A stretch of 64,000 bases of DNA from Nitzschia sp. DOCU1 (taxonomy: Eukaryota > Bacillariophyta > Bacillariophyceae > Bacillariales > Bacillariaceae): positions 3,425,352-3,489,351 of the forward strand of contig OX595988.1 of assembly GCA_951394045.1 (NCBI GenBank), given 5' to 3'. Of this stretch, positions 1 to 64,000 are shown piece after piece. The number at the start of each line of letters is the position of its first letter. Positions within the stretch are counted from its first letter, which is position 1. A model generated the notes under the pieces. That model was not told where the DNA came from and searched no databases. It worked only from the letters and a program-made list of their open reading frames with translations. The position numbers and the translations under genes were made by a program.

Positions 1-59
1 GTAACCTGACTGCCGTGAAGGCGCGATGAATCGGTTCACTGAGAAAAGCGCATCGCCCC

Positions 60-929
60 CTATTGCCGCCTTCTGGGGCTAGAAGGTGCAAAGGCGAAAT
101 CGTCGTCGTCGTCTCGCTGGCTCCCCTGTGACACTTCCATCGGTGACATGGGCACAGGCCGAGTCGCTGTGGGACTTTCTTCGTCTTCTTCGGTAAGTAG
201 ATTCGAATCCGTGCGAACGACAGCATAGGCACTGGCGGGAGACGAAGTAGTCACCACATCCGCAGCAAACACAGCAAGGAACGAGAGGCCTTCTACGGCC
301 ATGCCGTAGTACACAATCTGCAACATGAGAGCAGTGTTCAACACAAATGCAACTCCAAAGGAAAATAAGAGGACGCCATCGGAATCCGCCAGCTCTGTGA
401 TGGTGTACATTCGAATGGCACAGCCCGTTGCGGCCAAGGCCGCTGTTACGGGAGAATAGTCTCCCTTGGTCTTGTGCCGAAAGTTCAAGACAAACTGTGG
501 GACCAAAGCTCCTGAGTTCAGAGCGGTGGCTGACAATTGTCCCATTGTTAGTATTTCGGGCGGTGCTTCAAAGTATAGATAGGCCGAGCCAAGAGTAAAG
601 GCCAAGACGAAACTCCAGAGGTATGGATCTCTATAACGCTGTTGATAGATCACAACCAGCGTCAAGATAATGGCTGCTTGAAAGGTGATAATCAACGTAT
701 CAATATAGGTCGAGATCGGATAGTGTTTCCATAATGAATATAGATCCGTACACGTATACGAGGAGAGTTTCATCATCCAAGTGATCATGGTAGTGCCATG
801 AGCTGTCTTCTGGCGAAAGAGCCGGACCGCAATGGGAGTGTACAGCATCAAGCTTCCCAAGCCGACCAAATACCCCAAGGCGTTGGCTATAAAGGTCGAC
901 GAGGAATGTTCTTGCGCCATTTCTAGCAA
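60..929 (-). CDS. PQ-loop repeat membrane protein, MPDU1-like
   Basis: A 289-residue multi-span membrane protein. Two PQ-loop modules are visible: an N-terminal one around residues 15-50 (LYTPIAVRLFRQKTAHG, where PQ has become PI) and a central one (ALNSGALVPQFVLNFRHKTKG) followed by YSPVTAALAATGCAIRMYT. The spacing and the L/V-rich helices between them fit the MPDU1/SL15 family (mannose-P-dolichol utilisation defect 1, an ER membrane protein needed for use of dolichol-linked sugars), which is about 250 residues long in animals. The extra length is a hydrophilic, Asp/Ser-rich C-terminal tail of about 45 residues with a DDDDD run. The first ATG, at 927-929, is used. The MPDU1 assignment rests on the second module and overall topology. 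A more general PQ-loop transporter (SWEET/cystinosin-like) remains possible. Confidence 0.65.
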   Translation of the reverse strand: MLEMAQEHSSSTFIANALGYLVGLGSLMLYTPIAVRLFRQKTAHGTTMITWMMKLSSYTCTDLYSLWKHYPISTYIDTLIITFQAAIILTLVVIYQQRYRDPYLWSFVLAFTLGSAYLYFEAPPEILTMGQLSATALNSGALVPQFVLNFRHKTKGDYSPVTAALAATGCAIRMYTITELADSDGVLLFSFGVAFVLNTALMLQIVYYGMAVEGLSFLAVFAADVVTTSSPASAYAVVRTDSNLLTEEDEESPTATRPVPMSPMEVSQGSQRDDDDDFAFAPSSPRRRQ

Positions 930-2002
930 TGGCAGATTGGCTTGGAGGCCTGAACGTCCACTACGAGCTCGTAGCGTAATAGCAGGGCGGCAGGAGAAGG
1001 ATCGTTACTGTGTGCCGGCAAACTGGCTGCAACCCTCCGATGTAAAAGTTGCCAATGATGCGGTCCTCTTATTCTGTTCGAGTTGGGATGTACATATATG
1101 TGAGAAACGGGTAAATTGAGCTTAAAATCGTTTCGTTCAGGGTGAGGAATTGTCAGGTGCCGAGGCTCCGCTCCAGACAACGGAAGTAACAATGATTGGC
1201 GCCAACAACGTTTCAGACGATAAAGATGTCACCTTTTTCACATCCTTTGCACCCACCACGACCAGTCTGCCTTCTTGCAGTGCAGTCTTGTTGCCAGGCT
1301 CGATGGGATGCCGTCATAACAAGAAGAAAATTTAAACACACAAACGTATGTTGTTTTATGTTTCTCACTTGGTCGATTTATTTTGTTGCTGCCGACAGCT
1401 ATTTTAGCTTTCTCAATTCTGTTGACTTTGCGCGCGAAAAATGATCCTTTTTTAGGAAGAATAGCGCTTATAGAAAACACTTTCTTCTTCCATAGATGTT
1501 GCGCCAAATAGAAGATGTCAGTAAAAAGGGCTCTATGAAGCCCAGATCTTCCTGGGCAGCAGGCCAGCGGACTAAACTCATTGGTGCAGATGGATGCGCC
1601 AAATACGATGCTGTCAGAAAAAAGGCTATTTCGAGCCCAGATCTTCCTCGGCAGCAGGCCAGCGGACCAAACTCATTGGTGCAGATGGGGGTGCGTCGAT
1701 CGGAAGTTTGAACCAACCGTCACTTTGGATCCGAGAATGGAGATTCGTGGTTGTATACGTCATCTTCAAACTGATATTTAACGCTGAACGGACGACTTCT
1801 GCCACTTTTCTACCATGGTGACGAGGCGGTCCATTCCAATGTCCTCAACGACGTAGACGAATATTCAGATTTTGAAGTTTGAACGCAGGCCCTGCGGAAA
1901 GACGTCTCTGCAGAAGAAAATGGGGCATGCCCCCTCGAGATAAAAACACACATCGAGGACTCTTTCTCCTGCTGTATCTTTACAGTACGACCATTGTTAA
2001 CA
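930..2002. other. intergenic DNA between divergent genes, with a short tandem repeat
   Basis: This gap separates the divergently transcribed PQ-loop and ShK genes. Short reading frames occur on both strands but none has a recognisable domain or conserved composition. The only clear structure is the 94-bp direct repeat at 1499-1687, listed separately. Confidence 0.5.
1499..1687. repeat. two tandem copies of a ~94-bp repeat
   Basis: Copy 1 (1499-1592) and copy 2 (1593-1687) both run from TGCGCCAAATA to CTCATTGGTGCAGATG. They share the stretch CCCAGATCTTCCT[G/C]GGCAGCAGGCCAGCGGAC and differ by scattered substitutions and small indels in the first half. No terminal inverted repeats are seen. Confidence 0.75.
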
Positions 2003-3192
2003 ATGAAGCTATTTGTGACGATCGTCCTATCTCTCCTTGGCAAGGCGGCGCTGGCGGCCGATGTTGAGGTTCCGGTGAATGGAAACCCAGCCTCGATTGA
2101 TTTGTTGTGCGAAGATACGTCGGAACATGGGGCAAAGCAATGTCTGGAGTGGGCTCTGGTGGGCGAATGGTGCGTCCTTCTATTTGATTCTTTGTAGTGT
2201 GGTTCGTGTTGATGTTGCAACTCTGAACGTGATTGTTTGATTTGATTTGTAGTGAAAAGAATAAGGCATACATGGAGATGAACTGCCGCAAAAGTTGTGG
2301 ACTTTGCGACGGTGGTGACGGCTTTAAGGCCTTTGACTGCATGGATCTTGCCGATGAAGGCGAAACGCAATGCCGAGAGTGGGCCTGGCATGGTGAATGG
2401 TAAGTAATAATAGTACTGGGGTTGGATAACAACCTGGCACAGTGACTCATTGAGGCATCAAACTCCTCCTTGGAATTTACAGCGAGAAAAATACCTTTTT
2501 CATGCAGCACAGGTGCGCCAAGAGTTGTGGGTATTGCACTCCCAAGGAGCCGTCCAAATGTGAGGACGCGTTCCCCACTTGTAAAGACTGGGCTTCGCTA
2601 GGACACTGGTAAGTTACAACTTAACATTTACAAACGAAGTGTGGGGGCCCTTGTTTACTAACCTTCTTTGAATTTATCGCTATTGTAAACCAGCGGTGGA
2701 TTTTGGGAAGCGCCAAAGGGCCCGTACACAATCAATAGTGCCTTCGTCGTCGAGTTTTGTCCGGTATCCTGTGGCGTTTGCAATATCAATTTAACCGAAG
2801 ATGATTATAAGCTTGGCTTGGGGTTCCCTCAGACGGCGCCGGAACTTGATGAAGGAGACAAATTTATGAGACATCGTATCCGAAGCAAGGTGGCTGAAAC
2901 CTTTCGCTACGTGGCAGGATTGCCAAAGGAGATTCGACAAGTGTGCAAGTTTGGACACCCCAACTGCGCTCGCTTTGCCTTGGGAGAACAATGTGAGGAT
3001 GAGGAATATAAGGATCACTACGTTTTCAAGTATCTCTGTGCCGCAGCATGTAAAACATGTGAAAAGTTTGCGGATCCCGAAGAAAGGGCGGAGGTTGAAA
3101 GGCATTATAAGGAAATGTTGGAGGAAGCCGAGGCATTTTATGAATATAATAAAGCGCAGCAAGAAAGGGATACCGAAATCGAATGGGATTAG
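2003..3192 (+). CDS. secreted protein with four ShK (ShKT) domains, four exons
   Basis: The predicted exons 2003-2169, 2253-2399, 2483-2608 and 2694-3192 join to 939 nt (312 residues). The protein begins with a signal peptide (MKLFVTIVLSLLGKAALAA) and then carries four Cys-rich ShK modules of the form C-D...C-x-W-A...G-E-C...C-x-x-S-C-x-x-C. Module 3 has a longer loop between its central cysteines and module 4 is more divergent and intron-less (C-K-F...C-A-R-F-A...C-K-T-C). All three introns (83, 83 and 85 bp, all GT-AG) split the GEC/GHC cysteine codon as TG|C or TG|T, so the exon ends fall at the equivalent point of each module. The C-terminal ~50 residues are charged and helical. ShK modules occur in secreted and prolyl-hydroxylase-associated proteins; no catalytic domain is visible here. 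The ATG at 2003 precedes the signal peptide directly. Confidence 0.85.
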
Positions 3193-3411
3193 ACTAAGAG
3201 GCCGCCGCCAAGTCGCAAGGAGGCTGCTACCCAGATTGCGATTTCCTTCTGGTGCATAGTTCACATTACGCCGTGCGTTGTCATTCCAGCAAGGTAGTGT
3301 TTGGCAAATAATATATTATTCTAGTAGAGGATTACACTCGTTTCTTTAGTTTGGGCAGAATGGAAACATTTCTTCAGTGCGTCGTAGCCACCATCCCGGC
3401 GATTACCATCT

Positions 3412-4020
3412 TCTAGCTACAGAGTAGAATGCATGCCTTAACTCTGCCAAGATAAATCATGGAGTGTGCTTTGAAGTTGAACTCTTCAGCTAAGCTCTGG
3501 TCGAAGATCTACCGATACTGGATTTAAAATGCGCAACTAGTATCTTGAAGTGCGAATCGCAATTCGCTCGCCGCTGGCCCACATGTCTGGTAATGTAAAT
3601 GCGGCTGAAGAACACTAACATTATTTCGCCTGACATGTTGCTTCTCCCCCATCGCCTTTGACAAGACCCCCGAGACCCGACGAGACGATTGGATCCCTTC
3701 GCTTTCGAAAATCGAACCAACAATGAACAAATTGGAAATTCGTTTACCCATCTAGTAGTAGCCGGCGGTACTAGTAATGATCATCCTCGCAGAGGAAAAG
3801 AACTAGACACTGGGAGGACTTGCACCGTCTGTCGCTCGCTCCCTGGCGATATCTTCTAGCTGGTGCAGAGTAGAATGCAAGCATTGACTCTGCCAAGACT
3901 AAATCATTGAGATTGCTTTGAACTTGGAGGACTCTTAGCTCAGGTCGAAGATCTTCCAATAGTACTTGATTCGAAATGCTGTGCAACTCTACCGGTAATA
4001 AGTGCGAATCTCAATTATCA
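3412..4020. repeat. direct repeat pair (~150 bp, ~440 bp apart)
   Basis: 3412-3560 and 3853-4020 share an ordered series of short matches: CAGAGTAGAATGCA, ACTCTGCCAAGA, TAAATCAT, GGTCGAAGATCT and AAGTGCGAATC. The match is diverged and gapped. A fragment of the same sequence recurs at about 7320-7380. Confidence 0.6.
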
Positions 4021-4134
4021 TGCTAAAGGTGATGCGATGGTATTCTTTCAACGACAAAGTATGGAGCTTCATGTTCTCTTCGCTCTGTGTGTTTCCCTCT
4101 CTACATAGCACTCGAAAAGGTGCTACGAAAATAT

Positions 4135-4493
4135 CTACCGTATTTCTCGGAGTCCTGTCCTCACCAAATGTACACATTTTGGGGGGGGGGGGGGTGAGGA
4201 CAGCACAACGAGGTTTTCGTCTGTCCGTGCGACAGGACATAGGCGATTTTGTACGTATTTTTTGGGTATAAGCCCTTTCTAGACCCTAAGTAAAATTTCT
4301 GACTTTAACAACAATAAGACGTAAACTCAATTTGGAGGGATTTGAAAACTCTCTTTGTCGCCTCGAACCTTTCCCCTTTGGGCAATTTAAAACGACGCTA
4401 AAGTTGTTTGTCATGGAGTTACGATCAAATGTACACGAAAATTAGGGGGTGAGGACAGGACTCCAAGGAGGACAGGGGGGAGAAAAACGGTAG
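4135..4493. mobile_element. MITE-like element with ~30-bp imperfect terminal inverted repeats
   Basis: The left end (4135-4165) starts CTACCGTATTTCTC and continues GGAGTCCTGTCCTCACC. The right end (4448-4493) is its reverse complement, with a 14-16 bp insertion between the inner 17-bp block and the outer block. The 359-bp element has no coding capacity. TAT lies immediately outside both ends and may be a 3-bp target duplication, as expected for PIF/Harbinger-type MITEs. A run of 14 G follows the left repeat at 4181-4194. Confidence 0.55.
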
Positions 4494-5085
4494 TATAATG
4501 AATCCTCGGAAATATGCCTCAGAATCACGTCGATGACCGTGCGTCTGTGTTTTTCATGAGGCGAACCAAGGAACACTCTACTACCTTAAAGTGAGTCGGA
4601 AAATTATACACATGGTGCAAACTGTGTATAACAAGACTCAATACTCATGACTGAAGGATGTGACCAATGCGACCGTACATCGAGCATCGGGAGATGACAA
4701 TGGCGCAACACAAAAAAGCCATTCACTTTTAAACCTTCATTTGCAAGTAATCCTGGAGTACTGATGCTGCACTCCTACCACTGCTGTATGGGTATAAAGT
4801 CCTTGATTCGCGCTATACAGTGGTTGCAGCAGCATTATTATTCGATTGCTAGTAGTTATTCAATTACTACTTCAATGTTACCAAGGTAAACGCATTCGAT
4901 TGTGGAGCAAGTATTTTAATTTATGCACTTTACTAACATCCTCATTTAAACTTGACAACCTGCTCACCAGCCAGCATCACTACGAATTGCATGTTGTGGC
5001 CTTTGCTACTGATATACTCCTACAATGATGCTGCCATCGCCGTGGCTGCTACTCAACTAATGCGTCATTTTGTTTCCTTTCAATG

Positions 5086-5375
5086 AACGCCACAATCAAC
5101 TTCAAATTGGTGTGACTTCTTTTATAAAGCCGCCACTGCTGCCAAATAACAACAACACTACACTACACTACACTTCATTATTGGTCACTACCTCTACGAA
5201 GCCGCTGCCGCCCCACCACTGATTTGTTTGTTCTTTTGAGAGGATGCAAAGAATGCGACAATCAACTTTGAATCACTGTCACTTCTTTTATAAAGCCGCC
5301 GGCGCTGAACAACAACTACACTTCATAGTTGGTTGCTACCTCTACAAAGCTGTCGCCCCCCACCACTCTTTCATT
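5086..5375. repeat. two tandem copies of a ~140-150 bp repeat
   Basis: Copies at 5086-5235 and 5245-5375 share CACTTCTTTTATAAAGCCGCC, ACTACACTTCAT and GCTACCTCTACAAAGC in the same order. They are diverged, with small indels. Confidence 0.6.
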
Positions 5376-5924
5376 GAACTCATTGGTAAGGTAGTATTAT
5401 GATCCCTAGTAGCAGACAAAGTTAGTTTAAATTCAATACAGGTAGCCCTACTTTAGCATACGGGGGCACCAACTATGATATTGTCTAGGACTCCTACTAT
5501 GAGAGACACCCAGCACTGTCCTATTTGCTCTTTTTCAGGTGCCTTGGCGGCAACCTGACACAAAATTCACAATGGGTGCAAGCACAGAGCTCGGTTCCAT
5601 TGTCGCCGTCCAAGTGGTGTAGACTTAAAATAGAGTTGATGCTCCCTGAACGACTGCATTGGTCAAACAAGTCGACAGCTACAATCGACTGCTACTCGTA
5701 CGATCGGAATGCTACTCGTGTGGGGGCAGAAAATTATACAGCTCGGACAAATTGATGTATAAATTTCCGAAGTACCCACGGTAGCGGCATCCCACCGTGC
5801 AAATAACGTGGCATACTACTGCCGGGTAGTGCGGAAAAATATACACTTTCTGTATAATGGACTTGTATGACTAATTAAGTCGTGTATACAATTCCGACAG
5901 TCCTACCGGTAGGAAATTCTTTTA

Positions 5925-7560
5925 CCCGTCCCAGCGAGAAAGAAACTTCAATCGTGTCTCATTTGGCCGCCAGCAATATGTTCAACAAAGGGCCTACCAG
6001 CGTGGCTTCCTCTCTCTGGTGAATTCGAAGCGATAACCAACCGGTATTCTTCCGTCGGTGGTGGCTGGGATCCTAGCAGACCTCTGCACGCAAGGAACCC
6101 ACATTACGATACGCGGCCAACAGAATGCTACAACTAGAGCGTGTTCGGTTCAAAGTCTTGCCTAATATAGCTAGCGCCAACCACTTCAACCTTGTTGTTC
6201 TCCCGGACTATATCGGCACCTACCGTATCCTGCTCTGAGGATGGGGGCGCATAGCTGTGGCTTCTTCCTTCCTGTTCCTTCACAATTTCTGATTTCTTTC
6301 GCTAGTACGGAAAGTTGATTTATTTTGTTGCATTCAGGAATCAGCTCTCGGCCAGCAATACATCAACTACAAGAACGAGAGCAAACAAAACCATCATGAT
6401 GGTGCCTTGTCAAGATCATTTTCCTCCTCGCGCAACGAGTGCTCATCTTTCTTTGTTGGAACAAGAACCACCACAACAAGAGCCCCATCAAGATCCGGAA
6501 CAAATCCACCGGCTGCTGCCGCCCCTTTGGGCCTTCTCATCCCCGCGGAACAATCTAGACCAAGAGCTACTACTCTTGTCGCAAAGGAACTCGGCTCATA
6601 GCTATGGGCACCAGCCAAGAAGCAACGGAGGGTCCCGAGGAGCACCGGTTTCGTCACCGAAGTCCTCGTCTGGTTGGGGTGCCAGAAGAAACGGCGTTAC
6701 CAGCACTTAGGGCCTTCTCCGCATCGTATGGTCCGAGAGACGTGAACTCAAGAGCGTGCTTGTTGTTGGAGGTCATCGACCGGGCGCTGAAGCTCGTAGC
6801 AGACGACGAGCTTTCTTGGCCCGACGATGGTTCCTACTGCGGTGGCCTGTGAATCTCGATCATCATCCCCCCTTCGCATGACTCTCGAGAGAGAAAAACC
6901 CCACTACTTCCATCAGAACCGCCGGACTGTACAGCGCAGCCCTACCAAAGTGCGACGGTATCAACCTCCGAAATCGTGTACTATAGTAGATTCATCCTCA
7001 ATAAAAAGGACCAATCACCAGAGCATTCAACAACAACAAGTTTATCCGTAGTAGCGACGAAAGAGTGATTTGGCAGCCGCGTTAGAGGGGAGAATCGCCT
7101 TGCCCCGCAAAAAAGCGAAGAAGTTCTTGAAGAAGTGTATTTCCCCAAGAAGAAGCAAGAATCTGGCCTCTAGAGCCCTCATGTTGCATCGCCGTTGACA
7201 CCCCGACCACCAAGTAGTCGCTAGCGTCATGCTCAGGGTGGTGGGCTGAGGCGGGCAGCACGTAGTCGAGATTTTGTCAGCATAGTGGTCCCTGCCCACG
7301 CGAGACAAGAAAGTCTGGAGATCTCATCACTTGATTCGAAATGCGCAATTATTTTAACATGGAATGCCAAATTGCAATTTCCACGAGCGAAAGGTACTTT
7401 ATCTGACAAAGTACGCAGCGTCATATTCTCCTTGGCTCAATCTGTGTTGGAATATGAAATGAAATATGCCTCACGGCGAATTTTGGTAAGAGAAGACCCT
7501 CGACACGAGGGCTACAACAGTGTGGATGTATGTGATAGAGAGCGGGAAAATAGGAAATTC
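5925..7560 (+). repeat. unit A of a three-copy segmental repeat
   Basis: Begins with CGTCCCAGCGAGAAAGAAACTTC and contains the upstream region, the small gene at 6399-6852 and its downstream flank. The same ordered landmarks occur in unit B (7625-9115) and, more diverged, in unit C (10500-11590): GGTTCAAAGTCTTGCCTAAT upstream, CTCTCGAGAG and TAGATTCATCCTCAA downstream, and GCGAGACAAGA near the end. Confidence 0.7.
6399..6852 (+). pseudogene. frameshifted copy of the small three-member gene family (unit A)
   Basis: The first reading frame starts MVPCQDHFPPRA and matches the intact paralogs at 8052 and 10645 up to the segment QRNSAH. An indel near 6595-6605 then puts the rest, RFRHRSPRLVGVP through the C-terminal EVIDRALKLVADDELSWP, in another frame starting at 6604. 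The paralogs read through this point in one frame, so unit A is a broken copy, or else carries an assembly error. No known domain is recognised. The N-terminal half is rich in Q, E and P; the C-terminal 30 residues form an amphipathic acidic helix. Confidence 0.55.
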
Positions 7561-8051
7561 GTTTGACCGACGGAAGAGAATATTGTGGGCTTGTTTGTCA
7601 AAAGGCGAACCAACGAACACGAAATTCGTCCCAGGGAGCAAGAAACTTCAATTGCATGTTTCACTTTTTGGCTTTCCGACTATTATTTGTTTTGCGAAGG
7701 GCAATCACTACCTATTAATAGCTTGGCGTTCTGTTCAGAAGAGTATTTCCCCTCTCTGGTGAGTTCGAAGCTTTTCTAACCTGGTATATTCTTCGGTCGA
7801 TGGTGTATGCGACCAACTGAACTGATGCACGTGTTACAACTCCGGGTAGAGAGTGTTGGTTCAAAGTCTTGCCTAATCTAGAGCTAGCGCCAATCACTTC
7901 AACCTTCTAATTCTCCCGGACTATCGGGACCTATCTTGTGAGGATGGGGGCGCAATAGCTACAATTTCAGCTTTCTTTGCTACGCTTCTTTCATATTTTT
8001 TACATTCATCTCAGCAGTTACGTCATCTACAAAACCAGAACAAAATCAACC
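6853..8051. other. repeat-unit flanks, no gene
   Basis: This holds the 3' flank of unit A and the 5' flank of unit B. Short frames here are not conserved between the copies. Confidence 0.5.
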
Positions 8052-9115
8052 ATGGTGTCCTGCCACAATCCTTTTCCTCCTCGCGCAAGTGCCCGTCTTT
8101 CGTTGCTGGAGCAAGAATCACAACAACAAGAGTCCAATCAAGATCCGGAACAACTCCACCGTCTGCCGCCGCTTTGGGTCTTCTCATCACCGCGGAACAA
8201 TCCAGACCAAGGTCTACTACTCTTGTCGCAAAGGAACTCGGCTCATATGAGCAGCCCAGCATTAGAGGGTCCCAAGCACCGGTTTCGTCACCGAAGTCCT
8301 CGTCTGGTTGGGGTGCCAGAAGGAACGGCGTTACCAGCACTTAGGGCCTTCTCCGCATCGTATGATCCGGGAGATGCGAACTCAAGAGCGTGCTTGTTGG
8401 AGGTCATCGACCGGGCGCTGAAGCTCGTATCAGACGACGAGCTTTCGTGGCCCGAAAATAGCTATGATTCCTACTGAAGCTGCGGCGGTGGCCTGTGAAT
8501 CTTGATCATCGCGCCCCCCTTCTTCGCATGACTCTCGAGAGGGAAAACCTCACCAGCAATGCCCTTAGAACCGGACCGTACAACGCAATCCTACCAATGT
8601 GCGACGGTATCAACACCCCAAATAGTGTATAGATTCATCCTCAACAATATAAAAGATAATCAGAGATCAAGCAAGAACTTCATCCGTAGTAGTAGTAGCG
8701 ACGAAAAAGTGATTCTTTGGCAGCAGCGTTACAGAGAATCACCTTGCCCCGCAAAAGGCGAACAAGACCTTGAAAAAGTGCACATTCCCAGAAAATAAGA
8801 AGACTTTGGCCTAGGGCCCTCCTCATGTTACATCGTTGACACCACTTTCACCAGCACCAAGTAGTGCAACGCTGCTCACCAGGGTGGGCTGAGAGGAGCA
8901 CGTAGTCGAGATTGTGTCTGGATAGCGGGCCCACCCCGCGCGAGACAAGACAGTCTAGGGAGGGCAACCCACACCAAGAAACATGACAGGGAATGACATT
9001 GGCTTTCCGAGAGTCGAAGTAAAGTTCTGTCCCATGAAGAGACGTAACATTTGATCTAGCCGAAACTTCCAAGGAACGAGCAGGAGCATCGCGTTGGACA
9101 TTGGGGTGCCAGCAC
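7625..9115 (+). repeat. unit B of the three-copy segmental repeat
   Basis: Begins CGTCCCAGGGAGCAAGAAACTTC and parallels unit A at a spacing of about 1.7 kb through the upstream region, the gene at 8052-8477 and the downstream CTCTCGAGAG, TAGATTCATCCTCAA and GCGAGACAAGA landmarks. Confidence 0.7.
8052..8477 (+). CDS. small lineage-specific protein, family copy B
   Basis: This is an intact 141-residue frame beginning MVSCHNPFPPRA. It aligns along its whole length with the 159-residue protein at 10645 and with both frames of the broken copy at 6399. Conserved blocks are LEQE-x-Q-Q-x-E near residue 20, LPPLWVFS with RNN-x-DQ near residue 45, RF-x-HRSP-x-LVG mid-protein, and a C-terminal RACLLEVIDRALKLVSDDELSW. 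The last block is a likely amphipathic helix. There is no signal peptide, membrane segment or recognised domain. Conservation of the frame despite diverged flanks suggests a real protein. The ATG at 8052 aligns with those of the paralogs. Function is unknown. Confidence 0.5.
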   Translation: MVSCHNPFPPRASARLSLLEQESQQQESNQDPEQLHRLPPLWVFSSPRNNPDQGLLLLSQRNSAHMSSPALEGPKHRFRHRSPRLVGVPEGTALPALRAFSASYDPGDANSRACLLEVIDRALKLVSDDELSWPENSYDSY

Positions 9116-10644
9116 AATTCAGTTACAGATCCAGATTACAGAATAAGTCGCATCGTGGCTGGCGACCGGAATGGGCAACATATCAGAAATGCTCTCGCTA
9201 TCCGAATTTATTGCGGATTCCATCGATACTCTGTATCAAGGACTCTGTCTCGAATGATGTCTTGTTGGTCGCGTTCTTCACTCTTAGGCGATACAGTGCC
9301 AGCTTGGACAGCTCGTCCATGGAATAGTGGGCCAAGCCAAAGAAGGGGTTTCCAACTTGACTGAGCCAGAATTTGATCAAGGCTCGATCTAGATCTTGAT
9401 GAAATTGTATGAAACCGTTAATTGCCGGGGTGTTATTCCAGCAAGTGCACAAAATTCTTCGTCCAGCAGCACATCGAATTCCGCCATTTTCATTGCAGCA
9501 TCATTCAAACTTGAAATGGACTTGATATATCGGTTTTAATAAATGCGAGAGCTGCTCCCTTTCGAGCCTCCTCCCAATGGGGGTCCACAGTTCCGCCGCG
9601 TCACAATACTCTCCCGCGACCTCCCAGATGCCTGTAACGCACGACGATGACTCTTCTTGCTACTTGTGCATCTCCGACAGCAATAACGGTCGGTATGAAA
9701 GCCTGAGTGCCCTGTCTCGCCTTGCCAAAAGTGGATAGTCTCTCCTCTGCATCGTCATCGTCGTTTTGATTAGACTCCCGACCGCCATCGCGATCAAAGG
9801 TATAGGTACGTACGAGACTATCATACCTGGTACTGTAGATATCTATGATTTGCACGTCGACTATCGATATCTCTGTGGAATAAAAGCGAAGAGCGAAGCG
9901 AAGAGAAGCGAGTACAGAAAGTACGTTGCAGAGCGAAGCAGGTCGAGTATGACATACCGCGAAGACCGAAGCGAAGCGAGGGGCCATAATAGAGCAGCTG
10001 TGTCGGATTGCACTGGATGTCCATAGTAGTGCTAGTGGCATATGTCAATGTCCACATAATGGAGGAGCTTCAACATCGTTGTCTCCTCTCATACTGTCTT
10101 TTGTTCCATACGACGCGAACCGGTGGTGTTCCTCCAGGCGAATTTTGGAAACTTGGAAAGGAGAGCTTGAAGCGGACAATAGAAATATCATATGTAGGAA
10201 CTATTTGTCCGCCGCTCTCGACCTCCCTCTAATAAATATAAAAGGTTTGTTCTTGCGACCTGTCTTTCACTGGGACTGCGGTGGCACCGGTCGTTAAACA
10301 AAAATAACCAGGTATTTCCTAAAAGTTCTGTGCACTTTTTCTGTATTCGTTTGTGTTCTGGTATCCTAGGAACTAGTATGTACACAACCCAGTCTTACTA
10401 ACAAATTGGGAACGCTGACCTGGGGCAATACCTTTTTCAAGAAACATGCTCCTATCATCTTGCCTATCTTGTGTCGATCAACCTTTCTGACATGATATCC
10501 AGCTGCTTTGAGTGCGGTGTGTGGGGATCTCCGTTACTATTCACAATTTTAGCGTTGCTTGGATGGGGATACTTCTGGCATTCAGGAATCGACTCTCAGC
10601 AGAGTACATCTACAACAAGAACAAGAAGAAGAAACTAAACCAAC
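8478..10644. other. gene-poor region between units B and C
   Basis: After the unit B flank (to about 9115) no conserved frame is seen. A purine-rich patch of GAAGCGA-type repeats lies at 9885-9985. A minus-strand frame at 9601-10041 lacks any recognisable feature and was not called. Confidence 0.4.
9885..9985. repeat. GAAGCGA-type simple repeat patch
   Basis: About 100 bp rich in iterations of GCGAAG/GAAGCGA separated by short unique stretches. Confidence 0.6.
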
Positions 10645-11590
10645 ATGCCTTGCCAACAAGAAGATCCTTTTCCTCGCGGAAGTGCCCATCGCCGTTGGTT
10701 GTTTGAACAAGAACCGCCGCAACTTGAACATCCTCACCACGATCAGGAACAAAGGACCAGCAGAACTCCGATCCACCGGCTACCGCAACTTTGGGTCTTC
10801 TCGGCAAGGAACAACCTAGACCAAGAGCTATTCTCGTTGCAAAGGACCTCTGGTACAAGGGGTATGAGTAGCCCGGCAACGGCGGGCCCCGAACACCAGT
10901 TTCATCACAGATTTCCTCTTCTGGTTGGGGCGTCAACAGCAGGAACAACGGCGATACCAGCGCTGTTGGCCTCCGCCTCATGCTGTGCTTCAAGCGGTGT
11001 TATCTCAAGAGCACACTTGTTGGCAGTAATCGATCGGGCACTGGAACTCGTATCAGACGACGAGCGTTTCTGGACCGAAGAAGAAGATGGTTATGATTCC
11101 TCGTCAAGCTGCCGGAGCTTTTGAATCTCGATCTTGTCACGCGTCGCATGACACTCGAGAGTGATTACCCCGCCACTGCCCTCAGAACCAGACTGTACAA
11201 CACAATCCTACCAATGTCTGCAGTGTACCACCCCCAAATAGTGAATAGATTCATCCTCAATAGATAAACAACCACAACCTTCAAACAGGACTCAACTCAT
11301 CCGTAGCAGCAAAACGGCGATTGGGGAGCATTAGGGAGAATCGTGTTGGCGTCTTAGACGGCGATGCAAGACATTGGAGTATATTTCTCAAGAGAAGATG
11401 AGAACTGAAGCCATGTCGTTGCATCACCGTTGAGACCACCACCCAGCAGCGTCATCATGCGCGGGGTGGGTTGAAGGTAGAAGCACGTAGTCAAGAGTTT
11501 CTTCCGGACGCGAGACGAATCAATGGAGAGGAGGAAGGCCAGACACGTCGAGATTCATGAGAACGGACCTGTCTCAAAAAGAACTGTAAG
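10500..11590 (+). repeat. unit C of the three-copy segmental repeat (diverged)
   Basis: Shares GCATTCAGGAATC upstream of the gene, the gene itself (10645-11124), ACTCGAGAGTGA and TAGATTCATCCTCAAT downstream, and a GCGAGACGA landmark with units A and B. It is more diverged than A and B are from each other. Confidence 0.6.
10645..11124 (+). CDS. small lineage-specific protein, family copy C
   Basis: This 159-residue frame starts MPCQQEDPFPRGSAHRRW. It is the most diverged of three paralogs but keeps the same blocks in order: FEQEPPQLE, HRLPQLWVFS followed by RNNLDQEL, HQFHHRFPLLVG, and the acidic C-terminal helix SRAHLLAVIDRALELVSDDE. A short Asp/Ser tail (DGYDSSSS) follows. No domain is recognised. 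The conserved start codon, reading frame and 5' leader (GCATTCAGGAATC about 60 bp upstream) support a functional gene. Function is unknown. Confidence 0.5.
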   Translation: MPCQQEDPFPRGSAHRRWLFEQEPPQLEHPHHDQEQRTSRTPIHRLPQLWVFSARNNLDQELFSLQRTSGTRGMSSPATAGPEHQFHHRFPLLVGASTAGTTAIPALLASASCCASSGVISRAHLLAVIDRALELVSDDERFWTEEEDGYDSSSSCRSF

Positions 11591-13456
11591 CATAGCTCTA
11601 GCCGAAACGTCAAATACTTTCTTCTGAGGAGTCTCGCACGAACATAATGATTCCAAATCCAACGGACGGCCTTGGTGCTGAATATAATCTTCTTGGTTTT
11701 TCCTCAGTCAGCCACGCCATTCACGCGCTCCTGTTGCTGAAAGCAGCAGATCGCACCCGATTCCCACACCAGTCGAACCATCCACACTGCTTGGTGATGG
11801 GAGCAAGTACTTGCAAGCCGGCAGCAGATACAAGTCTACCACCGAGAGATTCTGGCGGGGTGGCAGCTGTTGGTGTCCGAAACCAGCTCAAGCTGCCTAT
11901 GTGGAATTGAGGCGTGTAGGTATACATGAGAACGGATATGCCGAAATGTAAGCGTAGCTCTAGCCGAAACGTCAAATACGTTCTTCTGAGGAGTCTCGCA
12001 CACGCTTAACCGACATGATGATTTCAAACCAACAACGGATGCTACTACATGGAATCTACTCAGATGGTGCCTCTTTCGGCCACGCCATTCACACGTTCCT
12101 GCCTGTTGAAAGCAGGCAGATCGTCCCCGGCATCTACAGCAGTAGAACGATCCACACAATGGAGCAAGGACTTGCTGCACGCCAGCAGCAGATACAAGTC
12201 TGCCACCGAGAGATTATGGCGGGGCGGCAGCTGTTGGTGTCGGAAACCAGCTCAAACTGCCTCTGCAACATAAAGGTACAGTACGAGCAACAGTCCTGCA
12301 GCCTTGCCACAGCACACCACCGGGTACGTCGTAGTAGGAGCGGGCCAGCATCACCAGCAAGCAGATAACAGTGTGTGACCGAATCGTCCCAGAAGCAGCA
12401 ACTCGGCGTCGTGCAAGTCGTGGTGACCTGTAGTGACAACCTTTCAAACCCGAGAATTGGGGGCTCGGTCATCTCAGAACAGCAGATGATGTCAGGACGA
12501 AGCAATGGTACAATACAAGGCAGCTCCTTCGGTCACCATAGCGGGGATGGGATGGAGCGGAATGAAATAATAGAGGCTTGGGAGCGCCAGGCACATAGTC
12601 AGGCTTGGCGGGGAATCTTGACTCGCCACGTCGCAGCCGAAAGTTGTCGAGAGGAGAGTAGTACCAACACCGCCCGAATCCTTGAAATATACTTCCTGTC
12701 GTTGACAATGACAGCATCACCCTTGTATGACATTCAACTACGACGATGCATCCATGCAGAACTTTGGCTGGGCGGCGGGTAGATGGTTATCTCTCATTGT
12801 GATGATGCGACGAATTGTAGCTCGGGGGTGGCGTGCCATTGTTACTGCTGCCGACGCCACCGATCATCGTCGTCAATGCAGTTGGAGGTGCACATCCATC
12901 CATCGTTGGTCCCTTTGGAACGTCAACAAAAAGTGACGCGCGAAACGTTGTCCGTCCTTCTTCGTTGGGCCTTTTGCTGCCAGAGGCAAGATTCCGGAAC
13001 CGATTTTCTGACATCATCAATAGCCTTCCACATGACCGTCATAAATGGGAGGCACTAATCAAATAAAGTCATAGGATATGGATTCGTGATCGTGAAGTCG
13101 CTTGTTGTAGCACGAGAGATCTTGGAATGCCCCGGTCTCTCGCTTCGTCTCGCTCGCGTCCGGACGAGCACCAGTGCTTTTTGTGCCCTCTCTTTCGTTG
13201 TGTGTTGCTTCGAAGAGCAACGTTCACATCCAAGCATCAGCGAATTCGTTCCTGCTGCTAACCAAGCTTCATTACTACTTCCACCGCTACCACTATTTGA
13301 CCCCACACTTGTCCCGAAGATAAAGGAGACGCGACAGAGACTAATTCCTTTCTTTATTGAAGCGACGATCTTTACTTCTATCAGAAGATCTTTCCGTTAA
13401 CGAAAACGCTTCGGATTGGCGATTCTCGTTCTTAGATTCTACACTAGACCATCATC
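11125..13456. other. repeat-rich intergenic region
   Basis: Includes the 3' flank of unit C, a 355-bp tandem duplication (11595-12280) and a further 1.2 kb without a recognisable gene. The frame at 12375-12782 has no conserved feature. Short frames at 11647-11910 and 12049-12273 are the same repeat read in different frames. Confidence 0.4.
11595..12280 (+). repeat. two tandem copies of a ~355-bp repeat
   Basis: Copy 1 starts at 11595 and copy 2 at about 11953, both with AGCTCTAGCCGAAACGTCAA, TTCTTCTGAGGAGTCTCGCA, GGCCACGCCATTCAC, AGCAGATACAAGTCT and CACCGAGAGATT in the same order. The frame is not conserved between copies, so this is not a tandem gene. The first 30 bp also resemble a stretch in the unit B flank near 9055. 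Confidence 0.75.
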
Positions 13457-14137
13457 ATGTCTGTCTTGTTGTTCATGCCTGAATCGGGAGGGAATCCCTT
13501 GGATAGCGTCATTCTGACCAGTACTGACGATGATGGAGACTTTCTGCATCCCCTTCTTCAAGAGGGAGAGGCGGATGCCACGATCAGTCGATTAGATTTC
13601 CAAAGGGCAAAGAAGAACGGCGGCAGCAGGCCAGCTGCTGTGGTTCGAAAGTTGTCAAGTGATTCCGCGGCTTCCATGTTGGATTTCAGCATACAATCAG
13701 CACCAATTCACGAACGAAACAATAGTGATGACGAGGACGACATGTCTAGTCTAGGCGCAGATAACTCCCACAAGAGTTCGAGCGACAACTCTTCAGGCAA
13801 CAACAGCACATCGTCCCGCAATAAGAAACGACAAAAGCAAATAATACCGCAACATCGCCGGCCTTTGAATCGCAATCCGTCGTATGGTACGGCAACGTCT
13901 GCCAAATCGGCACCCGCTCGATATCCTACCATTGCCCATGCCAAATTACCCCAATTACGATTGACTCCAGTCGGTGCCATGTTGGGGGCTACCACGGGAG
14001 GGGCCATGGTCGTCAAGGTTGTTAACAAGGCACAAGAACGTCGAAGGCAAAGTCAACAACAAAGTGCTGCCGTGGATACCCATGTCAAGACACCAGGATC
14101 AAAGTTGATGCGAGTGCATGCAGGAGTTTACGTGTAG
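13457..14137 (+). CDS. unknown Ser/Asn-rich protein
   Basis: This 226-residue frame starts from a good ATG context (ATCATCATG). I do not recognise the family. The N-terminal 60 residues are acidic; the middle (residues 80-140) is a Ser/Asn/Asp-rich disordered stretch ending in a basic patch (SRNKKRQKQ) that could be a nuclear signal. A short Gly/Ala/Val-rich hydrophobic segment (VGAMLGATTGGAMVVKVV) lies near residue 180, followed by a Gln/Arg-rich tail. Candidate R-x-x-S phosphosites are present (VRKLSS, LNRNPS). There is no signal peptide. Codon use and length support coding, but function cannot be inferred. Confidence 0.5.
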   Translation: MSVLLFMPESGGNPLDSVILTSTDDDGDFLHPLLQEGEADATISRLDFQRAKKNGGSRPAAVVRKLSSDSAASMLDFSIQSAPIHERNNSDDEDDMSSLGADNSHKSSSDNSSGNNSTSSRNKKRQKQIIPQHRRPLNRNPSYGTATSAKSAPARYPTIAHAKLPQLRLTPVGAMLGATTGGAMVVKVVNKAQERRRQSQQQSAAVDTHVKTPGSKLMRVHAGVYV

Positions 14138-15238
14138 CTACTTTACAGCGACCTGGTTAGACGTAGACGAAAAGAACTGTTGTTATCCTTGACGATGGAC
14201 TAATAGGCGCACACGAGCCTCGACTACCACTTTGTATACTAGAATCGCTATATTTGAGTAATTTCAATGAATCTTGTTCACTTTCAATCTTATCTCTAGC
14301 TAGATAGTTTTGGGGTTTGGGCTGTCCTGCGACGAAATGTCGCGCTAGCTAGCTAGTAACACCTTTTGCCTAAACCACATACTGGAGAGTACAGCATCCG
14401 ACAAGGTCATATAACCAGTACATACAGTCCGTCCTCAGGCAATCATTCGAGAGTCTTTACGCAAGTCGACGTTTGAGTACCACGGCACCAGCACGGCGAT
14501 CAACATGGCAGCACTGATATATAGTTTTAGGAAGTCGTCGGATCTGGAGCTGCCATCAACCATATTGGCAGTAGCTAGTCGTCGAACTCCTTGTCGAACT
14601 CTGTTTCATGAGATCAAGGTCGGTGCTGGTAGGTGGATATTGTGTACTATGTATAGCTGCTTCGACTATCTACAGTAGCTCTACTAGCAGAGCGGCAGCT
14701 GCCTCCGTCGTGCGTGGAATGTTCGACTGGGTCGACCCGAATTCGAATCCTCGAGCAGGCGGGCCAGTGACGTGGCCCTACCGGTAGCTACCGGGTAGCA
14801 GATTTTGAAAAGAGGCTTCGGCCAAGCCTAAACGAAATTTCTCGCGCTCGTGTTTCGCCTTTGTTTTGACTGGATGGATCGTGTCTTCAACATTCGATCC
14901 GATAATTCGAGCCAGCGAGAATACATGTTGTTGTCCATGGTTGTCATTTGGATCCTCGGTGGTGTCTCCTCAAAACCCGAGATCCCTTTGTTGTGCTCTT
15001 CTTTCTGTCATCCAAACAATCTAATAGAGTCTCGGCCTCTCAAGGTGTATAGCTGAACGCAATTCTTCAAAAGACTCGTTGTTTTTTTTTGTTTTTGCGG
15101 CGCTGTGATTGTCGGAGGGAGTTTTGTTGCCTTGAAAGCATTCGGTTTGATTTCTTCTGCATTGGAGGGAGCGATTGGTGGATTGATTGCATCCACGATT
15201 GGAGATTTTCGCGAGTATCGCATTCACAAACAAACAAC
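14138..15238. other. intergenic, nothing recognised
   Basis: No conserved frame or clear repeat is seen in these 1.1 kb. It contains the promoter and probable 5' leader of the Rab GAP gene. Confidence 0.4.
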
Positions 15239-17941
15239 ATGTTGGTCGGCACTATGAGTGAAGGTCCTGTCGCGTTATCATCTTCCAAGAAGCCGAGGAA
15301 ACAACCCCAGTTTCGAAACTTGCAAGGCAAGGCCGAAGAAATCAATCTGGTCTTGTTGCAACCCACCGTGGATCTTTGGAAGTTGCGCGAGTTAGCCTTG
15401 AGTGATGGAGGACTCGTCAATGGTACGTTTATAGAGTGGGGGCAAGGCGATTCGTCTGACGTTGACTTACCTGGTCTACCCCCGTTCTTTGCATTCCTTG
15501 CATTGTTACCTTAACAACGACCTGTAGATACTCTCAGGAAACGAGCGTGGCCCAAACTAGTCGGTTTGCAGAAGTACGAACGAGCCAAGCGACATGAAAC
15601 CTTGTCATCTTCGTCAGCAGGACGACTCCCTTCTTCGTCCTCCGTAAATCCAATGGTAGTACCCTCTCAAGAATTCGAAATTGACACGGCACTCATGCCT
15701 TTGGGCAATACCCGTGCATCGTCGAATTCATCCTATGCCGATTTGTTGGTCCAATGCATGGATGTGGAACAAATTGAACGAGATGTCGCACGTTGTACCT
15801 GGCATTTATTGACGGGGTCCCAACGATCTCGTCGGAATCAAATACGTCACAAATCCAAATCCAAGAAAATATGGAATTTGTTGAGAAAGAAACAGCGACG
15901 ATTGGCCAATCTCATCAATTTGACCTTGGTGGAATCGTATGCTTGTACTAAGAATGATGAAGGTGATGATAATCGATTACGATATTATCAAGGATATCAT
16001 GATGTAGCCTGCATCTTTCTACATGCCTTGGGGGGAGGTTTGACCTCGACGACAACGACAAATTTGCTATCCTTACCTCATGGAGATGCCATGGGCTTGG
16101 AATTGGCCGCACGCGTTCTATGTCAAGTGTCCTTTTCGCATTTTCGAGATGCCATGAGAAATAACTTTGTCAGTTTACAAGCAGCCTTGAAAATTTGCTT
16201 GTATCCTTTACTGGCCTTGCTCGATCCAAAGGTTCATGACCATTTGATGGATTGTGATATGGAACCTTTCTTTTGTTTAAGTTGGGTCTTGACTTGGTTT
16301 TCACATGATGTACGAGATACAACTGTCTGCAAGCGACTCTTTGATGCCTTTTTGGCAAGTCATCCGTTGTTGGTTGTCTACATGTCCTTGGCTATGATGT
16401 TGCATCCCCACAACCGACAGTTGATTTTGCATACGGATTGCGATTTTGCAGCCTTGCATCAATGTCTTGTGAGCTTACCACGAAATTCTTGCAAAGTGGG
16501 CTGGAAACGTGTAGGGGGTGAAGAGGGAGGCTACATGAGCGATGATGATAATGGCGACGAAGAAGAGGACGACGACGACGACGATTGTACCAATTATGAT
16601 GATGCCACCGTTTCTACAGACATGGAAACATCGTCGTCGGTGATGCAAACCCCATTGTCAGCAGCACCCAGTGCGACATCTAGTGCCAATTCCAACATGG
16701 CTTCTCCTACGTCTACTACTATTTTGGGCCCCACCACCATTGAAGAAGGCATCATGGAACAACGAGTGCCCTTTCAAGACTTGATTGATACCGCGCTAGT
16801 ATACATGGAGCGATATCCACCTCGATGTCTGGAGGGATATGCGCGTCGTTATTATCAACATCAAGAAAAGCAGCAGCAACGACAACAAGGCATGTGTAGT
16901 AGCGGCGTTTCGTCGGCTTCGTCTCCACAATCCAACGTGAATATCATTTCCGCCACTGGCATTTCACTCTTGCAAGATCCTCCTACATGGTCTTTGTTAT
17001 CGGCCGTTCCGGCGGATTGGGTCTTGAAGCAACGATTGCGTCAAGAAATGGGTCTCAAGGCTACGTCACGCAAGGATCGTCGTAAAAAGGCGCAAGCACC
17101 GACATTGTCTGCCGCCGAAGAAGAAGCCTTGGAAGAATTGTTATCATCGTCAACACCGGACTTTGACTACATTAAACTCCACAGTAGGGATCGTGCCGTG
17201 ATTGCGGCGGGTTATGGACTGGGTCCAGAGGCAGTATGGGATCGAAAACGTCGTCGACAACGACTCCTAGCATCCGTGGCAGTGGGATTCTTTGCCATGA
17301 CACTGGGAATGGCGCTTCAATACTACTACACCACTACGACTTTGAGCAACAGCAACAACAAGTCTGTGTTGCCCGGCAGTAGTAGCAGCAAGGCCTTGTT
17401 GCTGAAGCAGCAGCAACTGAATGTTACCAAAATGCTGGCCACTTCAATGAACGCAACAAGAACGATTGCCGCGTCGCCGTCATCATTGTCTGCTGTCGTA
17501 GACTATTGCAAAGTTCCTCTCGCCTCTGTGCTATTGGGCGATAGAGTGCTGGGGGAGATGAACGAAGACGAAAACGAATGCCCAAAGGCCGAAATCATCG
17601 CACCGCCCTCCACGACTTCTCTCCCTCGCCCCAAGCCCATGGTTCAGAATCTAAAATCTGCCGTAGCCGTCAAGACGGAGGGCAACATTGTCAACATCAA
17701 TATGAAATCGCCCTTTGAATCTGCAGCACAAGCTTCTACTAACATTACTCCGAATGGTGATGCTAATCATTGGGTTCTGATGCTGGGAAGTACCATGGAG
17801 CACTTTAGCCTGAAACTTGTTCGATTTCTCTTGCGACCGCTACGATTTCTCTTGAACAAGTTGCACGTTTCCTCCACCAAACAGGGGCACGCCATGCTTC
17901 TCTTGGGGAAATTTCGTGCATGGCTGGAACATGAGAAGTAG
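15239..17941 (+). CDS. TBC-domain Rab GTPase-activating protein, TBC1D20/Gyp8-like
   Basis: Exons 15239-15422 and 15528-17941 (105-bp GT-AG intron with an in-frame stop if retained) join to 2598 nt, 865 residues. The splice restores GGLVND-TLRKRAWPKLVGL, the start of a TBC domain. Both catalytic fingers are present: arginine finger IERDVAR (I-x-x-D-x-x-R) and glutamine finger YYQGYHD (Y-x-Q). The order of helices (ARVLCQVSF, the long WVLTWFSHDV region, HPLLVVYMSLAMM) fits TBC1D20/Gyp8, an ER/Golgi GAP for Rab1/Ypt1. An acidic Asp/Glu run follows the TBC domain. A membrane span (LLASVAVGFFAMTLGMALQ) near residues 643-665 and a C-terminal amphipathic stretch resemble the anchored tail of that subfamily. 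The protein is about twice the usual length because of low-complexity insertions. Confidence 0.85.
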
Positions 17942-19167
17942 TGCATTTGTTTGGGTGAGGCACGCTTTGGTGTCGTTGTTGGACGGAACGACAAGGTTGG
18001 CCCAAAGATGAATCGTCTGCGGCAAAGTAGTAACTACTGGTAAATCGAGGCTCTCCTCCGTCATCACTGCTAGAGATTGTTAGCTGAGGACGCTGCGGCC
18101 TTTCGTCTTTCCGTAGCTCCAAAAGCTACAGTACTGACTTCATTTGATCTGCAAACGCATACTAGTTACGATAATACGTAGTTACCTGTGGCTACAACTA
18201 GGCTTGGACAAGCGGTGGTTCGTCCTGGATGATGAACTAGACCATTCATTTCCTTGTTGCTGGCATCAGGAATTGCAGTCAAATAACTCATAATGCAAAA
18301 GAGCTCTGGGGCTGCTAACTTTTAGTAGTACAACACTATTAGGAGAGGCAGTACTACGATAAAAGGCAGTCACTTCTCGACGGCGGCCATAGTCGTTGTC
18401 GACGGCGTCATATCTGTCGAAGGGGGGACAAAGGCGGTTTTATGATACGGCGACCAGCTCATAACCAATAGATAGGACGGACGGACGCACGACTACGCGA
18501 TGCGGGACCTTCGTCAACACCCCGTAAAGCATTGACCGTCCGTCCGTTGGACAGCCGGCAAAATGCCAATTTTGTAAATACATACAAGCATTGCACGTGC
18601 TTTCATGGCCGGCCGCCGCGGAAACACATGAGCTTTTATAACGCGAGCGCGCGGGCATCGGCACACACACATGAAGGATCCTTCGCGATCCATACAGTAC
18701 TTAGCGCCTCCAGCAAGAAACCCTGCAGTTGCTGGATGACCCATGCAAGCAAAAACGATCGATCGATGACAATGGCGATGGGTAATGCAGCAATCAACAT
18801 GTCTAAGTGGCCTTTATACGCAACAATCGAAGCAGACGTGGACTTGGAGGCAATTTGGCGAACTGGGTGATGATGAATGTGGATTACTTTCAGCGACCGT
18901 GGAAGCCTCATCGTGGGAAACATCACGAAACTGCTCGCAAACCATCAACGAAACCGCTCGGATCTCGGCATTCCTTCCAACGAATCCGTCACTTTTTCCC
19001 TCAATCGAGGTCACTTTTTTGCGAAATGAGCACTCTGTGTTGCTCCTTTCTTCATTGTCGCCGTGAACTTCACGACGATGATGTCGATGACAGTTCTTCA
19101 GCAGCGCCGCCACCGGCTGCTGTTTGTCTCGCAGAAAGTCGGCATTGCATGAGTGGTGGAGATGACG

Positions 19168-19403
19168 TTCTGGGGTCCTCATGGGTAGGACCCTAAAAGC
19201 TTCCGATGGAAGCACGCCGGGATCGATCCTCGCTCGTGTTCTGTCTTTTGTTTCTCTCTTTCTTTTCAACAGATCCGTGCATTGCTCTGGTGGCAGCAGT
19301 CCAGGTCGTGTCAATTGTTCCTGGGGTCCCCATGGGTGGGACCCTAAAAGCTATCGTATCTTCCTCCCACGATTTCGTGGCATGGGGCGGTAGCACGCCG
19401 GGA
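19168..19403 (+). repeat. two copies of a hairpin-bearing repeat
   Basis: TGGGGTCCTCATGGGTAGGA (19171) and TGGGGTCCCCATGGGTGGGA (19322), both followed by CCCTAAAAGCT and later by AGCACGCCGGGA. The GGGTCC...GGACCC arms can pair. Confidence 0.55.
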
Positions 19404-20391
19404 AAGATCGGTTGATTGTCGACCGAGCTTTGATTCGAGGTGAAATCTTTGCTGTCGTGCTCGTGTTCTTTCGTTCTCACAAGTTTTTTCTATTTCTATT
19501 TTAGCTGTTGCGAGTATTACCGACCATGGCTCCAAAAGTGTTCTCCTTTATTCCCTTGTGTGCAGGTACATCCCCGCCTGGCTATTAAAAATCTATGTAA
19601 TTTGTGAGGTGACAGCCGAAAGAAGAGGAGTGGGAAGGGGGGCAACCGGCATGGCTTGGGGCACTGGGGGCAAATAAGCCAGTGATACACCATTGACCCC
19701 GGAACCCCCCATCCCACGTTGGATGCAGCGAGTTGGCCGATGAGTGGGTGCTGTGGCATGTTCTAGTCCCGAACATGGTAACGCAGCATCCATGACCCCA
19801 ATGATCGGTCTCCATCATAAAAATTGGCCTCCAAGGGAATGGACGTGGATTACTTAGGAGTCGTCGGATGAGCTTTTGCTTGCGACGTCTAGAATGGAAA
19901 GTGGAGAAGATTGGCGAGAACGAAGACGTTGGCGCGACGGTAAAGGCTTCACCTTGCCATCAAAGCTACTTTGTTGGCCGGATCTATTGTTGGAAAGTTG
20001 AGTCCTCTCTTTGTTTTGCAGGTTGGTTGTGGTGTGGGTGTGGGTCTAGTTGTGTATTTATTCGGTGTCTATATGGTAAGTGCGCATTGTCTGGTGCCGT
20101 TTGATCGTATTTCATATTTCTCTCCCGCAGTACTACTTATACCCTGTTCTTTCTTCCTTTTGCAGGCGTCTGGTTTTGTTCTACAATACCAACATTTTCC
20201 AGAGCAACGATCCTGATTACCGCTCTCCCGATTCCAATTCTCCCTCACAAAAGCCTGATCAACGCAACCGGTTTGTGGTTCCGGTTTTAAAACGTCCTCC
20301 ACTCGCGTACGTGTCTCGTCGCGGAGAGTTTAAGTGTAACCTGTGCTGGTGCGTGGAGAATTGGAATCGGTCGAGTGAAGCGGATTGTTGT

Positions 20392-20609
20392 CTCTACTAG
20401 GCGGATCTCCCTCCCGTATGTCGGTAGAGGGAGCTCTCCTCCGGGCAGAACAGCTGTGGCCTACCCCTCCGAAATCGAACTGCTTTGACGTAGCGGTGGG
20501 GCTCAGTAGTTTTCTGTGTGAGAACACAAAAACGAAGCTAAAAGTTCGATGAATAGATATATGATAAATCTACTAGGTGGATCTCCCTCCAGTATGCGGG
20601 TAGAGGGAG
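20392..20609 (+). repeat. two copies of a ~40-bp hairpin repeat downstream of the kinase gene
   Basis: 20392-20432 and 20570-20609 share TCTACTAGG[C/T]GGATCTCCCTCC, then GTAT, then GGTAGAGGGAG. CTCCCTC and GAGGGAG form a 7-bp stem. They lie just beyond the 3' end of the minus-strand kinase gene. Confidence 0.55.
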
Positions 20610-20686
20610 TTATGCTGAATTTAGAATACACGAAACGCTGCTGACGTAAGATCAAAAATAGCTAAAATTGATTGACAATGAATGAA

Positions 20687-23600
20687 TCATCGATTATGCA
20701 AAGTACCCGATTCCATCCACAAGGTCTCCAGGTCGGCGACCTTGATTGGTTTGGGCAAAACTGCATTGGCGCCACACGATATGAAATGCCGAACGTCTTC
20801 TGGTAATACGTTTCCTGTAACGCCAACTATGTAAGCGTCCGACCCAGCGGCTCGGATTTGTTTTGTGGCTTCCGGGCCATTCATAATGGGCATTTCAAAA
20901 TCCATCAACACAGCGTCAAAAGGTTCCATGCGATTCATAGCGTCTACCACCATGCCCAATGCGATTTCCCCATTCTCTGCCTGCTTGCACTCGTGCCCCG
21001 AATTAGAAAGAAGACGAGCCAAGAGTTTGCGATTCGACAAAATGTCGTCCACCACGAGAACGTTCAAGCTGGACGACGGCGGACTACCCGAAGCATCTGC
21101 AGGCTCTTCGCTACTACGCAAACTTTCTGTGCAGAGTTCACAATCCTTGCCAGCATCGTCTGCCACAAGAACATGCTGTAAGGGAAGGGACACGGTGAAG
21201 GTAGTTCCCTTTCCAATGCCTTCGGATGCAGCTACCAAAGTTCCATGGTGATGCTCGACGATTCCTTTGGAAATGAACAGCCCAAGCCCTGTTCCTTGTC
21301 CAGCTTGCAGTTTATTAACGTTGAATTGAATGCCATCCCGGAAGAGCGCCTTGAGTTGTTCTGGCGACATGCCTGCCCCCGTATCTTGAACCTCGATCGA
21401 AACGGTCCCAGCAGAAAGAATAGATATAGTACTGCCATCAGAAAGTTGCACAAGGTTCGGTTGCATCGGCGTCATTCCCTCTGTTTCCTCTTCGATCGTC
21501 ACCTGGACAACTAACTTGCCTCCCTTCTGCGTGAACTTGATAGCGTTGGAAAGAAGATTTCGAATCACTTGGGATATCTTGACTGAATCACCAATGACTT
21601 TTGAATAGCAAAAATCCGCGTGAGATGTCACATCTGGTACTTCGGTGACCACCGAAGATTTGGCTGGCTTGGTACAGTATTTGACGCTCAGGCTTAGCTC
21701 CTTGTCGGCCGCCGGCAAATAAAATTCTTCCACTACCTCCTCGAGACATCCCCAGAGATCAATGACACCAACATCCAGCGCCAAGGTCCCTTGCTCAATC
21801 TTATCATAGTTCAACAGGTCGTTCAATATGTTCACTGCTGATTGTGCGCTGTTTTGAATGTCGTCGGCCAAACCGAACCACTCTACTTGGTTGTTGTTGG
21901 TGTTGTTGTCATCACCATTCCGCGGCTCCTGGTACTTTGTAGAATCTAGGTCGCGATGCTCGGCTTCCAACTCGGGTATTGGACGCCCCAATGATTGTGC
22001 AATTTCGTATTTCAACACGGACAATCCCATCGAGACGCTGTTCAAAGGAGTACGTACTATGGGGGCATAGCGAAACATTAGGTCAGAGGATTCGTATATG
22101 CAAGGGCCGACACACGAGGTTTGCAAGGCGGGGGTCAATAACTCACCTTCATGGGAGACATAGCGCATGAATTGACGTTTTGCGTGCAAGAGATCATCGC
22201 CATAGCTCGATTCTCGCCACACGAAGAAATCATAAATGAAAAAGAACATGGACGTGACAATCAAGATACAAACTGCTCCCACCATGGCAACCGTGGGATT
22301 ATTTGTCGAATACAATTCGTTGTATCCGTCTCTTGGATAAATGTTGAGAGTATATTCCGGACAGCCAGCGGCGTGATGAAAGAGGCCTTTGGCAGTGATC
22401 AGAACGGACCGTTTCAGATTGTTATGCCTTGGCTGGTGGAAATCTCCCGATCCAACAAGCCCTACTGGTCCTGGCTTGACACCCATGGCGGCCGTTTGTT
22501 CTGGAGTTTTTGTGACCAAAGCCGGGACACCATCAATGATTGTGTAGGTAATGGCTTCCATAGAAGTCTCAATGACACAATCTACATGTGAAACCGTGTC
22601 CACAAAGACGTCACCCAGAATTTCTTGCCAGTTGAGAGTGGAAATAGCTGCCCCAACAAGCTACGAAGGAGATGAATGATGGTGTTAGCAAGGGGTTATG
22701 TCGGCCCGTAGTAAAATCACCGTAGTCCAGGTAGTTTGCTTACCGTTGTTGGATTATTGTGAGGATAAATGGGTTGAAACAAGAGTGCTCCAGGGATTGT
22801 TTCGCCCCCCACCACTGTCAGTAGCGGCGAGAGGACTGCACATTCTTGAGGCGATGTCAAGTTTCTCGTCGAAAGAAAGAGGGCTTGGCGGCGTTCACTG
22901 CATTCTCTCATTTGGTCGAGTATCATGGCTCGATCTGGGTGACTATATAGATTGAACATGAGGACGGCAGTATTATTCATGGTATGCATGAGGGGAGCCA
23001 AATACGGAGTCGTCTTGGAGTGATATCTCATATCGGGTGACACATAGACGTCTAGACTGGGATCTACCGCCCAAATCCCTGGACCAAAGGAAGAGACTCC
23101 TGTTCCGTTGGGATAGACAGGGTTCGTACTCGTCTGAAAGTAATTCGTAGCAAAGTCTTCGAATGCTTCCTGATCTTCGGCTGCTACAAATGGCAAAAAT
23201 CCAATATCCCTTCCATTGGTAGAGGCAATCAGACTCGTCGCCACGCTCGGCCAGCCCTGCAGGTAGACATTGGGCCACTGCGACAAATCCGGAAAGGCTT
23301 GTGAAAAAATCTCCGCCATGGCTGCTGTAATTTGTCTCCGTTGTTTGGCAATCTCGAGAGCTTCGGTCATGACTCGATCCGTCATGGAATCGTATTGCCG
23401 CAATGCCATGTCTAGTTCGGAAGCACTTAGGAAACGATAGGACCCATACCCCAGCATGGCGGCGACTAAAATGAGCAAACCCACAAAGACAATTCTTCCA
23501 ATCCATACCGCTCGTTTCCTCCGCCGTAACGGGGAACCTGTGGTGATTGTATGGTCCAAGCCTTTGAGCGAGACGGAAAGAACGGAACAGACACTGTGTT

Positions 23601-23751
23601 GCGACGCATCGAGACTGCTGGACAGTTGCTGCTGCTGCTGTTGGCTGGAATTATGACTTCCGACAGCTCGGCGTCTCCTTCTTGGACGAGCGGAGGGAGT
23701 GGCTTGTGGATCATGGCTCATATCGCGACTACTCGTAGACAAGTTGCTCAT
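20687..23751 (-). CDS. CHASE-type hybrid histidine kinase with C-terminal receiver
   Basis: Exons on the minus strand are 23751-22744, 22660-22147 and 22056-20687 (introns 83 and 90 bp), giving 963 residues. Order: cytosolic basic/Gln-rich N-terminus; TM1 about 82-104; a CHASE-like sensor region to about 458; TM2 about 459-483; a kinase with H-box FMRYVSHEVRTPLNSV (His about 506, formed only after splicing), N-box NLLSNAIKFT, G1 DTGAGM and G2 GQGTGLGLFISKG; and a receiver with VLVVDD, phospho-acceptor Asp about 893 in LMDFEMPIMNG, GVTGN and the Lys of LPKPI. All catalytic residues are present, so it should autophosphorylate and pass phosphate to its own receiver. CHASE domains sense small extracellular molecules. 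The ATG at 23749-23751 is preferred because the 19 codons upstream lack an ATG. Confidence 0.9.
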
Positions 23752-24612
23752 GGTAGGTGCTGTTGCTGCTGTTAATGGCGTGTGCGATGATCGTAGTAGC
23801 CAAAACAAACAATGGAGAAGCGAAATGGGTTGCAGATGATGATATGCAATTCTCTTGGTTGAATAAAAGGTCGGCCCCTACATGCATCCAATCCACAGGA
23901 GAAAGTGCACAAAAGTAAGGTCTTGTGTAGCTAATAAATGGTGGATTCAGTTTTCGGAAAAATAGGAGTTGTCGTAGAGCTTGTTGGTCCTGGGTTTTCA
24001 TATGCGGCGAAGGAGCACCACCTGCCTTTTGTATTGTGCCCTTGTATTCGGGTTTTAACTCAGCGCTATTCAACCATTATCGTGATAGACACTCAATGTT
24101 CTTGGATTGTCGAAACCAATAAGTAACCCAAAGACTCGGTGTAACAAAAAAGACGAAAGGATCCTCTTGCAGTTAGGTAACTGGGTGAGAATGAGAATTG
24201 AACGAAGGGCTTCTTTGCTTTGGAGCCGCAACCTTAATAAGCCACAAAAACGGTATATATGCCCGTTGGGCCAACCAGTCGACATATGATGGGCGGTCAG
24301 GCGTTTTCGAGTAGAACACGGACCCAGTCGACCATTTCGTTCGTTTTCGTCCACCGCCCGCCACCACCCGCCCTCATTAAATCGTGCAAAGCACCAAAAA
24401 AGACCATGACATTGGTCCCGTGAATTCCATCACTTCTCTGTGGACAGGAACTGCATAATACACAGCACAAGTAGTTACCAGACGTGCCACGTATCTGTTG
24501 CCTTGTCAATAATATCCTAGAGGGCTGCTACTTGACGAGAGGCAGTTATCGCCCTCTAGAAATTGCATCCGTGGCTCGGGTGCCGAATTGGATCTCGTCT
24601 GATTGAACAACG
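23752..24612. other. shared upstream region of two divergent genes
   Basis: About 860 bp between the kinase (minus) and phosphatase-like gene (plus). No gene or repeat is recognised; promoters of both genes must lie here. Confidence 0.4.
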
Positions 24613-26745
24613 ATGGGGACCGTCATGAGATGGTGCGTGTGGTTTCCTTTGGGCGTGATGCTCGTGGGGCTACTTCGACGATTGAATCACCATGGTTGTA
24701 CCGAGACGCCAGGTCTGATGCTCCTGCCCCTGTCCCCCGAGCCTTCTAATCACTCGGCGGCATTCCACCAAGAAGCGACCGCCCGCACCATTCTTTCCGT
24801 GGTCGATCCGGCGACGAATGAATATCTAAATGTGTGGAATCACCCACAATATCTTTCATGGAAGAAGCTGCTATTATCGGATGCCCCCTCGCCGTCTCTC
24901 CATGGCGTGGCAGTGCTACACCTCGACAAGACTCGCCTCGATCGAGTCGGAGATTCTTTAAATGTGTCTTGGAACACTACAATCGTCCAAGTCGATAACG
25001 TCCTGGCTCTGTATTGTGGAGCAACGTGGGTGGACGCTGCTACTATAGCGCAAGCTAGAGCGACGTCACAACGTCACTGTAAGGAACTGGTAGAAATCCA
25101 CAACCAAGATGATACCCCGCCCTATGACGCCCAGTCCTGGTTTATTCCACGATTTCCGTCCAGTATTCGAGAGCCGACGTGTCGATTTGTCTTGTATTCC
25201 ATCGACAAGAACAATGCTACGGTTCGAGCGGCGTCTCCAACGTTGTCCATAGAGCCCAACACGAAAACTCCTACGCAAATTCATTTGGCCTTGACCTCGA
25301 ATCCATCTCAAGTCGTCATTCAGTTTACGACCGGAGATGAAGGTACTCCCGTGGCCATGTATGGCAAACAAAAGAAGAAGCAGTATTATGACAATGATGA
25401 CTACAAGGTAGAGGGTACCTCGACGACGTATACCCCCAAGGACTTGTGCGGAGCACCTGCCAATATCACGTCAGTACCAGGCCACTTTGTGCCGCCAGGT
25501 CAATTGCATACCGTCGTGTTGAGCAATTTGCAACCCAATACAGTCTATCACTATCAAGTGGGGATTGCCTTGGGACAAGGAATCGTCTGGAATGAGGATG
25601 TTTATTCGTTTGTCAGTCCGCCCGCTGTTACTACTTCTACTACAAAACAAGAAGAAGACAACTATCAAGTGGAAGAGCCATATTCCTTTGTCGTCTATGG
25701 AGATCAAGGAACACCGTCACTTGGATGGGGCATGGGGAGTACTTGGATAGCACTCGCCATTGCCAAGGAAGTGTCTCGAGGTCATCATGCGTATGCTGCG
25801 AGAAGTCATAATGCCGCATTGCAACAAAGACACGGCCCACATCACCATGACGACGACAAGAAGAAGAACACGACGGCTGCTCCATTGCTTCGGGCGGTCC
25901 ATCATATTGGGGGTCTTTCGTATGCTCGTGGTGCGGCACACATTTGGGATGAATGGATGAGTCTCGTGCAACTCTTTGCGGCACGGATTCCCTTGATGAT
26001 TGCCGTGGGGAGTGCCGATTATGATTATGCGATTGTTGAAGGTACAGCCAAGGTGGTGGTGGATCCTAGTGGAAGTAACCACTCGTATCAACCTTCTTGG
26101 GGAAATTATGGTAACGAATCAGGGGGTGAATGTGGAGTACCCGTCTCTCGACGCTTTCAAATGCCGTCATCAGCCAATAGCAATGGCGTCTTTTGGTACT
26201 CGTATGATTCGGGACCGTGGCTACATACCATTGTCTTGTCAACGGAGCATGACTTGACACCGTCATCGCCACAATACAAGTGGCTGGTACAAGACTTGGC
26301 GTCAACTCGCAATCGAACTTTGCTGCCTTTCGTCATTGTGGAAATGCATCGTCCAATGTATATGAATCAAGCACTATGGGATGACAATGGCGTGAGCTTG
26401 GCGTTGCGGCGATCCTTGGAACCCTTGTTTCAGGAAACAAGAATCAACTTGGTTCTTTCGGCCCACTACCATTCCTACTTTCGGTCTTGTGCGGGCTTGT
26501 TTCAAAGCAAATGTAATAATGGGGGCCAGACATACCTCACCATTGGCACGGCAGGTGCCAAGCCGCATTTGCAAGACTACTATGAGGCTACCTGGGCGGC
26601 CAAGACGTTGCAGAATCATTTTGGATATGGAAGAATTACCATATACAATGCGTCGGCACTTGAATTTCAATGGATTCTAGTGGGCAATGGCGAGAATGAA
26701 ACCGAGGCAGGCCTAGTGATGGATCACTTTTGGATGTTCAAGTAA
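24613..26745 (+). CDS. purple-acid-phosphatase-like secreted protein lacking key metal ligands
   Basis: This 710-residue protein has an N-terminal hydrophobic segment (WFPLGVMLVGLL), a fibronectin-III-like domain (about 215-330, ending NTVYHYQVG) and a metallophosphatase domain (about 355-700). It follows plant-type purple acid phosphatases closely: GGECGVPVSRRF, STEHDL, QYKWLVQDL, HRPMY. The five metal-binding blocks are altered. Block I keeps Asp364 (YGDQGT). Block II, normally GDxxY, is GGLSY, with Gly434 replacing the bridging Asp and Tyr437 kept. Block III, normally GNHE, is GSAD, with Ser467 replacing Asn. His579 (EMHRPMY) and His618/His620 (AHYHSY) remain. A His/Asp/Lys-rich insertion (HHHDDDKKK) precedes block II. 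It is therefore probably inactive or uses metals differently. Single exon. Confidence 0.85.
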   Translation: MGTVMRWCVWFPLGVMLVGLLRRLNHHGCTETPGLMLLPLSPEPSNHSAAFHQEATARTILSVVDPATNEYLNVWNHPQYLSWKKLLLSDAPSPSLHGVAVLHLDKTRLDRVGDSLNVSWNTTIVQVDNVLALYCGATWVDAATIAQARATSQRHCKELVEIHNQDDTPPYDAQSWFIPRFPSSIREPTCRFVLYSIDKNNATVRAASPTLSIEPNTKTPTQIHLALTSNPSQVVIQFTTGDEGTPVAMYGKQKKKQYYDNDDYKVEGTSTTYTPKDLCGAPANITSVPGHFVPPGQLHTVVLSNLQPNTVYHYQVGIALGQGIVWNEDVYSFVSPPAVTTSTTKQEEDNYQVEEPYSFVVYGDQGTPSLGWGMGSTWIALAIAKEVSRGHHAYAARSHNAALQQRHGPHHHDDDKKKNTTAAPLLRAVHHIGGLSYARGAAHIWDEWMSLVQLFAARIPLMIAVGSADYDYAIVEGTAKVVVDPSGSNHSYQPSWGNYGNESGGECGVPVSRRFQMPSSANSNGVFWYSYDSGPWLHTIVLSTEHDLTPSSPQYKWLVQDLASTRNRTLLPFVIVEMHRPMYMNQALWDDNGVSLALRRSLEPLFQETRINLVLSAHYHSYFRSCAGLFQSKCNNGGQTYLTIGTAGAKPHLQDYYEATWAAKTLQNHFGYGRITIYNASALEFQWILVGNGENETEAGLVMDHFWMFK

Positions 26746-27218
26746 GAGTCGGTCAGGACGACCCAGCAGCGAGGAGAGATGGGCTACTCTACCTAGTAGC
26801 TTAAAGTCAGGAGCGCTCGCTCACCGCCTTGGGTGTACTACTAGTAGAAAGCCCTCGTAATATACCTTTGGCGCTCCGCGACTAGGAAAATTCCCCGGGC
26901 CTTCACTACAGATCGCAACTAAAACATGTGATGTCTTTGGTGTCACGGTCGGTACTGGGCTTAAATCGGCCATTATCCCTGTGATCCTTTTGGATGACCC
27001 GGCCAAGTAGTAGACTTTGGCTGCCAGCGAGTTGGGGTCGAGAATGTAGGCTAGGTGATTGACCTGCTACTAGCTTTCTTGTGTTGGCATGTGATTTGTG
27101 ATCTATTAGTGTAACATATAGTATACAAAAGCAAGTCTGCCTGGAACAATATCCGGATGGCCTTGTTTTCAAAACGAGGATTGATGCAAGATGGGGAACA
27201 GCAAGAAGAAAGTAACCC
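26746..27218. other. intergenic, nothing recognised
   Basis: The 470 bp between two converging genes hold no conserved frame or repeat. Confidence 0.4.
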
Positions 27219-27878
27219 TCACATTTTGGCGCTGTGGTACTTTCGCAATCGTTGTACACTTTTCGGGCTCTCATCTTCAATCTCGACCACCATGTTCAAC
27301 CAACTGTTGTCTCGTTGGAACTGCGCTCGCCTGCCAGCAGCTGGAGGCATGCCGCGACTGGGCGCTTCAGTCGGAAGCGGGGGAGGCAGTGGTGCCAAGC
27401 AGCCATATTCTTCTTCTGCTTTTTCACTGCTGTCTTCGTCGTTCTTGTTGTTTTCTTGTTTAATCTGTTCCTTTTCATCTTCTGAGCAGCTTAAATCATC
27501 AAAGCGGGCAGCGCCTGATAGAAACAGCCAGCTATCCATTCGGTCTAAGGAGTTCTTTCGCTTTTGCCGGAACCCTCCTGGTGGCGGGGACTCTTCGTAG
27601 TCAACTTCTAAGAGGGGCGGAGCATCTGGGATGCTCGTAGAGGACATAGGCCGAAGGAATGCTTCACTCCCTTCTTCAGTTCGACTTGTGAAACTGCGGT
27701 TACCAACAGTGGATGTTTCTGTTGTTTCGCAATCGGAAAAGGCCTTCAAACTGCCTCGCAGATCCTTGAAATTAGAATTGTTCTTAGGAACGCCATTGGT
27801 TTTGCTCTTACGCCTTGCAAGACCCCCAATGGCCTTGCCAATCTTCCTAATGGAAACTTTCGGAGAGATCAAAGTCAT
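27219..27878 (-). CDS. unknown small protein with R-x-[DN]-S-W motifs
   Basis: This 219-residue frame starts at ATG 27876-27878 (MTLISPKVSIRKIGKAIGG). The upstream extension of the open frame is less likely, because the N-terminal basic helix begins at this Met. The protein is hydrophilic: a basic N-terminus, a Pro/Ser-rich centre, an acidic Glu/Asp/Asn stretch (residues about 135-165) and a C-terminal tail. Two Arg-Asp/Asn-Ser-Trp sites stand out (LDRMDSWLF and FQRDNSWLNMV). The protein at 33372 has the same kind of site (TRQDSWGCMN), which suggests a shared docking or phosphorylation motif. No domain is recognised. Confidence 0.45.
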   Translation of the reverse strand: MTLISPKVSIRKIGKAIGGLARRKSKTNGVPKNNSNFKDLRGSLKAFSDCETTETSTVGNRSFTSRTEEGSEAFLRPMSSTSIPDAPPLLEVDYEESPPPGGFRQKRKNSLDRMDSWLFLSGAARFDDLSCSEDEKEQIKQENNKNDEDSSEKAEEEYGCLAPLPPPLPTEAPSRGMPPAAGRRAQFQRDNSWLNMVVEIEDESPKSVQRLRKYHSAKM

Positions 27879-28230
27879 TGTTTCGTTGTTTCGTGGTTGT
27901 AGATGTGGGCATGCCGGGATTGCAAGTTTTGGGTTGTTGCAATTAGCTGTTCTTGGAAGCATCCATGGGACAATCAAGTTATGACCAACCCCAGGATTTT
28001 TTCGCCTCGATCTCGATGTGTCTTGTGGGGTCTTGCACCGAAGCTAGACGGGCAATAATGATACTTTTCAGGGCAATTGCCCTTTGTTCGTTGGCAGTCA
28101 GCACCCACGATAAACTTGTATGGCCCTCGCTTGCATTACCTGGAAACGGATCGATAGAATTTAAAATGGGCTATTGTTAAATCGAGCCCAAAGACATTCC
28201 TTCGATGAGAAGTAATGCCCGACAGGCTCG

Positions 28231-28410
28231 ATACCGGTCCGTGGTTCTCCCTGAGGAGACCGTGGGGTAGGGGCCTGCAGGCCCCGCAAAGTGCGCATAC
28301 GGTAGGTGTTAAATACCGGTCCGGGTCCGTGGTTCTCCCCGGGGAGAAGTGAAAATCGATGGCGCGGTGGGGTTGGGGCCCTGCCGGCGCCGCAAAGTGC
28401 GCATAGTGCG
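28231..28410 (+). repeat. GC-rich tandem duplication
   Basis: 28231-28301 and 28313-28410 both run from ATACCGGTCC, through CCGTGGTTCTCCC and GGGGCC, to CCGCAAAGTGCGCATA. Copy 2 has a ~20-bp insertion and a doubled GGTCCG. Confidence 0.7.
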
Positions 28411-28791
28411 ATAACCAAATAATAGGAGATCAACGCGATATCAAATTAGGCGTTATTTTTAATAGAATTGCGGGTAAAGCACGCGCGCTATTTGACGGAT
28501 GTTATGGGAGGAAAAGCGAAAATCGGCTGCCCGCATCGGAACACCCCCGAAATCCATCCCAGCAGGATTTTCTTCGTTGTCGAAATGGAGCGACGGAAGA
28601 CCTCTGGATAGGTCCGTTTGGCTCATAAAGAGGTATTCAGTGCGTCAATGCTTTGGCTGGCTGTGGTGGATCGATCAAGATCCGGGAGAAGGTTGCGTGT
28701 TCCGGGGGAAAGAATGTATCTACTAGAGTGGGTTCTGCTCATTGACGAGAGAATAGCACGGAATAGTCATCAATGAATGACAAAACCACGC

Positions 28792-29550
28792 GGCGTGAAA
28801 TTACGTCATATCTGATGAGCGTCTTCTGAAATTACGTACTAATGAAACTACGTCTGAACGAAGTATCGTCTTGCGAGACAGCGCTCTAGCTGAACGTTCC
28901 GTATTGTAGGAGCGGAACCAAAGTTGGAGGTAGTCCTGCATCAATCGCAAGGGGCTTTGGACCATCTTGCTGTTCGTTCTACAGGAAGATACCACAGAGA
29001 GACTGCACCACACTTTCGACTACAGGTAGTCCAAGATCCTTTAAATATGAGTGTTCTGAATTTGCGGCAAACAAAACTTGACGCTACGCCATGTTATAAA
29101 GAATAACAAAACGAAATAGCGTACTAGCAACCATAATCAAGATACAACGTTAATTGAAGAGAGAAAAAGCACAACCACAATTAATGAACAACGAAATGCT
29201 GGCGCGGTGTGAAAGGTCGTCTTCTGAAATTACGTACTAATGAGACTACCGACACGTCTGAAGAAAATCACGCGTTAACGAAATAACGTCTTTTGAGACA
29301 GCACTCTAGTGGAACGGTTTTCGTATAAGTAGTCCTTCATCAATCGTGATAGATGGGCTTTGGACCATCTCGCTGTGCGTACTACAGGACGATACCACAG
29401 AGAGACTGCTCGCTTGCGATAAAGTTAGTCCAAAATCCGTTAAATACGAGTATTCCGTTTTGTTGACGCTACGCCACATTGAGAAAAACAAAACGAAATG
29501 GCGTACTAACAACCATAATCAAACTATGCTACGTTGAAAATAACAAACCA
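28792..29550 (+). repeat. two tandem copies of a ~350-400 bp repeat
   Basis: Copies from about 28792 and 29198 share CGTCTTCTGAAATTACGTAC, GGGCTTTGGACCATCT, GATACCACAGAGAGACTGC, AACAAAACGAAAT and CAACCATAATCAA in the same order. The short minus-strand frames inside are not conserved at their ends, so a protein is unlikely. Confidence 0.7.
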
Positions 29551-30208
29551 AATGGCAAACACCGCGATACGCGCCAGACTCAGTCACCGTAGTGTAAGTT
29601 TTAACGCTCTCTCTTTTCAGCAACGTGCGTTTCGAGAAAGGACCAATATCGTGCACTCTCTACAGATCCCCTTCCCCCTCTTCCTACCACGCTACTTGTT
29701 AAAAAACGTGGCTCTTCCCCATCAACCTTTGCTCAAGAAGCATGAGAATAGAGAGTGCGAGAAATCCAGAAAAATGACCCCACTTTTCTTCTAGAAAGAA
29801 CAGACCACTGAGCCCCATCTCATCCCCATCTTCAAGTCCGTTTTGTCGTTGGACCTTTCCCTCGAAGTTTTACTACACCCTCCGCGTCTTAATCCTCAAC
29901 AGGTCGATCTTGTTCGATAGCTGCATCATTGGAGACGAAACGAAGCGATGAGCATGTATCCCTAATGTCCAGTTGGTTACAACGTTACCGCAACAAATTG
30001 TCACTCTTCTTCCGGAATGCGGCTTTGCTACAAGTAGCCTTGTTGGCTCGATTCCTCCTAGAAGTACATCACTTTTTCGCCCACCCAAACTCTTAGAAGA
30101 ATATCTGTGAGTGATGCCAATCCTTGTGGGCGGCTGTGATCGTACTACTACTACTGTAGTCCATAATAACGAACTAGTATTTGGCGATGAGGAAACCGCA
30201 TAGTTGAG

Positions 30209-30814
30209 TTATTTCTGCAATCGGTACCGTTGTCCGGTAGTAGCTGCCATACTGGGTGACTTGGAAGGCATTCGCACAGCGGCGTGCTGCTGCTTCTTAG
30301 ATTCGAATGTCGACTGCTTCTTGCGCAGTGCTTCTACGAAATCTCCCCCGAACATGTGGCGTATTGACTCCAAATGCTTGGAGGCTGCCTCAATTACATC
30401 GGCATTACACCACGAGTGCCGAAGAGACTCGACAAAATGATTCTTGATGATGTCAAAGTGCTCCGTCGTTAGCCCGCAGGCGGCAATGTTCCGTTGCAGT
30501 CGTAGCTTAATGCTTCGGAGGTCGATGTGATTGTTTTCGAGAGCGGATTGATCCAAGAACGCGAAGTCCAAGAGCTCTGTTTGGAACTGATTCAACGTCT
30601 TGCCCAGTAGTCGGCGGAAATGTTGCATGAGGATGCTGTCGTTCATCAATCGATCGCACAAGTCGATGATTGTCATTTCAAAGTCCATGGGGCCACCGAT
30701 GCAGTGGACCAAGTTGTCTTTGTAGACTTTTTGTTGTGACATGTTGAATGAATTAGTAGTGGTTGACGAGTTGATCGCTTTGATGTTGGTTGGTCTTTTG
30801 GTTTTATGAAACAT
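30209..30814 (-). CDS. globin-fold-like protein, tandem copy 1
   Basis: A 201-residue frame starting MFHKTKRPTN at 30814, a start shared with the neighbour at 32160. After a Ser/Thr/Asn-rich leader, residues about 35-150 resemble a truncated (2/2) haemoglobin: IGGPMDF, a helix with LCDRLMNDSIL, a central helix, then GLTTEHFDIIKNHFVESL, equivalent to the G-helix start of that family. The proximal haem His expected about five residues before GLT is absent (NIAACGL), and the B-helix Tyr position is Cys. It may be a non-haem globin-fold protein, or the likeness may be only helical. The C-terminus (SMAATTGQRYRLQK) is encoded in frame here but is out of frame in copy 2. Function is unknown. Confidence 0.5.
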   Translation of the reverse strand: MFHKTKRPTNIKAINSSTTTNSFNMSQQKVYKDNLVHCIGGPMDFEMTIIDLCDRLMNDSILMQHFRRLLGKTLNQFQTELLDFAFLDQSALENNHIDLRSIKLRLQRNIAACGLTTEHFDIIKNHFVESLRHSWCNADVIEAASKHLESIRHMFGGDFVEALRKKQSTFESKKQQHAAVRMPSKSPSMAATTGQRYRLQK

Positions 30815-31419
30815 AGATGTGCCTTGCCGTTCATGCTTTTGAGCACGGAATCCAGAAGAGTGAAGCTGGAGTGGCGCGCGAGTACCGTGCACGATTCGAT
30901 TCCCAACACATCACGATAGTGGCGCGCCGCGCAACGAGAGAGTTGTCAGACTGCAAAACGAAGGACCGTAGTGCCATCAGCTTCACTCGGTTAAATAGCG
31001 CATTGTCAGACACACCAATATGCCCTGGTTCCAAACTGTTCTCAAAATCAGAAAAATTAAGCGCATGTTTCAGTTGTTTTAGCGCTAATAGCGAATGGTG
31101 CCAGCTACCTCCCCGACCGCTTTGCCGTTTGGCCTGACTCCGGGGCGAGTCCTGGATTAGCTATTGCTTCCTCTCGAATCCTCTAACTCCGTCGACAAGC
31201 TTATTGATACCCCCCCTCCCCCCCCCCTCCCAAAGAGGAACTAAGCACATGTGTCTAGTACCACGTTGATATGATAGAGTATTGATATTGATAGTACTAC
31301 TGCTGGTGTTGACATTCTAGCCGGCGTGAGCAGCGCAACAACGAACTACCACAATGTACAATGATGTCCTACTACTACTATCTAGATCGTTCCTCTCCAA
31401 TCGTCCAGGTAGCTGCTAA

Positions 31420-32160
31420 CTAGTTAGTGCGCACTTTCGCTGCTTTAATAGTACTACTAATAGATAGAGTAGCGAGAATACCGCATACCGCATAGATGAG
31501 TTGATGGTTGGAATGGGTTACTATAGCGTTAGGAATTAAAATGAAAACCTCATTTTTGCATTCGGTGTCGTTGTCCGGTAGTAGCTGCAATGCCCAGTGG
31601 CCTGGAATGCATGCGGCCCACAATGTGCCCCTTCCTACTGCGTCAACCATCGACTGCTTTTTGCGCAGCAACGTTTCCACGAAATCTCCCCCGAACATGT
31701 AGCTTATAGACTCCACATGCTTGGAAGCTGCCTCAATTACATCGGCATTACACCACGAGTGCCGAAGAGACTCGACAAAATGATTCTTGATAATGCCAAA
31801 GTGCTCCGTCGTTAGCCCGCACGCGGCAATGTTTCGTTGAAGTCGTAGCTTTATGCTTCGGAGGTCGATGTGATTGTTTTCGAGAGCGGATTGATCCAAG
31901 AACGCGAAGTCCAAGAGCTCTGTTTGGAACTGATTCAACGTCGTCTTGCCCAGTAGTCGGCGGAAATGTTGCATGAGGATGCTGTCGTTCATCAATCGAT
32001 CGCACAAGTCGATGATTGTCATTTCAAAGTCCATGGGGCCACCGATGCGGTGGACCAAGTTGTCTTTGTAAACTTTTTGTTGTGACATGTTGAATGAATT
32101 AGTAGTGGTTGACGAGTTGATCGCTTTGTTGTTGGTTGGTCTTTTGGTTTTATGAAACAT
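31420..32160 (-). CDS. globin-fold-like protein, tandem copy 2 (frameshifted C-terminus)
   Basis: A 246-residue frame starting MFHKTKRPTN at 32160. It is nearly identical to copy 1 over residues 1-165, with one extra Thr codon (GKTTLN versus GKTLN). The same truncated-globin-like pattern is seen, again without a proximal His. After LRKKQS the two proteins diverge. The DNA still matches, but copy 2 is in another frame and runs on for about 75 residues including a hydrophobic stretch (LIYAVCGILATLS). The frame matching copy 1's end (AATTGQR...MQK) is closed by a stop near 31550. This suggests a frameshift after duplication, so the long tail may not be functional. Confidence 0.45.
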   Translation of the reverse strand: MFHKTKRPTNNKAINSSTTTNSFNMSQQKVYKDNLVHRIGGPMDFEMTIIDLCDRLMNDSILMQHFRRLLGKTTLNQFQTELLDFAFLDQSALENNHIDLRSIKLRLQRNIAACGLTTEHFGIIKNHFVESLRHSWCNADVIEAASKHVESISYMFGGDFVETLLRKKQSMVDAVGRGTLWAACIPGHWALQLLPDNDTECKNEVFILIPNAIVTHSNHQLIYAVCGILATLSISSTIKAAKVRTN

Positions 32161-32177
32161 AGAAGTGGCTTGCCGTT

Positions 32178-32438
32178 CTATTCATGCTTCATTTCCTTTG
32201 CGTTCATCACCAGGGTGAATCCGGGAGTGGCACTCGTAATTGTATTTGCAAAACCCATTACCGACGTCGAATAATAGCGAAGGCGTTCGCTGTGTGAACG
32301 CGAGGACCATTCCAAGTACACTCCGCGCATATCTTCCATCAATTGTAGACGGCCGGCGAAACGAAAGACCGTAGTGTCATGAGCTTCACTCGACAACAAT
32401 AGCGCATTGTCATTCACGAAAATATGCCCTTGTGCCAT
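32178..32438 (-). CDS. short frame conserved upstream of both globin-like genes; possible separate gene or 5' exon
   Basis: This 86-residue frame (MAQGHIFVNDNALLLSSEAH...) has a partial counterpart upstream of copy 1 (31034-30831, beginning MEPGHIGVSDNAL), where the frame is disrupted. The ND-x-x-L start, the central YLEWSSRSHSERLR helix and the later PGF weakly resemble the DUF6824 pattern common in diatoms. It ends 18 bp before the downstream ATG. It could be a 5' exon, an upstream frame or a decayed gene. Confidence 0.3.
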   Translation of the reverse strand: MAQGHIFVNDNALLLSSEAHDTTVFRFAGRLQLMEDMRGVYLEWSSRSHSERLRYYSTSVMGFANTITSATPGFTLVMNAKEMKHE

Positions 32439-32440
32439 TT

Positions 32441-33371
32441 ATCACGAACAGAAAAATGAGAAGTACCGGCAAGTTTCCAGTTGTGTTGTTTAACGCTTTC
32501 TGACTTCTTGGACTGTTTGTTCGGCGCTATCACGTCCTGGCGGAACTCGTTGCACGTGTTGTCTCAACGACCCTTTGGTCTTGGTTATCACAGTAGCTGC
32601 AAAACTATGACGCTTCTTCTCCAAGGACAGCCCTGGCTGCAGCGCTAATACTATTAGCGGCAGGAAAGATGATCATATGTGATGGCTGGAAGCACCAAGT
32701 CCTCCGCCCCCAGCGTCCGGCGGCCTAGTAGTACTGTACCTGTCCGGCGAAAGCAATTAGACATCGATGCTGTGAAGCAATAGAGACATTTCGTCACCAC
32801 GATACCATCACGAAGGGTCACTCTTCCAGAAGTAACCGACGCACTCGACGAAGAAAACGCCGAGGTGATGATGAGAAGTTATGCGAGGGAACTACTAGGT
32901 ACATACCAATACAGTTGCAGCGAATGTCCTAACTCTCGATTAAGGCCTGCACTGCTAAGTAATCAGCATCATTAGTGATGTCGCACACCAATGCACATGG
33001 CAAATTGCTACGGTAGTTCAAGACATCATTGTTTTTCCTTTGCCAGAGAAGAATGAGACGGGGGTAGTGTCTCGAATTCTGTGGTCCCATTAGTCCAGTA
33101 TCAATACGGTTCAATACGATACTGTAGTATTTGTCTGGTACCTGGTACGGAGGGTAACTCCGCCACAAAATGGGGAACGGCGATGGCGTCACTGCACCAT
33201 CAGTAAGATCACGACCCCAAATTCTTCGCGAAGTGAAGGCAGCGGGTGATGCGTTGGGGGTGAAGTAGGAAGATCCAAATGCCAACCCTCTCATAAATTG
33301 CACCGACTACCACTTCCAAAGCACCTGCGTGTAATACTACTACTAATAGCAATACCACCGCCAGCAGCATC
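32441..33371. other. intergenic, nothing recognised
   Basis: A minus-strand frame at 32929-33303 has no recognisable feature. No repeats were noticed. Confidence 0.35.
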
Positions 33372-33830
33372 ATGCCTCGTTTGCCATTTGCCAGAAACAA
33401 GAACAAATCATCTAGTTCCAAGAACTACCGACATGATGACAAAACCAACAGCAGCATGTCCACGGACAAGCAAGAATCTTTCAAGAAATCCATCATCAGC
33501 AGACGTGGCAGCCAAGGTTCATCTACTGAAGCCGAAAGCAGCACATCGAGCAGCTTTGATCCAATTTTGATGATGGAACAGAGTCGTCGATCGTCCCTGA
33601 CTTCAACTCTGTCGGATAGCATGGAATTTCAGGCACCCCAAGATGCTGGCGCGGCTGCGTTTCTTTCGGCATCCAATTCGCCCCGGCCTCGCCAACGACG
33701 AGCCTCCACAAGTCTTCTTCTCAGCACCACCACTACTAATGCATTGAACACGCCCTCGTCGACGTACCAGACAGCCGTCTTGACACGTCAAGACAGCTGG
33801 GGATGCATGAACCTCGAAAACCTACTTTAA
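33372..33830 (+). CDS. unknown small Ser-rich protein with an R-x-D-S-W motif
   Basis: A 152-residue frame starting MPRLPFARNKNKSSSS from a clean ATG. About one third of the residues are Ser or Thr, with Arg-directed phosphosite contexts (SRRGS, SRRSS, RRASTS). It ends with LTRQDSWGCMNLENLL, where RQDSW matches the two R-x-[DN]-S-W sites of the protein at 27219. There is no signal peptide or membrane segment. It looks intrinsically disordered and may be a signalling substrate or adaptor; this is inference. Confidence 0.45.
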   Translation: MPRLPFARNKNKSSSSKNYRHDDKTNSSMSTDKQESFKKSIISRRGSQGSSTEAESSTSSSFDPILMMEQSRRSSLTSTLSDSMEFQAPQDAGAAAFLSASNSPRPRQRRASTSLLLSTTTTNALNTPSSTYQTAVLTRQDSWGCMNLENLL

Positions 33831-34357
33831 GGAGGGGTTCTTGGGATGATTTTGATTCCAAGTACTACTAGCACGGGCGTTGTATCATAAGAAGTCCTCT
33901 CGTGGTCGGCGGTGGTACCGCACTTTAATTACTGCATAGCAAAAGCAATACTATTCACTGCGTTTTCGTCTTGACGAGCTTTGCTCTCGACTAAGAGCAA
34001 TAATATCAGCTGCCGGGCCGGCTTAGGTTACGGGACGAAAGGTAATAGTACGTAGTAGAATCCCTTCGTCGGACACGAGTTCGACTTCTTTGACTGCGTA
34101 ATGAGACTCAAATGACTAAATTATGGCGCCAAAATCCGTCTGTCATTCGTCAACCGAGCCCTGTCCGCGACCACGCATCGGTTGACGACCACCCACCATT
34201 CAATACAACATGTTTCTTCGAAGGGAGACCATGTAAATTTGAAATAGAAAAAGGGCATCCCATTTCCGCCGTGAAAGATTTGACAGTCAAACAGAACGTG
34301 ATGGTCCTGAAGCGCAATCATCATCGATAGGCGAGGACGAGATTAGTGTTCACAACA
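33831..34357. other. intergenic, nothing recognised
   Basis: A 72-codon frame at 34112-34330 shows no conserved feature. The promoter of the RRM gene probably lies here. Confidence 0.35.
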
Positions 34358-36898
34358 ATGAGGATCTCTCGCGGCAGCACCAGGGAACATTTACGAGTGG
34401 TCGAACAGCTCCTTCAACGACAACATCATGTGACGGGCCGCCGAACCCTCCGCCCAGAGTCAAATCGCGTCTTCCAATCACGGTCCCTTTCCTGGCAATC
34501 GCCAATGCCCCAACACAGGTCGTCCAGGGTCACGCAGCATCGGTACCAGCAACAACTCGTAGGTTGCTACTCCTCCCAGTCGTGTGGTTTCTTCCGACAG
34601 TTTGCCACCATTCCAGAAATTCCACCGGATGACAATAACAGAGAAGAGACACAGACACAGTCGACGATTGATGCCACCCATGTCTCCCGAAACAGAGCTC
34701 TTGGCGGAACCAGACGAAGCAGCAGCACCACCACCACCACCAAACCGGCCCCACTCAAGACGAAATCGACTAGTGGTGGGGGTGGCAATAATCGGTCCCC
34801 TCCCCGGCTATTGCAACTGCAGAATCTTCATCCGCGCGATGTGATCGAACAGCATTTTGATATGCTGGCGGCGCAGACTGAGGTATCAAAACTCTCCTTT
34901 GTTTCCAACCTTCGAAAGGAGTTGAACAAGGTCGAAGCAGAATCAAAAGTTCCTGACGTGTCGTACTGGAAGGTAGCTCAAGACTATATCAGCGCCCAAA
35001 AATCCCTTCCTGGTCATGTCAAGAATGGATTTTGGAATATGATTGTCGCCCCCACAACAACGGCAGTGGGGAAACGACTATCAACAAAGCCACATGCAAA
35101 TGACGATATTACTATTAGCAAGAACGATGTGGAGATTCTCGTCAAGGCTCGAGAAAAGGCCGCTCAACAACCCATGTTTTGGAATCACAAGGAAAAGAAT
35201 CAACTTTCCAAACGACTACTTATGTTGCAGGAACAAAAAGAGGAGCACAAGGATGGCGACCCAACGAGCGGCGAAACGAAAAAGAAGACGCTTCAAAAGG
35301 AACTGTTGGACAAGTACATGGAAGAGCGAAGCCAGCATCTGACTCGGATGCACAAGGCCAAGAACTTGCGAGAACATCTCAAGATAGCTAATCAATTGGC
35401 ATTGTCACTTCGGTCCAATCTTCCCAATTCGTATTACCAAAAACTCATGTCGACTTTGAATGAGTACTGCTCGGATAACAACAACGCCAGCAAGAAGCTG
35501 CCCCACTTGTACGCGCCTCTCTCGGCGGCAGTCCATGGTCATATTCACAGAGTCGCGCCAGATCTTGTCAAGTTTTTCTACCTCTCAACCGACCACGATG
35601 CCGCCCGCGAAAACGACAACGACACCAACACCATGGTCGAGAATGGCAAAGACCTTGGTGCGACCATTGGAGCAGGAGTGGCATTCGATGATCCGGTTGA
35701 GAGAATTTTGTCTTCAGATGATAAGGTTGCAAAATCCAGAGAAAAGTGGAATGAGGCTCGTAATGAATTCGTGGAGGCGTTTCAATATATCCAGAATCTG
35801 TTGATTGAAGAACAAGCCGCCAACAGTGCGTCCGTTATCAGTAGCCACAAGAACGAACACGAGACGGCAGAGGACAAGGAGAAGGACGAAGACGATGCCA
35901 GGGCTATTGACGATGATGAACTGGGGGAGGAAGACGAAGACTACGACATCGAAGATGCCGATGACTCTTCAATCGAAGACGAAAAGGACAATCTGGACGA
36001 GGATGCTGTCGACGATGCAGAGGATAATGTTGATATGGTCTACGATGATTCCGAAGAAAGTGTCATGGCCACCTTTCTCGAGGCAGCCAAGGCTCGTTCT
36101 CGAATCGACGATCAGAGCAAGAAACTTAAGCTACGTCCTCGCACATATATTGCATTCGAAGCCATTTCTGTGGAAGATCTGACTTCAGAGCCCCACCGAT
36201 ATAGTAGTGACAATGGCACGACCAAAAGTTTGCTTGACACTTCACTCTTCGACGCTCCGACAGACCGTTTGGTGTTCATCGACAATCTTCCTATTGATAT
36301 TACGGAGGATAAGCTCGTGGAAGCTTATTCTAGATGCGGTCCAATCGATAGCATTGCAGTTTACCAGCAGAGACCGGATTTGGACCCAGGGCGAAAGTTG
36401 GAAGACTCCAAGAAGAAAATCCGGAAACCTTCCATGGGCAGAAAGATATGGCAGCGTTCTCGGACGCCCCTGTACGCTAGTATCTTGTATCGCGACCAAG
36501 CAGGCGCTCAAAAGGCCACTGGCGATCCACTTCAGATCTTTGGAATGGTCATCGACAAACACTTGATTCGATCGTATCCCGCATGCGATATGACAAAGCT
36601 CTATTTGGAAGACATCGCAGCCAAGCATGGTATATCTTCGATCGAATACGAACTGAGTCAAATACTCCATCCGACCTTGTACGTTTGCCTAGATGTGGAA
36701 CGAGGTCGGCGGCAAACCCGGAATCGTGGCTCGTTGAGTTGCGAAATCAAGTTCCCAAACTTTGAGTCGGCCTATTGGGCACATGCAAAAATGTCCTCGG
36801 AGCTCATATATTTGAAGGAGGAAGATGAATGCTCCCTGCACTGGATGCGCACGCCCAACGATGCAATTCTATTTTGGACTAGACAGCTAAACTACTAG
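34358..36898 (+). CDS. RRM-domain protein with a putative mitochondrial presequence
   Basis: This 846-residue protein starts at ATG 34358 (the open frame extends four codons further but without ATG). The first ~85 residues are rich in Arg, Ser and Gln with almost no acidic residues, fitting a mitochondrial presequence. The middle is charged and helical (about 190-330, EEHKDGD, LDKYMEERSQHL). An acidic Asp/Glu tract lies at about 505-575. An RNA recognition motif follows at about 633-740, with RNP2-like LVFIDNLP and RNP1-like LYASILYRD. A conserved-looking ~100-residue tail (FPNFESAYWAHAKM, HWMRTPNDAILFW) completes the protein. Organellar RNA processing is a reasonable guess. Single exon. The last 192 bp are repeated directly downstream. 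Confidence 0.65.
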   Translation: MRISRGSTREHLRVVEQLLQRQHHVTGRRTLRPESNRVFQSRSLSWQSPMPQHRSSRVTQHRYQQQLVGCYSSQSCGFFRQFATIPEIPPDDNNREETQTQSTIDATHVSRNRALGGTRRSSSTTTTTKPAPLKTKSTSGGGGNNRSPPRLLQLQNLHPRDVIEQHFDMLAAQTEVSKLSFVSNLRKELNKVEAESKVPDVSYWKVAQDYISAQKSLPGHVKNGFWNMIVAPTTTAVGKRLSTKPHANDDITISKNDVEILVKAREKAAQQPMFWNHKEKNQLSKRLLMLQEQKEEHKDGDPTSGETKKKTLQKELLDKYMEERSQHLTRMHKAKNLREHLKIANQLALSLRSNLPNSYYQKLMSTLNEYCSDNNNASKKLPHLYAPLSAAVHGHIHRVAPDLVKFFYLSTDHDAARENDNDTNTMVENGKDLGATIGAGVAFDDPVERILSSDDKVAKSREKWNEARNEFVEAFQYIQNLLIEEQAANSASVISSHKNEHETAEDKEKDEDDARAIDDDELGEEDEDYDIEDADDSSIEDEKDNLDEDAVDDAEDNVDMVYDDSEESVMATFLEAAKARSRIDDQSKKLKLRPRTYIAFEAISVEDLTSEPHRYSSDNGTTKSLLDTSLFDAPTDRLVFIDNLPIDITEDKLVEAYSRCGPIDSIAVYQQRPDLDPGRKLEDSKKKIRKPSMGRKIWQRSRTPLYASILYRDQAGAQKATGDPLQIFGMVIDKHLIRSYPACDMTKLYLEDIAAKHGISSIEYELSQILHPTLYVCLDVERGRRQTRNRGSLSCEIKFPNFESAYWAHAKMSSELIYLKEEDECSLHWMRTPNDAILFWTRQLNY

Positions 36899-37118
36899 AG
36901 CCAGTAGATTGAAGTGAAAGCAGCGATGAGTTGCGAAATCAAGTTCCCAAACTTTGAGTCGGACTATTGGGCACATGCAAAAATGTCCTCGGAGCTCATA
37001 TATTTGAAGGACGAAGATGAATGCTCCCTGCACTGGATGCGTACGCCCAACGATGCAATTCTATTTTGGACTAGACAGCTAAACTACTAGAGCTAGTAGA
37101 TTGAAGTGAAAGCAGCGA
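36735..37118 (+). repeat. 192-bp tandem duplication of the RRM gene 3' end
   Basis: 36735-36926 (last ~54 codons, stop and 3' flank) recurs at 36927-37118 with about four substitutions, for example GCCTATTGGG to GACTATTGGG and GCGCACG to GCGTACG. The first stop codon at 36896 excludes the second copy from the protein. Confidence 0.9.
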
Positions 37119-37146
37119 AGAGTCGCACTATCCAGCTACCTACTAG

Positions 37147-37400
37147 ATTAGTACACTAGTTCCAAGCGGTTGGAACAGATCGGCGTCTCGTAGCTTCGAA
37201 AGCCCGATATGCCGCCGTTCGCTGATCTAGTTCGAAGCCGTGGGAACAAATCGGCGTAGTTAACCTTTAAAAGCCCCGACATGCCGCCGATGTGAGGAAT
37301 GCTGGCTACTAACTACTAGAAATAGTAGAATCTATCCCATTAATCTAGTCGTAGTTCGGCATAGAACAAGCTTCGTCGAAAGCCCCGGCGAGGCCTAGAT
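37147..37400 (+). repeat. three degenerate ~70-bp repeats
   Basis: The first two copies share a GGAACA[G/A]ATCGGCGT core and a block ending in GCCGCCG (about 37150 and 37225). A third, more degraded copy near 37345-37390 keeps TCTAGT, AGAACAAGC and GAAAGCCCCGG. The rest of the 36.9-37.9 kb gap holds no recognised gene. Confidence 0.5.
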
Positions 37401-37897
37401 ATACCGATCGTAATAGCTCGGCGTATCACCCTTGTTCTCACTGGAGCCCAAATATTTGCATTGAACAAGCCGCCCTCAATCTTATGATGCGAATAAAGGC
37501 GGCGGGGCTACCGAGTCTATGATGATTATTCCGTACCCCTGTGTATTACTTAAGGTGAAAGTACGATAGTACTACGAGGAGTAGTAAGGTCTATTAACTC
37601 CTCCGTATTTTCTATCGATGCTTCGCCCACTGCATGATGTTAGTGCTGCTGACGGGAGAGGGGAATCCCCCCGAGCAAACGACGACAAGCATCACCATGC
37701 TGCATGCATGGTGGTGTCGTCATTTGGGGTCCAAATACGTCGTTCTCCTCGTTCTCTCGAACGAGTAGTAGTAGATGGGATTACAAAGGCCCTCGCTCCA
37801 TGTCGATGTGGTGGTTCGATAGCAAAGGCACAAGACTATCGTTTCTCTGGTAGCTAGCTACCGGTAGCGTAGACGAGGGCAGGGTCATAGCACTCTC

Positions 37898-37922
37898 CAT
37901 CAGGAAAGGGAAAATATGGGGG
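37898..37922 (+). repeat. left terminal inverted repeat of the 8-kb element
   Basis: 25 bp, perfect inverted match to 45868-45892. A further imperfect match (CCCATA) extends about 8 bp inward. Confidence 0.8.
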
Positions 37923-38849
37923 TTCCCATAACTATTCCCCATTTTTCCAATGTCAATAGCCATTTCCCCCGTATCTATAGCCATATCCCCCACTCACTAT
38001 TGCCTTGTCCCCCCAAACTAATCAGGATCCCATTCGTCATTGCTCCCATCCCATTTGGAACCCCATATTCTTTCCCTCACTAATGGTAAGCCCCCATTCC
38101 AATTTCTCCATCTGCCATTCTCAATGCAGCTGCCTTCCCACATGTACTTAACCCCCAATTGGCTTCGAGTTCCGGCATTTTCTAAGTTGCTATACTTCAA
38201 TCCATAAACTATAGCCTCTATCACTTAAGCCCTCATTGATCCTTCAAGTTACAATTATTTACATTTTAATTACATATGCCCCCATGCTTATGGGGTACCA
38301 AAATTCTCCAACCGACCACTTAACAACCGCAACACCATTTAACAAACTGACATCTGCACTTCTATAGCCCAAGGAAACTCCGAGGTTAGAAAGTTCTTTC
38401 CCTTCGGAGAAATAAGGTCCACAACATCATACCAAAGATTACTCAATAACGCGTATTTTTCATCAACTAATTTTTTCCTGCCTATATTGATGTCTTTTGA
38501 GCATACAAATTTAACAAAACGTGGTATATACCACATAATCTTACCCATCCCACCGCTGTTCACTCCCTTCCCAACCATTTCGGCCCCATCTTCCCACACT
38601 TGATTCCAAGCCAATCTTCTTTCCCGCCACAACCCACCACAAAAAATTCACACCATCACCACCATCAACAACAACAACAAAAACAACACTACGGGCACCG
38701 GTCCACTCATCAATGCGAAGCAACCAGTTGCCGATCCTGTTTTTACGGGACCGCCTGGTTGTGTTGAAGAGTCGGACGAGGTGCTGGCGGGTAGCGGAGG
38801 GATCGGTCTGCGTGCACATCGGGCCATTTGGCCCGCTGCGACCTTTCTC

Positions 38850-41462
38850 ATGGCACCCGTCCACTCTTTTTTTAACTCTATGACCACCCCAAGCAATGAC
38901 AGCCCAACCAACGATGGGCTAAGCAACGACAACAATGACGGCGAAAAAGCAAACTACACGCTTAGCAATGACGGTGACCAAGACAACAACAACGAAGGCA
39001 ACGACAACGACGAAGGCAACGACGACAACGACGACGGCGGCAACAACGAAGGCAACGACAGCGATGGCGATGACGACGACGATGGTGATGACGACGACGA
39101 TGGCGATGACGACCACGATGACGATGACGACCACGATGACGAAGAAGACAACGGTGACGAAGAAGACACTCACGACAACGAAGACGACGATGACGACGGG
39201 GATGACAATGGCGGTGGCAAGGAAGAAGTCGTAGATTATAGAGTTTATTATAATAATATAACTCTAATACGCTATGACACTATTAGTGACGAAGGCCACC
39301 AGGAGCCAGCTTCTTCAACGAATTTCAGATGCGTTGGACAAGCAGTTTTCTGGGTCTCGTCCCCCTCCTGTGTGACAAAGCCTTCCCAACCTTCTGCCAC
39401 TTACCTTGGCTTTCCATCCTCCGCCATTGAATGGAAAAAATGCGAAACAACGGAGGCCATCTCGCCAAGCCTTGTCTTGTCCCATTGGAGTACTGAGTAT
39501 GGCACCCTCCTAGCTGTACAGTCTCGCTCCTGGCAAGACCACCCAAGGAACGACAAGTTTGTCTTTGCCATGTTGTTCTGCGAAGACAGCCGTCACCAGC
39601 TAGTTGCCATCAAGCAGACCAACAGGGAAAAGGTAGTGGTTTGGTATGCTGGAGATCTATATGGCGAAGAAATGGTGATCACTAATTTGGATCGTCTAGT
39701 TTACGTCAACCTTGGCTATCTCCACCCGTCGGGTAACCTTGTGAATATCCCCTTCATTCAACACCAAGTGACGATTTTTCACGAGGCTAATCATCTTCAG
39801 AGTGCTCTTGGCGCTAGCTACGTGAACGCCCCACCACCACCAAAGGCTGGTGTCAGAAAAAGAAAAGCCCGAGCCAAGGGTGGTTTTCAACAGAGAAAAA
39901 GAAAAGCGAGGTCCCGTGGACGTGGTGGTTGCCAAAAACGCGCCCTTTTCAGTGGGCAACTGCCAGAGCCTACTCTCACAATTTACGTCATGGCTGGCTC
40001 CCCCCTGGCAAAGAACATAAGCCGTTTCCTGGACAACAACAAAAAACCACGTGTGGCCATTGATGTATATCGAAATCAAAAGACAGCTCATGTGGCGGCA
40101 ATGGAAGAGAGCCAAAGGTTGAATGCTCTCCAGAAAAAGGAGACCAAACCGCAGTCAGCGGCAAGTGTGGCGGCGGCACCGACAATCACCTCTAAAAACG
40201 ACCCCAAGGCATATGTGGTCCCATCGGCGTCACCAACCAATTCCCGGCGTGTCCTTTCAACCCAAGCCCTCCAATCCTTCACCGTGAGAACCTACTACCT
40301 CATTCCTCCTTCGAAGCTAGAAAAAATTCTGAATCTACGAGTGACTGCCGTCGAGTTCGACGAAACGCTCATCGGCAATTCAATGGGATACTTCGAGGTT
40401 GTCGAAGTCCCCCATGATGCACCAGTGCGATTCAGCGTTGTGGAATTCGGGGAGAAAGAAATTTTAATGAGCAGGCCAGGTGTAACCGAGTTTCACGACA
40501 GAAAGCTAGGTTATTTCTACACAGAGACTACCCAAGATTCCAACCTGACCATCCCTGGAGTCACCGTCTCTTTTTGGTCCCCTCATTCATGGAAGACCTT
40601 GGCTGAAGATGCTACAAATAAGTGGACAGTCGAAGAAGTCACAAAGATCCCCAGGTATTTTGGCAAGGGCTTTGGGACTCGAAGCTGTACCCAAAGTCGT
40701 GGGTTCATGATGTTTCATGGTCCCAGGAACTGCAAAAGGCCCCACTCTTCTCCCCATTCAAACTCCAAAACTGCAGAACATGCCGCGAAAGACTACGATC
40801 GCCAAGACTATCGTCTCACTTTGTATTCGAACGGCACAATTCGCAGGAAGCTTCAAGGATGTGCTAACAAGATCCTGGGGTTCGTCCGGGCCTTCAGCCC
40901 ATCTTACTTTGCCCTCACTGGCGAGAAAACTTGCGAGCGAATCATCTGGACCCAGGGCAATGTGGGTGGGCTTTTAGGTTGGTGCAATACCCCCCATATT
41001 GACAGCCGTGACAAGATCCCTTCCCACATGAAGGTCAATGTTGTGCACGCCAAGTACCAGCAGATTCAAAAGCTGTTTGAACTCGGCCTCACCACCACCT
41101 GTGGTTACAACATCGTCGGGGATGTATTGCCGGGGGACAAGCTGGAAGCCAACTTTGTGGTTATGGGGTTTGCTTTACCCCTCACCCACTGCCGTGTACA
41201 CCATTTTCTTGGGTGGACGCATGAACATTTCACAGCTGTGCCCTTTCTCTGCACACCAGACAACGTGTTATTAAAGAATTCCAAAGATACCGGAAGACCA
41301 CCTGTTGTAGTGGCAGCATGGGGCGCCAATGGTGGTTATTCTCATACCACCGCCGCGAAAAAAAAGGCAGAGAAAAAGGCAAAGGCAAGAAGAAAGATGA
41401 ATAAGGTGACAGATGTGGAAGAGGTGGATGTGAACGATAATCCACTATCCGTGACATTTTAG
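38850..41462 (+). CDS. transposon-borne protein with acidic repeats and a possible 2OG-Fe(II) dioxygenase domain
   Basis: This 870-residue frame starts at ATG 38850; the frame is open upstream but without ATG. Residues about 15-130 are an Asp/Asn/Gly/Glu repeat (DDDDDGDDDDDG type). Basic patches follow near 335-370 (RKRKARAKGG, RKRKARSRGRGG) and at the C-terminus (KKKAEKKAKARRK), suggesting nuclear location. The C-terminal third contains GGLLGW, then His716-Ile-Asp718 in NTPHIDSRDK, and 67 residues later VHHFLGWTHEHFTAVPF (His784/His785). This order fits the HxD...H iron triad of 2-oxoglutarate dioxygenases (TET/JBP, prolyl hydroxylases). The Arg that usually binds 2OG about ten residues after the last His seems to be His793. 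I know of no close named homologue; the oxygenase call is inference. It lies 950 bp inside the left end. Confidence 0.5.
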   Translation: MAPVHSFFNSMTTPSNDSPTNDGLSNDNNDGEKANYTLSNDGDQDNNNEGNDNDEGNDDNDDGGNNEGNDSDGDDDDDGDDDDDGDDDHDDDDDHDDEEDNGDEEDTHDNEDDDDDGDDNGGGKEEVVDYRVYYNNITLIRYDTISDEGHQEPASSTNFRCVGQAVFWVSSPSCVTKPSQPSATYLGFPSSAIEWKKCETTEAISPSLVLSHWSTEYGTLLAVQSRSWQDHPRNDKFVFAMLFCEDSRHQLVAIKQTNREKVVVWYAGDLYGEEMVITNLDRLVYVNLGYLHPSGNLVNIPFIQHQVTIFHEANHLQSALGASYVNAPPPPKAGVRKRKARAKGGFQQRKRKARSRGRGGCQKRALFSGQLPEPTLTIYVMAGSPLAKNISRFLDNNKKPRVAIDVYRNQKTAHVAAMEESQRLNALQKKETKPQSAASVAAAPTITSKNDPKAYVVPSASPTNSRRVLSTQALQSFTVRTYYLIPPSKLEKILNLRVTAVEFDETLIGNSMGYFEVVEVPHDAPVRFSVVEFGEKEILMSRPGVTEFHDRKLGYFYTETTQDSNLTIPGVTVSFWSPHSWKTLAEDATNKWTVEEVTKIPRYFGKGFGTRSCTQSRGFMMFHGPRNCKRPHSSPHSNSKTAEHAAKDYDRQDYRLTLYSNGTIRRKLQGCANKILGFVRAFSPSYFALTGEKTCERIIWTQGNVGGLLGWCNTPHIDSRDKIPSHMKVNVVHAKYQQIQKLFELGLTTTCGYNIVGDVLPGDKLEANFVVMGFALPLTHCRVHHFLGWTHEHFTAVPFLCTPDNVLLKNSKDTGRPPVVVAAWGANGGYSHTTAAKKKAEKKAKARRKMNKVTDVEEVDVNDNPLSVTF
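39000..39215 (+). repeat. GAC/GAT-rich acidic-codon microsatellite inside the 870-aa gene
   Basis: Imperfect iterations of GACGACGATGGTGATGAC encode the Asp/Asn/Gly run. Long antisense frames across it are shadows. Confidence 0.8.
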
Positions 41463-42180
41463 TTACCTAATTACTATTAGGCAAACAATGGAAATTTGTT
41501 CTCATCTTTGGTGACCAGTAGGAGGAGCATCAGTAGTAGTACCCCCCTTTGCTGTGTTGTCTCACCCCAGCAAGCGCGCGCTATTGGGCTGACTAGTTGG
41601 ACTTGAGTCTACCAACAAGGTTGATGATGCATATTGGGCTTTATGCTAAAGATTGGGGTTGATTCTACCCAATGGTGGCCCTTGTTACTACAGATGTATA
41701 TTGGGTACATATGATTCGACATGCCCTGCTATTAATGAAGTTGATGCCCCCAATTTGGGTTGATATCCGTGATGACAAATCAGGTTGATCCCCGTCATTG
41801 GGGTTGACGAGAGCCACGCCCCAGTTACTAGAGACGTATACTGGGTACATATGATGCGACGTGCCCTGCTATTATTGAAGTTGACACACCCAATTGGGGT
41901 TGATATCCGCGATGAAAAATTAGGTTGATCCCCATCATTGGGGTTGATGAGAGCCCCCTTGACACTACACTACCTATCTATTGTACAAAGGCTCATACAC
42001 CTGCTGGCGCGCACCAGCAAGTCTCCTCCAGACAACCGTCACCTCATAATATATATATAATGAATAATGTATATAACGGCGTGTCAGCCAACGGAGTTCA
42101 GGTTGATTTGTCTCAATGAGGTTGACTGATGCTTTTTTCTTCACTTCTTTTTCAACTTGATACGGCACCATGGAGGATCC
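41463..42180. repeat. central region of the element with GGTTGAT repeats
   Basis: The convergent 3' ends of the two large genes flank this region. The motif GGTTGA (mostly GGTTGAT) recurs about ten times between 41620 and 42125. Much of it lies in two tandem copies of a ~140-bp unit (about 41657-41806 and 41808-41955) that share TGGGTACATATGAT and GTGATG/GCGATGA blocks. CCCCAAT...GGGTTGAT gives local dyads. Short frames here are not conserved between the two units. Confidence 0.65.
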
Positions 42181-43770
42181 CTATCCTCCCTTCCAGCTAG
42201 ATACTTCGTCTAGCCTCTCACCACAAGCACGACACGCTTCACAGTCCATGGCCTTGGCATCACCACAGATGAATGCAATAGGCAATCGGAGATAGACTAG
42301 CCGAGCCTCGTTTCCAATGAGAACAACTCTGGGCTCCTTGCGTAACTCTTGTTGTACCAGCTGAATCTGTTCAAAAATCTTGGCCTGGCACAGGTGGAAG
42401 TTCCTGACAGTGCGACCCTTTCCCTCTCGTGGTATGTTTTCAGCCCTCTTTTGTGCTTTGGTTCTTTTATCAAAGTTTGGGATATAACCAATGGTCCTGA
42501 CACACTTCCGGCGGTACCGAAGGTTGTGTTTCAAAATGCCAAATGCCAGTAAGACTGGTGTCACTGATTGACGTTGGTTCAAGCTTGTGCCAATTTCATC
42601 CCAGTAGATGATAAGAGGGATAACCAAATCAAGTCCAGGCTGAAGTGATTCACTCTGTATATAGTCCTGCATCGCCTTTGCTGACAACACTTCACCTGGC
42701 TGCGACTCGGCAAGGTTGGCTTGGTTCCACCTATCAGCAGGATTAACCACAAGGTTGTGTAGATTAGATATTGTTGGAAGGTCTCGCAGAAGTGCATTCA
42801 CGGCATCCATGACAGAAAACACTGTAATGTTGGTGGACTGTCTGGGTAGCCGGTTATGAGACATGTCTTGTGGTCGGGAGGACTCTATGGCAATTGGAAC
42901 AGTCACTGGGGGGCTCATTGGGGATAGGTTGCAAAATTTGGAATAGAGAGAGCTGGAGGAGTAGGATAGGAAAGCATCAGAGGAGAGGTCCACCCCAGCA
43001 GCAGCTCCCTTCCTTAGTTCACTCATAAGCTGGTCAAATAGATAGCGAGGAACACTTGGGTGCCGACAGATGCGGTAAATACGAAGAAGGAGTCTCTCTT
43101 CAGGAGTTCCTAAGTATGATACATTAGCTGATTGATCATGCAGATCTTCCAGAGATAGTGTGGATGTAGGGGCACCAAGGACCTGGAGCTCTGCTGGGGT
43201 GAACTGGCGTGAATGACAAGTAGGGCCTGGCAGCGCAGAGGCTTCACACTGAGGATTTTGCAGAGTAGATGGGAATAGTGTTGGTCTCAACAGTGTGGTG
43301 ATGCCGGGGGGTGCTGCAGAGCAATAATCTGGGGATGAGTCATTCTGAAATATGATGTAGGAGCCAGACTCTAGTGCCGAGAGATCATCTTCACGCAAAC
43401 CCAATGCTGCTTCTGGAGGATTAGAATGGCTGTGTGTAGCAGGTAGTAGTTGGCTTGCCACACGTATAGACCTCCTAGGTGGAGGGTTGGATTGGGTGGA
43501 GGGTGAGGGAAGGTGCTCTCCTAGGTTGGCTTGTGACCGTCTGGCAGCAGCAGGTGACTGTTGGTAGACATAAAGAACAGGGGGTGGGGACATTGAAAGT
43601 CGACCAGCATGAGCCCTTGATGGTGGGCAGTTAGAATCGTCATCACCTTGAAAGAACGACGATGGCTCACCAGCCTCGCTTTCATCATCCTGTTGTGATT
43701 GCGCAGTTTCAGAGGAGGTTACACGTAGCCGCGTTCTTTTCAGGGTGGCATTAGAGGGAGTTCGGGGCAT
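42181..43770 (-). CDS. Plavaka-like transposase, N-terminal part
   Basis: A 529-residue protein starting MPRTPSNATLKRTRLRV at 43770. The first ~250 residues are a Ser/Pro/Asp-rich disordered region. From about 370 the pattern LDLVIPLIIYWDE, then PVLLAFGIL, RYRRKCVRTIGYIP, FHLCQAKIFEQI and PIAFICGDAKAMDCEACRAC matches the order of motifs in Plavaka-type transposase proteins: an Ile-Pro-[IL]-[IVF]-x-[YS]-[WS]-D start, then GYIP, H-x-C, and GD followed by a Cys pair. Plavaka proteins normally continue far beyond this Cys pair, but here a stop follows within 15 residues and the downstream minus strand is the GGTTGAT repeat region. It is therefore either truncated or a stand-alone module. No DDE catalytic set is visible. 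Confidence 0.5.
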   Translation of the reverse strand: MPRTPSNATLKRTRLRVTSSETAQSQQDDESEAGEPSSFFQGDDDSNCPPSRAHAGRLSMSPPPVLYVYQQSPAAARRSQANLGEHLPSPSTQSNPPPRRSIRVASQLLPATHSHSNPPEAALGLREDDLSALESGSYIIFQNDSSPDYCSAAPPGITTLLRPTLFPSTLQNPQCEASALPGPTCHSRQFTPAELQVLGAPTSTLSLEDLHDQSANVSYLGTPEERLLLRIYRICRHPSVPRYLFDQLMSELRKGAAAGVDLSSDAFLSYSSSSLYSKFCNLSPMSPPVTVPIAIESSRPQDMSHNRLPRQSTNITVFSVMDAVNALLRDLPTISNLHNLVVNPADRWNQANLAESQPGEVLSAKAMQDYIQSESLQPGLDLVIPLIIYWDEIGTSLNQRQSVTPVLLAFGILKHNLRYRRKCVRTIGYIPNFDKRTKAQKRAENIPREGKGRTVRNFHLCQAKIFEQIQLVQQELRKEPRVVLIGNEARLVYLRLPIAFICGDAKAMDCEACRACGERLDEVSSWKGG

Positions 43771-44242
43771 TGGTAGACAGGAACTGGAATAATCTTGTTC
43801 ACAGACTCGAGGTGGCAGGAAGACAATGTCAATGATTGATATGTCACAGCATGTTTAAATGAGCTTTGAGAGACGTTAGGATTTGTGAAAACTACCAGGA
43901 CTGAAATGTGGCTAGAAACCAACGGTCAAAGGAAGCAGTGGCATTTGTCTGGATATTGCCAGGGGTTTGATTAGAATGACTCTTGTCGTGGGAATGTGCC
44001 GGCTGACGTGGTTTGATTAGAATGACTCTAGTGATGCGTCAGGTCTGCTGGCGTGGTTTTGAATAACTGGGGGACAGCAGCATATGAATTTGAATGATTA
44101 GACCTATATCTCGACACATGAAAGAGCGTGCCAGCATACTTAAAACAAACCAATTTGAATGGGAGATGAATGGGTGGGAAAAAAGTCGCAACCTTGCACC
44201 AGCTAGAAGGACATTGCCACAAAACAAGGAAGTAGAGGGACC
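43771..44242. promoter_or_regulatory. bidirectional intergenic region with a repeated motif
   Basis: The only divergent gene pair in the element is separated by 472 bp. GGTTTGATTAGAATGACTCT occurs at about 43964-43983 and again at 44010-44029, 46 bp apart. This could be a binding site shared by both promoters. No other recognised signal. Confidence 0.35.
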
Positions 44243-45542
44243 ATGTCAAGTGGAGGTGGCTCCTCTTTGGAGGAGGGTGCAGTTGGTGCCGCCGGTAGCA
44301 GAGGAGGGTTTGATTTGGAAGGATTCTTGAGCAGGCTTCCGCCAGAGCAGAGTAGTGAGTTGAGGAGGGTGTTAAGTGGAGGAGTTGGTAGCAGTGCTGG
44401 GAGCAGGGAGGCACCTGTCGGTGAAGTTGGTGCGAGGATGGGGGGGGTGGTTAGTGTCGCCTCCTCTATAACGGTGGCAGAGAAAGAGGACAGTAAAATC
44501 TTCACTGATCAGATGAAGAAGGTGTTCAGGCAGGTGAAGTTCATTGATGAGCGTGACATGCAACATGGAAAGCTGTTCTATGAGAAGGTAGTGGAGGCAA
44601 TGGGGGGTACAGTGGTAGGTACCGATGAGTGGTACAGAAAAAAGGGAGGTCTGAGAGCTAGGGCTTCTGCTAAGATTGTTGATCTAAGAGGCAATGTAAC
44701 AAATCGGCTGAAGGAGGCATTTTTAGGTAAGAGGCCACAAGGGGGGAATGTGTAATATCCACCTATTGTAACTAACAAGGAAGAATTGAAGCTCATTACC
44801 ATGTGACAGAGGCAGAAGTTAGCAGTGATACAGAGGGGAGCATTCTTGAGATGTTCAAGCCCAGTGACTTGTGGGAGACTAGAAAGGATCCAGAGCTGTT
44901 CAAGCTCCTGTGCAGGCAGTATTTTTCTGCTGTTGTTTTCGGAAGGAAGGGGTCCTATGGTAGGAGAATGGCAAATGACCTGGTAAGCCAGGTATTGAAC
45001 CCGTCTGATGAGGCATTTGTGTACCTGGTTTTGGAAAACAACTATGCGTATTGGAAAACATTAGGGAGGGAAATGTAAGTGTGAGATGGAAGAAAGTGCT
45101 ATTTTGGAGCGAAGATGATTGGATGAACTAACAATATGTGTGTGGTTGTTGGTGGTGTAGGATGGATAGTGGAAAAGTTCTTTCTATGAACATGAAGGAC
45201 CGTGTTGTCCAACCAAAGTATACCCATGCAAGGAATAGCAACAACATGAGTTGGAATCGCGCTGGGAAATTACGTTATGTGGAGTTCCTGAAAATGGTAA
45301 TTGAAGATAGGAACAGGGAAGGTGCAAAGGAGCTTGAGGTGGAGGTTAGGGGGGAATGGCAGATTGCTAATGGAGGGAGGCGCAGACGAGATAGGCTGCA
45401 AGGGGAGTCTCAGGAGGAAGAGGAGTTCTCCATTCCCATTGTGGATGACAATGGTAATCCAGTAGTCATTGAGGAGGTAACTGGCCATTCATTGAGTGAA
45501 ACAGAGGGAGCCTTGGAAGTGGGGCGAGTAATGGGTGTTTAG
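44243..45542 (+). CDS. three-exon accessory protein of the 8-kb element, function unknown
   Basis: Exons 44243-44726, 44810-45074 and 45161-45542 (introns 83 and 86 bp, donors GTAAGA and GTAAGT, acceptors ACAG and GTAG) join in frame to 376 residues. The N-terminus is Gly/Ser/Val-rich. From about 95 there is a helical, basic domain (SKIFTDQMKKVFRQVKFIDE, WYRKKGGLRARASAK), then FKLLCRQYFSAVVFGRKGSY, the segment LVSQVLNPSDEAFVYLVLEN-NYAYW in exon 2, and in exon 3 a basic stretch (ARNSNNMSWNRAGKLRYVEF) before an acidic tail. The cross-exon continuity supports the model. I recognise no domain; position inside the terminal repeats suggests a transposition helper, DNA-binding or structural role. 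Confidence 0.55.
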
Positions 45543-45867
45543 TGAATCTGTTGTAAATTGATCTAGCATTCCCTTAGAGGACTATGTATTTCTAATTTAG
45601 GAGGGCTGTAGTGATTGCAGAAGAAGTTTGAAATGAGGCGTACCATTTGTTCATTGGTTATTTGTTGCCTGATGGAGGGTGTGCGCTAGAATAGGTGTTG
45701 CCATTTCTGAATGGTAGGTAAATAGTAAATGGGATGGCAATTTGTTAAGGGGGGGAGGCAATATCTACTGGTTAGGGGGTTGGGTAATATTGAGGGATAT
45801 AATAATGGGTTGTGACACCTCCCCACGGTGATGGCATTTTGGGGGGTGCAGGGGATATATATGGGTC

Positions 45868-45892
45868 CCCCCATATTTTCCCTTTCCTGATG
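45868..45892 (-). repeat. right terminal inverted repeat of the 8-kb element
   Basis: 25 bp, exact reverse complement of 37898-37922, with a sixth C on its inner side. Confidence 0.8.
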
Positions 45893-46600
45893 TCGACGTG
45901 GGATAATGAATGTCCGACGAGATGCAACCACGAATCGAATCAATCAAAAGATATGGTAAACACTTTGCAGAACTACGGTAGGTATTGAAGATGTTAAATA
46001 TCTAGTTCTCATTGTGAGGCTTATGAAGTGTGTCGAATCGACCAGCTCACATATGATTCATCAAACATTAAATACGACCCCGACGAGGGGATAGAGCCTT
46101 CGGCGCCTTCGAGATTGTTCGGAGAAATCAACAGCCTTCACTACCACTATGATGACTGGCGAGCTACCGGTAGGTAATTGCCTTCTGCGGAGCCGTAGTT
46201 TTCATAGGATATTGCCACGATATCGCTCGCCAATTTTTTCTGTATTTATGTAGTTGCGCTGTGATGTCGAATTGACCAGGTCATAATTCGCGGCACCATT
46301 AAACATGACGAGAACAAGGGGAAGAGTTGGCAATCGAATGTTGAAAGTTTAAATATTCTTGCCTTCGGAGCCTTTTGTCCGGACGAAACGTTTTCGACCG
46401 AGCTCCGCTTACGTAGCGGCTTCTCCATTACAAGACATAATACCTCAATACCCAGCTCCATCTACCGTACCTTTCGATGCTGCGAAAACCCGCGAAGCCA
46501 AGGATTCCCCTCAGTCTCACAATTTTGGAAAGGAAAGCTGCTACAGGCTCACAATTTCGGAAAGATCGCACCAGGCTACCGTTAACAATATAAAATCATC
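45893..46600. other. intergenic with a weak duplicated segment
   Basis: GTCGAAT[C/T]GACCAG and ATTAAA[T/C]A recur about 240 bp apart (46035 and 46267), suggesting an old duplication. No gene is seen. Confidence 0.35.
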
Positions 46601-47383
46601 ATGACGGCTACCATTCTTGACCATTCTGAACCCGAAAATGACTGTATCTTCCGCGTACATCACTCTCCTCCTCCATCCACCACGCTAGTAGGAGGAGACC
46701 CTACGCTGCAACGAGGGAGAGAGGAAAAGGAGAAAACAAACTCCCTCATGAAGATGAAGAAGAAGGTGGCCTTCAACCCCCGAGCTCGAGTTCGAATCAT
46801 TCCAACAGTTGGATCTTTATCTCAAGATGAAGTCGATTCTTACTGGTATAGTGCCAAAGAGCTGTCCTCGATATTAGCAAGCGTTAAGCGCACTATCGAA
46901 CGTATGGAATTGAACCAGGGGCCTTTCGATGAAGCACTTGAATGCACCAGGGGGCTTGAGAAGCGGACACGGAATGCTTTGGAATTGAAAAAGAAGGAAA
47001 GAGTCGCGCTTCTCGCAACTGTAGCAAGAGAATACTACATGCAGAAGCGATACGACCATGCTGATGATTCAGAAGAAGTTCTTGCCGCAATGTACAGATT
47101 GCGTTGTGCAGAAGATCAAGAATCGGCTCGCCTTATGGGAATGGTGGACGAAGAGGAAGCACTAAGAATATTTCTCCACGATGCAGCACAGGTGTTTCTA
47201 GCCCAGAAGGACGACGAATACGAAGAGGACGAATGCTTTGACCATTGGGCATACGGTTCAGGAGGATCAGCCCCCTTCAATGCTGATAGTAGAGCCGGGG
47301 ACGGGGGGAAACGGCTATCAATGATTCTTGAGGAAAGCTGGGCCGAACGAAGCGCAACAGGCCCCTTGCTTTTGAGATCATAG
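46601..47383 (+). CDS. V-x-F...WY diatom family protein, member 1
   Basis: This 260-residue protein starts at ATG 46601. A core of about 45 residues, KKKVAFNPRARVRIIPTVGS then DEVDSYWYSAKELSSI, is followed by a conserved C-terminal helical part with an RGLE block (CTRGLEKRTRNALELKKKER), VAREYYMQ and a long Ala/Glu helix (AAMYRLRCAEDQESARLMG). The same arrangement is seen in the proteins at 61242 (minus) and 62902. I know this pattern as an expanded family of diatom hypothetical proteins without an assigned function. Soluble, charged, no targeting signal; a DEYEEDE acidic patch near the C-terminus. Confidence 0.65.
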   Translation: MTATILDHSEPENDCIFRVHHSPPPSTTLVGGDPTLQRGREEKEKTNSLMKMKKKVAFNPRARVRIIPTVGSLSQDEVDSYWYSAKELSSILASVKRTIERMELNQGPFDEALECTRGLEKRTRNALELKKKERVALLATVAREYYMQKRYDHADDSEEVLAAMYRLRCAEDQESARLMGMVDEEEALRIFLHDAAQVFLAQKDDEYEEDECFDHWAYGSGGSAPFNADSRAGDGGKRLSMILEESWAERSATGPLLLRS

Positions 47384-48476
47384 GGCTTGAATGCGTGGTT
47401 GCAGTCAGATCTTAGAACGTTCTTTGTCATAAGCTAATTTCGATGATGATCAGCATGTTCTTTGTTATTCGGCCCTGCCACCAGCCACTACTACCCAGCA
47501 CTACACATTCATACTATTATACTCATTCCCCCGAGGGAGGATGTTGATAATTCTAGGACTAGCAGCTTCATTTGTTTATCTCACGTTCCATCTGTTAGTC
47601 GAAGGTAAACCAACTCTTCATGATGACCGGACTCTGGCCTCCCTGCCGCTACCGACTCGCAGTATAGTAGTAGAGCGCCTCCCTGTCAGGAATAGACCCC
47701 CCCCCTGTTTTGGGCATCGCCACTTCACCCTTAGAGATACGATTAGTCTACGGGACTGCTGCCAAATCTGCTACCGGTAGTGTATTTTCCGCCGGATAGC
47801 ATTGATGTTTGCCGGAGAAAATAGCGTACGCTACTTTACTGTAGCTAGCATGCTGAACAAAGTTGGGCCGAATCGCACCATCATGCATGAGGCGATCATT
47901 GCCTTGGGCACATATGAAACCAGCATTCTTGTAGGCCATAGTAGACGACGCTTTCGTTAGAAGCGGTCAGGCCTAATTGTTTTCTTCTCCAAGATCTCGT
48001 CGAAGACATCATGGAAGGGGGATGCCACGGACGCATAGGGCGATACTGGTTGCGCAGCAAGTGATCGTTTTAGTCATTCAATTACTACCGGCGGCGCGCG
48101 GTTTTGCTACTGTAGGCTGCGTGGTACTGCGATAGCCGCCGAATGCCCGCAACGATAACCTACGGTAGCATCGCGAGTCATGACAGCAAAACTTGGCCTC
48201 ATGCCCATTTTGCTGCTTCTCTACAGCTACCGGCAGTAGCTACCGGGTATCGCAGTTTTGACCTGGTTCGAAATACCATTGGCTCGTGCTTTCGGACCCT
48301 CAAGAAAATTCGTAGCATTGCTACCAAAGGTCGCGCACCATCAATGAATGAAGAAGAAGTGGCCCCAAAAGCTTGAGCTCGACGGATGACGGCATGATAG
48401 TTTCGCATTGAAAGGAGTGTCTTCGTTGCAATCGCAACCACCAACTCGAGCGTGCAGGTTATATCAAAAGCGTTTA
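47384..48476. other. intergenic, weak small frame only
   Basis: A 79-codon frame at 47541-47780 starts with a hydrophobic, signal-like segment (MLIILGLAASFVYLTFHLLV) after a plausible ATG. Nothing else supports it and I do not call it as a gene. No repeats were recognised. Confidence 0.3.
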
Positions 48477-48700
48477 TGGACGACCATCGTCCACTTCAAT
48501 CGCTGCTGGCATTGCTGAGCTACACGAGCGTCCCTTGAGTTGTCGAATTTCTTCTTCGTCCAAGATTTGAATTTCATCATCACTTCCATCGTCGTTGTCA
48601 TTGTCTGACTGGTGCTGTTGCGACTGTTGCGGATTACTTGGCTTGAATGAAAATCAAGGGTACTCGATCCTTGTTTTGTTTGGATAGCAATGCTGTGCAG
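48477..48700 (-). pseudogene. broken copy of the 3' end of the large low-complexity gene at 54492-56360
   Basis: About 220 bp match 54500-54745, including TTGAGTTGTCGAATTTCTTC, ATTTGAATTTCATCATCACT and GTCTGACTGGTGCTGTTGCG. The copy lacks the ~24-bp segment encoding EKEKEN and has frameshifts, so the acidic C-terminal frame (DEIQILDEEEIRQLKG in the parent) is interrupted. It lies just upstream of another duplicated block (48981-50115). Confidence 0.75.
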
Positions 48701-48980
48701 GCGCGATGGATCCTCCCTTTCTACGATACCGACAGAAGTATCAACCCAGCAAAGGACGTTGTGGTGCTTTCTGACCCTTTTGATGACGATCCTCGTTGCG
48801 ATTGTGCACGAACACCCGAACATTGATGATCTCTTTGGCGGCAGAGAGAGATGATGCCGACCCCCCGCGGTGGTTCAGCCGGCCGCCATGGTCGCCGTTT
48901 TGGATTTCGTCGGACTAGTCGAAACGACGGAGCAATGACGGGCAACAGACAGACAGACCGGATCAAAAAGTTCCTCTAGC

Positions 48981-50115
48981 TCCGCTGCCATAGTCTTCAG
49001 TCCATCAACTAAAGGTCATGACAACAGATCTTCTCGCATCGCTAGCGTCGTCGCTATTCGTTGCAACCAGCAAAACCAATGGAGGGTATTGTTTGAGCTC
49101 GAGGCCTTTGTTCGCTGGTCTCGTTTGTCTCTCAACTCGCCATCAGCATGGTTGCGTGGTCATTGTCGATTGCGAAAGTCCCGTTTCATTCCTGCGCGCC
49201 TGGTGCTGTGTAGCAAACGCACTCAAGACGAAGTACGACAGAGACGACTCAATCGATCAATGACGCGAGAGCACCAGTCGTCGCGGCGAAAAGCAAGCTA
49301 TCGATGCATTATGAAACTTGAGGCATCTCTTCAGAGATCAACGACAGTTATATCCGTTTATGGAAAATCTATTTGCTACTTTGTTTGTCTTTGAATAGAA
49401 TGCTTGTATTGTTGCGAAACAATGGGATGTGGTGTTGAGGACTTGTCATTGACGGTTGCAGGTTGCAGGGGCCGCCGCGGCGCAGCAGACGCCGCGATTA
49501 GTTTGCTTAATCTCTATATATTTCAATTCACTTTTCTGGAACAGGCAGCAGACAGCATCAATTACAAAATTTGATCTCTCTCTTCGGAGAACCCCCAACG
49601 TTGCCTGTTCGATTCTTCTTTTGCTTGATTTCTTCTTTTTGCATTGCGACCTTTTGCAAGTCTTGGGGGCTACTACCGGTAGTGTGCACGTTTCGGATAA
49701 TTCCAGCCAGACGCTATGAATCCAAGACTCGGACAGAGTGTAGTAATTATTGCCAGACGCGATTGGTCTAACCATGCATCATGCTGCGGAGTATTCTATG
49801 CTTCTTCAATCAAACACACTCTTAGTTTTAATACACTCTCATAAAATCTCGAAACCAGAAGAATAAAACAATGAAACAAACTCCTAGTTTTAATACACTC
49901 TCATAAAATCTCGAAACGAGAAGAATAAAACACAACTAGACGAATCAGTGGTGGCTTCCCGCGACGTTGACTATCACACTCATCGACTGGGTGAGAACCA
50001 CGGGATGCCCGAGTACACCACCTTTGGCGTTCTTGGATCGGACGTATTGGCACTTTCCCAAATGGTCCGAGGTGGAAATCGCCTACCACTGGTAGATAAG
50101 ATTTTGCAAGACGAC
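48981..50115 (+). repeat. duplicated promoter/5' block, copy 1 (parent 51275-52293)
   Basis: Matches the region upstream of and including the first ~50 codons of the DUF2828 gene: AGATCTTCTCGCATCGCTAG, GTCGCTATTCGTTGCAACCA, GTTTGCTTAATCT and GTTTTAATACACTCTCATAA. Identity is high but with many small indels. Copy 1 also has an internal ~53-bp duplication (TAGTTTTAATACACTCTC at 49828 and again at 49891). Confidence 0.85.
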
Positions 50116-51189
50116 GCGCCACCACAAAGGCACCACCAGCAGCATAACCATCACCATGCTCCGTCTCAACCGGTATCATTAGAATCGGACGAGAATAGCC
50201 AGCATGCAAGTCTTCTTACGGCTCCGCTAGCTTGGGTTCAGAAGAGTCGAGAACGCAGACGCCGTTTTCTTTTGCAACAGCAAGCAGAAGAGCAATTGAG
50301 AAAGATCGCGGAAGCGGAATGGTTAAATCCACACCACGGACTATCGATAACCACCACAAGAAGACATTGCGCTCACCACAACTCGGGTTACAACATGGGA
50401 GGCGATCATGCCGATGACGAATTCAAAGTAGGGACGCAGCATTTATCCAAAAGTGGGGAAGGCATGACGGCCAAACTCGACTTTGACTTTCTCGAAGACG
50501 ACGACGAGGACGAATTTCTCGTCCCGACAGTAAGAATCCATCCAGAAACTCGTCTTTTGAAAGAAGCTGAATTGAATGATAGTGTGGACGATTCACCAAA
50601 CAAGGCCGACTTCAAAGCACCAGCCTATATTTTGACTCCCGAGCAAATGCATCATATTGCAAAATATGTTCTGCCGCGACCGATAGCCTATCGTCAATGG
50701 CGGCGCCTATATAGTTTGAGCCGGGATGGTGATTCTTTTGATGGCTGTTTGCGAATCATTTCGGAAGTGGCACGAACGTTAATGGTGGTACGAACCACGC
50801 AAGGTGCTGTCTTTGGTGGATACGCTGATTCTCCTTGGGGGCCGCAAGGAAATGCACGCTTTTATGGAAGTGCTGAAGCTTGTCTGTTTTCTGTCAAAGA
50901 TCCCAAAAAGAGGCACGAGGGTCTCAAAAGCCCCAAGAATAATCTGTTGAATGTCTATCATTGGACCGGGAAGAATAGATACATCCAGCTCTGCGACACG
51001 TCCTCTAGCAAAATGCTAGCGTTTGGTGGTGGTGGTTCGGATGGTGCCTTTGGTCTTTGTGTACAAGAAGACTTTCAGTCTGGGTCGACGGGGCCTTGTG
51101 ATACCTTTGACAATGCCCCTCTCTGCGATCAAGAAGTGTTTGAGATAGTGGATGTTGAATTCTGGGAATTTTTGACGGGGGTATTTTAG
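50005..51189 (+). CDS. chimeric TLDc-domain protein with DUF2828-derived N-terminus
   Basis: The frame encodes 394 residues from ATG 50005. Residues 1-36 (MPEYTTFGVLGSDVLALSQM, then VDKILQ) match the DUF2828 protein at 52129 after its residue 20. Then the sequence changes abruptly to a His/Gln-rich linker (QQHNHHHAP), a basic helix (VQKSRERRRRFLLQQ), an acidic stretch (FLEDDDEDEF) and a TLDc domain from about 210 to the end (WRRLYSLSRDGDSF, TLMVVRTTQGAVFGGYAD, FSVKDP, VFEIVDVEFWEF). TLDc proteins are linked to oxidative-stress protection and V-ATPase regulation. The codon equivalent to the parent ATG (52129) is GTG here, so translation probably starts at the next in-frame ATG. Fusion boundary at about 50115. 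Confidence 0.75.
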   Translation: MPEYTTFGVLGSDVLALSQMVRGGNRLPLVDKILQDDAPPQRHHQQHNHHHAPSQPVSLESDENSQHASLLTAPLAWVQKSRERRRRFLLQQQAEEQLRKIAEAEWLNPHHGLSITTTRRHCAHHNSGYNMGGDHADDEFKVGTQHLSKSGEGMTAKLDFDFLEDDDEDEFLVPTVRIHPETRLLKEAELNDSVDDSPNKADFKAPAYILTPEQMHHIAKYVLPRPIAYRQWRRLYSLSRDGDSFDGCLRIISEVARTLMVVRTTQGAVFGGYADSPWGPQGNARFYGSAEACLFSVKDPKKRHEGLKSPKNNLLNVYHWTGKNRYIQLCDTSSSKMLAFGGGGSDGAFGLCVQEDFQSGSTGPCDTFDNAPLCDQEVFEIVDVEFWEFLTGVF

Positions 51190-52128
51190 CTTAGCGTTCA
51201 CAAACGCCACACCCAGAGCTATTAATTCAGCAAAAGCACTTATCAAGACGTTTGCTATTTCTCCCGTGTTTTCGCTACCATAGTCATCAATCCTTCAACC
51301 AAAGGTCACGGCACAGATCTTTTCGCATCGCTAGCGTCGTCGCTATTCGTTGCAACCAGCACAACCAATGTGGGGTATTGTTTGAGCTCGAGGCCTTTCC
51401 TTGGTCTCGTTTGTCTCTCCAACTCCCTATCATTGCGTCATTGCGTAAATCCCGCTTCATTCCCGAGCGCCTTGTGCTTTGTCGCAACGGGCGCACGACG
51501 TACGAGAGAGACGACTCAATCGATCAATGACACGAGAGCACTAGTAGTCGTCGCGGCGAAAAGCAAGAGCTATTTGAGGCATCTCCTCAGAGATCAACGC
51601 CAGGTATATCTGTCTATGGAAAATCTATTTGCTACTTTGTTTGCCTTTGAATAGAATATTTTTATTGTTGCGAAACAATGGTTTTGACTTGTCAGTGACG
51701 ATTGCAGGTTGCAGGGGCCGCAGCACCAGCAGCAGACGCCGCCGCGATTAGTTTGCTTAATCTTTATGTATTTCAATTCACATTTCTGGATCAGGCAGCA
51801 GACAGCATCATCTACAAAAATTGATCTCTCTCTCTTCGGAGAACTCCCAACGTTGCCTGTTCGATTCTTCTTTTGCTTGCTTTCTTCTTTTTGCATTGCG
51901 ACCTTTTGCAAGGGTGTGGGAGACATGATAGGTCTTGCTTGTGTGCACGTTTCGGATAATTCCCGGACGTGAGTCCAAGACTCGGACAATAATTATTGCC
52001 AGACGCGACTGGTCCAGCCGTGCATTATCCTGCGGAGTATTCTATCCTTCAATCAAACACACTCCTAGTTTTAATACACTCTCATAAAATCTCGAAATGA
52101 GAAGAATAAAGCACAACTAGACGAAACA
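51190..52128. promoter_or_regulatory. upstream region of the DUF2828 gene, parent of the duplicated block
   Basis: Contains a probable 5' leader ending ACGAAACAATGG. The whole stretch from about 51275 is conserved in the copy at 48981-50115, so the promoter of the chimeric TLDc gene is probably derived from it. No gene lies in it. Confidence 0.55.
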
Positions 52129-54099
52129 ATGGCTTTCCGCAACACAGTCAACGCCGACTATCACACTCATCGACTGGGTGAGAACGGGATGCCCGAGTAC
52201 ACCACCTTCGGTGTCGGATCGGACGTATTGGCACTTTCCCAGATGGTCCGAGGTGGAAATCCCCTACCACTGGTAGATAAGATTTTGCAAGAAGGGAGCA
52301 CCCAGGATGTCGTGGACCTGATGGTGCTGGTGTTTGCTACGCGAAACACCCGAGGAGGAAAGGGAGAAAAGAAGCTGGCTTATGACATGTTTCTCAGGGT
52401 GTACTGCAAGGCCTTGCCGCAGACAGCCCTGGCACTGATGATGCTCTTTCCGCACTTTGGCTACTGGAAGGATCTGCTTCAATTGATCAAACTGATCAAG
52501 GAAAAGCCCTGTGTGCCTCAAGCGAAGAAAGCAGCCTTTTTCAAGGCAGCCACGAAGATCATGTCCGACCAGTTGGCTAAGTATATGAGCGAACTTGAGC
52601 TGTGGAAGGAAACCAGCAACTGCAAGCTCCCGTCCATTAGTCTTCTTGCCAAATGGCTTCCTCGTGAGAATGCCGCCCTGGACAAAAGTACGGGCGTAGT
52701 GGACGCTCTGGCAAAGGGACTAATGATGTCTGCCGCGGTGGCTGGAGGCAGCTCTACTGGCTGGCAATCCAAAGCAAAGCGAGTATACCGAAAGACCGTT
52801 TCCCAGCTGACGGCACAGTTGGCTCTCCCAGAAGTATTGCTTGCTGCCCAACGTGAGGAGGAGATTGACTTTGGCAGAGTCGCCTCGCGAGCTACCATGC
52901 TGTACCGCCGCGTGTTCCTGAACCTAGACAAGAAGGGTTTGGCCACTCGATCTGAGAACCCAAAGCGGGTCGCCTTGGCGGAGCGCTTTCTGGAGCATAC
53001 CATCGAGGAGGGTCTCAAGGGATCGCAGCTAATGCCTCATGAGATTGTGGCCAAGATTATAGGAGGAAGCATTAGCGAGGTCGAGGAGATTGTTCTCGAT
53101 GCCCAATGGAAGTCGTTGCGCGAGAGCGTGTTGGAGCAGATCAAGAGTGCACAAGAAGGCGATGCAGGAATGGAGCCGACGCGACTGGTTCCCCTTTCGG
53201 ATGTTTCAGGCTCGATGTGTGGCACGCCTATGGATGTAAGTATTGCACTTGGGATTCTCCTTTCCGAGATCACGCACCCCGCATTTCGTGATATGGTCAT
53301 GACGTTCGAAACAAACCCACGATGGCACCGCCTGGATCCGTCGGCAACGATTGTTAAGAAGGTCAGATGCCTAGCGAGTGCTCCATGGGGAGGGTCAACA
53401 GACTTTGTTGCGGCGTATCGCCTCGTTTTGGACGTAGCACGAAAGCACCGCCTGAAGAGGGAGGAGGTTCCAAACCTGATTGTGTTTTCGGATATGCAAT
53501 TCAACGAAGCGGATGGCTCCGACGAAGCGACGATTCACGAGGTGATCAAGCGCGAGTTCGAGAAGACTGCATCATTTCTCGGTTGGGAGGACAAGGAGCC
53601 CACGGCGATGGTTTACTGGAACCTGAGAAACACTGGTGGCCATCCTGTGAGTCGGGATACGGAGGGCGCCGTAATGCTTTCGGGATTCAGCCCTTCACTC
53701 CTCAAGCTGGTGATGAGCGGCATGGCGCTTGAGGAACAGGATACTGAGGTTGTTGAGGCGGACGGTACTGTGTCCAAAGTGAAGGTCAAGGTGACGCCCG
53801 GAGTGGTCCTTCGAAAGATGCTTGATGACGAGCTGTACGATCCAGTGCGGGCTATTCTTGGATCTAGCACTGAGGGCAAGCTGAAAGAGTTTGAGATCGT
53901 TCCGATCGAGGCCAAGGAAGACGACTTTCCCTTGTCGAAACAATTCAAATACAAAGAAACTCCTCGCATACTTGGCAATTTTGTCACTCTTAAGATCTCT
54001 AGCAATGGCACCAGATCACAAGTTGGTTCTCCACGGGATCATTTGTCGTTGCACTCTCTTTCGCAGGAGTTGAAATCTCCATCATGTCATCATCCGTAG
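52129..54099 (+). CDS. DUF2828 (TROVE/vWA-like) protein
   Basis: A 656-residue protein from ATG 52129. N-terminal part: DVVDLMVLVFATRNTRGGKGEK followed by helical repeats (FPHFGYWKDLLQLI), as in DUF2828 proteins. C-terminal von Willebrand A part: the MIDAS motif DVSGSM at 358-363, then a Thr in the expected region, FSDMQFNEADG and a final MDDEL-type helix. The family occurs in plants, fungi, protists and large DNA viruses and resembles the RNA-binding Ro60/TROVE plus vWA arrangement; its molecular role is not established. The last ~25 codons overlap the antisense histone-fold-like remnant and look unconserved, so the end may be altered. The first ~50 codons and upstream DNA are duplicated at 49.0-50.1 kb. 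Confidence 0.85.
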   Translation: MAFRNTVNADYHTHRLGENGMPEYTTFGVGSDVLALSQMVRGGNPLPLVDKILQEGSTQDVVDLMVLVFATRNTRGGKGEKKLAYDMFLRVYCKALPQTALALMMLFPHFGYWKDLLQLIKLIKEKPCVPQAKKAAFFKAATKIMSDQLAKYMSELELWKETSNCKLPSISLLAKWLPRENAALDKSTGVVDALAKGLMMSAAVAGGSSTGWQSKAKRVYRKTVSQLTAQLALPEVLLAAQREEEIDFGRVASRATMLYRRVFLNLDKKGLATRSENPKRVALAERFLEHTIEEGLKGSQLMPHEIVAKIIGGSISEVEEIVLDAQWKSLRESVLEQIKSAQEGDAGMEPTRLVPLSDVSGSMCGTPMDVSIALGILLSEITHPAFRDMVMTFETNPRWHRLDPSATIVKKVRCLASAPWGGSTDFVAAYRLVLDVARKHRLKREEVPNLIVFSDMQFNEADGSDEATIHEVIKREFEKTASFLGWEDKEPTAMVYWNLRNTGGHPVSRDTEGAVMLSGFSPSLLKLVMSGMALEEQDTEVVEADGTVSKVKVKVTPGVVLRKMLDDELYDPVRAILGSSTEGKLKEFEIVPIEAKEDDFPLSKQFKYKETPRILGNFVTLKISSNGTRSQVGSPRDHLSLHSLSQELKSPSCHHP

Positions 54100-54451
54100 C
54101 TTCTTCTTCTTCTGGTGGTGGCGGAGGGTAAAATTTATCAAAGTCTTCTTGCGCCTTGAATGCTGCCAGTCGTTTACGTTGATGGGATTCCTGCTGGAGT
54201 ACCGATTTGGTACTCGCCACGGCCGGCTGAAGAAAGAATCCAGGATCCAAGCCTGTTGCCTGCCGCTCACGAAAGGCTTGCAGAATAGTTCGGGCGTGGT
54301 GGCCTGATTGGGACTTTCCGCCAAACGCCGAGCCGCTGTCACCAATCGTTGCGCGTAGGCATTGGCCAAGGTCGAAACCACCAAACGCATTTCTTCCTCT
54401 TGACCGGACGCACAAAGTTCCGCCAATATAGGAGCACGCCGTGTAGCTCAA
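53999..54451 (-). pseudogene. histone-fold-like (TAF-type) protein fragment with a frameshift
   Basis: Two overlapping minus-strand frames form one plausible protein. The first (54426 downward) reads LVVSTLANAYAQRLVTAARR, a histone-fold alpha-2-like helix. The second continues GHHARTILQAFRERQATGLD then PGFFLQPA, like the alpha-3 end of TAF-type histone folds, and an acidic tail (PPPPPEEEEATDDDMM). They are separated by a one-base frame change near 54310. A matching intron was not found. The 3' end overlaps the DUF2828 gene by about 100 bp in antisense. TAF identity is a guess from the helix pattern. Confidence 0.4.
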
Positions 54452-54491
54452 GTGAGAGTGCCGTCATACCGACGATGATTATGAATAGACA

Positions 54492-56360
54492 TCAATTGCC
54501 CCCATCGTCCAATTCAATCGCTGCTGGCACGGCTGAGCTACTAGATGCGAGTCCTTTGAGTTGTCGAATTTCTTCTTCGTCCAAGATTTGAATTTCATCA
54601 TCACTTCCATCGTCGTTGTCATTGTCTGACTGGTGCTGTTGCGACTGTTGCGGATCATTTGTATTTTCCTTTTCCTTTTCTCTGGCTTGAATGAAAATCA
54701 AGGGGACTCGATCCTTGTTTTGCTTGGATGGCAATGCTGTTCCTTCTTCAATTTCCACCGAAATCGCCGTTAGTTCTTGTTCCAGCGCTAAAGCTGATTC
54801 CGTCCCATGTGGCGACGGCGAATACTGTAGGAGGCGTTTGCCAATGGCACAGGTAAAGTAGCTCTTCGGAATGCCCCCCGAATACCATTTAAAGGCATTC
54901 TTTTCATGCTTCAACAGTTGAATAATGCCTTTTTTCAGGCTGACCACATTGTCCTTCCATATCGCCTCCAGCCATGACTTTAACGGATCATGTTTCAATA
55001 ACCACGATCGTGGAAAAAATAGTTTGCGATCTTCCACGTTGGTAGGATGTAATAACTGGTGCAGTGAAGCATTCAATAATCGTTGTTCTTGTTCCCATTG
55101 ACGAGTTGTCTTTAAGCGTTCTTGTTCTAGTTGATGTTCTAATTCGGATTGCCTTCGTGCTTCATCCATATCCCTTGCCAATTGTGCATCTTCTCGTGCC
55201 CGTATAATTTCACAAATGACTTCTTGAACGGTCAATCCTGATTCAAGAGTCTGTGGATCATTCCGGAGTAGTTGTTGAATGGCTTGTTGAATTTCGTGGG
55301 TATTCCCAAATCCACCTTCGATTCGAACTCGTTGCAACAAGGAAGTAGCACCACTCATCATGGGCACTGGCGAAGATGAAGATGACGACGAGGAGGACTC
55401 TCCAAAGTGTCTCAAGAATTCTTCAAATGTGGGCATGTTGTTATTGTTGTTTCCATGATGGGAAGTCGAAGCAGCAGCTGCCGCTGCCGGTGGAGCGGAG
55501 GCTGGAGCCCGAGCTATATTGGGGCGTTGATGTATCGGTGGCGTCGTCGTCATAGACCTACTGCGGTTGCTGTTGTTACTGTTTGCTGCACTAGTAGCAC
55601 CAGCACTAGCAGCTGCAGCAGGGCCACTTGCCCCCGGCGGAGATGATGCCATGCCAAGGGGATTATTCATCATCATCATCATGTTACCCGTAGCAGCAGT
55701 CACAGGATACGGCGAGTAGGGATACACATATGGCATGCCGGCGTAGGCCGGCGCCATGTATTGTGCTGCCGGTGGGCGATAATGATATGCTGCTGCTCCT
55801 GCATTGGGTAGTAGTGGCGACGGAACTGCCGCGGCAGTACTAGTAGTAGAAGACGCCTTTCGTTTTTTACTACTCGGCGTTGCAGAAGTAGTACGGGGCG
55901 ATTTTTTGGGTGATGGCTTGCGACTGCTACTACTACTACTACTACTACTTCTGGCAGTAGTATTACTAGTAGTAGGTGGCGTTGTTGCAGATGCTGCAGG
56001 CACGGTGATTCTCATACTTTTGAGAATGACTTTACATCCTTGAATGGCCGTACGTGATGATAAATGGCGTTCCAAGGAAGCCACCAGACCACTTTTGCTG
56101 GTAGTCTTGGACGCGGGTAAAGATTTCCAGGGAGTCGGCATGACATCCCACACATGCTTCAATTCTAATCGATCCAAACTTTCCAAGGCGGAGAGTTTGT
56201 GGAGTGGGTTCTGCAACGTTTGTCGATACCCTTCAGCGCTTCGTATCCGGCCTGTTTTCGAAGGAGGGCCGGTTCGATCGGAGGATGACAATACATGGAC
56301 TAACCACTCGATCACGTGCGGATCCAAAGTAGTAGGAGCAGTATTATTATTATCCGCCAT
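54492..56360 (-). CDS. large low-complexity nuclear-type protein, unknown
   Basis: A 622-residue frame from ATG 56360 (MADNNNTAPTTLDP). Residues 1-115 are a folded-looking helical region (HVIEWLVHVLSSSD, LKHVWDVMPTPWKSLP, GLVASLERHLSS). Then come long Ser, Ala/Pro and Asn/Met runs with a basic nuclear-signal-like patch (KKSPRTTS, SSKKRK). A coiled coil rich in Glu, Arg and Gln lies at about 390-435 (EDAQLARDMDEARRQSELEH). A conserved-looking C-terminal domain follows (KSWLEAIWKDNVVSLKKGII, WYSGGIPKSYF), and an acidic tail ends in EIQILDEEEIRQLKG. I do not recognise the family. A transcription- or chromatin-related role is possible from composition only. A broken copy of its 3' end is at 48477-48700. 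Confidence 0.6.
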   Translation of the reverse strand: MADNNNTAPTTLDPHVIEWLVHVLSSSDRTGPPSKTGRIRSAEGYRQTLQNPLHKLSALESLDRLELKHVWDVMPTPWKSLPASKTTSKSGLVASLERHLSSRTAIQGCKVILKSMRITVPAASATTPPTTSNTTARSSSSSSSSSRKPSPKKSPRTTSATPSSKKRKASSTTSTAAAVPSPLLPNAGAAAYHYRPPAAQYMAPAYAGMPYVYPYSPYPVTAATGNMMMMMNNPLGMASSPPGASGPAAAASAGATSAANSNNSNRSRSMTTTPPIHQRPNIARAPASAPPAAAAAASTSHHGNNNNNMPTFEEFLRHFGESSSSSSSSSPVPMMSGATSLLQRVRIEGGFGNTHEIQQAIQQLLRNDPQTLESGLTVQEVICEIIRAREDAQLARDMDEARRQSELEHQLEQERLKTTRQWEQEQRLLNASLHQLLHPTNVEDRKLFFPRSWLLKHDPLKSWLEAIWKDNVVSLKKGIIQLLKHEKNAFKWYSGGIPKSYFTCAIGKRLLQYSPSPHGTESALALEQELTAISVEIEEGTALPSKQNKDRVPLIFIQAREKEKENTNDPQQSQQHQSDNDNDDGSDDEIQILDEEEIRQLKGLASSSSAVPAAIELDDGGN

Positions 56361-57470
56361 GATGTTTTGGTAGTGGATCTAACCAATGATGGATTTCAGA
56401 GGAGGATGCTAACGAAAACCCGAATGGACGATGAGTGTGGCGGTGGTGGGCCGCCCCCGCGGTCGTTGCGCTACGCTGCCGCCATGGTCGTATCCTTCCT
56501 TCGACAAAACCGACAGGCGCGATGGACACGTCATCTCCTGTTTGAGTCGAAGAGATCCAAGCTCGGCACAGCTAGCCAGCTCGGGCATAGACGAGCCCCC
56601 CGACTTCGTCATGCTCGAGCATACGAGCCCCCCAACCTCGTCACGCTCGAGCATACGAGCACCTCAACCTCTCGTCACGCATCGAGCATAACGAGCCCGC
56701 CCCCACCCTCGTCATGCTCGGGCATATCATACGATATGTGCGGTTCTTTGGGCGGGAAAACTGCGATAACGGTCCGTGCGGAATGAGTGAGTCCGTCCAC
56801 ACGTAAAGGACGGCACTCGATCATCCAAGAAAGAGGATGCTATTATCGACGCGCCGAAGGGAACGATGGTGGGAGTTCTCATCTATCATCAGATGTGATT
56901 GTTCATTTCTTTCCTCGGCCAGCCAGTATTGATATCATCCAAACAGACACCTTGACACTTTTTCAAAACTTCAAGGGGGTATTAGAGCAATAGGACTCGT
57001 GACTGATGAATTATTGCCAGCCGGTGGCTGGACCGATTTCCCGCTTCGCATCAAAGAGAAGGAAAGGGGCAATCGATACCTCTTCGCTTCGAATTATTAT
57101 GTTTGACCACCTGTTCGAACAATAAACAAGTCAAATGTCCGCCAGACGACCTGGTCCCTGCTGGCATGGGAATCCAACGAAAACTAGGACCGGGGATACC
57201 CTAGCACCAAGAGTGCTGCTTCGCATCAAATTCCGCATGCTGAAGGAGATGGGGGGCATGTGCTAACAAGGCGCATCACCAACAATCCCGATATTTACAT
57301 TATTCTATCACGATCTTGCGTTGATGAAAAACGCGAAGCAAGTTGTCGTCGCATGCGAACTTGGTGGTCTCTAATACCAATTTCTACACGCTCTATTTTG
57401 GAAGCTATGTTGTTTCCACTCATAACCACATTATCTTACTATCAACCAAGCGGGAAACCAAACAACAACC
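56361..57470. other. intergenic with a 31-bp tandem array
   Basis: Contains a segment repeated at 58877 (CGACAGGCGCGATGGACACG) and the GAGCATACGAGCC array (56575-56740). No gene is supported. CTTCGCATCAAA occurs twice (57043, 57220). Confidence 0.4.
56575..56740 (+). repeat. tandem array of ~31-33 bp units
   Basis: About four to five imperfect units of CATACGAGCCCCCCAACCTC followed by GTCACGCTCGAG. Unit boundaries are marked by GCTCGAGCATA / GCTCGGGCATA. Confidence 0.7.
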
Positions 57471-58535
57471 ATGAAACTTCTCCTTTCTTCAGCCATCTTG
57501 GCCCAGATCCTCTCTAGCTCAACAACGACCAACGTTGCTGGCGAGAAAAGGCGGTTTTCCCTCAACAAGAAACGACGAGCTTCTCGTGTCCGACGCTTAG
57601 GCAAGCAGCTTCTCTCGTCTTTTACGCCAAACACGAATCCAGCAGAGATTCGTCTGGTGGAGGTGAAGCCGTTGAGAAACATTCACCGAGATGTCCTCGA
57701 CCACGTCTCGTTCCCTCATCTCACCAGGTCATCAAGTAACGAAAACAACGACGATGTAGGGGAAGCAGACGCAGGTTTGTTGGCCTACCAGTCGCAGGAT
57801 CTTGCTGGGGAGGACGTTGGCATTATGGAAAATGAAGACCCTGGAAGAAGCCGTCGACTTGAAAGCTATTGCGACTACTTGAATCGCGATGGTGCCTTGG
57901 TGTGTGATTGCAGCCAAGTCGACAAAACTACCTATATGGGAACTGCATCGTGTTTGTATACGAGTGAGAGAAGCTGCATTTGCCCAGACATGGATTTGGA
58001 AAAGAAGTTTTGCTACTCCGTAACCAGCGACTTTGTCCTGGAAGGAGATTTCAATGATGGCGGAAATAGATCTGCAACAAATCATGTTTGTTACACTTTC
58101 GACGACACCTTTCTGGAAGAAAGCCCCGCTCCGGTGTTTTGTATGAACTATAGCTACGATGCAGACGGAGTCGGTCTAGAGGAATGCACCGTTATGCTTG
58201 GTGGCCAAGTTTGTAACTCTTGCACTCAATCGTCGGACGGATGTATCGATTTCGACTGTGAGAACTTGGACCCCAAGGCAACTGGAACCCAAGTCGGAAA
58301 CACATGTGAAGACGAATGGCCCCTTGTAACTCTAGAGTTTCTCATTTCGGGGTCGTATTGGGGCGATCTTGAGGCTACGTGCCCTGTCGAGCCTTCCGAC
58401 CATGAGGACGATGCCATGCCACAGGCGGACACTCCCAAGGATTGTGCCGTACATGCTACCCCCTCCTCCTTGTCAACCGTGGTGGGAGCAGGTATGTTCT
58501 TGTTCATTGCTGCATGTCTCTTTGCGGTCGTGTAG
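57471..58535 (+). CDS. secreted, membrane-anchored Cys-rich protein
   Basis: A 354-residue protein. The signal peptide is at residues 1-24 (MKLLLSSAILAQILSSSTTT). A basic stretch follows (KRRFSLNKKRRASRVRRLGK), then from about 140 a Cys-rich ectodomain with around 18 cysteines, often in pairs (YCDYLNRDGALVCDCSQ, CSCTQ-like NSCTQSSDGCIDFDC). The C-terminus is hydrophobic (LSTVVGAGMFLFIAACLFAV) with no cytosolic tail, fitting either a type I anchor or a GPI-attachment signal. I do not recognise a named domain; such proteins are common in diatom secretomes and could be cell-surface or cell-wall proteins. Single exon from a clean ATG. Confidence 0.65.
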   Translation: MKLLLSSAILAQILSSSTTTNVAGEKRRFSLNKKRRASRVRRLGKQLLSSFTPNTNPAEIRLVEVKPLRNIHRDVLDHVSFPHLTRSSSNENNDDVGEADAGLLAYQSQDLAGEDVGIMENEDPGRSRRLESYCDYLNRDGALVCDCSQVDKTTYMGTASCLYTSERSCICPDMDLEKKFCYSVTSDFVLEGDFNDGGNRSATNHVCYTFDDTFLEESPAPVFCMNYSYDADGVGLEECTVMLGGQVCNSCTQSSDGCIDFDCENLDPKATGTQVGNTCEDEWPLVTLEFLISGSYWGDLEATCPVEPSDHEDDAMPQADTPKDCAVHATPSSLSTVVGAGMFLFIAACLFAVV

Positions 58536-59113
58536 TCATAGGGACGTGGTAGCAAGAAGAAAGCACCACCACCGTGCTGAGGAGGAGAGAGCTCTACCTA
58601 ACTACTACTATCGGCACTTTGTGCTAGTTTTTAAATCGGACAATCAATAGTACAGTCGTCGTGGTGTTATGTCGCTGCCATATTCTTGTTCGGAGCTGGC
58701 TCACATAATCGCAAGGTGGCAAAAATGGGCGGATTTTTTGACGTCGATTTCTTCGTCAGTAGTAAATAGTAGTTGTACAGCCCGTTGAATGACGAACTGT
58801 CTCCAGGCACTCTCTCTACTACGTAGTAGTAGTAGGACCTTGGATCACTAAACATGAGTCGGAGCGAAGAACAGGCCGTCAAAACCGACAGGCGCGATGG
58901 ACACGTCATCTCCCGGCGAGTCAAGTCGAAGAGATCCAAGCCGGCGATCCAAAAGCGCCGCCAAAGAACAATGGTGGGGGTTCTCATCCATCACATCGAT
59001 CCATCTGGTATCTTTGTTCTTTGTCGTCGTTTCGCTGCTTCGCATTTCTTTCATCGGCGAGAACACAAACCTAACGAAACCTCAATATTCAATACATAAA
59101 AGTTACAACAAAT
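58536..59113. other. intergenic with a dispersed repeat
   Basis: 58877-58945 repeats sequence found at 56503-56570 (CCGACAGGCGCGATGGACAC, GAAGAGATCCAAGC). Otherwise nothing is recognised; the promoter of the ankyrin gene lies here. Confidence 0.45.
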
Positions 59114-61177
59114 ATGGATGGAACCATGATGATGACCCCTTGCCCCCGTCATCGTCGTCGTTGCTCTTCTTCGTTTATGTACCAGTCGCCAGCAATTGTG
59201 GGGTGCTGCTGGCTGCTCTTACTGGTTGCCCTGACGTTGGATTCGTCCTGGGCGGCGGCGTTCATGACATCCCGTCATTATCATTCTTCAAGACAAGCTG
59301 CCACTAGTGCGCGAACGTGGCTCGCCTATCAAGCCAGCAACAGCAACCACCAGCAGTACAAAAGTGCTGCTGCTGGTAACCTAGACGAGCAGGAAAAGAA
59401 GCAGCAAACCACGGCATTTCCAGAATCTTCCTTTGCCGTAGACGGCAAGGCTACGACTATGACTACAAACAAGAAGAAACCCCACAAACAACCAGCTGCT
59501 CCACGTGCCTTTAAGCATCTCTTTCGGCACTATGACGATATCAGTTTTGATAGCTGGTTGCGATGCTCGGATCCCGAAAGCTTTTTATTGTCGGTTGGCT
59601 TTTCCACCCCTGAACTGGAGACGCTATTGGCGTTTGATAGAAGTAACAATGAACGATGGTCCTTGTCATCGCTAGATGTTCATGATCAACTGGCACCCAA
59701 AATTCGATTCTTGGTGGAAACCTTGGGGGGAGGTTCGGGAGCCTTAAAGTGGAAGGAAGATCCACCACCTGCTGCTACTATAAACAAACAAGACGAAGAA
59801 TGTGTCGTTTTGGAAGAATCACATCATCATCATCATACCATGCGATTGCATGAAACCACCAAACAATTGTTATTGAAGAATCTCGAAACGACCATGACCT
59901 TCTTCAATCCAGCTCTATCGTTGGATCGCAAAGTCGCACCTTATCATGCCTATCTGGTGTCTTGTCGTCAAGAATCATTGCCACATTCAAATGACTTATT
60001 GAAACATGGCAAATTATGGAATCGATTCCTTGAAGCGTGTGCAGCGTCTCGAAATGGCGAGGAATTTATTCAACTATGTCGTGACTGGGACGAGTCCAAC
60101 GTGTTTCCAGCACAACATCATTCCGTCGAAGGACTTCAAGAATTTCTAGCCACCATGGCACCTGGATTGATTCCTGCCAGCAAACATTCTTCTGCAAGTG
60201 TTTCCTTGTTGGTATCGCATGGAGCTAATGCGTTTGAATCGGATGCTCAAGGGGTTTCACCCTTGCATTGGGCGGCGGGCAATGGCAATTTGGAGGGCGT
60301 ACAAGCTTTGGTGGAACACATGGTCGAGGAACGTTATGGTTCGTCCGAGCATGTTGTTGAGCTGCTAGAGGATTTGCGAGACTATCGAAAAGGAGCGACA
60401 CCCTTTCATTGGGCGTGTGCTAGTATTCGATCAAATCATTATGTCGATGACAGTACACCAGCGAGTAGTACTGGAGGAGGTAGGTGGGGGGAGGCGTCAC
60501 TGGCCAAGGCAAATCTTCAACACTGCTATAGCATGGGGCCTCACATATTTTCTTGTTTGTTCTTGTTCTGCTTGCAAATACTTTCAGCCGGTACTTTTGA
60601 TGTCTGTCGATACTTTTTGCAAGTCGCTGGAGACGATGAGAAACGCGCTCAATTGGCCAACATGGTGGATGGAAATGGTGCGACGCCACTAATGTGGGCA
60701 GCATGGGCATCACCCACCTTGGCAATCTGTGATTTGTTGATCTTGCATGGCGCAGATATCTTTTACCAATCGAATGGTCAAACGGCCTTGCATTGGGCAG
60801 CGGCGGCGGGCCATTTGGAAATTTGTCAATATCTACTGCAAGCTGCGGCTACTAAAGCTTGTGCGGAAGAACACCAACACGAGCACGCCAACGACGACGA
60901 CGCAAAGGCAAGGATTATCCAACGCGTCATGCAGTTTTTGGAAGCCAGAGATACAACTGACAAGACGGCGTTGGAGTATGCTCGTATCAATGGACACGCC
61001 CCAGTGGTAGAATGGATGCAACAACAGCAGAAATCATCGTCCACGTCGTTTTTAGTAAAAGAAACGTCCAAGGGATGGTTTGTACCTTCATTTTCGTCGA
61101 CTCAACAAGACCCCCAGAAGAATGGCGGTAGCCCCAACACCAAATCAGCACAACCAGGGGGCGGTCTATTACCATAA
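59114..61177 (+). CDS. ankyrin-repeat protein with a plastid-type targeting signal
   Basis: Exons 59114-60479 and 60588-61177; the 108-bp intron (GTAGGT...TTTCAG) is a multiple of three and lacks stops, so the genomic frame reads through it. The spliced protein has 651 residues. The N-terminus has a hydrophobic signal (IVGCCWLLLLVALTLDSSW) ending in AAAF followed by a Ser/Arg/Thr-rich stretch, the ASAFAP-like pattern that sends diatom proteins into the complex plastid. Ankyrin repeats are clear: GVSPLHWAAGNGNLEGVQAL (about 375), GATPFHWACAS, GATPLMWAAW and GQTALHWAAAAGHLEICQYL, the last followed by DKTALEYARINGHAPVV. The region between 70 and 370 is unrecognised. A plastid scaffold or protein-interaction role is inferred. 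Confidence 0.8.
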   Translation: MDGTMMMTPCPRHRRRCSSSFMYQSPAIVGCCWLLLLVALTLDSSWAAAFMTSRHYHSSRQAATSARTWLAYQASNSNHQQYKSAAAGNLDEQEKKQQTTAFPESSFAVDGKATTMTTNKKKPHKQPAAPRAFKHLFRHYDDISFDSWLRCSDPESFLLSVGFSTPELETLLAFDRSNNERWSLSSLDVHDQLAPKIRFLVETLGGGSGALKWKEDPPPAATINKQDEECVVLEESHHHHHTMRLHETTKQLLLKNLETTMTFFNPALSLDRKVAPYHAYLVSCRQESLPHSNDLLKHGKLWNRFLEACAASRNGEEFIQLCRDWDESNVFPAQHHSVEGLQEFLATMAPGLIPASKHSSASVSLLVSHGANAFESDAQGVSPLHWAAGNGNLEGVQALVEHMVEERYGSSEHVVELLEDLRDYRKGATPFHWACASIRSNHYVDDSTPASSTGGGRWGEASLAKANLQHCYSMGPHIFSCLFLFCLQILSAGTFDVCRYFLQVAGDDEKRAQLANMVDGNGATPLMWAAWASPTLAICDLLILHGADIFYQSNGQTALHWAAAAGHLEICQYLLQAAATKACAEEHQHEHANDDDAKARIIQRVMQFLEARDTTDKTALEYARINGHAPVVEWMQQQQKSSSTSFLVKETSKGWFVPSFSSTQQDPQKNGGSPNTKSAQPGGGLLP

Positions 61178-61241
61178 ATAATATACATGCAAAAATAATA
61201 TAATGCAAGGCTTTTCAGGAATTCTAGCAAGCAGTTTTACT

Positions 61242-61976
61242 TTATTGGCCACCACAAACTTGTACTTTTGACAATGTTTGTTGAAACGACAGGTCTTGTG
61301 CTTTTGTTGATAGCGATCTGCTGGTTTGGTACTGGTTATCTTGTTCCAACAAGGCGCTAATGGTTGCAGCCCAAAGTGTAGTCTCTAGAATAAGTGCCTC
61401 TCGCTGAGATTCCAGTCGACTGTTGTCAGTTAATCTCGAGCAAAAGTGCCCAAGTTGCTCGGGGTCCATGACGTGTTGCAACTCCAGTACCAAATCCCAC
61501 ACTGCCTGGCGTCGGATCTTTCGAACCTCGATCTGTTCCGGAAACAAATAGCCCAATCCAAGAAGAGTGTCTTCTTTTGTATCCTGAAGCGTGGTTGACG
61601 ACAGTGATCGGCTGTTGATCATACCCAATGGCGCACTTCGGCAGGCGTCGTTTACCATTTCTTCGTTCTCACAGCGGAATCGATGAAAGTCGGCACGGTT
61701 GTACCATGCATTCTTTCGGTCTTGAAGTGTAGGAAATCTTGTCTTCTTTAGTCGACACGTTTCAAGAAATCGTACCGACTTGTTAAGCTTGGCGGGTGCT
61801 TTGGGAACAACGATCTTTTGTGGTGCTGGGGGTTTCCTCTCGCCGCCAAGTCGCAGGGTCGGTTCCTGAGGACAGTGGGAAGGATCTTCTTCGTCGTCGT
61901 GATGGGATTCTTCTTCAACAATATCGTCATGAAGCGACCAAGTATTTGGAATGTCAGAGTAGTCCTTGGGGGGCAT
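61242..61976 (-). CDS. V-x-F...WY diatom family protein, member 2
   Basis: A 244-residue protein from ATG 61976. An acidic/His-rich N-terminus (EEESHHDDEED) precedes the core KSVRFLETCRLKKTRFPT then DRKNAWYNRADFHRF. A C-terminal helical part (LGYLFPEQIEVRKIRRQA, then an Ala/Glu-rich helix) occupies the position of the RGLE block in the other two members. Same family as the proteins at 46601 and 62902. Function is unknown. It is head-to-head with member 3, with about 925 bp between them. Confidence 0.6.
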   Translation of the reverse strand: MPPKDYSDIPNTWSLHDDIVEEESHHDDEEDPSHCPQEPTLRLGGERKPPAPQKIVVPKAPAKLNKSVRFLETCRLKKTRFPTLQDRKNAWYNRADFHRFRCENEEMVNDACRSAPLGMINSRSLSSTTLQDTKEDTLLGLGYLFPEQIEVRKIRRQAVWDLVLELQHVMDPEQLGHFCSRLTDNSRLESQREALILETTLWAATISALLEQDNQYQTSRSLSTKAQDLSFQQTLSKVQVCGGQ

Positions 61977-62901
61977 GGTGTGTGATTTGGTAAAAGACTA
62001 GGAAGTCAAAATGGAGGCGTTGCACCTCTCAGAAATGAAATTTGTGGACTTTCGGAAAGTGCAGAAGCATCCGTATCTTTCTCACGCAGAAAGTTGTTTC
62101 CCTATTTTGCGGTTTTGAGAGTGTGGTGCGCTTATTGTGTTTGGTACAATCGGTATTGAAATCAATTAACGATGTCGACCATCTGATTAGGGGCAATAAC
62201 ACGAACGAAAATAGCCCACTTGAAATGCTGCATGCATTGTATAATATTGTCTTTAGGAATTATGTTGGCAGGCACGGCGATGACCAACAACCGCGAACAT
62301 ACCAGGTACAGTTTCATGAATTTCGACGCACAATAGACGGTCGGTACTGTACGATCGGGAACATCCTTGTGCTTCTTGCATACAGATTGGCCAGGGGGCA
62401 CAGATTTGGGCATTAACAACACGAAGGAAAGCCCGATCGAAAAAGAGATGTTCGGCAACTAAAGACCTATGCGTTCCTACGGAGAACTGCGTCCAGGCTA
62501 TCTTATTAAAATAGAGAATAGTCAATCAAGGATTTTTTGGTTTGTAAGAATAGCATTCCTGAAAGGGCTCTAACATGGGCAATTGGAACGTTTCTGGGAC
62601 TGCCGACTTCTCCCTGAAGCTCGGAAAAAGCAGACACCGTATGTCGCAGAAAAGCAAGCGTCTCCAAGTAAAATTAGCACTTTCGCTTCCCTGTTGATGC
62701 AAGTACACACGTAGGCATACATAGCGTTAGGGAGAGTGTGTTTCCGCCCCTATTCTTGGAACGTTGCGGTCGTGCGGCCGCTCCAAAAATTAGCACTTCG
62801 GGACTGTCCAAAAAATACAACCCAACAATTCTGCTTTTACTGATTTCATAACCTAACTCCTCCCCATCGAAATCGATACTCCCCAGAAATAACACTCCAA
62901 G
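61977..62901. other. divergent intergenic region between two paralogs
   Basis: Holds the promoters of the two V-x-F...WY genes. A 124-codon plus-strand frame (62042-62416) overlaps an equally long antisense frame and has no recognisable feature, so it is not called. No repeats were noticed. Confidence 0.4.
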
Positions 62902-63549
62902 ATGGTAACCATGGATTTAAGAAGAAGTACCTCACGACAACTGGTCGATGATGGAATGGGGCAGCAACATTCGTTGTTGCCGGAGCCGAACGGGCCCCAG
63001 CAGACTTCCGACGGCAGCCTGCAGTTTGTCTTTGAATCGATGGATTTGAAAGATTTGAGAATGGAAAAACGTGTTTCCTTTGATGGTGAATGTCGAGTTA
63101 AGAAGACGTTGCACATCGATGACTATACTGATGATGAATATTTCGGATGCTGGTACACCCCAGAGGAACTCGACGAAATGAAGGGCAACATGATCGATAT
63201 GTTGAACAAACTGGAGCGAAACGAAAAGGTAGACGAAGTCAACGATACTTTCCGGGGTCTTGAGACGCACACAACGTCTGGAAGGCGCCACAAAGGCCGA
63301 AGTCGAACAAACGCTATTGAGACTGTGGTTGGTGCATACTATCGTCAGGCAAAGGTCGGAAAGAAGCTAGACGAGAAGGAGGTCGCTGGCGCCTACAAAG
63401 AGTGCAACAAGGCCAGTGAACTGGCAGCGTACCTTCATGGTGTGGGCGACTATGTCACTGCCCGTGATCTCGACATGAGTTTCAACTCGGAAATTATTCG
63501 TCAGAAAAAAGGAAATCGACGATGTGGATTCAGGCTCGTAGCCACTTGA
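62902..63549 (+). CDS. V-x-F...WY diatom family protein, member 3
   Basis: A 215-residue protein from ATG 62902 (MVTMDLRRSTSRQLVDD). The core KRVSFDGECRVKKTLHID is followed by DDEYFGCWYTPEELDEMK, then a helix and FRGLETHTTSGRRHK, matching the RGLE block of member 1 (CTRGLEKRTRNA). VVGAYYRQAK and an Ala-rich helix (ACNKASELAAYL-like) follow. Soluble with no targeting signal. The three members in this window differ in length and outside the core, so they are old paralogs, not recent copies. Confidence 0.65.
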   Translation: MVTMDLRRSTSRQLVDDGMGQQHSLLPEPNGPQQTSDGSLQFVFESMDLKDLRMEKRVSFDGECRVKKTLHIDDYTDDEYFGCWYTPEELDEMKGNMIDMLNKLERNEKVDEVNDTFRGLETHTTSGRRHKGRSRTNAIETVVGAYYRQAKVGKKLDEKEVAGAYKECNKASELAAYLHGVGDYVTARDLDMSFNSEIIRQKKGNRRCGFRLVAT

Positions 63550-64000
63550 TCTCACCACGAGTACTTTACGATTTCAGCCATTGTTGATACATACATACAT
63601 TAAGCGCATAAACCTACTAGAACTACAGAAACTGTAACCTTTGATACCTCTACTACTGGTACCTACTTTAGAGTTGGGGTCGTTGAGGTAGATGCTCGAT
63701 TATCTACTTCGGTTCCTCGGAGTAATGCTACTTTTGGATCGATAGTCCTCGGGTTTTAACTGTGTTCTCGTGATGGCAGGCCGCTGTTTTGTGCTTGGTA
63801 TGATACGATCGTCGTCGTATGGCCGTTAACTAACTATGCCATACTATGCTCGGCGGCTTCCGCCTTCAGACAGCTCTTTTGCTCATATCTTTTGTGTCCA
63901 TCCACATGGTCGCGTTCACCAGGTGGGGTATCAGGCTTGCTGTCAAGAAGAACCAAGTCGTCCACAAAACGCCCTGTAGATGACAAAGAACGAAGAAGAA
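63550..64000. other. window end, nothing recognised
   Basis: The 450 bp downstream of the last gene contain no frame or repeat that I can support. Confidence 0.4.

Follow-up and report, generated by a model that had tools for sequence, protein, structure and literature searches.

What kind of mobile element occupies positions 37898-45892 of the window, the 64,000-nucleotide stretch of Nitzschia sp. DOCU1 contig OX595988.1 analysed here, and can it move by its own means? The initial annotation described this ∼8-kb segment as a DNA transposon with perfect ends, whose three genes, one dioxygenase-like, one Plavaka-like and one spliced, matched no architecture that could be named.

The element belongs to a repeated family of the PlavakaB type

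37896..37897, unstranded: target site duplication (TSD) TC, left copy, with a 2-bp match in 13/13 paired members
37898..37922, + strand: left terminal inverted repeat (TIR), 25 bp, starting CATCAGG
37898..38161, + strand: left end common to five relatives of 13-16.5 kb, 69-75% identity over 264 bp
45708..45892, + strand: right end common to large and small family members, 79-88%
45868..45892, - strand: right TIR, ending CCTGATG
45893..45894, unstranded: TSD TC, right copy

The two 25-bp TIRs (37898-37922 and 45868-45892) are exact reverse complements and are bordered by the 2-bp TSD (left flank ...CTC, right flank TCG...), confirming the annotated ends. The relatedness reported for the subterminal DNA holds for 42 nt at 88% identity and not beyond, as the next block is at background (5/20 identical). 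When the 52-Mb genome was searched with a 20-bp TIR core allowing up to three mismatches, 24 forward and 21 reverse sites were found, as compared to 0 forward and 0 reverse for the same core written backwards. Twenty-six of the 45 sites form 13 convergent pairs lying 1.4-16.5 kb apart, and the other 19 fall outside the paired and tested set. A matching 2-bp TSD was present at all 13 paired copies tested, one of which is also compatible with 3 bp, and the 13 paired copies, like the window element (37898, 45892), have CATCAGG..CCTGATG termini. Because two pairs sit in one duplicated site, the independent pairs number 12. Repeated ends and a consistent target duplication, two checks put forward in the initial annotation, were thus both borne out; the third, an empty site, was not found in a search by the left flank, which is single-copy. 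Small elements at separate loci are up to 98-99% identical and DIOX, an oxygenase-like gene of the larger copies, is 100% identical at two loci, suggesting recent movement within the family. No other close copy of the window element turned up in the host genome; that this copy has itself moved is deduced from its ends and TSD.

These features allow the architecture to be named, contrary to the initial annotation. PlavakaB, a type within the EnSpm/CACTA-Mirage-Chapaev-Transib (CMCT) group, is characterized in PMC12730594 by 5'-CATCA..TGATG-3' termini, a 2- or 3-bp TSD, and a DDE transposase in which C(2)C and H(3-4)H separate the second D from the last E. Termini, TSD length and transposase homology all agree with this type. 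The idea that the locus is instead a KDZ element (Zisupton, Dileera or Kyakuja) carrying a TET/JBP gene has very little left to recommend it. Such elements are likewise cut-and-paste transposons carrying an oxygenase, and at this locus an HxD...H gene does adjoin a transposase gene within a TIR element, but the TSD is 2 bp as compared to 8 bp in Zisupton and 7 bp in Kyakuja, and the transposase is related to Plavaka, which that paper removes from KDZ, and unrelated to theirs (PMC12730594). As both TSD length and transposase family contradict it, KDZ membership was rejected. What survives of the proposed algal branch of the oxygenase-transposon theme is an algal Plavaka family that carries an oxygenase-like gene.

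The window copy carries a truncated transposase

38297..38386, + strand: short stretch that recurs at 75% upstream of an incomplete member of the ORF1 family on contig C9
38685..38855, + strand: dispersed ∼170-bp repeat located upstream of genes of the ORF1 family, 75-82% identity
38850..41462, + strand: ORF1, orphan cargo gene, from the first in-frame ATG (38850) to the stop at 41462
41678..41955, + strand: tandem duplication between ORF1 and ORF2, 138-nt copies with 88% identity at a spacing of 140 nt
42181..43770, - strand: ORF2, truncated PlavakaB transposase, 529 aa, by homology to large copies
44243..44726, + strand: ORF3 exon 1, from ATG
44792..45074, + strand: ORF3 exon 2, acceptor set where relatives have theirs
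45161..45542, + strand: ORF3 exon 3

All three annotated genes lie between the ends. Five larger copies, 13-16.5 kb in length, have four genes in common: DIOX, the 1226-aa orphan B, the transposase, and the spliced orphan ORF3. The window copy retains ORF3 and the N-terminal half of the transposase and lacks DIOX, B and the transposase tail, in place of which lies ORF1 (952 codons). Copies of ORF2 and ORF3 therefore share the window's ends in five larger elements, and no relative of ORF1 was found inside any of the 13 end pairs, so the expectation that other copies of the three genes would share these ends holds for two of them. Within the family, dN/dS is low for the transposase (0.11-0.26), B (0.11), ORF3 (0.09-0.19) and DIOX (0.21-0.27), and in one large copy of the five, C11, the transposase frame is interrupted and ORF3 contains a stop.

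The transposases of the five large copies are homologous to that of the window, with 67-70% identity, and homology of the window protein stops at residue 540 of 1191. With catalytic residues picked by motif, the full set comprises YWDEIG (first D), GDAKAMD (second D), CEAC, PHDLMH and WGERM, and every one of these motifs is present in three of the five (C5:1432645, C5:96956 and C14), the larger relatives thus having an apparently full-length D, D, C(2)C, H(3)H, E enzyme. As for the other two, the C4 sequence examined does not extend to WGERM, and in C11 the frame breaks ahead of this motif. ORF2 keeps YWDEIG, GDAKAMD and CEAC and ends ahead of both H(3)H and the final E, so that the DDE arrangement including both C(2)C and H(3-4)H is found in the family and not in the window copy. 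Scores against Pfam Plavaka lie below the 26.3-bit cut-off, at 19.3 bits for the window transposase and 18.2-21.6 bits for four frames (E 1.4e-4 to 1.6e-3). Eight other loci in the genome exceed this cut-off, and because this transposase has matches (E 3e-18 to 5.6e-9) overlapping seven of them, it is considered homologous to Plavaka, upholding the annotation of a Plavaka-like gene, albeit a truncated one. Outside this genome record, a single record matched the transposase, at 100% rounded identity (∼8000 candidates scored).

As its transposase ends short of H(3)H and of the final acidic residue, the window copy should move only in trans. The most likely account is of a transposase-defective copy, mobilised in trans, whose cargo has been swapped; we put at roughly 80% the probability that it is a non-autonomous PlavakaB-type cut-and-paste copy, moved in trans, in which the ORF1 stretch has replaced internal genes. 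The truncated ORF2 protein could have a regulatory role.

ORF3, on the + strand, yields 382 aa after splicing of three exons, with an open frame and two GT..AG introns (44727-44791 and 45075-45160); an alternative acceptor AG, chosen by automated prediction, would begin exon 2 at 44780. Its top row in Pfam is Porphobil_deam, below cut-off (E 0.0027). The sole viral Pfam row, Nairo_nucleo against ORF3 exon 1 (E 0.04), is far below cut-off, no PHROG match was found for ORF1, B or DIOX, and IMG/VR yielded no confirmed relative of either ORF1 or DIOX; a viral origin was rejected.

ORF1 belongs to a dispersed gene family

The open frame of ORF1 starts at 38604 and encodes an acidic repeat near the N-terminus, a basic patch, an HxD at residues 798-800 and an HEH at 873-875, the latter two being kept in fragments of relatives. 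The dioxygenase-like label derives from this HxD...H pattern, and a dioxygenase identity is putative: no match of weight was found in Pfam, PHROG, PDB or protein databases, no homologue was found outside this genome record at E 0.01 (∼8000 candidates scored), and the single structure model attempted (pLDDT 28.5) is too weak for fold assignment. Comparison of profiles, which are shallow, revealed no direct relationship between ORF1 and either DIOX or B. Since dN/dS is 0.18-0.19 as compared to a relative on C13, but 0.34 to one on C4, ORF1 may be a working part of the element as opposed to filler. The ∼170-bp repeat is perhaps not coding, as a single 50-codon comparison gave a dN/dS of ∼1.

Its full 952-codon frame and the dN/dS with the C13 relative could also mean that the element is self-sufficient with an architecture of its own, in which ORF1 is functional and the short ORF2 either suffices or forms an enzyme together with another protein. 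The perfect ends and intact TSD fit this view, as does the low dN/dS of ORF2 (0.16-0.19) and ORF3 (0.09-0.19) against the large copies, although these values sum both lineages and may mostly reflect time before the truncation. Given that ORF2 is missing the H(3)H and last catalytic acid present in three long relatives, and that no second copy of the ORF1 arrangement was found, self-sufficiency is improbable.

Copies of the ORF1 family elsewhere adjoin MULE-like and Pif1-like frames, and the insert, which probably starts between 38161 and the 38297..38386 stretch, has its own upstream repeat. Both observations would suit a separate element nested in a PlavakaB copy, or an assembly join, but none of the inverted repeats listed convincingly surrounds the insert and simple nesting would not remove the transposase tail, B and DIOX, making this explanation less probable still.

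Under the favored reading of a defective copy moved in trans, the DDE transposase of the long relatives would bind the CATCAGGAAAGGG ends, excise the element, and join it to staggered host DNA, generating the 2-bp TSD. The internal stretch with DIOX, B and the transposase tail would have given way to 3-4 kb containing ORF1, apparently drawn from the family of genes scattered across other parts of the genome, possibly via gap repair that copied foreign DNA. In full elements, by analogy, DIOX probably aids escape from silencing, with B and ORF3 as candidate accessory proteins.

An oxygenase is better supported in the larger relatives

The case for an oxygenase is stronger for DIOX of the larger sibling elements than for ORF1. 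DIOX residues H197-x-D199, H268 and R282 are identical in all four aligned sequences, and database entry P0003 has N instead of D. The 50 matches listed by Foldseek and by VIA-align, obtained with a model of low confidence (pLDDT 49.5), are all 2OG oxygenases or closely related proteins, including prolyl-hydroxylase, AlkB and PhyH-like enzymes, with Foldseek TM-scores of 0.26-0.42 among the matches listed. Alignment and this model together support a 2OG-Fe(II) double-stranded beta-helix with HxD..H..R. TET, JBP and CMD1 were absent among the structure matches listed, but kinship is still possible given the weak model. Two of eight close DIOX frames contain a stop. Outside this genome record, DIOX has two matches, of 77% and 29% (∼8000 candidates scored), the latter a protein of a second family with CATCA ends. 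That family has relatives of both DIOX and B, and its other frames gave no significant match to ORF3 or the transposase (1.6 and 1.3 bits).

Relation to known systems and implications

PlavakaB elements of Agaricomycetes are the closest counterpart, with the same CATCA..TGATG ends, the same 2-bp TSD and a transposase related to Plavaka that contains C(2)C and H(3)H; some families carry an oxygenase gene inside (PMC12730594). These have fungal hosts as opposed to a diatom, and their PE-type oxygenase has HxE (PMC12730594) where DIOX of the large diatom relatives has HxD; the large diatom copies add the orphans B and ORF3, and the window copy is without the oxygenase of its large relatives. EnSpm-Plavaka of Auxenochlorella is also a Plavaka in an alga, but a green one, mentioned once and without description of cargo in the available text of PMC12633428. 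Plavaka giant repeats of the protist Amoebidium likewise combine a non-fungal transposase, cargo genes and a methylated genome, but form clusters of up to 50 kb with tyrosine recombinases, and the available text of PMC11244446 mentions no oxygenase. New here is PlavakaB in a diatom, paired with the oxygenase-like DIOX, which need not be a TET enzyme.

The host genome contains seven C5-cytosine methyltransferase gene matches. Pairing of a transposon with a base-modifying oxygenase has been described in fungi, and a diatom family with a conserved oxygenase, DIOX, possibly distinct from TET, in a methyltransferase-bearing host suggests that such pairing may have more than one origin. The diatom PlavakaB family is a place to test whether oxygenase cargo erases silencing marks. 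A tentative extension, which we consider rather unlikely, is that DIOX and B form a lineage-specific anti-silencing module, acquired independently of fungal TET and retained by two families that differ in their CATCA-type ends, and that the window copy swapped this module for the apparently unrelated oxygenase-like ORF1 from a pool moving among transposon types. If true, different oxygenases would be exchangeable counter-silencing cargo.

Ends and target-site duplications

Sequence comparison confirmed that the window transposon copy (37898-45892, PlavakaB type) carries the perfect 25-bp inverted repeat that the initial annotation had placed at 37898-37922 and 45868-45892. The match between the two ends reaches 42 nt at 88% and stops there, and TC lies on either side of the copy. 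A 20-bp core of the repeat was run against the 63 contigs (52.08 Mb) of the host genome, allowing up to 3 mismatches, with the reversed core as control. Matches numbered 24 forward and 21 reverse, and the control had none. Convergent pairs account for 26 of the 45 matches, and all 13 pairs are bordered by a matching 2 bp (TG, TC, TT, TT, TT, TG, TG, GA, GG, TT, GA, CA, TA), a target duplication. Two pairs on contig C11 (1.99 and 2.01 Mb) occupy a duplicated site, where the 813 bases adjoining the left ends agree at 99% and 1.5 kb of right flank at 99.9%, so the 13 pairs represent 12 independent insertions. These two insertions, C11:1994349-1998966 (4.6 kb) and C11:2014602-2030087 (15.5 kb), have near-identical flanks and inner ends and differ in size.

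Small elements at different loci are 89-99% identical over their terminal 1.5 kb, with right ends at 95.6-99%, and DIOX, an oxygenase-like gene of larger relatives, is identical at two loci. PlavakaB ends were thus moved recently. A 130-codon frame was absent from eight halves of four small elements. Young 4-6-kb elements (C2, C3, C4, C11, C13) match only about the first 115 transposase residues, at 58-63% identity.

Large copies and their transposase

Five large copies share the gene order DIOX (minus), B (a 1226-aa orphan; plus), transposase (minus) and ORF3 (a spliced orphan; plus).

Large PlavakaB copies
C11:1949699-1963385
C5:1432645-1447898
C5:96956-113481
C4:2113839-2126849
C14:1029357-1043802

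Four of the copies have a transposase frame of 1030-1263 codons. The frame of the C11 copy is interrupted after 739 codons, and a stop also lies in the ORF3 of that copy. Both C5 copies and the C14 copy have the complete motif set YWDEIG, GDAKAMD, CEAC, PHDLMH and WGERM, while the C4 sequence compared stops short of WGERM. This order fits the layout D, D, C(2)C, H(3-4)H, E given in PMC12730594 for the EnSpm/CACTA-Mirage-Chapaev-Transib group, the candidate catalytic residues being picked by motif. Scored directly against Pfam Plavaka, the transposase reaches 18.2-21.6 bits, short of the 26.3-bit cut-off. Eight other host loci pass that cut-off, and since seven of these overlap matches of the large-copy transposase (E 3e-18 to 5.6e-9), the transposase is tied to Plavaka indirectly but firmly. 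In excerpts of the open-licence literature on Plavaka with diatoms, no description of a diatom Plavaka element was found; PMC12633428 already mentions Plavaka in a green alga.

The window copy is diverged and single in the host genome. It shares with the large copies a 264-bp left end, ORF3 and the right end, and its truncated transposase, ORF2, matches theirs (68%) up to residue 540 of 1191. It is without DIOX, B and the transposase tail, and its ORF1 with surroundings (about 38.3-41.5 kb) has no counterpart in the large copies. Ends, duplications, gene content and truncation are directly seen. The initial annotation would have been refuted by ends that are a common motif or by genes that never recur between them; that refutation fails for ORF2 and ORF3, and relatives of ORF1 were not found between such ends.

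ORF1 belongs to a dispersed gene family

ORF1 relatives in the host genome
C13: main pieces 53-61%, with stops
C4:2429892: 41%
C8:1809567: 63%
C9:193362: 52%
C8, C25 and C34: three mutually alike places, 36%

Frames neighbouring these relatives match a SWIM domain (above cut-off) and RNaseH-like and Pif1-like domains (both below cut-off). We read them as MULE and helicase genes, and the ORF1 family is therefore dispersed. The C13 relative sits outside the nearest PlavakaB end, 3.3 kb away. Comparison of ORF1 with its C13 relative gives dN/dS 0.18-0.19 and with the C4 relative 0.34; with the C8 relative, synonymous sites have reached saturation. HxD is retained in the C13 and C9 relatives and the distal HEH in the C8 relative; beyond these motifs, Pfam, PDB and protein-database comparisons gave no support for ORF1 as an oxygenase.

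Upstream of ORF1-family genes lies a dispersed repeat some 170 bp long (window 38685-38855; 75-82% identity), which is conserved better than their coding part and occurs on C1, C3, C4, C8, C9, C13, C15, C25 and C34.

A second family with relatives of DIOX and B

A DIOX relative (33%) is present in seven host-genome copies, 100% identical over 1.1 kb, and one partial copy, with borders reading CTCTGATG. The second transposon family, with CATCAGAGGGCCGG ends, comprises C5:523668-534332 and six further end pairs. Its end pattern (up to 3 mismatches) gave 11 forward and 10 reverse matches versus 2 and 3 for the control; 15 ends with 0 or 1 mismatch form seven pairs and one single, with a 2-bp duplication in five pairs and none in two. 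The C5 copy encodes a B relative (53.5 bits; tblastn E 1e-15), DIOX dN/dS between the families is 0.44, near saturation, and the remaining second-family frames show no significant link with the transposase or ORF3. DIOX and B thus stay associated in two families whose end motifs are related. At C9:193207 an end of the CATCAGAGGGC type (2 mismatches) is only 155 bp away from a fragment of the ORF1 family, which suggests that this second CATCA-end family may contain ORF1 relatives as well.

Host genome and proposed mechanism

All 18 host-genome matches to the silicon transporter family exceed the curated cut-off, and one of 14 control genomes matches, below it, which identifies the host as a diatom. 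The C5-cytosine methyltransferase family has seven host matches, two of them adjacent, and 10 of the 14 controls also match. Host frames at window 49948-51189 and 52129-54099 have nearly the same first 50 residues (DYHTHRLGEN...) and then diverge, which we read as a probable partial gene duplication or exon reuse.

In the mechanism we consider most likely, the full-length transposase would cut and paste the element and the window copy would move in trans. ORF1 may have come in via faulty gap repair, and DIOX would relieve silencing.
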